From contig JAFLCE010000031.1 of NCBI GenBank assembly GCA_017303655.1, positions 1-40,981 of the forward strand: a stretch of 40,981 nt of DNA, read 5' to 3'. Under the pieces are notes generated by a model that was not told the DNA's origin, made no database searches, and saw only the letters and a list, made by a program, of their open reading frames with translations. Shown here in pieces: positions 1 through 40,981 of this stretch. This DNA is from Anaerolineae bacterium. Its GTDB lineage: Bacteria > Chloroflexota > Anaerolineae > Anaerolineales > Villigracilaceae. Within the stretch, counting starts at the first letter, position 1; each line of letters starts with the position of its first letter. Made by a program: the position numbers and the translations under genes.

Positions 1-280
1 CCTTCGGGCAGTGATGGTGAAAAGGTGGTGTAAGAGACCACCGGCGCGCGCAGTAATGTGCGTGGCCAGGTAACCCCCGCCGGGAGCAAGGCCAAGCAGG
101 GACGATTTCGTCTGTGGACGATGGGAGGCTGCTCGCCTCCATACGTGCCCTCCCTCTTGTGGGTTGGGCCAGTCCCGGGTAGGCTGCATCGAGCAGAGCG
201 GCGACGCTCCGCCCAGAGAGATGATTGCCCAAGTGGAGCGATCCACTGGACAGAATGCGGCTTATAGACCAGCCTGAGGT
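1..280 (+). ncRNA. rnpB: RNase P RNA (rnpB), 5' end missing
   Basis: Catalytic RNA of ribonuclease P, which trims the 5' leader of pre-tRNAs. The window opens inside the molecule. Bases 17-50 (GTGAAAAGGTGGTGTAAGAG and the following ACCACCGG) and 80-105 (GCCGGGAGCAAGGCCAAGCA) match the conserved core of bacterial type-A RNase P RNA. Near the 3' end AGAGAGATGATTGCC (215-229) and ACAGAATGCGGCTTATAGAC (250-269) match the conserved P4 and 3' region. Roughly the first 100 nt lie outside the window. The 3' end is approximate, and the next gene starts about 10 nt later. An open frame across 58-267 is not a gene. Confidence 0.93.
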
Positions 281-291
281 GCTTTACTAAT

Positions 292-1284
292 ATGCAGAAG
301 ATGAAGAAACGACCTTCCTTCCTTATATGGATGCTTGGATTCATCGTTATCTTTGCCTGCAATATCCCCGCCGCATCAGCCCCAACCCCAGACCTGCTTG
401 CCACTTTATCAGCTGCCACCCCGCTGCCAGTTGATGCTCCTCCCCAAAACCAATTCACAAACGAACCGACCGGTAAAATTGTCTTTGTCTGTCAACTATT
501 CAAAGCGCAGGCGAGTAATCAAGTCTGCATCATCAATGCCGACGGCTCGGGCTTTCAGCGCCTGACCACCGATAACACCCGTCAACATTATTATCCATCT
601 TTATCTCCAGATGGAAAGAACCTCGTCTATGCCGCTTTTCGAGAACCGAATATTTACGAGATCTACGAAATGGATATCACGAGCGGAATCGTTACACAAT
701 TAACAGACCGTCTCGGCAACCTCAACGGACCTGAAATCTCTCCCGACGGTTCGATGGTTGCATTCAAACTTTCTACTGCGAGTTCGAATCAGATCTGGTT
801 GATGAATCGTGATGGGACAAACCCTCGCTCGGTGCCCAACGCTTTCGGCTGGGACCCAACCTGGTCGCCAGATGGTGCCTTCATCTTATTTGCCTCCGAC
901 ATGCAGGGACCGATTCAGCTTTATAGAGTTAAGCCTGACGGGAGTGAACTGCTAAAGATCAGCGACCTGCCCGCGATACGGGGAAGAAGCGATTGGTCGC
1001 CCGATGGTCAGTTCATTGTCACCTATTCCGGTGCGCCTTGGAATCGTGACGTCTACATCATGAATTCCGATGGGTCAAATACCCGCATGTTGACTCCGAC
1101 AGGCGGCAACTCGCAAGGACCATCCATTTCGCCAGATGGTCAGTGGGTGGCGTTCACATCTTATTATGATAACTACCGCGTGGACAATGGCTGTGAGATC
1201 TACATTATGCGCGTGGATGGTTCGGATGTTCGCCGATTAACGAGCAATGATTACTGCGATTATCAACCCCGCTGGGGTCCGTGA
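292..1284 (+). CDS. TolB-like beta-propeller lipoprotein
   Basis: 330 aa. A charged N-terminus (MKKR) and hydrophobic stretch end in a lipobox, IFAC, with Cys23 as the predicted lipidation site, so the mature protein is probably membrane-anchored outside the cytoplasm. The rest is a series of repeats of about 40-45 residues with the signature of TolB/PD40 propellers: ISPDG, WSPDG, a W/F-I/V-A/F strand, and IYxMxxDGSxxxxLT. About five to six blades are visible. Such proteins bind partners or carbohydrate. No catalytic residues are evident and the ligand is unknown. ATG 292 has a GAGGTG 10 nt upstream, inside the end of rnpB; ATG 301 is an alternative. It may be co-transcribed with rnpB. A related propeller is encoded at 6707-7603. 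Confidence 0.8.
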   Translation: MQKMKKRPSFLIWMLGFIVIFACNIPAASAPTPDLLATLSAATPLPVDAPPQNQFTNEPTGKIVFVCQLFKAQASNQVCIINADGSGFQRLTTDNTRQHYYPSLSPDGKNLVYAAFREPNIYEIYEMDITSGIVTQLTDRLGNLNGPEISPDGSMVAFKLSTASSNQIWLMNRDGTNPRSVPNAFGWDPTWSPDGAFILFASDMQGPIQLYRVKPDGSELLKISDLPAIRGRSDWSPDGQFIVTYSGAPWNRDVYIMNSDGSNTRMLTPTGGNSQGPSISPDGQWVAFTSYYDNYRVDNGCEIYIMRVDGSDVRRLTSNDYCDYQPRWGP

Positions 1285-1301
1285 TTATCAAGGAGAATCA
1301 A

Positions 1302-2126
1302 ATGGACATTAAAGGTAAAGTCGTGATCGTGACTGGCGCATCATCAGGGATTGGAGAAGCTACAGCCCGTGAGTTTGGGCATGAAGGTGCAAAGGTGGTG
1401 CTCGCTGCCCGCCGGGTGGATAAACTGCAAACGCTTGCACAAGAGATCGACGCCATGAACACTGGGGCACAGGCATACGTGGTGCAAGCCGACCTTTCTA
1501 AACTTGAAGATATTCAAAAACTTGTAGTAGATACCATTGCAATATTTGGGCGGATCGATGTATTGGTGAACAATGCCGGGTTTGGGCGTTTGGATTGGCT
1601 GGAAAACTTGGACCCCATAAAAGATATTCAGGCACAGATCGATGTGAATGTGATGGGCGTGATTCAAACCACGTGGCAGGTCTTGCCAGTGATGATCGCA
1701 CAGCGCGGCGGTAGTATTATTAATATGTGTTCCATGGCTGGATTGGTGGCAACGCCGACATACTCCATTTATGCGGCTTCGAAACATGCGGTGCATGGAT
1801 TTTCTGAAGCCTTGCGGCGCGAGGTCAAACCATGGGGCATTGACGTCTCATTGATCTACCCCGGTGGTGTGGTGACAGAGTTCACGGCACATGCTGGCAT
1901 CAAGCGCAAGACCAACGCCACCACGCCCAAGTTCATGTTGCTTACGGCAGAACAGGTTGGCAAAGCTGTGGTAAAACTGGTGCGCCATCCGCGCCGCATG
2001 TGGATCATTCCCTGGCTATGGAGCGTGACTGTGTTTATGAATCGCTTTTTCCCCGGGCTTGTGGACCGAACTACGATCAATAATTTTACAATTCCTGAGC
2101 GGGCGGAGGAGTTGAATAGGAAATAA
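1302..2126 (+). CDS. short-chain dehydrogenase/reductase (SDR)
   Basis: 274 aa, classical SDR length. It is a NAD(P)-dependent oxidoreductase of the Rossmann fold. The nucleotide-binding motif TGASSGIG is at residues 11-18, NNAG at 90-93, and the catalytic triad is Ser144 with Tyr157-x3-Lys161 (YAASK). An Arg pair after beta-2 (AARR, about 36-39) suggests NADPH preference, as inference. The start was set at ATG 1302 because AAGGAGA (1290-1296) sits 5 nt upstream. The frame is open back to 1281 but that would overlap the preceding stop. The substrate cannot be told from sequence. The C-terminus has a hydrophobic, possibly membrane-associated patch (WIIPWLWSVTVFMNRFFPG). Confidence 0.9.
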   Translation: MDIKGKVVIVTGASSGIGEATAREFGHEGAKVVLAARRVDKLQTLAQEIDAMNTGAQAYVVQADLSKLEDIQKLVVDTIAIFGRIDVLVNNAGFGRLDWLENLDPIKDIQAQIDVNVMGVIQTTWQVLPVMIAQRGGSIINMCSMAGLVATPTYSIYAASKHAVHGFSEALRREVKPWGIDVSLIYPGGVVTEFTAHAGIKRKTNATTPKFMLLTAEQVGKAVVKLVRHPRRMWIIPWLWSVTVFMNRFFPGLVDRTTINNFTIPERAEELNRK

Positions 2127-2130
2127 ATTT

Positions 2131-2174
2131 CGTTATTGCTTTGGGCGAAGAACAAAGACGCCCTCGCAATGACG
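2131..2174 (+). repeat. REP-like imperfect palindrome
   Basis: The arms CGTTATTGCTTTGGGCG and CGCCCTCGCAATGACG are inverted copies separated by about 12 nt, so the transcript could form a hairpin. It fills the gap between the SDR and rhodanese genes. Motifs of the CGTCATTGCGAGG kind recur between genes in many bacterial genomes (recollection). Copy number here cannot be judged from the window. Confidence 0.55.
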
Positions 2175-2209
2175 AAGAAAAAAACAATTGCCATGGAGGG
2201 CAGTATCAT

Positions 2210-2551
2210 ATGGGATTTCTATCTAATCTGTTTGGTCCGTCAGTTCCAAGTATCACCGCAGAAGAATTGAACGAGAAATTGAAATTTGGGAAACACCCGC
2301 TGGTTTTGGATGTTCGGCAACCTGAAGAGTTTCGCACCGGTCACATCACGGGAGCGAAGTTGATGCCGCTCAATGAGTTGCCCAGAAAAATGAGCGAACT
2401 GCCCAAAGGACGAGAGATCGTTTGCATCTGTGCATCGGGGAGTCGTAGTTCGTCTGCAGCGAAAACATTGGCGAAAGAAGGCTTCACCGTATTCAATGTG
2501 CAAGGTGGTATGCTCGCCTGGCGGCGTGCAAAACTCCCGATGCAGAAATAA
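2210..2551 (+). CDS. single-domain rhodanese-like protein
   Basis: 113 aa, one rhodanese domain covering nearly the whole protein; this size fits GlpE/PspE-type cytoplasmic sulfurtransferases. It transfers sulfane sulfur through a persulfide on the active-site Cys. The active loop is CASGSRS, with Cys74 as the catalytic residue, and the domain hallmarks LDVRQPEEF (33-41) and GHITGA (44-49) are present. ATG 2210 was chosen because GGAGGG (2195-2200) lies 9 nt upstream; the open frame begins earlier at 2141 inside the palindromic repeat. No partner gene shows its physiological acceptor. Confidence 0.9.
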   Translation: MGFLSNLFGPSVPSITAEELNEKLKFGKHPLVLDVRQPEEFRTGHITGAKLMPLNELPRKMSELPKGREIVCICASGSRSSSAAKTLAKEGFTVFNVQGGMLAWRRAKLPMQK

Positions 2552-2556
2552 TAGAA

Positions 2557-2585
2557 AGAGACAGCCATGCGGCTGTCTCTTTTTT
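2557..2585. terminator. bidirectional intrinsic terminator
   Basis: AGAGACAGCC-ATGC-GGCTGTCTCT forms a perfect 10-bp stem, flanked by A residues on the left and a T run on the right. It works on paper in both directions and sits between the convergent rhodanese and recJ genes. The recJ stop codon (2584-2586) overlaps the T run. Confidence 0.9.
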
Positions 2586-4299
2586 AGTTGCCAGTTGCTC
2601 TTAAGTCTTTCAAATTCAATTGATAGGTCACGCGCCCGTTGTATTCATTGGGCTCAAACGTGAATAAAACATCCACGCGGGCTGGCATGGTTTTGTGCCA
2701 TTCGCCCAGCCGGAATCCGATGGCATCGTGAGCGATGCCTTTTTCATCTTCTAATGACATTTTCAAATGTTTACCATCTGCGCCGATAATGCGCGAGCTT
2801 TTGACTCTGACATTGCGCGCCACGAACGAGGCTTCACGATTGCCGTAGCCGGTCGGTTCGAGATACTTCAAGCCTTTCTCGTAGACTTCAGGGCGCATTT
2901 CGGATAAAGAAACTTCCGCATCGGCTGTAACGGTGGGTTTGAGTTCGGTTCCTGATAGCTTTTCTGTCGCGATGGCTTTTAATCGCGCGACGAATTCCGG
3001 GATGTTTTCATTCTTAACTGTAAAGCCTGCCGCCGCGGCGTGACCGCCATGGCGGACGAGCAAGTCTGCACATTGATCAAGCGCGTCGGTGATGTGAAAT
3101 TCTGGGATGGAGCGGCAGGAGCCGCGGGTCTCTTCTTCGCCTTTGGAAGCGACGATGGCAGGGCGGTAATATTTTTCCGTGAGGCGTGAGGCGGCGAGTC
3201 CGACCACACCCGAGTTGAAATCTTCATGTGCGGCGAAGAATAAATAGGCATTGGGGTCTTCACTCATGACCATTTCTTCGGCGCGGGTTTGCATGTCTCT
3301 GGTAATGCGTTGACGTTCACGGTTTTGCATATCTAGTTGTTGAGCGAGTTCGCCTGCTCGAAAAACGTCAGTGGTGGTCAATAGCTCGAAGGCAGCCAAG
3401 GCTTCTTTTAATCGTCCGGCTGCATTCAAGCGCGGACCCAGCATGAAGCCGATGTTGCCAGCATTGACTTTGGAGAGCGTTACATCCGAGACGGCTGCCA
3501 GTGAGAATAAGCCCTGCCGTATGGTCTGCCGCATTTGGCGCAATCCTTTTTTGACGAGTACTCGATTTTCACCCACGAGCGGAGCAAGGTCTGCAACAGT
3601 TCCGAGGGCTACGAGATCGAGTAAAGAGTTGAGGATTTGACCATTGACCACTGACGATGGACCATCGTTTGACAACAAGGCTTCAGCGATCTTATAGGCA
3701 ATGCCCACACCTGCCAGGTCTTTATCAGGATAAATATCGCCATGACGTTTGGGGTTGATCACGGCGAATGCTTGGGGAAGGTTTTCGTCGTCGGGGTGGT
3801 GGTGGTCACTGATAATGAGATCCAAGCCCAGAGATTGAGCATGAAGCGCTTCGGCAGGCGAGCGGATGCCGCAATCGACAGTGATGACCAGCTTCACGCC
3901 ATCTGCTTTCAATTCATCCAAAGCATTGTTGTTGAGACCATAGCCTTCATCGAAGCGGTTGGGAATGTAGCCGCGCACATCGGCACCGAGTTTCTTGAGC
4001 GTTTCAACCAGCAATGCTGTGGCTGTGACTCCGTCCACGTCATAATCGCCGTAGATGGCGATGGGTTCATTATTGGTGATCGCGAAACGGATGCGTTCCA
4101 CTGCTTCGCGCATGTCTGTCATTTGAAATGGGTCGGTGTTGCTGTTGGGTTCGCCGCGTAGATACGCACGCGCGCTTGGGTCGTCGGCGAAGCCGCGGTT
4201 GAATAGCACTTGCCGTAACAGCGGGGGAAAAGCCGCCAGGGCTGAATCAGCTTCGGACGAGATGCGAGGCGAGATGTTCCAATTTTTATCTTGTGGCAT
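2584..4299 (-). CDS. recJ: single-stranded-DNA-specific exonuclease RecJ
   Basis: 571 aa, normal RecJ length. It degrades single-stranded DNA 5' to 3' in recombinational and mismatch repair. DHH phosphoesterase motifs are all visible: DYDVDG (85-90), VDCG (141-144), SDHHHP (Asp165-His166-His167) and the TVADLAPL segment. The DHHA1 part has SGVVGLAASRL and GGHAAAAGF, and the C-terminal OB-like RecJ domain follows. The start was set at ATG 4299 (MPQDKNW). The frame extends to 4380 but that overlaps the divergent gene at 4372 and adds unrelated residues. No Shine-Dalgarno is seen before 4299. Confidence 0.96.
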   Translation of the reverse strand: MPQDKNWNISPRISSEADSALAAFPPLLRQVLFNRGFADDPSARAYLRGEPNSNTDPFQMTDMREAVERIRFAITNNEPIAIYGDYDVDGVTATALLVETLKKLGADVRGYIPNRFDEGYGLNNNALDELKADGVKLVITVDCGIRSPAEALHAQSLGLDLIISDHHHPDDENLPQAFAVINPKRHGDIYPDKDLAGVGIAYKIAEALLSNDGPSSVVNGQILNSLLDLVALGTVADLAPLVGENRVLVKKGLRQMRQTIRQGLFSLAAVSDVTLSKVNAGNIGFMLGPRLNAAGRLKEALAAFELLTTTDVFRAGELAQQLDMQNRERQRITRDMQTRAEEMVMSEDPNAYLFFAAHEDFNSGVVGLAASRLTEKYYRPAIVASKGEEETRGSCRSIPEFHITDALDQCADLLVRHGGHAAAAGFTVKNENIPEFVARLKAIATEKLSGTELKPTVTADAEVSLSEMRPEVYEKGLKYLEPTGYGNREASFVARNVRVKSSRIIGADGKHLKMSLEDEKGIAHDAIGFRLGEWHKTMPARVDVLFTFEPNEYNGRVTYQLNLKDLRATGN

Positions 4300-4349
4300 G
4301 TTAAGTGAAAGCAGTATAAACGAGACCAAAGTCGAAAGGAAGGGTGTTG

Positions 4350-4355
4350 TATAAT
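4350..4355 (+). promoter_or_regulatory. -10 box (TATAAT) for the gene at 4372
   Basis: TATAAT lies 16 nt before ATG 4372, with AGGAG (4362-4366) between them. No convincing -35 hexamer is seen. It lies in the 72-bp divergent gap between recJ and this gene. Confidence 0.55.
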
Positions 4356-4371
4356 TTGTGCAGGAGTCACA

Positions 4372-4887
4372 ATGAAACAACTTGCACAGGATGAAAAAGC
4401 TTCGACCGTGATGGTGTATACCCAGTCGATGTTGATACGCGGGGATGTGGTTTTACGCGAGAGTATGCGGGTGAGCATTTGGCCACGGACTCAAGGGGTG
4501 CCGAATTTTATTCATTTATACAATGTGCATTTGATCCAACTGGCGGGTTCGCCGCCCAAGACCTATACCAAGGATGAGGCGTTCATTTCTACACCTGAGA
4601 TCGTGGGGTTTCACCTTGCGCCGCCCGCGCAAGAGCCATTGGATTATGACCCAGCGGAGGCGAATCGCAAGATGCAATCGGTGCAGGTTCTGACCGGCTC
4701 TTTCGTGATGAAGTCTTTTCTGCGGATTTCGACTGCGACTGATTTTGCCGCCAGCCTGGATGTGATGAATGCAGCCTGGATGTCTATTTATGATGCGGAG
4801 ATCACCAACCCGTATCTTCCGCAATTTAATTTGCGCGTGCCGATGTTGTTGGTGCGCCCGAATAAAGTCATTATCGGTTTATTGTAG
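4372..4887 (+). CDS. conserved-looking protein of unknown function
   Basis: 171 aa, no signal peptide and no membrane segment. I do not recognise the family. The central part alternates beta-like strands (VMVYTQSMLIRGDVVL, VSIWPRTQ, FIHLYNVHLIQL) and the C-terminal part reads STATDFAASLDVM and MSIYDAEITNP. ATG 4372 follows AGGAG at 5-nt spacing, so it is expressed from its own start. It is followed after 15 nt by the DUF2721 gene with the same orientation, so the two probably form an operon. Function is not assignable from sequence. Confidence 0.75.
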   Translation: MKQLAQDEKASTVMVYTQSMLIRGDVVLRESMRVSIWPRTQGVPNFIHLYNVHLIQLAGSPPKTYTKDEAFISTPEIVGFHLAPPAQEPLDYDPAEANRKMQSVQVLTGSFVMKSFLRISTATDFAASLDVMNAAWMSIYDAEITNPYLPQFNLRVPMLLVRPNKVIIGLL

Positions 4888-4902
4888 AGGGGACTTTATT
4901 CA

Positions 4903-5307
4903 ATGGAACCTTTATCTTTAACCACTCCGGCTTTGCTCTTCCCGACCGTGTCGTTGTTGATGCTGGCGTACACGAATCGTTTTTTGACTCTGGCGACCAT
5001 CATCCGTAATTTGAATGACCGTTATCATGATAGCCAGGACCAGAATCTGCTGGCGCAGATCGATAACCTGCGTTATCGCGTGTATTTGATCCGCAATATG
5101 CAGATCGCGGGTGTGCTTAGTTTGTTGATGTGTGTGGTGAGTATGTTCGCTCTGTTTGCAGGTTGGGCAGACGGCGGGGCGTGGAGTTTTGGGATTGCGT
5201 TGGTCTTGATGATCGTCTCGTTGGGGATTTCGTTGCGCGAGTTGCAGATATCGGTAGGGGCGTTGGATCTTTTATTGACGAGTTTGGAAGAACACGAAGA
5301 GAAGTGA
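4903..5307 (+). CDS. DUF2721 family membrane protein
   Basis: 134 aa. The N-terminal segment with FPTVSLLMLAYTNRFLTLA matches the DUF2721 pattern as I know it, followed by a charged RNLNDRYHD loop. Three hydrophobic stretches are visible (about residues 7-27, 64-84 and 90-110). It is an integral membrane protein of unknown role. GAGGGG lies about 10 nt before the start. It lies 15 nt after the preceding unknown gene, suggesting co-expression. Confidence 0.8.
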   Translation: MEPLSLTTPALLFPTVSLLMLAYTNRFLTLATIIRNLNDRYHDSQDQNLLAQIDNLRYRVYLIRNMQIAGVLSLLMCVVSMFALFAGWADGGAWSFGIALVLMIVSLGISLRELQISVGALDLLLTSLEEHEEK

Positions 5308-5312
5308 TTGGT

Positions 5313-5358
5313 GCGTAGTCTTTTACGCGATGCGACTGTGGAATTTGTAGCGGTTTGA
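5313..5358 (+). repeat. dispersed intergenic repeat, copy 1
   Basis: Begins GCGTAGTCTTTTACGCGATG and ends TTTGTAGCGGTTTGA. It shares GATGCGACTGTGGAATTTG and TAGCGGTTTGA exactly with copy 2 (5652-5696). Inner arms GTC/GAC, and GCGTA/TACGC in this copy, can form a hairpin. It lies just after a stop codon. Confidence 0.8.
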
Positions 5359-5408
5359 CCTTTTATCATTTATGCTGGAAGCAGTTTTATGTAATTCATG
5401 GAGGAACC

Positions 5409-5633
5409 ATGCAAAACGAACCCCCCGAATTTGACGATGAGAATGATGAAGAAGAAATCAACGTGGAAGAGTGGCTGTTCGCTCTGATGGCAATGACTGG
5501 CAATAAAGCGGGCATGGATGAGTTGGTACGCAAGATTTCGACTAAAACGGGGCAGTCTCTCGACGAGGTTGAAAAGATCATCACTGCTACGATTCAAGAA
5601 CTGGCGAAGCGCTCCCGTACAAATTTAAATTAA
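5409..5633 (+). CDS. small acidic protein of unknown function
   Basis: 74 aa. The first 20 residues are strongly acidic (DDENDEEE at about 9-16), followed by a helical region (VEEWLFALMAMTGNKAGMDE) and a basic C-terminus (KRSRTNLN). GAGGAACC immediately precedes ATG 5409, a good ribosome-binding site, which fixes the start. It sits alone between two copies of the dispersed repeat. I do not recognise the family. The mixed-charge, helical character could suit a small binding or adaptor protein, but there is no direct evidence. Confidence 0.7.
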   Translation: MQNEPPEFDDENDEEEINVEEWLFALMAMTGNKAGMDELVRKISTKTGQSLDEVEKIITATIQELAKRSRTNLN

Positions 5634-5651
5634 GATGATAAGGAAAGGTCA

Positions 5652-5696
5652 CGCAGTCCTTCACGGGATGCGACTGTGGAATTTGTAGCGGTTTGA
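5652..5696 (+). repeat. dispersed intergenic repeat, copy 2
   Basis: Begins CGCAGTCCTTCACGGGATGC and ends TTTGTAGCGGTTTGA. Nearly identical to copy 1. CAGTC and GACTG form an inverted pair around the CTTCACGGGATGC loop. It runs up to the start of the nucleotidyltransferase gene. Confidence 0.8.
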
Positions 5697-5704
5697 AAAA
5701 TAAC

Positions 5705-6541
5705 ATGGATACAGACTCTCTCATTCAAAGTATCGTCGCTGAGATCAAAACAGTTTCAGGTGTAAAAGCGATCGTGCTGGGCGGCTCTCGCGCCAGAGGG
5801 ACGCATACGCCTTCTTCCGATGTTGACTTGGGGATTTACTACGACCCAAGCCAGCCAATAGATTTAGATACCTTGGGCAAGGTTGCGGCCAAACTCGACG
5901 ACGAACAGCGCGCGGACGTCATCACGGGCATCGGCGGGTGGGGTCCGTGGATTAATGGCGGTGGCTGGCTGCGGATTCAGTCTCTGCCTGTGGATTTTTT
6001 GTACAGGGATTTAGACAGAATCAAGACCTACATTGATGCCTGCTTGAATGGCAAAGTGGAAATTTTCTACCAGGGCGGGCATCCGCATGGATTTGTCACG
6101 TCTATTTATTTGGGAGAGGTGGCGCTTTGCAAACCTTTATATGACCCAGAAGGAATCATCGCGGAGTTGAAGGGCAAAGTCACTCCGTACCCCGAGGCGT
6201 TGCAAAAAGCGATCTTCTCCAGCTTTGCATGGGAGATTGATTTCTCGGTGGGGATCGCCAAGAAAAGCATCGAACGAGCGGACGTGAACTATGCGGCGGG
6301 GAGTTGCTTTCGCGCGGTGATGTGTATGTTGCAGGTATTGTTTGCGTTGAATAAAGAATATTGGATGAACGAAAAAGGCGCGCTTGCCATCACCGACCGT
6401 TTTGCGATCAAGCCTGCCGACTTTCGCAACCGGGTAAACGAGATTTATAGGTTGTTAGATGCTTCTCCCGAAGCGATAGAGCGAGCGGTGACTTTGTTGA
6501 AGGGATTATGTGAAGAAGTCTACGCTTTGTTGCCGAAGTGA
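5705..6541 (+). CDS. nucleotidyltransferase-domain protein
   Basis: 278 aa. The N-terminal third is a Pol-beta-type nucleotidyltransferase: GGSRARG (26-32) followed by SDVDLG with Asp39 and Asp41 as metal ligands, the classic GSx(n)DxD pattern. The rest is a helical domain of about 170 residues like those of kanamycin-nucleotidyltransferase-type proteins. It likely transfers a nucleotide to a small molecule or protein; the substrate is unknown. ATG 5705 was preferred over in-frame TTG 5693, which lies inside the dispersed repeat. There is no obvious ribosome-binding site. It is followed by a degenerate third repeat copy. Confidence 0.82.
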   Translation: MDTDSLIQSIVAEIKTVSGVKAIVLGGSRARGTHTPSSDVDLGIYYDPSQPIDLDTLGKVAAKLDDEQRADVITGIGGWGPWINGGGWLRIQSLPVDFLYRDLDRIKTYIDACLNGKVEIFYQGGHPHGFVTSIYLGEVALCKPLYDPEGIIAELKGKVTPYPEALQKAIFSSFAWEIDFSVGIAKKSIERADVNYAAGSCFRAVMCMLQVLFALNKEYWMNEKGALAITDRFAIKPADFRNRVNEIYRLLDASPEAIERAVTLLKGLCEEVYALLPK

Positions 6542-6544
6542 TGT

Positions 6545-6581
6545 CGTATAGTCCCTTAGGGGATGCGATGGTGGATTTTGT
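6545..6581 (+). repeat. dispersed intergenic repeat, degenerate copy 3
   Basis: CGTATAGTCCCTTAGGGGAT followed by GCGATGGTGGATTTTGTGG aligns with the two upstream copies but has diverged, including the loop. Again it sits right after a stop codon. Confidence 0.6.
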
Positions 6582-6616
6582 GGGAATTTTCTGTTTCCTT
6601 TTCAGTCGGGGTGACG

Positions 6617-6622
6617 TATAAT
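6617..6622 (+). promoter_or_regulatory. -10 box ahead of the cassette array
   Basis: TATAAT, 90 nt before the first cassette ORF and 40 nt before the first core-site-like GTTAAAG. The -35 region is weak. It could drive the first cassette or cassettes, as array promoters do in integrons. Confidence 0.45.
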
Positions 6623-6706
6623 TTACTCATCCGTACACAGTATGTTTCGCCGAACGGTTCCGTTAAAGCGTAGTTGGCTGGCTTCGCCTTAAACCAAGGA
6701 GGAAAT

Positions 6707-7603
6707 ATGAAGGAATTTCAAGAAAAATTACCCGCTAAAAAACACAACATCACACTTTATTTGATTTTGTTTTCAATCTTATTGGTTGTAGCTTTGATAG
6801 TTGTATTAACGCGCCCTAAAAAAATCGCATATGAGTCTTTCCTCGATGGTAATTTCGAAATTTATGTAATGGACGAAGACGGGAAAAACCAGAAGCGTCT
6901 TACATTCAACAATTATGTAGACGACAAAGATGCAAAAATCTCTCACGATGGAAAATGGATTGTGTTTACAAGCACTAGAGATGGAAATTATGAAATTTAT
7001 CGAATGACGGTTAATGGAACACAATTAACAAGATTGACTGACAGCTTAACTTATGACGTTAATCCTGCACTATCTTACGATAATCACCAAGTTGCATTTG
7101 TACATGGCGATGAAGACAGCCCTAATATTTATGTTATGAATTTCGATGGCACAAATATGCAGCAATTGACTGATAACCCATACAAAGACCTTTATCCCTC
7201 ATGGGCATCTGACGGCTCAGAAATTACTTTTTGTTCAGATAGAGATGGTAATTGTGAAATTTACAAAATGAATAACGATGGTTCTGATGAGGTAAACTTA
7301 ACAAATAGTTTAGCGTTTGAAGGCTCGCCATCCTATTCACCAACTATGGAATACATTGCCTTTAATTCAGATAGAGATGGAGTCGGTTTAGATATTTATA
7401 TAATGAGCCCCGATGGCAGCCAACCTAGTCGCCTTACAGATGATCCAGCAACAGATTCAAACCCACATTGGTCTAGCAATGGGAAAATAATATTCTTTCA
7501 ATCAGACCGAGATGGGGATTTTGAAATATACAGAATTAATATTGACGGAACGGGGTTGATACAATTAACCTTCAATGAGATAGATGATTTTCTCAGCCCA
7601 TAA
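6707..7603 (+). CDS. membrane-anchored TolB-like propeller (cassette 1)
   Basis: 298 aa. A short basic N-terminus, one transmembrane segment (about residues 18-39) and then an extracytoplasmic six-bladed-type propeller. PD40-type repeats read DGNFEIYVMDEDG, DGNYEIYRM, PNIYVMNFDG, DGNCEIYKMNNDG, DIYIMSPDG and DGDFEIYRINIDG, each followed by xLT. The TolB family mediates protein-protein or ligand binding. AAGGAGG (6696-6702) at 4-nt spacing fixes ATG 6707. Compared with the propeller at 292 it is AT-richer, has a membrane anchor instead of a lipobox, and lies in a probable mobile cassette. Confidence 0.85.
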   Translation: MKEFQEKLPAKKHNITLYLILFSILLVVALIVVLTRPKKIAYESFLDGNFEIYVMDEDGKNQKRLTFNNYVDDKDAKISHDGKWIVFTSTRDGNYEIYRMTVNGTQLTRLTDSLTYDVNPALSYDNHQVAFVHGDEDSPNIYVMNFDGTNMQQLTDNPYKDLYPSWASDGSEITFCSDRDGNCEIYKMNNDGSDEVNLTNSLAFEGSPSYSPTMEYIAFNSDRDGVGLDIYIMSPDGSQPSRLTDDPATDSNPHWSSNGKIIFFQSDRDGDFEIYRINIDGTGLIQLTFNEIDDFLSP

Positions 7604-7608
7604 AAGCC

Positions 7609-7719
7609 AGACAACAAAGCGTGCAGCAACTGTCTTGAAAGTCAAGAACAAAACTATTTTCTGGTTGGACGGCTTCGCCAGGTCCACGTGGCGGGGCAGG
7701 TAACGTCAAACCGTTAGGC
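7609..7719 (+). repeat. attC-like site A
   Basis: 111 bp from AGACAAC to GTTAGGC. The right core GTTAGGC is perfect; the left core is mutated. The central hairpin GGACGGCTTCGCCAGGTCC and the CTTGAAAGT segment are shared with the other three sites. It separates the ORFs ending at 7603 and starting at 7750. Confidence 0.7.
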
Positions 7720-7749
7720 ATCTTGGCGATGAAATAGGTAAAAAATAAA

Positions 7750-8310
7750 ATGGAAGATAATCAGTCTAAGGATAATTTGGACAGTAATCTTGATGAGCTG
7801 GGCGGAATGGTTTTTCTTGGGCTGGAAAATTACTCGTCAGCCTTTCCTAAACTTTTCCCCATCGACCTAAGCTCGAGTGATTCTATAAACTCCATTAAAT
7901 ACTCAGTCTTAATTCTCTGGCATGAGACTGTTTATGCCTATGGATATGGATTGTCTCAAATTTCTATTATGGGTTGTCGCGCAATCGCAGAAAAAATATT
8001 ACGAGTCGTTTATCACACAACAACAGGCAAGACTTTAGAAAACGGGACTCTTGGAGTTATTATTCGTGAGTGCGAAAAAGTAAACATTGAAAGTAAAATC
8101 GTAGCATTGGCTAAACAAATTAAAGAATATGGCGATGACCGTGCCCATAGCAATTTGGAACGTAAAGACCCTGTAATGGCTAATCTTGGCGGAGATTCTA
8201 GAGTTGTGGAAATTTTAACCCCAAGTAAACACTTGATTCATCCGTACAAAGGCAATGCAAAGCAATCTATTCTTTCTGTAAGGGAATTGCTTTTTGCGGT
8301 GTTCGGATAA
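7750..8310 (+). CDS. DUF4145-like protein (cassette 2)
   Basis: 186 aa, soluble. The core reads YGLSQISIMGCRAIAEKILR, then a variable loop, then LGVIIRECEKV, and KQIKEYGDDRAHSNL. This is the layout of DUF4145 proteins as I remember them: a helical pair, then a conserved R/N-x-AH motif near the end. DUF4145 modules occur in defence and mobile contexts, and I infer only a possible link here. ATG 7750 lies 31 bp after attC-like site A, with only a weak ribosome-binding site (TAGGTAAA). AT-rich. Confidence 0.6.
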   Translation: MEDNQSKDNLDSNLDELGGMVFLGLENYSSAFPKLFPIDLSSSDSINSIKYSVLILWHETVYAYGYGLSQISIMGCRAIAEKILRVVYHTTTGKTLENGTLGVIIRECEKVNIESKIVALAKQIKEYGDDRAHSNLERKDPVMANLGGDSRVVEILTPSKHLIHPYKGNAKQSILSVRELLFAVFG

Positions 8311-8342
8311 AATGAAAGCAGAGTTGGAGTTTTCAAACCGAT

Positions 8343-8465
8343 GCCCAACAAAGCATGCAGCAACTGTCTTGAAAGTTAAGATCAAAACTACTTTCTGGTG
8401 GGACGGCTTCGCCAGGTCCACGTGACGGGGCGGGTAACCGCAGGTCAAGCCGCAAACCGTGCAGT
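8343..8465 (+). repeat. attC-like site B
   Basis: 123 bp. The left core GCCCAAC (8343-8349) is perfect. The right core reads GTGCAGT instead of GTTRRRY, so this copy looks decayed. Inner CTTGA (8368-8372) and TCAAG form an inverted pair. It carries the same central GGACGGCTTCGCCAGGTCC hairpin as site A. Confidence 0.68.
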
Positions 8466-8491
8466 AAAATCTTCAGTAAACAAAGGGATAT

Positions 8492-9025
8492 ATGTTTGAC
8501 AATTCCCCGGATGAACAAAGCTTATTTGAGAGACTTATTGAAGTCAGTACTTTTGGCTTAGATGATTTGGAATTGAATCGTCAAGGCAAAATGTCTGGTT
8601 TACAAAGGTCACGATTAGGAATGATGGCGGCTCTTTACTTCGGCATTTGCATAATTTTATTTTCCCTTGCTGTCGGTGCTGTATGGGTGATTTTGACACA
8701 ATCTCAAGTTGTATCAATTCCTGCCATGTTGATTTGGATTGCATTCTGTTTATTTGGAGGTATTCACTGGTTACGTCAGACACTACCAATGTGGGAAGAT
8801 GTTCGATCAGAAAAGGTACTATGTGTATCAGGACCTCTTCATCAAATTTATACTCGGGTTAGTACTGGAGGACGTGGCACAGGAATATATTTAGTTCACT
8901 ATAGAATAGCTAAGAAGTTTTTTGACGTTGCTTTCTTTGCAACTAAATTTATTCCGCAAGATCAAAGATGCAATGTGTACTACACACCGAAAAGCGAGAT
9001 TATTATTGGTATTGAACCAATATAA
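8492..9025 (+). CDS. two-TM membrane protein of unknown function (cassette 3)
   Basis: 177 aa. A cytosolic N-terminus with a helical segment (DDLELNRQGKMSGLQRSRLG, about 24-43) is followed by two transmembrane helices (about 45-70 and 77-95). The C-terminal domain of about 75 residues is beta-rich (GIYLVHYRI, CNVYYTPKSEIIIGIEPI). The pairing of an NRxGxxSxxQ segment with YYTPxSxxIIxIE is a look I associate with uncharacterised Chloroflexota membrane proteins, from memory only. AAAGGGA precedes ATG 8492. It sits 26 bp after attC-like site B and 4 bp before site C. Confidence 0.7.
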   Translation: MFDNSPDEQSLFERLIEVSTFGLDDLELNRQGKMSGLQRSRLGMMAALYFGICIILFSLAVGAVWVILTQSQVVSIPAMLIWIAFCLFGGIHWLRQTLPMWEDVRSEKVLCVSGPLHQIYTRVSTGGRGTGIYLVHYRIAKKFFDVAFFATKFIPQDQRCNVYYTPKSEIIIGIEPI

Positions 9026-9029
9026 ACCT

Positions 9030-9150
9030 GCCCAAAAGCATGCAGTAAAGATACTTGCAACTGTCTTGAAAGTTAGGATTAAAACTACTTTCTGGCTGGA
9101 CGGCTTCGCCAAGTCCGCGTGACGGGGTAGGTAACGTCAAACCGTTGGGC
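9030..9150 (+). repeat. attC-like site C
   Basis: 121 bp. The left core is GCCCAAA (one change from RYYYAAC); the right core GTTGGGC (9144-9150) is the complement of GCCCAAC. There is an extra ~12 bp near the left arm (AAAGATACTTGC) relative to the other copies. The central hairpin GGACGGCTTCGCCAAGTCC is conserved. Confidence 0.72.
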
Positions 9151-9192
9151 GGGTCCGAGTAGCTTGCATCATCAAGAATAAAAAATCGTCTT

Positions 9193-9222
9193 TCCAATGC
9201 AATCCAATGCAATCCAATGCAA
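9193..9222 (+). repeat. three tandem copies of a 10-bp unit
   Basis: CCAATGCAAT repeated three times without mismatch, ending 10 nt before ATG 9233. A 10-bp unit changes spacing, and the frame of an upstream in-frame ATG at 9197, by one base per copy. Replication slippage here could alter expression of the cassette-4 ORF. Confidence 0.9.
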
Positions 9223-9232
9223 TAGGGTAGTT

Positions 9233-9658
9233 ATGAATGTACATCAGGGCTCAAATCAATACATTCAAATAGCAAAAAAGTTATCTATTCCTTTGGGAGT
9301 AATTTCTTTATGTCTGTTATTAGTGATGTTGTTGCCATATATTAATCAATATAATTATATGTATGTAAGTAGAAATTTTGCAGAAGCATTGATGCAGAAT
9401 GATTCAAGATTAGCGCATAGACTATCTGCCCCATCACAACGGGAACGCATCGATGAATGGATGGAAAATCGCGAACCAATAAAATGTGACTTCAGTTTGG
9501 ATCCAATAGGAGTTTCAATCGGTTCCTCATTTGAAGGAATGGCATACGTCTCTTTTTTTAAAATATGTCAAGATGCTGACCAATATTTTGATTTTGAAAT
9601 TGATGAGATAATACTCGAGAAACAAGACTATCGTTGGACAGTCATAGATTGGAAGTGA
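9233..9658 (+). CDS. single-TM protein with small extracytoplasmic domain (cassette 4)
   Basis: 141 aa. One transmembrane segment (about residues 18-38), then an acidic domain of about 100 residues: a helix (VSRNFAEALMQNDSRLAHRL), strand regions around GVSIGSSFEGMAYVSFFKIC, and a final WTVIDWK. The fold order (helices, then an antiparallel sheet ending in Trp) is reminiscent of NTF2-like or DUF4878-like domains, but I cannot assign it. ATG 9233 was preferred over ATG 9197, which starts in the decamer repeat. It is AT-rich and followed 37 bp later by attC-like site D. Confidence 0.65.
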   Translation: MNVHQGSNQYIQIAKKLSIPLGVISLCLLLVMLLPYINQYNYMYVSRNFAEALMQNDSRLAHRLSAPSQRERIDEWMENREPIKCDFSLDPIGVSIGSSFEGMAYVSFFKICQDADQYFDFEIDEIILEKQDYRWTVIDWK

Positions 9659-9695
9659 AATTCAAGAATCGAAAAGTGATTAATTGAAACAAACC

Positions 9696-9819
9696 GCCCA
9701 ACAAAGTGTGCAGCAACTGACTTGAAATTCAGGGGCAAAACCTTTTTTCTAGTTGGACAGCTTCGCCAAGTCTACGTGACGGGGCGGGTAACTTCAGGTC
9801 AAGCCGCAAACCGTTGAGT
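9696..9819 (+). repeat. attC-like site D
   Basis: 124 bp with left core GCCCAAC (9696-9702) and right core GTTGAGT (9813-9819), both fitting the consensus. The central hairpin is slightly changed (GGACAGCTTCGCCAAGTCT). Inner CTTGA and TCAAG pair as in site B. It is the last recognisable site of the array. Confidence 0.72.
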
Positions 9820-9958
9820 GCAAAACCAAGAGCAAAGACAAATCAGGTTCTGCAAAAGTTAAAGTTTATCAAGTTGGCGAAAGTCTTTTTTAGCAGTGGT
9901 TTTGCAGGTTTTTCTTTTTCGTTCACTTTGGTTCTGGTTTTCAAAAGGAGAAATTCTA

Positions 9959-10195
9959 ATGTCTAAGACCATGCTTCGAATTTTTGCTATTATCCTTATC
10001 GGGTTTGTCTGTGGCGTAATTGGCTTGATTATTGGCGCACTCATCGGCGGTAATTATGCTGAGCAATTCGTCTTCAATGGCGTTCAGGGCTACGAAGCCA
10101 CAGGTCAACTAGGTTTTGTTTTTGGGGTACTGATAGGCTTAATTTTTAGTTGGTGGTTTTTATTCAAAAAGAAATCATTATCGTTGCCAAGATAA
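9959..10195 (+). CDS. small two-TM membrane protein
   Basis: 78 aa with two glycine-rich transmembrane segments (about residues 7-29 and 49-69) and a basic C-terminus (FKKKSLSLPR). AAAGGAG (9944-9950) at 8-nt spacing gives a clear start. It follows attC-like site D by 140 nt but has no attC-like site after it, so it may be the last cassette with its site lost, or resident DNA. The 139 nt before it include an inverted GCAAAACC/GGTTTTGC pair. Function unknown. The 165 nt after it (10196-10360) hold nothing I can name. Confidence 0.65.
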   Translation: MSKTMLRIFAIILIGFVCGVIGLIIGALIGGNYAEQFVFNGVQGYEATGQLGFVFGVLIGLIFSWWFLFKKKSLSLPR

Positions 10196-10360
10196 TTTAT
10201 TTATTTTCCAGCAAGATGTTCTCCAAAGTCATATTTCCTGTTCGTTTTTATTGGTAAAGAATTTTGGTTATTTAGCATTTTGGCAGGTCAGTTTTTTTTT
10301 CTAAAGTCAAAGTATAGGCATTCAAAATAACAGAGCGTCGAGACACTACGTCGTTTTCTT

Positions 10361-11791
10361 TTACAACAATCGTCCGATCTCCATTACCGCCCTTGTCAAC
10401 ACATCTTCGGGGTAATGCGAGAACGCCAAGCGAAACGCATTTTGCGGGCAGGGACCGGGGTAGAAGATATTCGCGGGGGCAATCGAGATTCCTTTTTTCA
10501 AGGAACGATGAAACAAATCAATTGCAGAGATATGTTCAGGCAGCCAAATCCACACAAAGAAGCCGCCACTAGGTTTTGTCCAACGTAACTCAGGCGGGAA
10601 GTAGGTTTGCATGGCATTCAGGAGCGCATCGCGCCGTGAACGATAGACGGGGATGATACGTTCGAGGTGTCGTTCATATTCACCCGTAGAAAGAAAATCT
10701 GCCAGCGCGCGCTGGTTGAGCGTTTCGACCGGTCCGCTGGAGATGGCTTTGAGTCTTTCAATGTGGTCGCGCAAACGTCCGCGGCACAGCACGAATCCGA
10801 TGCGCAGACCGGGCATCAGCGAATGAGAAAACGTCCCCACATAGATCACATCCGGGTCGAGGGCACGAAGCGGAGTGTGCGGCATGCCATCATAGGTCAG
10901 GTCGCGATAAGTCGCATCTTCCACGACTGGGATGTCGTACTTGTTCATCATTTTTAAAAATTCATGTCGGGCGGGCATCGTCCAACACGTGCCGAGCGGG
11001 TTTTGATGATCGGCAGTGACGAAGACGAAACGCGGGCGGTCATTTTCATCTTGAAGCTGCGCCTCGAGTGACTCAAAATCAGGTCCGCTTTCGAGCAGGT
11101 CAAATCCGCGCACGTTCAAACCGAGATACGAAAAATTCGTCCAATTGCCAAAGTACTGCGGCAACTCTGTCAGCACTGTATCGCCAGGCGCTGCCATCGC
11201 ACGGCTGACGAGTGCAACACCTTCCAACACACCATTCGTGATGAGGATGTCATCCGGGTCGGCTTGAATGCCTTGCTTGACGAGGTCCGCGCAGATGGCT
11301 TGGCGCAGTGGATAATATCCCTGTGGATGTTCGTAATTGGCTGTCTTTTTTCCGTCACGCCTCAACACCCGCTGACGGGAGCGGTCGAAGTCCTCCACGG
11401 GCATCAGCTCATCTGACGGCGGACCATACCCAAGCGAGATCATGCCTTCGGTCCAATGCATGCGGCGGATCTCTGCGATCAACTCATCGGTTGGCAACGT
11501 CTCTGGCTTTTTTATGTTTGAGACCGGCACTGTATTCTCGCTCAATCCATTTTCGATGTACGTCCCACTGCCTTGTTTGGATGCCAGCACACCGCGTGCT
11601 TTGAGTTCCTGATAAGCATTTATGATGGTTGATCGGTGGACGTTATTTTGGTCAGCTAATGTGCGCGAAGGCGGCAGGCGTGTGCCCGGCTTTAACTGTC
11701 CACTGCGGGCGGCTGTGGTGATGTAATCTGCAACTTGCAGATAAAGTGGTTTGGTAGCATTCGTATCTAAAGGGATAAGCAATGTTTTCAC
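10361..11791 (-). CDS. MocR/PdxR-type GntR regulator with His replacing the PLP lysine
   Basis: 476 aa. N-terminal GntR winged helix (about 10-80: LPPSRTLADQNNVHRSTIINAY) joined to a fold-type I aminotransferase-like domain (about 110-476). MocR regulators normally sense PLP or amino acids through an internal aldimine. Asn264, Asp292, Tyr295 and Arg330 fit cofactor-binding positions, but the expected FSK(S/T)L lysine reads FSHSL: His323, codon CAT at 10823-10825. The aldimine lysine is therefore absent. The GTG start overlaps the upstream lipoprotein stop by 4 nt (GTGA), so it is translationally coupled. It is last in a three-gene minus-strand operon. Targets are unknown. Confidence 0.9.
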   Translation of the reverse strand: MKTLLIPLDTNATKPLYLQVADYITTAARSGQLKPGTRLPPSRTLADQNNVHRSTIINAYQELKARGVLASKQGSGTYIENGLSENTVPVSNIKKPETLPTDELIAEIRRMHWTEGMISLGYGPPSDELMPVEDFDRSRQRVLRRDGKKTANYEHPQGYYPLRQAICADLVKQGIQADPDDILITNGVLEGVALVSRAMAAPGDTVLTELPQYFGNWTNFSYLGLNVRGFDLLESGPDFESLEAQLQDENDRPRFVFVTADHQNPLGTCWTMPARHEFLKMMNKYDIPVVEDATYRDLTYDGMPHTPLRALDPDVIYVGTFSHSLMPGLRIGFVLCRGRLRDHIERLKAISSGPVETLNQRALADFLSTGEYERHLERIIPVYRSRRDALLNAMQTYFPPELRWTKPSGGFFVWIWLPEHISAIDLFHRSLKKGISIAPANIFYPGPCPQNAFRLAFSHYPEDVLTRAVMEIGRLL

Positions 11792-12405
11792 GGAGAAGAT
11801 TCTACCAGTACGTATGGCACGGTTACGGGTAGCCCGCGCTTATCGTTATCTGGCAGAATGGCTTTGCGATCTGCAATGAGAATGGTGTAGCGTTCGCCGG
11901 GTTTCACATTCAAGGCGATCAACGGACTACCGACACAATCGGTAGGAATGAAGCACTCTGTATATCCATAATGATATTCGGTGGGTGCATTGCTCAAGCG
12001 GGCATAGAAGACATACGTCCCTGGGGCGGGGATGGTCATATCCAATGGCGGTGAGGTGGGCAGCAGCGGGGCTGTGTGCATACCAGCCGACATGAAGATG
12101 GTGATGGTTCTGCCTGTATACACTTCTTGTGCATATAGATTCGCCGAGAAACCTGCTCCGCCTGCGCCCATGTTCAAGGCAATGTTGACGATGGCTGGAA
12201 TCCCTTCAAAGGTGGGGGACGGAACCTGGGTATAGAACGGGACAATGGTGGCAGTGAGAAAATAGTTCGGGTCTACTGCGGGCGGTTTGGTCAACTCAAC
12301 GGAGATGGGAGTTGGAATGGGTAACGTTTGCGGTTGGGTATCTGCTACACAGGCGCTGAATAAGAAAAAACCGAGCACAAAAAAGATCAAGGTTGCTTTT
12401 TTCAT
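11788..12405 (-). CDS. lipoprotein of unknown function
   Basis: 205 aa. Signal peptide MKKATLIFFVLGFFLF with lipobox FSAC (Cys19). A Pro/Thr-rich linker leads to a beta-rich domain (NIALNMGAGGAGFSANLY, TITIFMSAGMH, APGTYVFYARLSN, LNVKPGERYTILIAD) that looks like an immunoglobulin- or DUF4397-like fold; this is a guess. One Cys pair is present (CFIPTDC). AGGAGTG before ATG 12405 gives the start. It lies 20 bp after the upstream lipoprotein gene and overlaps the regulator gene by 4 nt. Confidence 0.75.
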   Translation of the reverse strand: MKKATLIFFVLGFFLFSACVADTQPQTLPIPTPISVELTKPPAVDPNYFLTATIVPFYTQVPSPTFEGIPAIVNIALNMGAGGAGFSANLYAQEVYTGRTITIFMSAGMHTAPLLPTSPPLDMTIPAPGTYVFYARLSNAPTEYHYGYTECFIPTDCVGSPLIALNVKPGERYTILIADRKAILPDNDKRGLPVTVPYVLVESSP

Positions 12406-12425
12406 ACAACACTCCTAAGGATTCT

Positions 12426-12962
12426 TTATGAACATTTCAAATGAAAGTCAAGCACTACGGTTTGTCCGGGCTCAATGGTGAAATCTTCGCCTGAAAAGAT
12501 GACGTCGTACCACACGTCCACTTTGTTCCAGGTGGAGTAATGCACCCATTTCAGATCGGTGCTGTAACCGATTTCTGGGGCGTCACAGTTTCGTTCTTTG
12601 ATCTGTAGATTCAAATAGATGCCAAAGCCATAACTGCCCGGTTCGATATTGGCGAAGGCATAATAACCGTCTGCATCGGAGCGGGCTTTGTACTTGAGAT
12701 AATCGCCGGTATGTCGGTCCAATTGAAAGGTCACATCGGGCACGGGCGGCGTAGTAGCGGAATCAGCAGAAGATAGCCAGGTGATCCTGCCTTCTACTCT
12801 ACCCAACGCGGCATCTGGCGTAACCGTCAATGTGGGTGTGGAGTTGTCAGTCGTTGCAGTGGCAGACGGCGGCTCGGGGGGTGTGGTTTGGGTTACGGGT
12901 GCGGCACAAGCCGTCAGAAATAGAATCAAGACAAGGCAAAGGGTGAAGCGGAAATTAGTCAT
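12426..12962 (-). CDS. lipoprotein with carboxypeptidase-regulatory-like domain
   Basis: 178 aa. Signal peptide with lipobox LTAC (Cys19), a Thr/Pro-rich linker, and then VEGRITW, PVPDVTFQLDRHTG and ARSDADGYYAFANIEPGSYG. This is the pattern of the CarboxypepD_reg-like/prealbumin-like beta-sandwich. Such domains act as structural or ligand-binding modules at the cell surface. It is the first gene of the minus-strand lipoprotein-lipoprotein-regulator operon. GAGAGAA precedes ATG 12962. Confidence 0.78.
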   Translation of the reverse strand: MTNFRFTLCLVLILFLTACAAPVTQTTPPEPPSATATTDNSTPTLTVTPDAALGRVEGRITWLSSADSATTPPVPDVTFQLDRHTGDYLKYKARSDADGYYAFANIEPGSYGFGIYLNLQIKERNCDAPEIGYSTDLKWVHYSTWNKVDVWYDVIFSGEDFTIEPGQTVVLDFHLKCS

Positions 12963-12994
12963 GGGTTCTCTCGATACTCATTAAAATTTATCCT

Positions 12995-13000
12995 ATTATA
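12995..13000 (-). promoter_or_regulatory. -10 box for the lipoprotein/regulator operon
   Basis: On the minus strand TATAAT lies 32 nt before ATG 12962. TTGTCA lies just upstream but only 5 nt away, too close to be its -35. It is divergent from the tgt promoter. Confidence 0.5.
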
Positions 13001-13076
13001 TGAACTGACAATCTTTCATAAAAGAGCCAATTGGCGGGCAGTTGGCATACCAATTCGTGGGAGGGCTTTCATCCTG

Positions 13077-13082
13077 TATAAT
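13077..13082 (+). promoter_or_regulatory. -10 box of tgt, leaderless spacing
   Basis: TATAAT ends 7 nt before ATG 13090, so transcription would start at or next to the A of the start codon. No ribosome-binding site lies between. The -35 region is weak. Confidence 0.7.
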
Positions 13083-13089
13083 TCTCTTT

Positions 13090-14217
13090 ATGTTTGAATT
13101 CAACATCACTGCTAAAGATCACCGCGCCCGCACTGGGATTTTTTCCACGTCGCATGGCGACCTCATTACACCGGTCTTTGCGCCGGTCGGCACGCAAGCC
13201 ACTGTAAAAACCCTTACGCCTGAACATCTTAAAGGCATCAACGCTTCACTAGTGTTGAGCAATACTTATCATTTGTACCTGCGCCCCGGCGATGAACTCG
13301 TCCGCGACATGGGCGGGTTGCATAAGTTCATGCAATGGCATAATCCCATGCTGACTGATTCGGGTGGCTTTCAAGTTTTCTCTCTCGCACAAACCCGCAA
13401 AGTGGATGAAGACGGCGTGACCTTCAAGAGTCACATCGACGGTTCCACGCACCGCTTCACGCCGGAGAAATCGATTGCCATTCAAGAAAATCTCGGCGCC
13501 GACATCATCATGGCATTCGATGAATGTTCAGACCCGAATGACCACGCCTATATCAAAAAAGCCATGGAGCGGACTCATCGCTGGGCGGAGCGATCACTGA
13601 AAGCAAAAACGCGGCTCGACCAAGCCCTGTTCGGAATCGTCCAAGGTGGGGTGGATCCTACACTGCGAGCGGAGTCTGCCAAGTTCATCGCTTCACTCGA
13701 TACGCCCGGCATCGCCATTGGCGGTCTCTCTGTTGGCGAGACTAAGCAAGAGATGCACGACACGCTGGATGTCGTCACACCTTTGTTGCCTGAAAACAAA
13801 CCGCGTTATCTCATGGGCGTGGGTACGCCCGAAGACCTCATCAACGGCGTACTGCGCGGTGTTGATATTTTTGACTGCGTTCTGCCGACTCGTCTGGCTC
13901 GCCATCACTCCGCGTTTGCGCCTGATGGGCGACTCAACTTAATGAACGCTTCCTTCGCACGCGATGAACGCCCGATTGATGAAACCTGCGATTGCTATGC
14001 CTGTCAAACCTTCACACGGGCATACATCCGTCATTTGATCGTGGCAAAGGAATTGTTGGCTGGGACTCTTATCTCAATCCACAACTTGCGAGCTTTGATC
14101 CGCTTGATGGAACGCATCCGCGGGTACATTGCCGACGGTACGTTTGAAGAACGTGCGCCTGAGCTTCTAAGTCAATGGTCGAATAATGCGAAAAGAAATA
14201 GCATGGTTAATAGTTAA
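13090..14217 (+). CDS. tgt: tRNA-guanine transglycosylase
   Basis: 375 aa. It swaps guanine-34 for a queuosine precursor in tRNAs with GUN anticodons. The catalytic acid lies in LTDSGGFQVF (Asp90) and the nucleophile in FDCVLPTR (Asp262). The zinc site CxCxxC is Cys300-Cys302-Cys305, with His331 25 residues after the last Cys. GGLSVGE (211-217) is conserved. ATG 13090 was chosen from family alignment and the promoter spacing; the frame extends upstream to 13042. The last residues (MVNS) are encoded by the left arm of a 12-bp inverted repeat that flanks the next gene. queA lies at 31941. Confidence 0.97.
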   Translation: MFEFNITAKDHRARTGIFSTSHGDLITPVFAPVGTQATVKTLTPEHLKGINASLVLSNTYHLYLRPGDELVRDMGGLHKFMQWHNPMLTDSGGFQVFSLAQTRKVDEDGVTFKSHIDGSTHRFTPEKSIAIQENLGADIIMAFDECSDPNDHAYIKKAMERTHRWAERSLKAKTRLDQALFGIVQGGVDPTLRAESAKFIASLDTPGIAIGGLSVGETKQEMHDTLDVVTPLLPENKPRYLMGVGTPEDLINGVLRGVDIFDCVLPTRLARHHSAFAPDGRLNLMNASFARDERPIDETCDCYACQTFTRAYIRHLIVAKELLAGTLISIHNLRALIRLMERIRGYIADGTFEERAPELLSQWSNNAKRNSMVNS

Positions 14218-14236
14218 TGGTTCATGGAGCGACCTT

Positions 14237-14698
14237 ATGACTGTAATGAATCTCGACAAACTAGATGTTTGGGTACGGGCAAAAGACTTTGCAGTGATTA
14301 TTTACAAGGAAGTCATTCCTCATTTGCCAGCGGAGGAAAAATGGAATCTTGTCTCCCAATTAAAACGTGCCGCACAAAGCATTCCGGCTAATATTGCTGA
14401 AGGACATGGAAGATATCATTATTTGGATAATGCCCGTTTTTGTTACATTGCTCGCGGATCATTGACCGAAGTGCAAAGTCATATTTCACTGGCTCATGAA
14501 CTGGGTTTTTTATCCGATGAGGTCTGCGAACGAATAACTGCTCACGCAGAAACGCTTGGAAAGCAACTTAATAATTTTATTGCATACCTAAAACGCTCCA
14601 AACAAGGTGAAAAGGAATTTCCAACTGGATATACTGTTCGTGACGAAACTGAAAGATACATGACCGATAGTTCAGATGAATTACCTGATACTTATTAA
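14237..14698 (+). CDS. four-helix bundle protein (23S rRNA IVS-type)
   Basis: 153 aa. The diagnostic segment LKRAAQSIPANIAEGHGR (about residues 51-68) identifies the family often named four helix bundle protein or 23S rRNA intervening-sequence protein. It is all helical with a polar C-terminal tail. Function is unknown; relatives are often found in intervening sequences and scattered as single genes. GGAG (14226-14229) 7 nt before ATG 14237 sets the start. It is AT-richer than tgt and uppP and bounded by inverted repeats, which suggests insertion. Confidence 0.88.
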   Translation: MTVMNLDKLDVWVRAKDFAVIIYKEVIPHLPAEEKWNLVSQLKRAAQSIPANIAEGHGRYHYLDNARFCYIARGSLTEVQSHISLAHELGFLSDEVCERITAHAETLGKQLNNFIAYLKRSKQGEKEFPTGYTVRDETERYMTDSSDELPDTY

Positions 14699-14736
14699 CC
14701 ATCTTCCATTAACCATCCTCTATTAACCATCCTCTA
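14695..14736 (+). repeat. three tandem 14-bp units
   Basis: TTAACCATCTTCCA then two copies of TTAACCATCCTCTA, followed by a partial TTAACCATG that contains the uppP start codon. The same motif appears inverted at 14202-14222. Confidence 0.85.
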
Positions 14737-14742
14737 TTAACC

Positions 14743-15555
14743 ATGACCTTCCTCCATGCAGTACTTCTCGGTATCGTACAGGGATTGACCGAATTCATCC
14801 CCGTCTCATCCACGGCGCACTTGTTCATCACCACCAACTTGCTCGGTCTGCCTGCGGATGACCGCACCTTTTCTTTCAACGTCATTATTCAACTGGGAAC
14901 TGTCGCCGCTTTGTTATTGTTTTTTTGGCGCGATTATTGGCAGATCACGCAGGCATTTTTTCTTGGCATCAAGAATCGAAAACCATTTGAAGATTTTCAT
15001 GCCCGCCTTGGCTGGCTGATAATCATTGCAACGATTCCCGCCGGACTGGTGGGCTTGCTGCTCAATCGCTTTGTAAAGGATATGTCAGGCGATCCCTTAT
15101 TGTGGGCGGGGATACGTTTAATATTCACGGCACTTCTGCTTGCGGCGGTGGAATACTTCGATAAAAAATCACGCACCTTGGAATCTGCCACCTGGCTGGA
15201 TGCCTTGGCAGTTGGATTATTCCAAGTCCTGGCGATCTTCCCCGGTGCCTCCCGCTCTGGCTCGACGATGGCGGGTGCGATGTTCCGCGGCTTGGATCGA
15301 CCTTCAGCAGCGCGATTTGCATTCCTTATGTCTGCGCCGATTTTGATCGTGGCTGGTTTATATGAAAGCGTAGAGGTAATCCTTCTCCCGAACACGACCG
15401 AATTTCTACCCATCTTGTTAACCGGTTTTATCACCTCAGGGATCGTCGGTTGGTTTGCCATTCGTTGGCTGCTTGAATACTTACGAAAACACTCACTCTA
15501 TGTTTTCTCCGTTTATTGTTTGATCGCAGGTATTGTTGTTTTAATTGCCCGTTAA
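14743..15555 (+). CDS. uppP: undecaprenyl-diphosphatase (BacA/UppP)
   Basis: 270 aa integral membrane enzyme that dephosphorylates undecaprenyl diphosphate to recycle the lipid carrier of cell-wall and surface-polymer synthesis. Motif 1 reads GLTEFIPVSSTAH (14-26), with Glu17 and His26 in the expected places, and motif 2 reads FPGASRSGSTM. About eight hydrophobic segments. The start codon lies within the tandem TTAACCATG repeat and no good ribosome-binding site is present. It fits functionally with the glycosyltransferase and polymer-acetylation genes further on, though not linked to them. Confidence 0.95.
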   Translation: MTFLHAVLLGIVQGLTEFIPVSSTAHLFITTNLLGLPADDRTFSFNVIIQLGTVAALLLFFWRDYWQITQAFFLGIKNRKPFEDFHARLGWLIIIATIPAGLVGLLLNRFVKDMSGDPLLWAGIRLIFTALLLAAVEYFDKKSRTLESATWLDALAVGLFQVLAIFPGASRSGSTMAGAMFRGLDRPSAARFAFLMSAPILIVAGLYESVEVILLPNTTEFLPILLTGFITSGIVGWFAIRWLLEYLRKHSLYVFSVYCLIAGIVVLIAR

Positions 15556-15592
15556 AATAAAGTATGAACTGTCAATTCAAAAGGATGCCTTT

Positions 15593-16678
15593 ATGAATAC
15601 AAACGCTCTGCTCAAATTACTGGTTGAAACCGAATCGCCTTCACACGACAAAGCTGCCGTGGATCGTGTCGGCGCTATCGTTGCGGAAGAAGCGCGCAAG
15701 CTTGGAGCGCAGGTTGAAATCGTGCCGAATCAAGGCACTGGCGATCATGTGATCGCAAAGTGGGCTGGCACTGGCAAGCCTATTCTTTTTGTATGTCATA
15801 TGGATACAGTCTTCCCAGTCGGGACGATTAATACCTTCCCGTATCGTGAAGACGAAGGCAAGATCACGGGACCGGGCGTTTCGGACATGAAAGCAAGCCT
15901 GGTGATCTCACTGGCAACGATAGAAGAAGCGCGTGTCCAAGGCGTGGAACGTGCGCTGACCTTGTTATGCACTTCTGACGAAGAGATCGGAAGCGTGACT
16001 TCGAGGGAATTGATTCAGTCACTGGCGCAAGAATCGGAATTGGTATTCGTGATGGAGCCTGGGCTGATCAATGGCGCGCTCAAAACCTGGCGCAAAGGCG
16101 GCGGCGGTTTCACTGTAAAAGTGAAGGGACGTGCCGCTCATGCAGGTGGCGACCATGAAAAAGGACGCAATGCCATCGAAGAAATGGCGCATCAAGTGCT
16201 TGCCATTCAAAAGATGACCGATTATGAAAAGAAAACCACGTTAAATGTTGGCGTCATTCAGGGTGGAACGGTGTCGAACGTCGTGCCAGAGGAATGTAGT
16301 ATAGAAGTAGACTTCCGCATTTTGCAGCCCAATGAATGGGATCGCATCAATGGGCTAATGCAGAATCTCAAGCCGGTCTTGGAAGGTACTACAGTAGAAG
16401 TGACTGGTGGACTCAACCGTGGTCCCATGCCTTTTGATGACCTTATGCAAACCACCTTTGGCAAAGCCAAGACGATTGCAGCTCAAATCGGCATTGACCT
16501 CAAAGCAGGTGGCACAGGCGGCATGTCTGATGCGAATCTGGTTGCGCCGCTTGGCATCCCAGTGTTGGATGGTCTCGGTGCAATTGGCGAAGGCTATCAC
16601 TCAGACCGTGAATATATCTTTGCAGGCAGCATTCCTCAGCGGGTGAAGTTGATTACGGCATTGCTAAAGAATTGGTAA
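15593..16678 (+). CDS. M20 family metallopeptidase (CPG2/ArgE-like)
   Basis: 361 aa. Di-zinc amidohydrolase, most like the glutamate carboxypeptidase (CPG2) branch. Metal ligands and general base are visible: His69 and Asp71 (CHMDT), bridging Asp98 (GPGVSDMKA), Glu130/Glu131 (TSDEEIGS), a later EPG, and a final His in GEGYHSDREY. The dimerisation domain (about 170-285) is intact. AAAGGA (15580-15585) upstream fixes ATG 15593. It likely cleaves a C-terminal amino acid from a small N-acylated or dipeptide substrate in the cytoplasm; no signal peptide is present. Confidence 0.92.
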   Translation: MNTNALLKLLVETESPSHDKAAVDRVGAIVAEEARKLGAQVEIVPNQGTGDHVIAKWAGTGKPILFVCHMDTVFPVGTINTFPYREDEGKITGPGVSDMKASLVISLATIEEARVQGVERALTLLCTSDEEIGSVTSRELIQSLAQESELVFVMEPGLINGALKTWRKGGGGFTVKVKGRAAHAGGDHEKGRNAIEEMAHQVLAIQKMTDYEKKTTLNVGVIQGGTVSNVVPEECSIEVDFRILQPNEWDRINGLMQNLKPVLEGTTVEVTGGLNRGPMPFDDLMQTTFGKAKTIAAQIGIDLKAGGTGGMSDANLVAPLGIPVLDGLGAIGEGYHSDREYIFAGSIPQRVKLITALLKNW

Positions 16679-16694
16679 CTTCTTCTATTATTTT

Positions 16695-17372
16695 ATGAAT
16701 ACCGACTCTACAAAACGGACACAGTTCATTGTCTATCGTCCATGGACTGTGCCCGTTTTCTTTCTTCTTTCATCTTTCTTTCTCTCTTGTGCTCCCTCTA
16801 CCCAACCATCATCTCAACAGGTTATTACCGCCTACGCCACTTCTTCGGCTCAGCCGTGGATGGATGAGCTCTTTGCTTGTGCAAATGATCTATCCATCAC
16901 GGTCAACGTCACTGCCGAGGAGCCGGAACTCTATCTTCGTATTGGCGAGCCGGAGAATTTAATTTCACCAGCTTATCAAGTTGGCGAAGAAGAGCTATTG
17001 GTCGTGACGCATCGAGAAAGCCCGGTACAAAATTTGTCCTTGCCCGAGGCTCAGGCGTTATTCGTGGGCGAAGGGGATGGGTCTGTGCAGGTCTGGGTGT
17101 ATCCATCAGCGTTGGATGTGGCTGGGGTGTTTGAGCAGGTCGTGATGCAAGGACGAGGCGTGATGTCATCCGCGAAGATTGCGGTTGACCCGGCACAAAT
17201 GTCAGATGTGCTGAATGCCGAATCCAATGCGTTGGGCATCTTGCCGAGGCGCTGGAAGGCAGGGAATGTGCGCGAGGTGCTTTCATTGGGGAACTTTCCG
17301 GTCTTGGCAGTGACGGCGGGGGAAGTTAGCAACACAGCCAGGTTGCTTTTGGCTTGTTTGCAAAGTAATTGA
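16695..17372 (+). CDS. lipoprotein with substrate-binding-protein-like domain
   Basis: 225 aa. The hydrophobic stretch VPVFFLLSSFFLSC ends in a lipobox (FLSC), so it is likely surface lipid-anchored. Segments such as EEELLVVTHRESPVQNLSLPEAQALFVGEG, WVYPSALDVAGVFEQVVM and NALGILPRRW match the arrangement of PstS-like periplasmic binding domains: a signal to call a type II binding fold, but a short one. No ABC permease for phosphate is nearby. It may instead serve the ABC cluster that starts 68 bp downstream. Confidence 0.6.
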   Translation: MNTDSTKRTQFIVYRPWTVPVFFLLSSFFLSCAPSTQPSSQQVITAYATSSAQPWMDELFACANDLSITVNVTAEEPELYLRIGEPENLISPAYQVGEEELLVVTHRESPVQNLSLPEAQALFVGEGDGSVQVWVYPSALDVAGVFEQVVMQGRGVMSSAKIAVDPAQMSDVLNAESNALGILPRRWKAGNVREVLSLGNFPVLAVTAGEVSNTARLLLACLQSN

Positions 17373-17394
17373 AATTAAACTGCAAATAAGCCTT

Positions 17395-17424
17395 TTGCGT
17401 CCGATTGCACAATAGGGGTAAAAT
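17395..17424 (+). promoter_or_regulatory. candidate promoter of the ABC/kinase cluster
   Basis: TTGCGT (17395-17400), an 18-bp spacer and TAAAAT (17419-17424), 15 nt before ATG 17440. Both hexamers are imperfect. Confidence 0.4.
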
Positions 17425-17439
17425 CATGCTGTTAAGCTT

Positions 17440-18174
17440 ATGAACACACCTATTGTCGAGTTAAATAATGTTAGCAAAACCTATTCCACAGCGGCGGGAG
17501 AATTCCCGGCGTTAAAGAACGTCAACCTATCCGTGAATGCGGGCGAGTTTTTAGGTGTGGTGGGCAAATCTGGCGCAGGGAAATCTACCCTGCTTAATAT
17601 GATCAACGGCGTGGATGAACTTTCAAGCGGCGAAGTGCTGGTGAATACCGGTGGTCAGCGCGTGTCGGTGCATCATCTCACGGAAGATGATAAAGCGCTC
17701 TGGCGCGGCAAAACGATGGGGGTGGTGTATCAGTCTTTTCAACTGTTGCCCATGCTCACGCTGATTGAGAACATCACTCTGCCCATGGACTTGGCTGGTA
17801 ACTTCAAGCCACGCGAGTCACGTCAACGCGCACTCGAATTGTTGCGCCTGGTAGAGATCGAAGAACATGCAGATAAACTACCAGCTTTCGTTTCGGGTGG
17901 TCAACAACAGCGTGTTGCCATTGCACGTGCACTCGCCAACGATCCTGATATTCTCGTCGCTGATGAACCCACCGGAAGTTTAGACTCTGTCACTGCCGAC
18001 CACATCTTTGATGTTTTTTCGCGGCTGGTTGCTGAACGCGGCAAGACCATCATCATGGTCACGCATGACATGGGCTTGAAAAGTCGCTTTACCCGCTGCC
18101 TGACTCTTGTGGATGGGGATTTGCAGCCCGAAGCCCAAGCGGATGCAAAACCGAAGAGGAGCCGCAAGAAATGA
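17440..18174 (+). CDS. ABC transporter ATP-binding protein, MacB/LolD type (1)
   Basis: 244 aa nucleotide-binding subunit. Walker A GKSGAGKST (42-50), Q-loop VVYQSFQLLPMLT, signature VSGGQQQRVAIARAL, Walker B ILVADEPTGSLD and the switch His in MVTHD are all intact. The long insert after Walker A and the PTGSLD form are typical of the MacB/LolD/FtsE class, which powers extrusion from the periplasmic side. It is the first gene of a co-directional cluster ending with the adaptor at 27500. The next ATPase overlaps it by 4 nt (ATGA). Confidence 0.95.
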   Translation: MNTPIVELNNVSKTYSTAAGEFPALKNVNLSVNAGEFLGVVGKSGAGKSTLLNMINGVDELSSGEVLVNTGGQRVSVHHLTEDDKALWRGKTMGVVYQSFQLLPMLTLIENITLPMDLAGNFKPRESRQRALELLRLVEIEEHADKLPAFVSGGQQQRVAIARALANDPDILVADEPTGSLDSVTADHIFDVFSRLVAERGKTIIMVTHDMGLKSRFTRCLTLVDGDLQPEAQADAKPKRSRKK

Positions 18175-19331
18175 AATCATCGCCTCGGACTCAGCCGAAG
18201 CCTGTCCTGCAAAAAGTGAGCGACGCCACGCCGGAAGCAATCATTGAATTACGCGGCGTCGTCAAACGCTTCAGCAATGCTGCTGGAGTCTTCACCGTTC
18301 TCAAAGGTGTGGACTTGCAAATCAACCGCGGAGAATTCGTGTCTATCGTCGGGAAATCTGGTAGTGGTAAATCAACCTTGTTGAACATGATCACCGGCAT
18401 TGACCATCCCACCGAGGGACAAGTCATCGTCAATCACACCGATATTTACACTGGTGTAAGTGAAAGCCAACGTTCCAAATGGCGCGGAAAGAATTTAGGC
18501 ATCGTCTTTCAGTTCTTTCAATTATTGCCCATGCTGACTCTGCTTGAAAACGTCATGCTTCCAATGGATTATGTTGACCTGTATGACTTTGACGAACGCC
18601 CCAAGCGTGCCATGGAGTTGTTGACTCTGGTAGGCTTGGAAAATTTCGCGAACAAATTGCCAGTCCTAGTCTCCACCGGTCAGCAGCAATTGGCAGCGAT
18701 TGCTCGTGCCATGGCTTGTGACCCGCCACTGTTGATCGCCGATGAACCCACTGGTAACCTCGATACTCGTTCAGCCGATACCATCATTAGTTTGTTCGAG
18801 CATTTTGTGCAACAAGGCAAGACCATCGTCATGGTGACCCATGATCCCTCTCTGACCTCACGCACAGACCGCAACATCATCATCTCTGATGGTGAGTTAA
18901 TCGACGAGACCATTTCACGCGGTTTGCCGCAACTTCGTCACCGCCACATGTTGGAATTTACCAAGCTTGCCGAGCGCCACATATACCAACCGCATGAGAC
19001 CATAGTCTCACGGGATGAGAAATTAAGTCATTTCTATATCATCCGCAAAGGCGAAGTGGAAGTTGTCCTGCAAAAGCAGCGCAGCAAAGAGACCATCCTT
19101 TCGCGTTTGGGTGCCGATGAATTCTTTGGCGAAGCCGAACTGTTACGCGGCGGTAAATCGATTGCAAACGTCCGCGCCGGGAAAGCTCCCGTGGAAGTGG
19201 TAGCCATTCCGCGCGCAGACTTCAACCGCGTCATGGATGAATCTCCTGTCACTGTTGATGCCATCAGCAAAATTGTGCAAAAGCGTTTACACGAACACCG
19301 TATGGCAGATCCGCGCGCTGGCCGTGGATAG
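18171..19331 (+). CDS. ABC ATPase (2) fused to a cyclic-nucleotide-binding-like domain
   Basis: 386 aa. The ATPase part (about 24-250) has Walker A GKSGSGKST (61-69), Walker B LLIADEPTGNLD and switch MVTHD, but the signature reads VSTGQQQ instead of LSGGQ. The C-terminal part (about 262-380) looks like a CAP-type cNMP-binding cassette: KLSHFYIIRKGEVEVVL, ADEFFGEAEL, and SIANVRA. The residue aligned with the phosphate-binding Arg of R-x-A-x-V is Ser330, so nucleotide binding is doubtful; it may be a pure regulatory fold. It may pair with ATPase 1 as a heterodimer. It overlaps ATPase 1 by 4 nt. Confidence 0.92.
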   Translation: MKSSPRTQPKPVLQKVSDATPEAIIELRGVVKRFSNAAGVFTVLKGVDLQINRGEFVSIVGKSGSGKSTLLNMITGIDHPTEGQVIVNHTDIYTGVSESQRSKWRGKNLGIVFQFFQLLPMLTLLENVMLPMDYVDLYDFDERPKRAMELLTLVGLENFANKLPVLVSTGQQQLAAIARAMACDPPLLIADEPTGNLDTRSADTIISLFEHFVQQGKTIVMVTHDPSLTSRTDRNIIISDGELIDETISRGLPQLRHRHMLEFTKLAERHIYQPHETIVSRDEKLSHFYIIRKGEVEVVLQKQRSKETILSRLGADEFFGEAELLRGGKSIANVRAGKAPVEVVAIPRADFNRVMDESPVTVDAISKIVQKRLHEHRMADPRAGRG

Positions 19332-19348
19332 ACTTTGAATTGGAATCC

Positions 19349-21244
19349 ATGAATTCTGACCCCCGTAAACTTCCGCAATTGCTATACATAGCAGACAGCG
19401 ACGAATCCCGCTCGCTAGTGCGGCGTTTACTTGCCTATAAATTCGTTGTACTCGAAGCCGCCAATCCGTTGGATGGGCTTGGGTTGGCGGGGGAGACGCA
19501 TCCCAGTTTGATCTTGATCGACAATAATCTTTCACAGATGACCAGCAATGAAGCTGCGTCTCGCCTGAAGAAAATGCTGCCCTATACGCCGATCGTTGTT
19601 GTTTCAGGGGATACCAAGCCCGGCGCAAGAGAACGGTCACTGGCGGCAGGTGCGGTGGGATTCATCCCGAAGCCGATTGGCGGTGATTTTGTTGAACTGG
19701 TTGACGATTACCTGCACGGCAAAGTGGATGAATTGGAGAATGCCGAACTCTACCTGCGCGAATATCAGGAAGAATTGGCGACTAAGATCGAAGATCAGAC
19801 CCGTCAACTTACCAACACAGTCGAGCGTAATAAATATCTGCTTCAGCAAAATCAAAAGATGTTCTCCATGCTCGAACGCAGACACAAACTGCTCGAGACC
19901 GCCTCACGCGTTGGGCAAATGGTCACCTCTATTTTGGATCTGAACGAACTTTTAAGGCATACGGTCAATATTATTTGTAGTGAGTTCAATTTTTATTACT
20001 CAGGTATTTTTCTGGTTTCTGACGACCGTAAATGGGCAGTGTTACGAGCCGGGTATGCTTTGGCTGGGCGCAAAATGCTCGAGGCAAATTACAAATTGCC
20101 CATCGATGAAAAATCCATGATCGGTCGTTCGATCTTGACTCAACAAGCGCAGATCGCATTGGATGTGGCAGGCGAGGAATCGCGCTTCAAGAATCCCTTT
20201 TTGCCGAATACTCGCTCCGAAATGGCTCTGCCGCTGATCGTTAATTCGATCTCCGTTGGGGCGGTGACGGTTCAAAGCCAGGACCTCAACGCATTCAACG
20301 AAGAAGATGTCACTTCGTTACAGACTATGGCAGACCAGGTGGCAATTGCCATCAATAACGCCAAGTTGATGCGTGAACTAGAATCAGCGAATACGGAGAT
20401 ATTGCGCACGAAAACTTATGAAGCTATTGCTACTGCCACAGGCGAAGCAATCCACTGGGTGGGGAATAAGGCGGCGCCGATCCCTGGTAGTGTGAATCGA
20501 GCACGTGAAGATGTTCAGTATCTGCTGGCGTTGGTGGCGCAGTTAAATGAATCAGAGTTGGATAATGCCTCGTTGGCAGCGGCAGTTCAAACGGTCCGTG
20601 AAGAGGCGGAAGCATCCGGCTTGGACTTGAAAAAAATTCTGGCAGATATGTCCGCGATGCAGCCGAAGCGTTTGCAGGCGTTGGTCAGCGTTGAGTCATT
20701 ATTGGAAGATCTGGATATCGCCGAGAACAGTGCCAAGACCATTCTTGACATCAAAGAAGGCTTGATCGGTCCGGCGCGTCAGCGGAATGATGAAAATGTT
20801 TCACTTAGCGAGATGATCTCGAATACGGTGATGACTATGGGTCTGCCGCATGGGGTTGTGATGCTGACCTGGTCTGAGGATATGCCCCTGGCGCATGTCG
20901 ATGCCCGGCAGATAGAACAAGTCTTTAATAATTTGATCAAGAATGCCTGGGAAGCATTGTTGCAATCAAACACACCTGACCCGAAAATTTACGTGAAGGG
21001 GCGCGGTGACGATAATATGAATTATGTGCTCGTCTCGGTGCAGGATAATGGACCTGGCATTCCCAAGGATATTCAAGAAAAAATCTGGGTCTCGTTCTTT
21101 ACCACCAAAGGCGGCAAGGGCGGCACGGGTTTGGGGCTTTCTGCTGTGATGCAGATCGTTAATCAGCATGGCGGCAAGATCTGGTTGGAAAGTGTAAATG
21201 GCAGTGGCGCAACATTCTTTGTGCGTTTGCCAGCAGAGAAGTAA
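19349..21244 (+). CDS. hybrid sensor histidine kinase (REC-GAF-kinase)
   Basis: 631 aa, soluble. Receiver domain about 9-120 with phosphoacceptor Asp58 (LILIDNN) and Lys106 (IPKP). A coiled-coil linker (128-182), GAF domain about 185-340, then a phosphotransfer helix with His368 (EAIHWVGNK). The HATPase core has N-box QVFNNLIKNAWEAL, G1 DNGPGIP, F-box FFTTKGG and G2 GTGLGLSAV. No transmembrane segment, so it senses a cytoplasmic cue. It is closely related to the kinase at 21707, with His at the same residue number. ATG 19349 was used; it lies 17 bp after ATPase 2. Confidence 0.92.
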   Translation: MNSDPRKLPQLLYIADSDESRSLVRRLLAYKFVVLEAANPLDGLGLAGETHPSLILIDNNLSQMTSNEAASRLKKMLPYTPIVVVSGDTKPGARERSLAAGAVGFIPKPIGGDFVELVDDYLHGKVDELENAELYLREYQEELATKIEDQTRQLTNTVERNKYLLQQNQKMFSMLERRHKLLETASRVGQMVTSILDLNELLRHTVNIICSEFNFYYSGIFLVSDDRKWAVLRAGYALAGRKMLEANYKLPIDEKSMIGRSILTQQAQIALDVAGEESRFKNPFLPNTRSEMALPLIVNSISVGAVTVQSQDLNAFNEEDVTSLQTMADQVAIAINNAKLMRELESANTEILRTKTYEAIATATGEAIHWVGNKAAPIPGSVNRAREDVQYLLALVAQLNESELDNASLAAAVQTVREEAEASGLDLKKILADMSAMQPKRLQALVSVESLLEDLDIAENSAKTILDIKEGLIGPARQRNDENVSLSEMISNTVMTMGLPHGVVMLTWSEDMPLAHVDARQIEQVFNNLIKNAWEALLQSNTPDPKIYVKGRGDDNMNYVLVSVQDNGPGIPKDIQEKIWVSFFTTKGGKGGTGLGLSAVMQIVNQHGGKIWLESVNGSGATFFVRLPAEK

Positions 21245-21254
21245 TCGTAAATGA

Positions 21255-21269
21255 AGACCTGACAGGTCT
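21255..21269 (+). repeat. short palindrome AGACCTGACAGGTCT
   Basis: Perfect 7-bp arms around one base, in the gap between kinase 1 and the response regulator. The AGACC...GGTCT theme returns in the longer hairpin at 23791-23841. Confidence 0.75.
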
Positions 21270-21291
21270 AGTACAAAATTTCGGAGGAATG

Positions 21292-21678
21292 ATGACGACA
21301 GTTCTTTTAGTTGATGATGAAAAATTGATCCAGCGCAGCTTGGAGAAGACACTCTTGCGTGCTGGATATGATGTCTTGACCGCGCCTAATTGTAAAACTG
21401 GGAGCAACGTCTTTGCCCAAAACATAAACATCGTGGATATTGCCGTGTTGGACTTGAACATGCCGGGGTTTGAAGGCGTGCCAAAGAATGATGCTGGGCT
21501 GGATCTGCTGGCAGACCTCAAACAGAAAAAAGCCGACCTGCCAGTGGTGATTTTGACGGCATATGATGAAGTGAATAAAGCCAAAGATGCTGTTTCACGA
21601 GGTGCGAATGCCTTTTTTGTAAAAGGGCGTGAGCAGGGACTAGTGGAATTGATCCAGAAGATTTTGAATGAAAAATAA
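21292..21678 (+). CDS. single-domain response regulator
   Basis: 128 aa, a receiver domain only. Acidic pair VDDEK at the N-terminus, phosphoacceptor in AVLDLNMPG, Thr in ILTAYD and Lys in FFVKG. There is no DNA-binding or enzymatic output domain, so it must act by protein contact or as a phosphorelay shuttle between the two flanking kinases. GGAGG (21283-21287) lies 4 nt before ATG 21292; ATG 21289 is one codon earlier and too close to it. It is located between two hybrid kinases in the ABC cluster. Confidence 0.93.
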   Translation: MTTVLLVDDEKLIQRSLEKTLLRAGYDVLTAPNCKTGSNVFAQNINIVDIAVLDLNMPGFEGVPKNDAGLDLLADLKQKKADLPVVILTAYDEVNKAKDAVSRGANAFFVKGREQGLVELIQKILNEK

Positions 21679-21706
21679 TTGAGGACCAGAGACCAAAGAG
21701 GAACTT

Positions 21707-23776
21707 ATGACCAATAATATTGAACGACATGCAAAGTTATTGAAGGCATCTGCCCGTGCCGCCAAGAACATCACCATGATCCTTGACCCGTATGAGCTGT
21801 TTCAGCGCACCGTGGACATCATTTGTGATGAGTTTGGTTTTTATTACGCTGGTGTGTTTCTTGTAGACGAAGCCACGCAATATGCTGTCCTCAAGGCAGG
21901 GCGTGGTGATGCCGGACGTGCCATGCTGCGTGAAGAACATAAACTCGCCATTGGCGGCAATTCGATGATCGGCGCAAGCATCGCCAATAAAAAGGGACGA
22001 ATTGCGTTGGATGTCGGGTCTGAAGCGGTCTTCTTTGAGAATCCGCACCTGCCCAAGACTCGCTCTGAGATGGCGCTTCCGCTCATCGTTGGGGAAGAGG
22101 CGATTGGTGCGTTGACGGTTCAATCGGTTGAAGAAGCCGCTTTCCACGAAGAAGATATCGATGCCTTGCAAACCATGGCAGATCAACTTGCAGTGGCGAT
22201 CCAAAATTCCAAACTGCACCGGCAGGAGGAACGCCGCTCTCGCTTATTGAAGGCTGCTAACCGTGTGGGTAAGGAAGTGGCTTCCTTATTGAATCTCGAT
22301 CAGTTGCTGCCCCAGACCGTCAACATTATTTGTGAAGCGTATGGTTTGTATTATGCGGGCGTATTCTTGCTTGATGAAAAAAGCGAATTCGCTGTGTTGC
22401 GCGCTGGGTACGGCAAAGCGGGCAAAGCCATGCTGGCAGACGGTCACAAATTGCGCGTGGGTACAGACTCCATGATCGGCGCATCCATTGCGATGGGTGA
22501 AGCGCGCATCGCGTTGGATGTTGGTGAAGAACGGGTGCATTTTAAGAATCCGCATTTGCCGCATACCCGTTCTGAAATGGCATTGCCGCTGATCTATGGC
22601 GGTAGGACACTTGGCGCTGTCACCATTCAATCTTCTGAAGAACGCGCCTTTAGCGACGACGACATCACCATGCTGTTGACCATGGCAGAACATCTGGCAG
22701 TCGCCATTAACAACGCGCATTTGATCGAAGAATTGAAGGAAGCGCATAACGAGATCCTGCGCAACAAAGTCTTTGAAGCGCTGACCACCGCCTCGACCGA
22801 AGCCATTCACTGGATCGGCAATAAGACGCTTCCCATTTCGCTGACAGTTGCCCGTCTGCGCGAAGAGATCGCCGATGGCAAGGTTGACCTTGAGTCGCTT
22901 AAGGAAGACCTCGATATGATCTCTGAGAGCGCAACGCAGATCATCCAGGTGAAAGAGCAACTGATTGGTGCCGTGCGTGAAATGAAACCACGCCCTGTGC
23001 TCTTTGCCGATGTTTTGCAGACTGCTGCCCTACAACGCGGATTCCCGCAGAACAAACTACAAGTAGAGATCGACCCTGCTGCTGCTTACGTCATTGCAGA
23101 TTCAACTCAGTTGACTCGCGCCGTAGGTAATATTTTACAAAACGCGGCAGAAGCCGGTGCAAAATCGATCAAGGTGCATGTGCGTCCCACTGAAGAGCGC
23201 GGCATGTTGGAGATCACCATCGAAGATGATGGCGTAGGTATTAACGATGCCACTCTGCAAAAAGTTTGGTCGCCGTTCTTCACTACTCGTGGTGTTGAAC
23301 ATCATGGTTTGGGTTTGCCTGCCACCATGCACGTCGTTTCGCAATCACAGGGGCATATTGCTCTGGTCAGTGAAGAAGGCAAAGGCACGACTGTGGCGAT
23401 GTTCATGCCGCGTGGTCGCGTGGATGTTGAGCAAGCTCAGCCCGGCAGTGTGAAGAGCATCCTACTCATTGACGATAATGACGATTGGGCTAACCTGCTT
23501 GGGCACATGCTCAAAAACACCAAGGTCAAGTTGACTCAGTCCACCGATCTGAAGAAATTCCCTGAAGCCGACCTGATCCTTGTGGATGAAAACATCGCCT
23601 CGGCTTCGCTGAACGAAGTCTTGGCTGCCTTGTCCAAAGCGAAACTTGCCCCGAAGACGGTTGTGCTCACATCTGCCATCAACCCAGAGCGTGTCACCCA
23701 ATATTTGCGTGACGGTCTGAAAGATGTGACAGTCAAGCCATATTCTGCAAATGAATTGAATGAACTGTTGAAATAA
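21707..23776 (+). CDS. hybrid sensor histidine kinase (GAF-GAF-kinase-REC)
   Basis: 689 aa, soluble. Two GAF domains (about 18-170 and 185-340) are clear duplicates of each other; both contain YYAGVFLxDE, SMIGASIA, RIALDVG, HLPxTRSEMALPLI. The phosphotransfer helix has His368 (EAIHWIGNK). The ATPase core follows with AVGNILQNAAEAG, DDGVGI, FFTTRG and HHGLGLP. A C-terminal receiver (about 580-689) has LLIDDND, LILVDEN and TVKPY. GAF2-kinase aligns with GAF-kinase of the gene at 19349, where a receiver replaces GAF1. Probable phosphorelay partner of the lone receiver upstream. Confidence 0.92.
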   Translation: MTNNIERHAKLLKASARAAKNITMILDPYELFQRTVDIICDEFGFYYAGVFLVDEATQYAVLKAGRGDAGRAMLREEHKLAIGGNSMIGASIANKKGRIALDVGSEAVFFENPHLPKTRSEMALPLIVGEEAIGALTVQSVEEAAFHEEDIDALQTMADQLAVAIQNSKLHRQEERRSRLLKAANRVGKEVASLLNLDQLLPQTVNIICEAYGLYYAGVFLLDEKSEFAVLRAGYGKAGKAMLADGHKLRVGTDSMIGASIAMGEARIALDVGEERVHFKNPHLPHTRSEMALPLIYGGRTLGAVTIQSSEERAFSDDDITMLLTMAEHLAVAINNAHLIEELKEAHNEILRNKVFEALTTASTEAIHWIGNKTLPISLTVARLREEIADGKVDLESLKEDLDMISESATQIIQVKEQLIGAVREMKPRPVLFADVLQTAALQRGFPQNKLQVEIDPAAAYVIADSTQLTRAVGNILQNAAEAGAKSIKVHVRPTEERGMLEITIEDDGVGINDATLQKVWSPFFTTRGVEHHGLGLPATMHVVSQSQGHIALVSEEGKGTTVAMFMPRGRVDVEQAQPGSVKSILLIDDNDDWANLLGHMLKNTKVKLTQSTDLKKFPEADLILVDENIASASLNEVLAALSKAKLAPKTVVLTSAINPERVTQYLRDGLKDVTVKPYSANELNELLK

Positions 23777-23790
23777 CAAGAAGAAAGAAG

Positions 23791-23841
23791 AGACCAGACA
23801 GGTCTTCCCCATTTGGGGACTTTGCAAGACCTGTCTGGTCT
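23791..23841 (+). repeat. 16-bp perfect inverted repeat with nested hairpin
   Basis: AGACCAGACAGGTCTT (23791-23806) and AAGACCTGTCTGGTCT (23826-23841) are exact reverse complements. The 19-nt loop contains CCCC-ATTT-GGGG. No T run follows, so it is not a classical terminator, but a strong RNA hairpin would form between kinase 2 and the permease and could adjust their relative expression. Confidence 0.85.
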
Positions 23842-23854
23842 ATGAAAGAGAAAT

Positions 23855-26290
23855 ATGCGACCTCGTTGGCGAAAAGTTTTTCATGATCTATGGGATAACA
23901 TCATGCGCACCCTGCTGGTGGTAATGTCCATTGCGGTGGGTGTGTTTTCTATTGGGGTGATCACCGGCGCGTATGAGATCATTTCTAATGATATGGGGGC
24001 ATCATACGCAGCGAATAATCCTGCAAACATCGAACTTCGTATGACGAATTTTGATGATGATGTCTTGTCTTCCATTCATAATTTTAAGGGCGTTCAAGAT
24101 GTCGAGGGCAGGCGTGTGAGCAACTATCGCGTCCGCCCTGAAGGCAGTGATCAGTGGACGACTATCGATCTGATCGCGGTGGAAGACTTCAGCAAGAATG
24201 AAGTCAATTTGCTGGTACCCATTTTGGGTGAGTCGGAGGCGGGCAAGGATGAGATCGTCCTGAATAAAAAGAATGTCGAGAAAGTCCATGTGACAGTGGG
24301 TGAGTATCTCGTCTTTGAATTGGCAGACGGGACGACGAAAAAATTGAAAGTGGTCGGTATTGTGCAAGATGCCAGCACCGGCGCAGACGATTTCCTCGCG
24401 CCACCTTTTGCTTTTACGGTGATGGATACGTTGCAAACCCTGAAACAGCCGGAGTTGTTCAATCGCGTTTATCTGACGGTTGCAGAGTCTCCCAATGATC
24501 TTGCTTACATCCGTACCATTGGCACGGACTTGAAGGATAAGCTCGAAAAGAATGACAACACGGTTATCCGCACGCGCTATTCGGAACGTAACAAACACCC
24601 GATGACGGACACCATCAATGCTGTCTTGTATATTTTGATGGCGTTGGGTGTGCTGATCGTGTTCCTGTCCAGCTCATTGATCGCGAATACCTTGAGCGCT
24701 TTACTGAGCCAGCACCTACGCCACATTGGTGTCATCAAGTTGGTGGGCGGCAGGAATCGACAGGTATTTTTTATGTACCTGACCCTCATCATGGCGTTTG
24801 CTGTGCTTTCACTTCTGATCGCCATTCCGTTGGGCGGGTGGGGAGCTTACGGGCTGGCAGAGTTCATCGCGGATAATCTAAACTTTGGTTTGTTGGGGTA
24901 TCGTATTGTTCCTATCGCGTTTTTTGTTCAAGTTGGAGTGGGATTGTTGGTTCCGCTTTTTGCCGGGCTTGCGCCAGTCTTGAACGGTTCGAGAATTTCT
25001 GTGTTGCGCGCCTTGAGTAATGATATTGCGGGCGATGAAAGCAAACCGCAGGTGGCGGGCGAAAAACCGCGCGTGAACTGGCTGGATTGGGCATTGGTGC
25101 GTCTGACTCGCATTCTGGCTGCACGGGGTATGCATTTGCCGCGTCCATTCATTATTTCACTGCGTAACACCTTCCGCCGCACGAATCGACTTTTGTTGAC
25201 TCTCTTCACCCTGACGATGGGCGGCGCGATCTTCATTGCCGTGTTCAATGTGCGCGTCAGCCTGCGCGATTACACCGAGCAGATCGGCAGTTACTTCCGC
25301 GCCGATGTGACTCTCGATTTCGATCGCGCCTATCGCATGGACGAGATTCGTCAGTTCGCTTTTCAAATTGACGGGGTGGAAGATGTGGAAGGCTGGCAGT
25401 TCATCGGTATTGAGTTGTTGTACCCCGATGGAACTGTGGCGGAAAATGTCAACTTACTCGCGCCGCCCGGAGATACGAATCTGGTTACGCCGATGCTCGC
25501 ATCAGGGAATTGGATCGAGCCGGGCGATGTTCGCAAGCTTGCCATCAGTGAAGCCGTGCTCAAATATTATCCAGACTTGCAACCCGGCGATTCACTTTAT
25601 CTTAAAGTAGATGGACAAGAAGAAGTTTGGGAAGTGGTGGGCATCTTCAAGTTTGTTGGGCGTGAAGGTGTGCTTGCTTACACTCCCTTGGAATACGCAG
25701 AAAAGATCACCAACCTGACCGACCGTGCGTATTCATTCCGTGTGGTTACATCTCAGCATGACCGGGATTTTCAGAATGCAATGGCTGATAAGCTGGATGA
25801 CCATTTCCGAGATAACGGATTTAAGATCCGTCAGGCACAATCTGGCTTGTCTTCGCTTGACTCTGTCTCTGAAAGTTTGGATATTCTGGTGATCTTTCTG
25901 CTGATTATGGCAGTGTTGACCGCCATCGTTGGTGCTATGGGTCTGACCGGTACAATGGGTATGAATGTGTTAGAGCGCACCCGTGAGATCGGCATTATGC
26001 GTGCCATTGGCGCAGATGACCGCGCTGTCATGCGGACGGTGATTGGCGAAGGCTTCGTGATCGGTGCGATCTCGTTCGTACTGGCAATTGTTGTATCAAT
26101 CCCGTTGACCTATGGACTGTCGTTCATCGTAAGTATTGCCATCTTTGAAACACCTATTGCAGTGCTATTTACCTATCAAGGCTACGCCATCTGGCTGGGA
26201 TTGGTTCTTTTGCTTTCTGTGCTTGGTTCGGTGTTGCCTGCTCGCAATGCCGCCCGTTTGACCATTCGTGAAGTATTAGCGTACGAATAG
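23855..26290 (+). CDS. FtsX/MacB-type ABC transporter permease
   Basis: 811 aa. Two repeats of the FtsX/MacB permease unit. The first has TM1 at about 17-38, a MacB-like periplasmic core domain (about 50-250) and three further TMs. The second begins near residue 430 with another TM, a second periplasmic domain (about 470-655) and a final group of TMs ending in LPARNAARLTIREVLAYE, the usual permease C-terminus. MacB-type systems extrude macrolides, peptides or lipoproteins; the fused double permease resembles LolC/E-like or lipoprotein-release proteins. It works with the ATPases at 17440 and 18171. Substrate unknown. Confidence 0.92.
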   Translation: MRPRWRKVFHDLWDNIMRTLLVVMSIAVGVFSIGVITGAYEIISNDMGASYAANNPANIELRMTNFDDDVLSSIHNFKGVQDVEGRRVSNYRVRPEGSDQWTTIDLIAVEDFSKNEVNLLVPILGESEAGKDEIVLNKKNVEKVHVTVGEYLVFELADGTTKKLKVVGIVQDASTGADDFLAPPFAFTVMDTLQTLKQPELFNRVYLTVAESPNDLAYIRTIGTDLKDKLEKNDNTVIRTRYSERNKHPMTDTINAVLYILMALGVLIVFLSSSLIANTLSALLSQHLRHIGVIKLVGGRNRQVFFMYLTLIMAFAVLSLLIAIPLGGWGAYGLAEFIADNLNFGLLGYRIVPIAFFVQVGVGLLVPLFAGLAPVLNGSRISVLRALSNDIAGDESKPQVAGEKPRVNWLDWALVRLTRILAARGMHLPRPFIISLRNTFRRTNRLLLTLFTLTMGGAIFIAVFNVRVSLRDYTEQIGSYFRADVTLDFDRAYRMDEIRQFAFQIDGVEDVEGWQFIGIELLYPDGTVAENVNLLAPPGDTNLVTPMLASGNWIEPGDVRKLAISEAVLKYYPDLQPGDSLYLKVDGQEEVWEVVGIFKFVGREGVLAYTPLEYAEKITNLTDRAYSFRVVTSQHDRDFQNAMADKLDDHFRDNGFKIRQAQSGLSSLDSVSESLDILVIFLLIMAVLTAIVGAMGLTGTMGMNVLERTREIGIMRAIGADDRAVMRTVIGEGFVIGAISFVLAIVVSIPLTYGLSFIVSIAIFETPIAVLFTYQGYAIWLGLVLLLSVLGSVLPARNAARLTIREVLAYE

Positions 26291-26327
26291 TGAATGATGA
26301 GAAATAAGTAACGAGTAATCGTTATTT

Positions 26328-26362
26328 GAAAATCTAAAATCTAAAATCGTAAATCGAAAATT
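26328..26362 (+). repeat. low-complexity AAATCTA-type repeat
   Basis: Units AAAATCT, AAAATCT, AAAATCG, TAAATCG, AAAATT lie in the gap between permease and adaptor. They resemble other short self-similar strings in this window (32724-32770). No function seen. Confidence 0.6.
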
Positions 26363-26375
26363 GAAGAAGGTTTCC

Positions 26376-27500
26376 ATGAAGAAAAATACATTGTTGTTGA
26401 TTTCCTTGACTGCGCTATTTACCCTGATCCTTTCAGCGTGTGGCGCTCAACAGGCTCCTGCAGCGGAGCCATCTGTTACCGAAGCATTTACCTCGAACGA
26501 AGTGATCGCTGAAGGGCGGCTGGAACCTGTTCGTGCGACGAACCTGACATTTCAGGCACGCGGCGTAGTATCTGAGATTCTTGTCCAGGCGGGTGACGCT
26601 GTCAGCGAGGGAGATGTTCTGGCGCGGCTGTCCAATGCGGGCGGGGCGGAGGCGCAGCTTCTCATCGCCCAGAATGCTTATGATACGCTGCTCCGCAATG
26701 AAAGTAGTGATCGCGCCAGGCTTTGGGATACATATATGCAGGCACAGATCGTTCGTGCCGAAGCCGAACGCGATTGGGAAGATCTGGATGTGGATGCCAT
26801 CGATGACCGCATTGTTGAGATTGAGGGTGACATCGAAGATTTGCGCGATGATCTTGAAACCGCTCAGGAAGATTTCGATAAATACAAAGATCTGGATAAA
26901 GATAATTCCAAGCGCACGACTGCCGAAGATGATCTTGAAACCGCACAGGAAGATCTGAACGAAAAGCTGCGCGAATTGGAAGAAGAAACTCGCTCGCGTG
27001 ATGAAGTGAAATCTGCATTTGATGCCGCCCTCGCCGCCGAAGCGGAAGCAAAATATCAATATGAGATCAGCCTCGATGGTCCGAACGCCGACCAGCTTGC
27101 ACTAGCTAAAGCGAATGTGGACGCCGCTAAAGATGCACTCTCTACGTATGTGATCACAGCTCCATTCTCTGGTGTTGTCGCCGATGTAAGCGTTAAAGCA
27201 GGCGAGCAGGTCACTGCCGATACGCGTGCCATCAGCATGGCAGACTATAGTGAGTGGTTCGTTGAAACGACCGATGTCACCGAGTTGGAAGTGGTCAACT
27301 TGAGCGTGGGGCAAACAGTAACCTTGCTTCCTGATGCGCTCCCTGACTTGGAGTTGACTGGCACCATCACCGAAATCAGTAATGCCTTCACTCAACAAGG
27401 TGGTGACATTCTCTACACGGTGCGCATCCGTGTAGATGGCTCTGACCCAAGTCTGAAGTGGGGCATGACCATCGAAACCATATTTAGAACAGGTGAGTGA
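26376..27500 (+). CDS. HlyD/MacA-type efflux adaptor lipoprotein
   Basis: 374 aa. Signal peptide with lipobox LSAC, so lipid-anchored. The two halves of the biotinyl-lipoyl-like domain are visible: VSEILVQAGDAVSEGDVLARL (about 64-84) and ITAPFSGVVADVSVKAGEQV (about 260-280). Between them lies a long helical hairpin rich in Glu/Asp/Lys with DDLETAQED repeats (about 100-235). A beta-barrel domain follows. Adaptors of this family link an ABC permease to outer partners or substrates. The last gene of the ABC cluster; TTG 26361 in frame is a less likely start. No TolC-like gene is in the window. Confidence 0.92.
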   Translation: MKKNTLLLISLTALFTLILSACGAQQAPAAEPSVTEAFTSNEVIAEGRLEPVRATNLTFQARGVVSEILVQAGDAVSEGDVLARLSNAGGAEAQLLIAQNAYDTLLRNESSDRARLWDTYMQAQIVRAEAERDWEDLDVDAIDDRIVEIEGDIEDLRDDLETAQEDFDKYKDLDKDNSKRTTAEDDLETAQEDLNEKLRELEEETRSRDEVKSAFDAALAAEAEAKYQYEISLDGPNADQLALAKANVDAAKDALSTYVITAPFSGVVADVSVKAGEQVTADTRAISMADYSEWFVETTDVTELEVVNLSVGQTVTLLPDALPDLELTGTITEISNAFTQQGGDILYTVRIRVDGSDPSLKWGMTIETIFRTGE

Positions 27501-27529
27501 TTGAAATTCGCTTGAAACTGTGCAATAAT
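27501..27529 (+). promoter_or_regulatory. promoter of the riboswitch leader
   Basis: TTGAAA (27501-27506), 17-bp spacer, AATAAT (27524-27529). It starts immediately after the adaptor stop codon. The expected transcription start, about 27536, is at the beginning of the first aptamer. Confidence 0.6.
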
Positions 27530-27536
27530 AAAAGTG

Positions 27537-27623
27537 CTCCGAGAAAGAGCAAAACCGGGAAAACCCGGTGGCGCAAAGCCCTACTCTAAAGCTGAACAGA
27601 GCCATGAGTGTCAGGGCTGCCGA
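27537..27623 (+). promoter_or_regulatory. GEMM-type (c-di-GMP-I class) aptamer 1
   Basis: AGAGCAAAACC, stem CCGGG-AAAA-CCCGG, then GGCGCAAAGCC, a second helix (CCCT/AGGG and ACTC/GAGT) and a terminal GGCTGCCGA. These fit the conserved GEMM blocks GGCAAACC, GACGCAAAGCC and GGxTGCCGA. The nucleotide two before the C of GCAAA, which I align with position 20 of the Vc2 riboswitch, is A here instead of G; in GEMM-Ib sensors A at this place favours 3',3'-cGAMP (established for Geobacter-type RNAs). The alignment is by eye. Confidence 0.78.
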
Positions 27624-27713
27624 TAAAAGCAAAACCGTTAAAAGACGGCGGCGCAAAGTCAGAGCGTCTAAAACCAACTCAAGTAATTTTGGTCAGGACC
27701 GACCGACTGCCGA
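27624..27713 (+). promoter_or_regulatory. GEMM-type aptamer 2
   Basis: AAAGCAAAACC, stem CCGTT-AAAA-GACGG, then GGCGCAAAGTC, GTCTAAAACC, a hairpin ACCAA/TTGGT and terminal GACTGCCGA. It directly abuts aptamers 1 and 3. The nucleotide aligned with position 20 is again A. It has the most degenerate second helix of the three. Confidence 0.75.
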
Positions 27714-27799
27714 AAGGCAAACCCGGGGAAACCCGGCGACGCAAAGTCATGGGTCTACCTCCGCAATTTGTTTTGCGGGCACGATTGCCAGACTGCCGA
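27714..27799 (+). promoter_or_regulatory. GEMM-type aptamer 3
   Basis: AAGGCAAACC, stem CCGGG-GAAA-CCCGG with a canonical GNRA tetraloop, then CGACGCAAAGTC, GGGTCTACC, hairpin CCGCAA/TTGCGG and terminal GACTGCCGA. It is the copy closest to the c-di-GMP-I consensus, with G at the position aligned with 20. A stub GAGCAAACTT follows at 27801-27810, which resembles the start of a fourth unit, then the terminator. Confidence 0.82.
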
Positions 27800-27813
27800 A
27801 GAGCAAACTTATT

Positions 27814-27850
27814 AGCAGGGATGACTGTATTACAGTCATCCCTGCTTTTG
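27814..27850 (+). terminator. strong intrinsic terminator after the tandem aptamers
   Basis: AGCAGGGATGACTGTA and its exact complement TACAGTCATCCCTGCT form a 16-bp stem, followed by TTTT. It is the likely expression platform of the riboswitch leader, 58 nt before the MBOAT start. No obvious antiterminator was identified by eye. Confidence 0.88.
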
Positions 27851-27877
27851 TTGTCAATCATGTCAGCGGGGTATAAT
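27851..27877 (+). promoter_or_regulatory. candidate second promoter downstream of the terminator
   Basis: TTGTCA (27851-27856), 15-bp spacer, TATAAT (27872-27877). If used, it would give riboswitch-independent transcription of the acetylation genes. The short spacer makes it uncertain. Confidence 0.5.
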
Positions 27878-27908
27878 CGCGGACTGGAAAAGGATACCCT
27901 CACTCGCA

Positions 27909-29282
27909 ATGAACCTTATCTCTCCAAAGTTTTTGTTTTTATTTCTGCCCGTGTTTTTTCTTTTCTATTCCCTGCCTTTTAAGCGGCTCAAACTCGGATT
28001 GGGCATTGCGGGCAGCCTTGTTTTTTACGCATGGGGGAACTCTCAATACTTAATCCTGATTATTGGTCTGCTCTTATTTGCATATATAACGGGTCGCCTT
28101 CAGGACTGGCAACGGGGTAAACGTTCTGCACCTTTTATTCTCTGGAGTGGGATTTTCCTGGTCATTGCCTTGTTAGTGGGCTTCAAACTTCGTACAGATG
28201 TAGCCTACCCATTGGGCTTGTCATATGTGACGTTTCAAGTCATCGCTTACTTTGTGGATGTTCAAAAGAGTAGGGAAAACTGTGAAAATGATTTTCTGAA
28301 ATTTTCTTTCTATCTTTTATTGTTCCCAAAGATACTGGTTGGCCCGATTGTGCCCTACCGTCAGATTAAACTTCAACTGGACAAATTAAGGTCTGATCCG
28401 CAAGTCATGGCGGATGGGTTGCGGAGATTCTTGAAGGGCTTTGCGAAAAAGGTGTTGATTGCAGATACCTTGGGAACGGTTGTCGCACCGATTTTTGACC
28501 TTCAATCTCCTGTAGTCACACCGGGGATTGCTTGGCTGGTCATTATCAGTTACTCGCTACAGTTATATTACGACTTCTCTGGCTACACAGATATGGCAAT
28601 CGGGCTTGGGAATATGATGGGGGTGCGCTTTATGGAGAATTTCAACGCCCCGTACCTTTCCAAAAATATCAGCGATTTTTGGCGGAGATGGCATATCTCC
28701 CTTTCGACCTGGTTCCGAGAGATCGTGTTTTACCCATTGGAAAGGCGTCGTTTTAAATTGTACGGTCAGCAGATAAACATTATGGTCGTTTTTGTTATGA
28801 CCGGCTTGTGGCATGGGCTGACCCGCAATTTCCTAATGTGGGGTCTATTGCATGGGGCAGTATTAGCATTTGAATCCACATCTTTTGGGCGTAAGTTGCG
28901 CAACCTTTGGCTGCCATTGCAGCATGTTTATGCATTGTCAGTGATCATTGCAGGCTGGGTCCTATTCCGCTCGCCGACGCCGGATTTTGCATTTGATTAC
29001 TTCAGGCGACTTGCAGGTGATATGAGAGGTATTCAGATATTGCCGTTTGAGATGACCAGTCCGTTGCCGTTCATTGAACCAACGTTTTTGATCGCGCTGG
29101 TAATCGGTGCCTTGCTCTGCCTTCCATGGAGCGACTGGCTTCATCAGTCCTTTCCAAAGTTATATGAAGATCATATTGTCTTGAGAGTTGTTTCAGATAT
29201 GGGTCTGGTCTTTATATTTCTTGCGGCACTTGCTTCAGCAGCAAGTGCGTCCTATCGGCCCGGAATTTATGGAGGGTTTTAG
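27909..29282 (+). CDS. AlgI-like MBOAT O-acyltransferase
   Basis: 457 aa polytopic membrane protein with about ten to twelve hydrophobic segments. The AlgI/DltB-type MBOAT signature is present: WRRWHISLSTWFR with His262 and the catalytic-type His302 in MTGLWHG. GPIVPYRQ (145-152) and YYDFSGYTDMAIGLG (220-234) are further family hallmarks. These proteins move acetyl groups across the membrane for O-acetylation of exopolysaccharides. AAAGGA lies about 14 nt before ATG 27909. It is followed after 2 nt by the AlgJ/AlgX-like gene, and preceded by the tandem c-di-GMP-type leader, which suits control of polymer modification. Confidence 0.95.
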   Translation: MNLISPKFLFLFLPVFFLFYSLPFKRLKLGLGIAGSLVFYAWGNSQYLILIIGLLLFAYITGRLQDWQRGKRSAPFILWSGIFLVIALLVGFKLRTDVAYPLGLSYVTFQVIAYFVDVQKSRENCENDFLKFSFYLLLFPKILVGPIVPYRQIKLQLDKLRSDPQVMADGLRRFLKGFAKKVLIADTLGTVVAPIFDLQSPVVTPGIAWLVIISYSLQLYYDFSGYTDMAIGLGNMMGVRFMENFNAPYLSKNISDFWRRWHISLSTWFREIVFYPLERRRFKLYGQQINIMVVFVMTGLWHGLTRNFLMWGLLHGAVLAFESTSFGRKLRNLWLPLQHVYALSVIIAGWVLFRSPTPDFAFDYFRRLAGDMRGIQILPFEMTSPLPFIEPTFLIALVIGALLCLPWSDWLHQSFPKLYEDHIVLRVVSDMGLVFIFLAALASAASASYRPGIYGGF

Positions 29283-29284
29283 GG

Positions 29285-30349
29285 ATGTTATCTAAAAAGT
29301 ATTTGTCTATGAAAAATAAGGCAGATGGGCGGACAGTCTACTCTGTGGTTTTCCTTATCATTATGTTTTCGATTTTTATAGGACAGCTTTTTGTTTCGGA
29401 CATTACGGTTGACACTATATCGGAAAAATATCTTTGGAAGGAAGACCTAATTGAGAAGTATCGCAAATTCAAATTCGATATTGGGGATAATGTCTTCTCC
29501 TATGCTGTAGTTGGAAAAGAGGGTTGGTTGTTTTATACAGGAGAAATGAGTTTGCGAAATTATCAAAAGAATAATCCGTTAAACATAAGCAATATCAAGA
29601 AATTATCCGGCATTTTCAACGAAATAGACGTATCGGTAAGAGAGTACGGCGGGACATTTTTGGTGGTTATCCCCCCGGATAAAAGTACTATCTATCCTCA
29701 GTATATGCCCGATGAAATCCCCGTGATTGGGAATACCACAAGTTTGGATCGGCTTAAAGAACGGGTTGAAAAATATAGTGATGTTCGCCTTTTGGATTTA
29801 AGACCAGCATTGCTTCAGGCTAGTGAAGTGTCCGAAGTTTATTATAAGACGGATACTCACTGGAATTGTCTTGGTGCGTTTTATGTATATGAAGAAATTT
29901 TATCCATTCTTGCGAAAGATTTCCCATATATAAATGCGTATTCCGTGGGCGATTTTGATATTAATTCTTATGAATCGGGCGATCTTGATATTGCTAAAAT
30001 GATGGAAGCAAATGTTGTCGATAATGTCGTCTCTTTCACACCGCGATTTGATACTTCAATTTCTTTGGACACAGATTACGGCAGACGTTATGGCATCAAA
30101 TCTTTGAAGGTTTTTACGAATACAAATAATATAGAGCAAGTCGACCTGGTGATTTTCCATGACTCTTTTTATGATGCGTGTTTAAATGAATTCATCAAGC
30201 CGACGGTTGGGCGCACAGTATCCATGCCTTATACGGATGTTGACCTGTCGATTATGCTTCAGGTGATTGAAAAAGAAAAGCCTGATATAGTCATAGTGGA
30301 ATTTGCAGAGAGGTTTATGGATTATTTTTTGTGGCGGATGTATGAATAA
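29285..30349 (+). CDS. AlgJ/AlgX-like acetyltransferase (SGNH-like)
   Basis: 354 aa. One N-terminal transmembrane anchor (about 18-38), then an extracytoplasmic SGNH-hydrolase-like domain. GKEGWLFYTGE (78-88) and TDTHWN (189-194) are hallmarks of AlgJ/AlgX/DltD-like acetylation proteins; the DxH pair is catalytic in that family. VVIPPDKSTIYP (128-139) also fits. It likely passes acetyl groups from the MBOAT partner to the polymer. GGAGGG 8 nt before ATG 29285 sets the start, 2 nt after the MBOAT stop. It is AT-richer than its neighbours. Confidence 0.88.
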   Translation: MLSKKYLSMKNKADGRTVYSVVFLIIMFSIFIGQLFVSDITVDTISEKYLWKEDLIEKYRKFKFDIGDNVFSYAVVGKEGWLFYTGEMSLRNYQKNNPLNISNIKKLSGIFNEIDVSVREYGGTFLVVIPPDKSTIYPQYMPDEIPVIGNTTSLDRLKERVEKYSDVRLLDLRPALLQASEVSEVYYKTDTHWNCLGAFYVYEEILSILAKDFPYINAYSVGDFDINSYESGDLDIAKMMEANVVDNVVSFTPRFDTSISLDTDYGRRYGIKSLKVFTNTNNIEQVDLVIFHDSFYDACLNEFIKPTVGRTVSMPYTDVDLSIMLQVIEKEKPDIVIVEFAERFMDYFLWRMYE

Positions 30350-30365
30350 CTTAGAGCTATTTGTG

Positions 30366-30371
30366 TATAAT
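30366..30371 (+). promoter_or_regulatory. -10 box of ruvB, leaderless spacing
   Basis: TATAAT ends 7 nt before ATG 30379, the same geometry as tgt. There is no ribosome-binding site between box and start. Confidence 0.7.
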
Positions 30372-30378
30372 CCACCCT

Positions 30379-31401
30379 ATGGCAAAAACATCCCGAGCCC
30401 TTGACCCAGAATCCAAACCGGATGACCGAGTAGATAATGCTTTGCGTCCGCAAAAGTTAAATGACTTGATCGGTCAAGATCAGGTCAAGGAAAATCTGTC
30501 CATTCTGATTTCCGCGGCAAGACAGCGTGGCGAAGCCTTGGATCACGTTTTGTTTTACGGACCTCCCGGGTTGGGCAAGACCACTCTGGCGCATGTACTT
30601 GGCAACGAAATGGGAGTAAACGTCAAAGTAACGGCGGGACCTGCCATCGAGCGGGCGGGCGACCTGGCTGCCATTCTCACAAATTTGCGCGCAGGCGACA
30701 TTCTGTTTATTGACGAAGTGCATCGCCTCGGCCGCGCCATTGAAGAAGTGCTTTACCCGGCGATGGAAGATTTTGCTTTGGACATCGTCATCGGAAAAGG
30801 ACCTTCGGCTCGTTCCATCCGCCTCAAACTGCCTCGGTTTACTGTAGTTGGTGCCACGACCAGACTAGCTCTCGTCACAGCTCCGTTACGCGCAAGGTTT
30901 GGCGCGGTTTATCGTTTGGATTATTACGATCTTGAAGCCATGAAGCAGATCGTCACCCGAGCTTCAGGCTTGCTCAAAGTTCCGGCGGACGAGTCAGGTA
31001 TCAGCGAAGTAGCGAGGCGCGCACGCGGCACTCCGCGTATCGCATTGCGCTTGTTACGTCGCGTGCGTGATTTTGCCCAAGTTCGCGCGGATGGAGTCAT
31101 CACTCAAAAGGTTGCTAGAGAAGCCCTAGATTTGCTACAAGTCGATCCGCTTGGTTTAGACGATGTGGATCGCCGAGTGTTGAAGACCATCATTGAAAAA
31201 TATAATGGCGGACCGGTGGGCTTGAATACCATTGCCGCTTCGATCAGTGAAGAGCAAGATACGATTATGGACGTGGTTGAGCCATATCTCCTTCAACTTG
31301 GCTTTTTGGACCGCACTCCGCAAGGACGTGTGGCGACCAAATCTGCATATGAACATTTAGGATATCAGTACACGGAAGAAGGGCAGCCCAGGTTGTTGTA
31401 G
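30379..31401 (+). CDS. ruvB: Holliday junction helicase motor RuvB
   Basis: 340 aa, standard length. Hexameric AAA+ motor that drives branch migration with RuvA. N-terminal [12 protein letters not shown], Walker [10 protein letters not shown] (61-69), Walker [10 protein letters not shown], sensor 1 VGATTR, sensor 2 [19 protein letters not shown] and the C-terminal winged helix ([14 protein letters not shown] end) are all present. ATG 30379 was chosen over the upstream in-frame TTG 30361, which lies at the -10 box. ruvA and ruvC are not in the window. The next small genes follow within 16 bp. Confidence 0.98.
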
Positions 31402-31416
31402 GGTTGAGGAGTTTTT

Positions 31417-31707
31417 ATGAGACAAGAGATCACCGTCAAAGCCAATGCTCATGAAGATCTAAAGCCGCTCGTGGCGTCTGCGATCCGTAACCAGCTTAAG
31501 ATTCTTGAACAAGATATTGCGTCATCGCAAGCGCGGATCGATGCTCTTGAAAGCCGTATGGGAATGACTTCGAATGAGTTTGAGCTTAAGTTGGCAAAGC
31601 ACGAGGTCGAAGAATCATTAGACACGTTTGATTGGACGATGGAACTCGCGTCGCTGCGCCTGTTACAAGGTAAATATAAATCCTTGTGTGAAGCAGAACT
31701 TTCCTGA
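31417..31707 (+). CDS. small coiled-coil protein of unknown function
   Basis: 96 aa, entirely helical by eye. The N-terminal part (MRQEITVKANAHEDLKPLV) is followed by a heptad-like segment (LKILEQDIASSQARIDALES, about 28-47) and an acidic helix with EVEESLDTFDWTMEL. GAGGAG (31407-31412) precedes ATG 31417. It sits 15 bp after ruvB and 4 bp before the DUF2905 gene, in the same direction, so it likely shares their transcript. The small size and charge could suit an antitoxin or adaptor, but there is no evidence. Confidence 0.7.
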   Translation: MRQEITVKANAHEDLKPLVASAIRNQLKILEQDIASSQARIDALESRMGMTSNEFELKLAKHEVEESLDTFDWTMELASLRLLQGKYKSLCEAELS

Positions 31708-31711
31708 CAAT

Positions 31712-31939
31712 ATGGAATCTCTTGCACGCACCTTGATGATCGGTGGAGTTGTACTCTTCCTCATTGGTGGTGGAATTTTCCTTGCATCTAAATTCGGCAT
31801 TCCTTTTGGGCGCTTGCCCGGTGACATCCGCATCGAAGGGGAGAATGGTTCGTTTTATTTTCCTGTGACAAGTTCGATCTTGGTCTCAGTGATTTTGACG
31901 ATTGTGTTGAATCTTATTTCCAGTTTTTTGAAAAAGTAA
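31712..31939 (+). CDS. DUF2905 family small membrane protein
   Basis: 75 aa with two transmembrane segments (about 7-27 and 52-72) around the family signature FGRLPGDIRIEGENGSFYFP. Function unknown; this family is often found near ruvB and queA (established gene-neighbourhood observation, from memory), and the same order is seen here. ATG 31712 is 4 nt after the previous stop; the frame is open upstream but overlaps that gene. Confidence 0.92.
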   Translation: MESLARTLMIGGVVLFLIGGGIFLASKFGIPFGRLPGDIRIEGENGSFYFPVTSSILVSVILTIVLNLISSFLKK

Positions 31940-31940
31940 A

Positions 31941-32981
31941 TTGAAAACCTCCGACTTCGACTATAACCTCCCAGAATCTTCCATCGCACAGACTCCCGCC
32001 GAGCCGCGTGATTCTTCGCGCTTGTTAGTTTTGCATCGTGAGATGGGTGAAATCGAGCATAAGATTTTCCGAGATGTTCGTGATTATTTGAAAGCGGGGG
32101 ATTTGCTTGTCCTCAACCAGACTCGTGTGATTCCCGCCCGCATCTTTGCTCATAAAGAGACTGGCGGCAAAGTTGAGTTACTTCTCCTGCGCCGCCGCGA
32201 TGAGTTGACTTGGGAAGCTTTGGTGGGTGGTAAAGGATTGCGCGTAGGCAAATCAGTGCAAGTGGAGAATGGACCCAAAGCCGAAATCTTGGAAATCCTT
32301 GAAGGATCAGAGCGACTGATTAGGTTCTCTGAACCGATTGAGCCATATTTTTCACAGGTGGGGAATGTTCCACTGCCACCCTACATTCACGAGAAATTGA
32401 GCGACCCTGAGCGCTATCAAACCGTATTCGCCAAAGAACCCGGTTCGGCGGCAGCTCCCACGGCGGGATTGCATTTCACGCCGCAATTGTTGGATGAGAT
32501 CAAGTCGATGGGTGTGAAGGTGGCATATGTCACCTTGCACGTTGGCTTGGATACCTTTGCACCCGTGAATGAGGACAACCCGGAAGAACACAAGATCCAT
32601 TCTGAGTGGTGTGAATTGCCTCAAGAAACGGCTGACCTTATCAACGAAACCAAACATAATGGCGGGCGAGTGGTGGCAGTTGGGACGACGAGTGTTCGGA
32701 CGTTGGAAAGTGCTGGACAAGGCGCGATACTCGATACTCGAGACTCGAATACCGAATATCGAATATCATCTTTTACTGGTTCCACAACTCTCTTTATCCT
32801 CCCAGGCTATTCATTCAAAGTAGTGGACGTTATGATAACCAACTTTCATTTACCCAAGTCCACCTTATTGATGTTGGTCAGTGCCTTTGCAGGGCGGGAG
32901 AAGATTCTTGAAACATATAATTTAGCTATAAAGGAAGGTTATCGCTTTTATTCATTTGGGGATGCGATGTTAATCGTTTGA
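31941..32981 (+). CDS. queA: S-adenosylmethionine:tRNA ribosyltransferase-isomerase
   Basis: 346 aa. Transfers and isomerises ribose from SAM to preQ1 in tRNA, making epoxyqueuosine; it acts just after the tgt step (tgt at 13090). The N-terminus MKTSDFDYNLPESSIAQTPA, DSSRLLVLHR, GDLLVLNQTRVIPAR and the C-terminal VDVMITNFHLPKSTLLMLV are diagnostic. The start codon is TTG at 31941, supported by exact family N-terminus and by the stop of DUF2905 one base before. Between LESAG and LFILPGY there are about ten extra residues (ILDTRDSNTEYR) encoded by a repetitive string at 32724-32770. Confidence 0.96.
   Translation: MKTSDFDYNLPESSIAQTPAEPRDSSRLLVLHREMGEIEHKIFRDVRDYLKAGDLLVLNQTRVIPARIFAHKETGGKVELLLLRRRDELTWEALVGGKGLRVGKSVQVENGPKAEILEILEGSERLIRFSEPIEPYFSQVGNVPLPPYIHEKLSDPERYQTVFAKEPGSAAAPTAGLHFTPQLLDEIKSMGVKVAYVTLHVGLDTFAPVNEDNPEEHKIHSEWCELPQETADLINETKHNGGRVVAVGTTSVRTLESAGQGAILDTRDSNTEYRISSFTGSTTLFILPGYSFKVVDVMITNFHLPKSTLLMLVSAFAGREKILETYNLAIKEGYRFYSFGDAMLIV
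32724..32770 (+). repeat. self-similar repeat inside queA
   Basis: CGATACT, CGATACT, CGAGACT, CGAATAC, CGAATAT, CGAATAT in succession: a 7-bp unit repeated six times with drift. It adds about ten residues to a loop of QueA, in frame. Such strings are otherwise intergenic in this window. Confidence 0.75.
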
Positions 32982-32988
32982 AAGTTGG

Positions 32989-33018
32989 CAGGTTGAAACG
33001 TTCGAACGTTCAAACCTG
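32989..33018 (+). repeat. 30-bp near-perfect palindrome
   Basis: CAGGTTGAAACGTTC followed by GAACGTTCAAACCTG, with a perfect AACGTTCGAACGTT core. It lies between queA and the UDG gene and ends 10 nt before the UDG -10 box. It may be a terminator-like hairpin or a protein-binding operator. Confidence 0.7.
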
Positions 33019-33027
33019 TAAACGTGC

Positions 33028-33033
33028 TAACAT
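33028..33033 (+). promoter_or_regulatory. -10-like box of the UDG gene
   Basis: TAACAT ends 6 nt before ATG 33040, with no ribosome-binding site: leaderless geometry again. Confidence 0.45.
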
Positions 33034-33039
33034 TGAACT

Positions 33040-33714
33040 ATGTCATCACAACTTGAAAAACTAAACAACGAAATCATCTCCTGTCGCAAATGTCCACGCT
33101 TGGTGGAATGGCGTGAGGAAATGGCGCGGGTCAAGCGCAAGGCGTATAAAGATGAGGAATACTGGGGTAAGCCAGTGCCGGGTTTTGGTGACCCGAAGGC
33201 ACGGATATTAGTGGTAGGACTTGCTCCCGGCGCGCATGGCTCGAACCGTACGGGGCGTCAATTCACAGGTGATGCCTCGGGCGGATTTTTGTACCCGGCG
33301 TTGCACAAGGCTGGGTTTGCGAACCAAGCCAAGTCTGAGTCGCGAGGCGATGGGCTTATCCTCACGGATATGTATATTACGGCTTCCGGTCGTTGTGCGC
33401 CGCCGGATAATAAGCCCAGTCCAGAAGAGTTGAATAATTGTCAGCCTTTTCTCGAGCGAGAATTAGAGATTATTAATCCAAAGGTAATCGTTTGCCTTGG
33501 GCGCATTGCTTTTGAGCGGATTTTGAAGATTTATGATGCGCGCAAATTGGTAAAACAATTTGGGCACGGGGCGTCTTATCAACTGGCGAATGGGATCTGG
33601 CTTTTGTGTTCCTATCATCCCAGCCAGCAAAATACATCTACAAAAAAGCTAACTCCCGTCATGTTCGATGAAATTTGGGAGCAGGCAAAAAAACTCGCAG
33701 ATTGGAAATCGTGA
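33040..33714 (+). CDS. family 5 uracil-DNA glycosylase (UdgB type), Fe-S
   Basis: 224 aa. Removes uracil and other deaminated bases from DNA. Motif GLAPGAHGSNRTGRQFTGD (60-78) is the family-5 signature, which lacks the catalytic Asp/Asn of family 1. The second motif has HPSQQNT. Four cysteines (Cys15, Cys18, Cys119, Cys134) fit the 4Fe-4S cluster of families 4 and 5. It is mainly known from thermophiles, Actinobacteria and Chloroflexota-like lineages (recollection). The gene abuts the hydrolase that starts at the next base. Confidence 0.93.
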   Translation: MSSQLEKLNNEIISCRKCPRLVEWREEMARVKRKAYKDEEYWGKPVPGFGDPKARILVVGLAPGAHGSNRTGRQFTGDASGGFLYPALHKAGFANQAKSESRGDGLILTDMYITASGRCAPPDNKPSPEELNNCQPFLERELEIINPKVIVCLGRIAFERILKIYDARKLVKQFGHGASYQLANGIWLLCSYHPSQQNTSTKKLTPVMFDEIWEQAKKLADWKS

Positions 33715-34461
33715 ATGAAAAAGATAAATTGGAAGATCGTAGCGGCAGTGGTGACTGCCGCTCTCGTTGTGACGGTGGCTGGTTTTGTGATTTGGGCAAA
33801 TGATGCTTCGCCTGCAGATGCTGCAGCACTGGCGGCGTTAACCTCGGATGCGCAAGTGACCGTTAGTGAAGAAAATGGTTTTATTGTTTTTTACCCTGCT
33901 GAGAACGCAAGACCTGAAACCGGTTTTATTTTTTACCCCGGCGGCAAAGTGGATTATCGCGCTTATGCGCCTGTCTTGAAATTGATCGCGGCGCAAAATG
34001 TTTTTGTGGCGGTGGTGCCTGTGCGATTGAACCTGGCTTTTTTTGATATCAATGCCGCGGCGCGTGTTGAGGCAGCCTACCCTGAAGTTCAGAATTGGTT
34101 CGTAGGCGGGCATTCCCTGGGTGGTGTGGCGGCTTCTATTTACGCGGCGGAACATTCTGAAATAAAAGGTGTGGTCTTTTGGGCTTCGTACCCCGCGGAT
34201 GATGCTTTGAAGGTCAAGGATATAAAAGCCATTTCGATCGTGGGTTCGAACGATGGACTTGCCACAAGTGACTCTATTGACGCTTCGCGCGAGTTATTGC
34301 CAGCGGATACGCAGTTCGTAACCATTGAAGGCGGCAATCATGCCCAGTTCGGCTCGTACGGACTTCAGGCTGGGGATAACCCAGCCAGCATCTCTGCCGA
34401 AGAGCAGTGGATTCAAGCTGCTGCGCTGACAGTGGAATTCTTGTCTGCCAATGTCCCTTAA
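33715..34461 (+). CDS. secreted or anchored alpha/beta hydrolase
   Basis: 248 aa. An N-terminal hydrophobic segment (about 7-27) without a lipobox implies a membrane anchor or signal peptide. The catalytic domain has the oxyanion segment FIFYPGGKVDYRAYAP, the nucleophile elbow GGHSLGG, the acid in VGSNDGL and the His in GGNHAQFGSYG. The substrate is unknown; the family is related to Abhydrolase_5/dienelactone-hydrolase-like proteins. Its ATG follows the UDG stop with no gap. Confidence 0.85.
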   Translation: MKKINWKIVAAVVTAALVVTVAGFVIWANDASPADAAALAALTSDAQVTVSEENGFIVFYPAENARPETGFIFYPGGKVDYRAYAPVLKLIAAQNVFVAVVPVRLNLAFFDINAAARVEAAYPEVQNWFVGGHSLGGVAASIYAAEHSEIKGVVFWASYPADDALKVKDIKAISIVGSNDGLATSDSIDASRELLPADTQFVTIEGGNHAQFGSYGLQAGDNPASISAEEQWIQAAALTVEFLSANVP

Positions 34462-34476
34462 TCTATAAATTGATGT

Positions 34477-35445
34477 ATGCGTAAGAACTGGAAAAAACTT
34501 TTAATTTTCTCTTTCCTCTTTGCCTGTCTCACTATGGCGTTGGGACCGTTCGCGGTTCCCGTCCCTGAGCTGACAGACCTGGTGGATGCGAGCGCCTTCA
34601 TTGAACCCGATAGCAAATTTATCGAGATCAATGGCGTGGACATTCACTACAAAGAAGCCGGGGCAGGCGAGCGGATGTTCATACTTTTACATCCCTTTGG
34701 CGGCAGTACGTATTCCTGGCGTGAAGTCATGGATGATCTTGCACCTTACGGCAGAGTCATTGCCTATGACCGCCCGGCATTTGGCATCACAGAACGACCG
34801 ATGCCCGAAGATTGGGATTCAAATCCGTACGGCATGAAAGCCAATGTCGAGATTCTGCGCGAGTTGTTAGATGCGTTCGGCGTAGACAAAGCCGTTTTAG
34901 TTGGCAACTCAGCTGGCGGCGGGGTCGCGGTGGCGTTCGCGTTGGAATATCCCGAACGAGTGGATCAACTGATCCTAGTTGCGCCGGGCGTGGGTGGCGG
35001 GTATGGTCCGCAGTTTCCAGCGTGGGCTCTGCCCGTCATGTGGACTCCGCAACTGCGGCATCTCGGTCCGCTGATTGTGCGTGATTATCAAGAAACTTTG
35101 CCGCGCACAATAGAACGCGAATGGTTCGATCAGACCAAACTCACTGCAGAGATTCGTGAAACACATTTGCAAATTTTGAAAATAAAAAATTGGGATCGTG
35201 CTTTTTATGAACTGAACTTTGCGCCTGCCTACCCGGAACTGCGTCCGCTATTGCCGCAATTGACCATGCCAGCGCTCATCGTGGCTGGAAGCGAAGATGT
35301 TCTTATCCGTTCATGGTATATGGAAGCCATCTCCATTGAAATTCCTGAAGCGACCCTAAATTTCATCCCAGCTTGCGGTCACGTTCCGCAAGAGGAATGC
35401 CCCACCGAATTGATGGAAGTTGTACTAAAATATCTGGAGTTATGA
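34477..35445 (+). CDS. alpha/beta hydrolase (Abhydrolase_1 type)
   Basis: 322 aa. Signal-anchor-like N-terminus (KKLLIFSFLFACLTMALG). It has the classic fold: HPFGGSTYSW (oxyanion), RVIAYDRPAFGITERP, nucleophile elbow GNSAGG, acid in GSEDVLI and His in CGHVPQEE. It resembles haloalkane-dehalogenase- or epoxide-hydrolase-like enzymes and esterases; the reaction cannot be named. The gene ends in ATGA shared with the start of the next gene (4-nt overlap), implying translational coupling to the redoxin. Confidence 0.86.
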   Translation: MRKNWKKLLIFSFLFACLTMALGPFAVPVPELTDLVDASAFIEPDSKFIEINGVDIHYKEAGAGERMFILLHPFGGSTYSWREVMDDLAPYGRVIAYDRPAFGITERPMPEDWDSNPYGMKANVEILRELLDAFGVDKAVLVGNSAGGGVAVAFALEYPERVDQLILVAPGVGGGYGPQFPAWALPVMWTPQLRHLGPLIVRDYQETLPRTIEREWFDQTKLTAEIRETHLQILKIKNWDRAFYELNFAPAYPELRPLLPQLTMPALIVAGSEDVLIRSWYMEAISIEIPEATLNFIPACGHVPQEECPTELMEVVLKYLEL

Positions 35446-35924
35446 GTTCCCTTCTGATCCAGGTTGGGGAAGCCGCTCTTGATTTCGAACTGAACGACAT
35501 TTCCGGCAATCCCATTCGTCTTTCAACATACTATAAAAAGCAACCTATCCTGCTTTCTTTTCTGCGCGGATTTTTCTGACCGCATTGCCGTGCGCAGTTG
35601 GCGCGCTTTCGCGATGCATATGCAGGCTTTGTCGATCGTGGGGCAGAACTTCTTGCAGTGGGTCCAGATGCTGCTGAGCCTTTCCAACGCTATTGGGAGC
35701 GGGAGCGTATCCCATTTATCGGAATGCCCGATCCCGACCATCGTGTTGCGAAGATGTATCGGCAGGAGATCAATCTCTTCAAGTTCGGGCGCATGCCCAT
35801 GAATTGCATCATCGATACCAACGGGAATATCCGCTATATTCATTACAGCGCAACCCGGCTCGACTATCCCGATACAGAGATTTTCTTCAACGTAATAGAT
35901 GAATTGAACAAAGCATCCAATTAA
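35442..35924 (+). CDS. AhpC/TSA-type redoxin, probable selenoprotein (UxxC)
   Basis: 160 aa if TGA at 35577-35579 is read as selenocysteine (residue 46). The frame is continuous on both sides: SFLRGFF, TGA, PHCRAQLARF. Relatives have RGFWCPHCRAQL, so TGA stands exactly at the first Cys of CxxC, giving Sec46-Pro-His-Cys49. The rest matches thioredoxin-fold peroxiredoxin-like proteins (VGEAALDFELNDISGNPIRLS; FIGMPDPDHRVAKMY; MPMNCIIDTNGNIRYIHYS). A SECIS-like hairpin follows the TGA. Start ATG 35442 overlaps the preceding stop. Alternatives: a point mutation or sequencing error turning TGC/TGT into TGA. selA, selB, selC and selD are not in the window. Confidence 0.8.
35582..35617 (+). promoter_or_regulatory. 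SECIS-like hairpin after the in-frame TGA
   Basis: The upper stem TGCGC (35591-35595) and GCGCG (35601-35605) encloses the loop AGTTG, with G at the second loop position, 16 nt after the TGA. An outer helix GCAT/ATGC (35582-35585 with 35614-35617) may extend it. This fits the bacterial SECIS rules as I remember them: stem of at least 4 bp, G among the first two loop bases, 16-37 nt from TGA to loop. Confidence 0.6.
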
Positions 35925-35925
35925 T

Positions 35926-36954
35926 ATGACTCTTGGACGCATTGCTTTTCTTGGCTCCGGCGAGACGTCTCTCGCTGGTGGTCGTATCTTTGAAACCTTA
36001 GCCCGCCTCATTCCTAGCCCGGTGCGGGTTGCCATTCTGGAAACGCCAGCTGGCTTTGAGCTTAATGCCTCTCTTGTTGCCGGTCGTGTGAAAGACTTCC
36101 TCGTTACTCGTTTGCAAAACTACAAACCCACCATAGACCTGATCCCCGCCCGCAAAAAAGGGACAGAGTTCAGCCCCGACAACCCCGACATTCTCAAGCC
36201 TTTATTACAAGCGAATATGATCTTCATGGGACCTGGCAGCCCCAGCTATGTAGTACGCCAACTCAAAGGAACCCTCGCCTGGGACATCATCCGCGCGCGC
36301 CATCGCCAGGGAGCCACCTTGATCTTTTCCTCCGCGGCGACTATCTCGGTGGGGCAGTGGGTTTTGCCTGTATATGAGGTCTACAAAGTAGGCGAAGATG
36401 TACACGTCAAAGATGGGTTGGGTATTTTCTCCGATTTTGGCATGCACGTCTCTTTCGTCCCGCATTGGAACAACGCCGAAGGCGGCGTGGACCTCGACAC
36501 CAGCCGCTGTTTCATCGGCATGGAGCGCTTCGATCAATGGCGTGTATTGACGCCTGCTGAAAATATTATCGTCGGGTTGGACGAACATTCCGGCATTATT
36601 CTTGATTTTGAAAAAAATATTTGTGATGTGCATGGCGTCAGCTCAGTGACGGTGATGAAAAATACAGGTACTGAGATGTATCCCTCTGGCGCGAATTTTC
36701 CATTAAGTGAGCTGGGTGAATTGAAACTTTCTGCAAATGAATCGATTCGCCCTGAAGTGTGGGAAATGCTTGCGGCGGTACAAACTCCCACAGAAGAGAG
36801 TCCTTCCGATGAAGTGCTTGCCCTGCTCGAGCAACGTAAACAAGTTCGCGCAGGCAAAGACTTCGCCGCTTCAGACCGTCTGCGTGATGAGATCGCAGCC
36901 TTGGGCTGGAAGGTCAAGGATTCAAAAGAAGGTCAACAAGTAGAGCGAATATAG
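35926..36954 (+). CDS. S51/GATase-like protein with CysS-type C-terminal segment
   Basis: 342 aa. The N-terminal domain (about 1-215) looks like the class I glutamine-amidotransferase/peptidase S51 fold: FLGSGETS, MGPGSPSYVV and LIFSSAATISVGQW, where the nucleophile-elbow Ser may be retained but the usual GxSAG glycine is not. The last 50 residues (VLALLEQRKQVRAGKDFAASDRLRDEIAALGWKVKDS, about 294-330) read like the C-terminal end of cysteinyl-tRNA synthetase (LIxxRxxARxxKDFAxADxIRDELxxxGIxLED). Function of the fusion is unknown. It starts 1 nt after the redoxin stop. Confidence 0.8.
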   Translation: MTLGRIAFLGSGETSLAGGRIFETLARLIPSPVRVAILETPAGFELNASLVAGRVKDFLVTRLQNYKPTIDLIPARKKGTEFSPDNPDILKPLLQANMIFMGPGSPSYVVRQLKGTLAWDIIRARHRQGATLIFSSAATISVGQWVLPVYEVYKVGEDVHVKDGLGIFSDFGMHVSFVPHWNNAEGGVDLDTSRCFIGMERFDQWRVLTPAENIIVGLDEHSGIILDFEKNICDVHGVSSVTVMKNTGTEMYPSGANFPLSELGELKLSANESIRPEVWEMLAAVQTPTEESPSDEVLALLEQRKQVRAGKDFAASDRLRDEIAALGWKVKDSKEGQQVERI

Positions 36955-36968
36955 CTTGCAATTAATCG

Positions 36969-37007
36969 AAAAATTCCCTTGAGTTACATCTCAAGGGAAT
37001 TTTTTTT
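36969..37007 (+). terminator. intrinsic terminator
   Basis: AAAAATTCCCTTGAG, loop TTACAT, CTCAAGGGAATTTTT and a T run. Perfect 15-bp stem. It is flanked by A and T runs, so it can serve both this operon and the convergent glycosyltransferase gene. Confidence 0.93.
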
Positions 37008-37026
37008 AAATTGTTAATTATCTGGT

Positions 37027-37710
37027 TTAATCCACGAAACGATACTTGATTAGCGCCCAAACCGCCTCGAAGGCATCATGGAGTTTGATCTTTTTGCCTT
37101 CCGAGTAATCGCGCGGGTTGAATGTGATCGGTACCTCGAAAATACGATGCTTGCGTTTGAGGATCTTCGCGGTGAACTCTGGCTCAAAGTTGAAACTATT
37201 CGCGCGGATCACCATCCCTTCAATGACTTCCTTGCGGAAGACCTTGTAGCCGGTCTCCATATCGGTCAGGATCGTATCGTAAAGGATGTTGGTCATCATG
37301 GTCAGTGATTTGTTAGCAACCATATGCCAGAACATCGTTACACGATGAGCTCGCCCAAGGAAACGCGAACCATATACGACATCCGCTAATCCTTCTTTAA
37401 TTGGTTTTAAGAGCTCAGGGTAATCACGCGGGTCATATTCCAGGTCGGCGTCTTGAATTAAGAGTATATCGCCCTTGGCAGCCGACATACCAGTTCGAAC
37501 CGCAGCACCCTTGCCTTGATTTTTTTCGTGCAAGATCACGCGTACCGATTTCTTCCCATCCAATTTTTTCAAAACATCGCGCGTGCCGTCCTTTGAGCCG
37601 TCGTCCACGACGACGATCTCATGTACCAGCTTGGTCGCTTCCACGCGATTGAGGATGGTTTCGATGCTTTCAACTTCATTGTAAACGGGAATAATTACGG
37701 AAAGTTTCAT
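37027..37710 (-). CDS. family 2 glycosyltransferase, polyprenol-phosphate-mannose-synthase-like
   Basis: 227 aa GT2 domain without transmembrane segments. N-terminal MKLSVIIPVYNEVESI, UDP/GDP-sugar motifs VVVDDGSKDGT and the metal-binding DxD in IQDADLEYDP, then VYGSRF and TDMETGYKVFR, characteristic of dolichyl/polyprenyl-phosphate mannosyl- or glucosyltransferases. It makes lipid-linked sugars for glycan assembly. ATG 37710 was chosen because family homology begins there; the frame extends upstream to 37866 across the divergent promoter region. A TATAAT box ends 9 nt before the start. Confidence 0.93.
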   Translation of the reverse strand: MKLSVIIPVYNEVESIETILNRVEATKLVHEIVVVDDGSKDGTRDVLKKLDGKKSVRVILHEKNQGKGAAVRTGMSAAKGDILLIQDADLEYDPRDYPELLKPIKEGLADVVYGSRFLGRAHRVTMFWHMVANKSLTMMTNILYDTILTDMETGYKVFRKEVIEGMVIRANSFNFEPEFTAKILKRKHRIFEVPITFNPRDYSEGKKIKLHDAFEAVWALIKYRFVD

Positions 37711-37719
37711 AGGGTCTGA

Positions 37720-37743
37720 ATTATAAACGAAAAGAAGTATAAT
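37720..37743. promoter_or_regulatory. divergent back-to-back -10 boxes
   Basis: Minus-strand TATAAT at 37720-37725 (9 nt before the glycosyltransferase ATG 37710) and plus-strand TATAAT at 37738-37743 (40 nt before ATG 37784 of the AAA+ gene) are separated by 12 bp, so the two promoters must overlap and probably compete or share control. Confidence 0.6.
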
Positions 37744-37783
37744 CGTATTGAACGTAGCGAAATTTATCCCCGGATTGGTGATT

Positions 37784-39115
37784 ATGGTAGTCAAACAAAC
37801 AGGACAAATTCCCCCCGCCCCTTCTGGCGGATTTTCCCCCCCGCAGATCAATAGCCTGGAAGACACCGGGCTTTCTCCCCTTTGGCTTCAAGACCTGATC
37901 CTGAAAGTTCTTTATTTTCGCGGGTATCTTTCAGGTATCAAGATCTCAGAAGAGATCACCCTGCCTTTTGCCGGGGTGACAGATCAACTGCTCACCACGT
38001 TGAAGCAGGAGAAACTGATCGAGGTGAAATCATCGCAAGGTGGTTTGGGCGAAGGCTCGTATACCTTTGGCATCACCAGTCAAGGCATCGTTCGTGCGCG
38101 TGAAGCCTTGGATCGCAGTCAATACGCCGGTCCTGCTCCGGTTCCCTTTGAAGTCTATAACGAATCGATCCGCAAACAAAAAAGCGGACGTGTGACAGTC
38201 ACCACACGCAGCATGCGCCAGATTCTTTCTCAACTGGTAATTTCTGAAGCCTCATTTCAGCGTCTTGGTCCTGCTTTGAATTCGGGCACCTCAATTTTCA
38301 TGTACGGACCTCCCGGCAATGGCAAGACCAGTATTGCTCGCGCGTTCGGTAATCTTGTTCTCAGCCAAACTATGTACATCCCCTACGCATTGTATTTGGA
38401 TGGGCAGGTGATTAAAGTCTATGATGCCGTCAGCCATAGCCTCGCGCCAGATAATGATGCCAACTCCAACCCAACTGGCACCCTGCGTTCCAGTACACGC
38501 CGTGACCCGCGCTGGATAAAGATTCGCAGACCATTCATTGTGGTGGGTGGCGAGTTAACCCTCGAAGGCTTGGACCTCGTTTTTGACGATACAACCAAAT
38601 TTTACGAAGCCCCATTCCAGGTGAAAGCTAATGGCGGCATTCTACTCATTGACGACTTTGGGCGTCAGCAGGTTCGTCCGCGTGATTTGCTCAATCGTTG
38701 GATCGTTCCTCTCGAAAACCGAATGGACTTTCTCCGTTTGCACACAGGGCGCAAAGTAGAAGTTCCCTTTGACGTGTTGATCGTATTCTCGACCAACCTG
38801 CCCCCGAAAGACCTCGTCGACGAAGCCTTCCTACGTCGTTTGCGCCACAAGATTGAGATTGGCGACCCTTCCTTCGAAGAATATCGCGAGATCTTCCGCC
38901 GGGTTGCTCAAGATAAGCGCATCGAATACAACGATCAAGGTCTCGCCTATCTTTTGCAGGAATGGTACATCAAACGCAATCGCAAATTGCGTGCCTCCCA
39001 TCCTCGTGATCTGTGTGATCAGATCCTTGATATTTCCTCCTATCTTGCGATTCCACCCAGCATGAATCGCGAAATGATTGACCGCGCTGCCTTAGCCTAT
39101 TTCGTGGATATTTAA
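37784..39115 (+). CDS. AAA+ ATPase with N-terminal winged-helix-like region
   Basis: 443 aa. An N-terminal region (about 30-110) has a helix-turn-helix look (EEITLPFAGVTDQLLTTLKQ, KLIEVKSSQGG). The AAA core has Walker A GPPGNGKTS (175-183), Walker B ILLIDDFGRQ, sensor 1 VFSTNLPP and the sensor-2-like RRLRHKIEIGDP. Followed by a helical lid (DLCDQILDISSYL). I cannot name the subfamily; it resembles MoxR- or archaeal-type AAA_5 ATPases. The frame extends upstream to TTG 37748; ATG 37784 was preferred, without a clear ribosome-binding site. Divergent from the glycosyltransferase gene. Confidence 0.85.
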   Translation: MVVKQTGQIPPAPSGGFSPPQINSLEDTGLSPLWLQDLILKVLYFRGYLSGIKISEEITLPFAGVTDQLLTTLKQEKLIEVKSSQGGLGEGSYTFGITSQGIVRAREALDRSQYAGPAPVPFEVYNESIRKQKSGRVTVTTRSMRQILSQLVISEASFQRLGPALNSGTSIFMYGPPGNGKTSIARAFGNLVLSQTMYIPYALYLDGQVIKVYDAVSHSLAPDNDANSNPTGTLRSSTRRDPRWIKIRRPFIVVGGELTLEGLDLVFDDTTKFYEAPFQVKANGGILLIDDFGRQQVRPRDLLNRWIVPLENRMDFLRLHTGRKVEVPFDVLIVFSTNLPPKDLVDEAFLRRLRHKIEIGDPSFEEYREIFRRVAQDKRIEYNDQGLAYLLQEWYIKRNRKLRASHPRDLCDQILDISSYLAIPPSMNREMIDRAALAYFVDI

Positions 39116-39153
39116 AATCCGCGCCTCATTTCACCGCCCGGACCTGAATCTCA

Positions 39154-39906
39154 ATGCTTGACAGCTTCCCACGCCCCATCCTTCTCGCCCATCGCGGCGA
39201 CCTTGCTCACGCACCTGAGAATACTCTGCCTTCATTCTCTCAAGCTATTCAAAAAGGCGCCGACGGCGTGGAATTGGATGCCAAACTCACTGTAGATGGT
39301 CATGTGATCGTGATCCATGACGAAACGGTGGACCGCACCACAAATGGCAAAGGAAAAGTCGCTTCCTTTACTCTTGAAAGCATTCGTACACTGGATGCCG
39401 GTTCTTGGTTCGACGCAAAATTTGCAGGCACAAAAGTTCCATTGTTGGAAGAAGTATTCGAGACGGTAGGAAAGAATAAGCTCATCAACATCGAATTGAC
39501 TAATTACTACACCCCACGTGATGGGCTAGTTAAGAAGGTGTGTGAATTGATCAAAAGGCAAAATAACGCCGGTCAGATCATATTTTCTTCCTTCCTCTCA
39601 TCCAACCTCAAGATTGCAGCGCATGCCCTGCCTGAGATTCCACGCGGTTTGTTGACGCTGCCTGGGGTACTTGGCTTGTGGGCGCGCTCTTTTGGTTTTA
39701 TGTTCGGCGATTATCAGGCGTTGCACCCATATATTTCGAACGTCAGCCGTGAGCAGATTCAGCGCGCGCACCGTGTAAAACGCCGTGTGCATGTTTGGAC
39801 GGCGAATAAACCCGAAGATGTAAAGCGTCTCAACGATTGGGGCGCGGATGGTATTTTTACCGATGACCCGGCTGAGGCACTAAAAGCTCTTGGGAGGGGC
39901 GAGTGA
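39154..39906 (+). CDS. glycerophosphodiester phosphodiesterase
   Basis: 250 aa, one GDPD TIM barrel. It hydrolyses glycerophosphodiesters to glycerol-3-phosphate and an alcohol. Catalytic residues are visible in AHRGDLAHAPENTLPSF (first His and Glu), VELDAKLTVDG and VIHDETVDRTTNG (second His and Asp). No signal peptide, so cytoplasmic. The start ATG 39154 has no clear ribosome-binding site. The gap to the previous gene is 38 bp. Confidence 0.95.
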   Translation: MLDSFPRPILLAHRGDLAHAPENTLPSFSQAIQKGADGVELDAKLTVDGHVIVIHDETVDRTTNGKGKVASFTLESIRTLDAGSWFDAKFAGTKVPLLEEVFETVGKNKLINIELTNYYTPRDGLVKKVCELIKRQNNAGQIIFSSFLSSNLKIAAHALPEIPRGLLTLPGVLGLWARSFGFMFGDYQALHPYISNVSREQIQRAHRVKRRVHVWTANKPEDVKRLNDWGADGIFTDDPAEALKALGRGE

Positions 39907-39989
39907 GATTCTCCGAATGCCAGAATCAGGCTCGAGCACGTTGTGAAGCGTTTTATCGATCAAAGACTTTCCAAGGAGCTGTGATCTGT

Positions 39990-40017
39990 TTGTCTAAACG
40001 ACAAGTTGTGATATAAG
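39990..40017 (+). promoter_or_regulatory. promoter of the GH3 gene with an overlapping inverted repeat
   Basis: TTGTCT (39990-39995), 16-bp spacer and TATAAG (40012-40017), 9 nt before ATG 40027. TTGTC-TAAAC-GACAA (39990-40004) is a perfect 5-bp inverted repeat on the -35 element and could be a repressor site. Confidence 0.55.
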
Positions 40018-40026
40018 AATGGGGCG

Positions 40027-40981
40027 ATGCGCTTAATCCGAATCCTCTTAATTGTTATTTTTGTTGTTTCTCTTGCCCCCATGCCGGTGCAGGCTCAGAC
40101 AGCCACGCCTCCTGCGGCTGTGCGGCTTGCTTTGGATGCGATGACCCCCGAAGAAAAAGTGGGACAGTTGTTCCTAGTGACGTTTTCCGGCACGGATATT
40201 GGACCAGAGTCTCCGATCTATGATCTGATCGTGCGGCAACATATTGGGGGCGTTGTTTTACTTTCAGAGAAAGATAATTTTAAAGATACCGATACGGTTC
40301 GTGAGGCTTACTCACTGATTGCCGGACTTCAACAAATGGAGTGGGTTGCCTCAACGGGCGAGACATCGTCGGTATATGTGCCGCTATTCATAGGCACATC
40401 ACAAGATGGCACGGTGCCCGACCAAATTTTAAATGGACTAACTCCATTACCAAGTGAAATGGCGATCGGCGCAACCTGGAACACGACCTATGCTGAAGAA
40501 GTGGGCGAAGTTCGCGGACGTGAACTTTCTGCTTTTGGTTTTAATTTATTTCTTGGTCCATCTTTGGACGTTTTGGAAGCACCGGCTGGTGCTGGTGGTG
40601 ATCTGGGGATTCAGGTCTTTGGCGGGGATCCTTATTGGGTGGCAGAAATGGGACGTGCCTTCATTCACGGCATGCACACCGGTAGTGACGGGGAAATCTT
40701 AATAATCGCAAAACATTTCCCTGGTGCAGGAGGGGCTGACCGCTTGCCTCAAGATGAAGTCTCTACGGTGCGAAAATCTCTTGAGCAATTGAAGCAGGTA
40801 GAGTTTGCACCTTTCTTTGCGGTGACGGGCAATGCTGCTTTACCGGAAGAAACCGTGGATGGCTTGCTTGTTTCTCACATTCGCTATCAGGGCTTTCAGG
40901 GCAACATCCGCGCTACCACACGCCCGATCAGTTTTGATCAACAAGCGTTGGGGCAAATTTTAGCACTGCCAGAATTTTTAG
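40027..40981 (+). CDS. glycoside hydrolase family 3 protein, 3' end outside the window
   Basis: 318 codons visible, no stop reached. A signal peptide (MRLIRILLIVIFVVSLAPMP, cleavage near AQA) indicates export. The GH3 N-terminal domain is clear: ALDAMTPEEKVGQLFLVTF, HIGGVVLL, FNLFLGPSLDVL and the conserved IIAKHFPGAGG, then VSHIRYQGFQG. Such enzymes remove terminal sugars, for example N-acetylglucosamine from peptidoglycan or beta-glucosides. The closest shape is beta-N-acetylhexosaminidase (NagZ-like), as inference. It starts from its own promoter. Confidence 0.9.
   Translation, partial: MRLIRILLIVIFVVSLAPMPVQAQTATPPAAVRLALDAMTPEEKVGQLFLVTFSGTDIGPESPIYDLIVRQHIGGVVLLSEKDNFKDTDTVREAYSLIAGLQQMEWVASTGETSSVYVPLFIGTSQDGTVPDQILNGLTPLPSEMAIGATWNTTYAEEVGEVRGRELSAFGFNLFLGPSLDVLEAPAGAGGDLGIQVFGGDPYWVAEMGRAFIHGMHTGSDGEILIIAKHFPGAGGADRLPQDEVSTVRKSLEQLKQVEFAPFFAVTGNAALPEETVDGLLVSHIRYQGFQGNIRATTRPISFDQQALGQILALPEFL

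Follow-up and report, generated by a model that had tools for sequence, protein, structure and literature searches.

The Prx-like thiol:disulfide oxidoreductases, selenoproteins that combine a PF00578 domain with a UxxC or UxxU motif, appear in the available part of PMC13188914 (Table 1, reference WP_010940744.1), and a 'Prx-like protein' is named in that of PMC1088965. The portion of PMC1794560 available to us lists the Prx-like family for Syntrophaceae and Desulfobacteraceae, groups with relatives found here, and gives three selenoproteins for Chloroflexi. In the literature searched, with partial coverage, we found no paper on an Anaerolineae copy of the gene. The stretch of DNA analysed here, hereafter the window, comprises 40,981 nt of contig JAFLCE010000031.1 (assembly GCA_017303655.1, Anaerolineae bacterium, Villigracilaceae; forward strand), and at 35442–35924 on the + strand it contains a gene that shares with the Prx-like kind the PF00578 domain, a UxxC motif instead of TxxU, an in-frame TGA and a bacterial SECIS element. 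Judged from its sequence, the gene very probably encodes a selenoprotein of this kind, an assignment made by domain, motif and SECIS rather than by comparison with the reference protein. The gene adds a new member to a known selenoprotein class and is widespread in Anaerolineales, which thereby gain a widely conserved selenoprotein gene of a class often overlooked by standard gene finders. The best NCBIfam match was the SelL-related NF040769, which all 30 members of alignment A1 matched at E ≤0.001, but the window protein scored 56.7 bits over profile positions 2–97 of 173, below the cut-off of 120 bits. It shares the peroxiredoxin fold with the Sec peroxiredoxin PrxU (NF040737, peroxi_PrxU), yet its score of 19.1 bits lies below the cut-off of 270 and it carries UxxC, with no TxxU.

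The original prediction described a frame at 35442–35924 interrupted by TGA at 35577, with redoxin homology on both sides, and both points were borne out. Translation from the ATG at 35442–35444 to the TAA at 35922–35924 gave 160 residues with a single in-frame TGA at residue 46 (35577–35579, +), and the PF00578 (AhpC-TSA) match ran across it (residues 8–133; 87.3 bits versus a cut-off of 26); the gene call is based on read-through, Pfam and homologues. In this reading frame the redox motif is U46-P-H-C49, where the TGA codon, from frame and homologues, would supply selenocysteine as the first UxxC residue and the TGC at 35586–35588 (+) supplies the second, Cys49, which never varies in alignments A2 and A4. 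Read with the standard code, the forward frame at this locus yields only a 108-aa ORF starting from TTG 35598. The in-frame TGA is read in many relatives, as would be expected if the codon had been reassigned to sense in this lineage, but the ATG overlaps the TGA stop (35443–35445) of the adjoining upstream alpha/beta hydrolase gene (34477–35445, +), 12 of 35 non-overlapping window ORFs of at least 150 aa, picked mechanically, terminate in TGA, and a SECIS hairpin accompanies the in-frame TGA. Reassignment was rejected on account of these TGA stops and has a vanishingly small probability.

Homologues were collected from 152 family genomes, yielding 132 best matches at E ≤5.7e-35 (a hand count that includes the window gene and second copies). 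The in-frame TGA was present in 131 of the 132, one of which had a second TGA and one an extra TAA; the sole exception carried TGC (genome G054, locus L050). Among 118 distinct clean genes, obtained from 179 loci (L020–L198) after removal of duplicates and frames lacking a clean motif, 115 had TGA and three a Cys codon, although these sequences share ancestry and the gene counts are non-independent. An alignment of homologues displayed a conserved TGA with a few TGC or TGT exchanges, whereas the expectation that relatives have CxxC at this site failed: the nearest relatives carry TGA, and Cys is confined to the G054 exception and distant paralogues. When the genome contigs were searched with the window protein alone, no relative emerged, and a search with alignment A2 found 419; the best 80 of these came from Anaerolineales, Ardenticatenia, Desulfobacteraceae, Syntrophaceae and Smithella, among others, and included one Anaerolineales relative filed as Candidatus Villigracilaceae. 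In a phylum sample, 108 of 400 genomes had a match at 1e-20, and redoxins without TGA were numerous among the weaker matches. In a further set of 20 loci, nine lacked a clean motif by the pattern used and were set aside, including L207 (G370), which has no internal stop. We sorted the relatives into clades under labels of our own: A1, the clade of the window gene (UPxCRAQLAR), A2 (UPxCRAHLAR), B (UPxC..H.AQL) and C (U.QCR.HV.QL).

TGA lies one base away from TGC and TGT, so such a frame could in principle arise through an error in sequencing or assembly, or through a recent nonsense mutation of a Cys codon in a decaying pseudogene. This explanation is extremely unlikely: of the 132 best matches, which come from independent assemblies, 131 share the TGA, the protein sequence 3' of the TGA is conserved among relatives instead of decaying, and the codons of the downstream hairpin are locked. 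In the window the TGA is followed by CCGCATTGCC and then by GTGCGC AGTTG GCGCGC, in which 35590–35595 pair with 35601–35606 around the loop AGTTG (35596–35600). As the original prediction had stated, a hairpin with G as the second loop base follows the TGA, its stem beginning after 10 nt and its loop after 16 nt. The bacterial SECIS model in the available part of PMC13188914 calls for a loop of 3–9 nt, a stem of 4–16 bp, G among the first two loop bases, a UGA-to-loop distance of 16–37 nt and an energy of at most −7.5 kcal/mol. The putative SECIS at 35590–35606 (+), identified by folding and this published model, fits every constraint, with a 6-bp stem, a 5-nt AGUUG loop, G second, 16 nt and −8.8 kcal/mol; the loop distance, shared by its clade, is at the lower limit of this published range.

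Across the relatives, 105 of 124 TGA genes satisfied the SECIS model; synonymous-codon shuffles did so in 7% of cases, and segments from other parts of the same genes in 3%. By set, the model was satisfied in 62/64 genes of A1, 6/12 of A2, 23/28 of B, 6/6 of C, 7/9 phylum additions and 1/5 classed as 'other'. The strict model failed in the remaining 19 of 124 (A2 6/12, B 5/28, A1 2/64, 'other' 4/5 and phylum additions 2/9), which counts against the selenoprotein reading. When folding energy was compared with 1000 synonymous shuffles, 0.2% were as stable as the window gene (z −3.4, p 0.002), but p ≤0.05 was reached by only 15 of 39 genes in A1, 1 of 10 in A2 and 5 of 20 in B and C pooled; these low fractions too count against that reading, in a test that is cruder than the published SECIS constraints and stem-pair counts with slid controls. 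Codon choice within the A1 hairpin is locked, with Ala +5 as GCG in 64/64, Leu +7 as TTG in 60/64 and Ala +8 as GCG in 64/64, and elsewhere in the genes TTG accounts for 232 of 1261 Leu codons and GCG for 264 of 887 Ala codons. Stem cells were paired at 99.0% in A1 (66 sequences), 99.5% in B (37) and 88.1% in C (7). Two-sided compensating cells numbered 0, 5 and 5 in A1, B and C, and slid controls gave no more than 1, 2 and 2; the changes in B and C favour the selenoprotein reading, and the lack of any in A1 counts against it. Because the A1 stem is a GC repeat, one slid control in that clade was still 83.6% paired.

A search of the window assembly for selA, selB, selC and selD recovered all four. 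The assembly (4.6 Mb in 172 contigs, 93.55% complete and with 5.82% contamination) encodes tRNA-Sec (68.5 bits versus a cut-off of 47; called SeC with anticodon tca by ARAGORN), SelB (343 versus 242 bits), SelA (541 versus 268 bits) and SelD (361 versus 125 bits, its own frame carrying a TGA), with the caveat that contamination is present and that the sel genes lie on contigs other than that of the window. A second SelB-like match of 188 bits, under the cut-off, occurs near a contig end (L010, G000:C119:31277-32152) and could represent a different elongation factor, a gene fragment or contaminating sequence. SelA was found in 141 of the 152 family genomes, leaving little contrast between Sec-decoding and non-decoding genomes. 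Four of the 11 genomes without a SelA match carry the TGA gene (G030, G039, G109 and G143); their assemblies are listed as 85–95% complete, and the missing SelA probably reflects assembly gaps.

A tRNA-Cys that reads UGA is known elsewhere, and Cys homologues are present at this position, so the UGA might be decoded by a suppressor tRNA as Cys or another residue instead of Sec. The full Sec machinery, with a tRNA-Sec bearing the tca anticodon, and the presence of SECIS elements in Sec paralogues and their general absence from Cys paralogues make such decoding highly improbable. The proposal of a probable selenocysteine codon is thus upheld by the SECIS, the Sec machinery and the conserved TGA among homologues. 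Together with the Sec/Cys contrast described below, these observations render assembly error, pseudogene and a reassigned code very unlikely. In the selenoprotein reading, ribosomes would arrive at the UGA at 35577–35579, the hairpin at 35590–35606 would recruit SelB loaded with Sec-tRNA-Sec, whose synthesis would involve SelA and SelD, and translation would continue with Sec in place of termination. We infer that the protein would then carry out disulfide reduction or exchange through a Sec-Cys selenenylsulfide, its substrates being deduced likewise.

The paralogous clade C mixes Sec and Cys genes, and 41 loci reduced to 32 distinct genes allowed the two to be compared. The SECIS model was satisfied by 7/7 Sec genes versus 1/25 Cys genes, and Leu +10 was TTG in 7/7 versus 2/25. 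Sec genes formed 5–6 stem pairs, as did the Cys genes L084 and L246 (6/6 each) and L240 (5/6), and the other 22 Cys genes formed 2–4. The sister genomes G136 and G135 hold L083 with TGA and L084 with TGT, respectively, and the 45 nt after the codon are identical with the hairpin intact, indicating a very recent Sec/Cys exchange. In the Cys gene of clade A1 (L050), the A1 position is still occupied by a 5-bp hairpin, made of a different stem and the loop CAGUUAA, that falls outside the model and is possibly a SECIS remnant; such SECIS-like remnants after Sec-to-Cys conversion are described in the part of PMC1794560 available to us. From clade C the window genome itself carries the Cys gene L085 and also L216 (G000:C120:11610-12068; FVREYNUIQC), its second TGA-bearing gene of the family, which has a SECIS of its own.

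The position of the SECIS differs between clades. Clades B and C take in more distant members of the phylum as well as Thermodesulfobacteriota; here the loop lies 25 nt after the UGA and is mostly AGUU(G), from the codons of Gln-Leu +9/+10 (CAGUUG). The A1 loop sits at 16 nt, 9 nt nearer to the UGA than in these relatives, with CAGUUG encoding Gln-Leu +6/+7. In A2, the group nearest A1, the far position is retained in 6 of 12 genes with the loop GCUU or similar. The encoded residues differ accordingly, with Gln-Leu-Ala-Arg in A1 in place of His-x-Ala-Gln-Leu. On a tree of 98 proteins, which took in about half of the A1 genes, had few columns and drew a program warning of long branches, the 16-nt register occupied one side of one branch, and a single change sufficed in 95% of bootstrap trees; support for that branch was 95/39 with the Cys gene L050 and 100/93 without it. 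As far as these sequences indicate, the 9-nt difference would be best explained by a single shift on the tree. We consider it fairly likely that the SECIS jumped 9 nt (three codons) toward the UGA, and that the recoding signal rather than the function of the enzyme dictated the altered residues. No report of a shifted or relocated bacterial SECIS was found in the literature searched, which included the available parts of PMC4561486 and PMC9312934. The two registers, together with Sec and Cys paralogues with or without the hairpin, form a natural series on the positional tolerance of SelB, and the same series offers a test of how a recoding element constrains the protein encoded across it.

AlphaFold2, run with the window protein and 43 relatives, gave a confident model with pLDDT 90.0 and pTM 0.85. 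The top match among solved folds was Bcp1 (3drn; TM 0.86 by query length), and ResA first appeared at rank 33. Sequence and model together predict a peroxiredoxin fold whose UxxC site resembles that of thioredoxins. When aligned by profile, the peroxiredoxin 2ywn placed U46 on Thr and C49 on Cys of TxxC, while alignment to the ResA variant 3c71 placed UPHC on CPHC; the redox motif is thus at the same position and spacing as in ResA-type oxidoreductases, except that the window protein would carry Sec at the place of the first Cys. ResA itself is anchored in the membrane and lies outside the cytoplasm. By eye, we saw no signal-like N-terminus or membrane anchor in the window protein, which is probably cytoplasmic.

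The thioredoxin/ResA-like U46-P-H-C49 site points to disulfide reduction or exchange as the most likely activity, making the protein most likely a thiol-disulfide oxidoreductase, with peroxidase as the main rival. Action as a peroxidase (peroxiredoxin) differs in chemistry only and is non-exclusive. It is favoured by the top folds and profiles, which are Bcp/PrxQ peroxiredoxins, and by the alignment of Cys49 with the peroxidatic Cys of 2ywn. However, the Prx signature TxxC is replaced by a UxxC that aligns with the CPHC of 3c71, and Pro119, in the region that carries the cis-proline in thioredoxin-fold reductases, does not vary in alignments A2 and A4. In addition, the available parts of PMC1088965 and PMC13188914 keep TxxU Prx apart from UxxC Prx-like proteins. 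On balance a peroxidase role is the less likely one, with perhaps a modest chance of being right.

The genomic setting was compared in 39 named, deduplicated loci (of 80), 22 of them from clade A1. The same gene lies directly 3' of the selenoprotein gene in all 22 A1 loci examined, and the upstream neighbour within 700 nt is a hydrolase in 11–13 of the 22 and a uracil-DNA-glycosylase-like gene in nine. These shared neighbours imply that the A1 selenoprotein genes are orthologues in place. The downstream gene in the window (35926–36954, +) has a C-terminal CysS_C-like domain (PF23493, cysteinyl-tRNA ligase anticodon-binding domain; 32.8 bits versus a cut-off of 23), and the rest of its product shows only weak cyanophycinase similarity, below the cut-off. 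A cysteinyl-tRNA-ligase-like tail adjoining a Sec gene is a curious pairing. Elsewhere in the window, a class A RNase P RNA at 1–280 is truncated by the window start, and tandem c-di-GMP-I riboswitches at 27538–27624 and 27706–27800 lie 5' of an ORF at 27909–29282.
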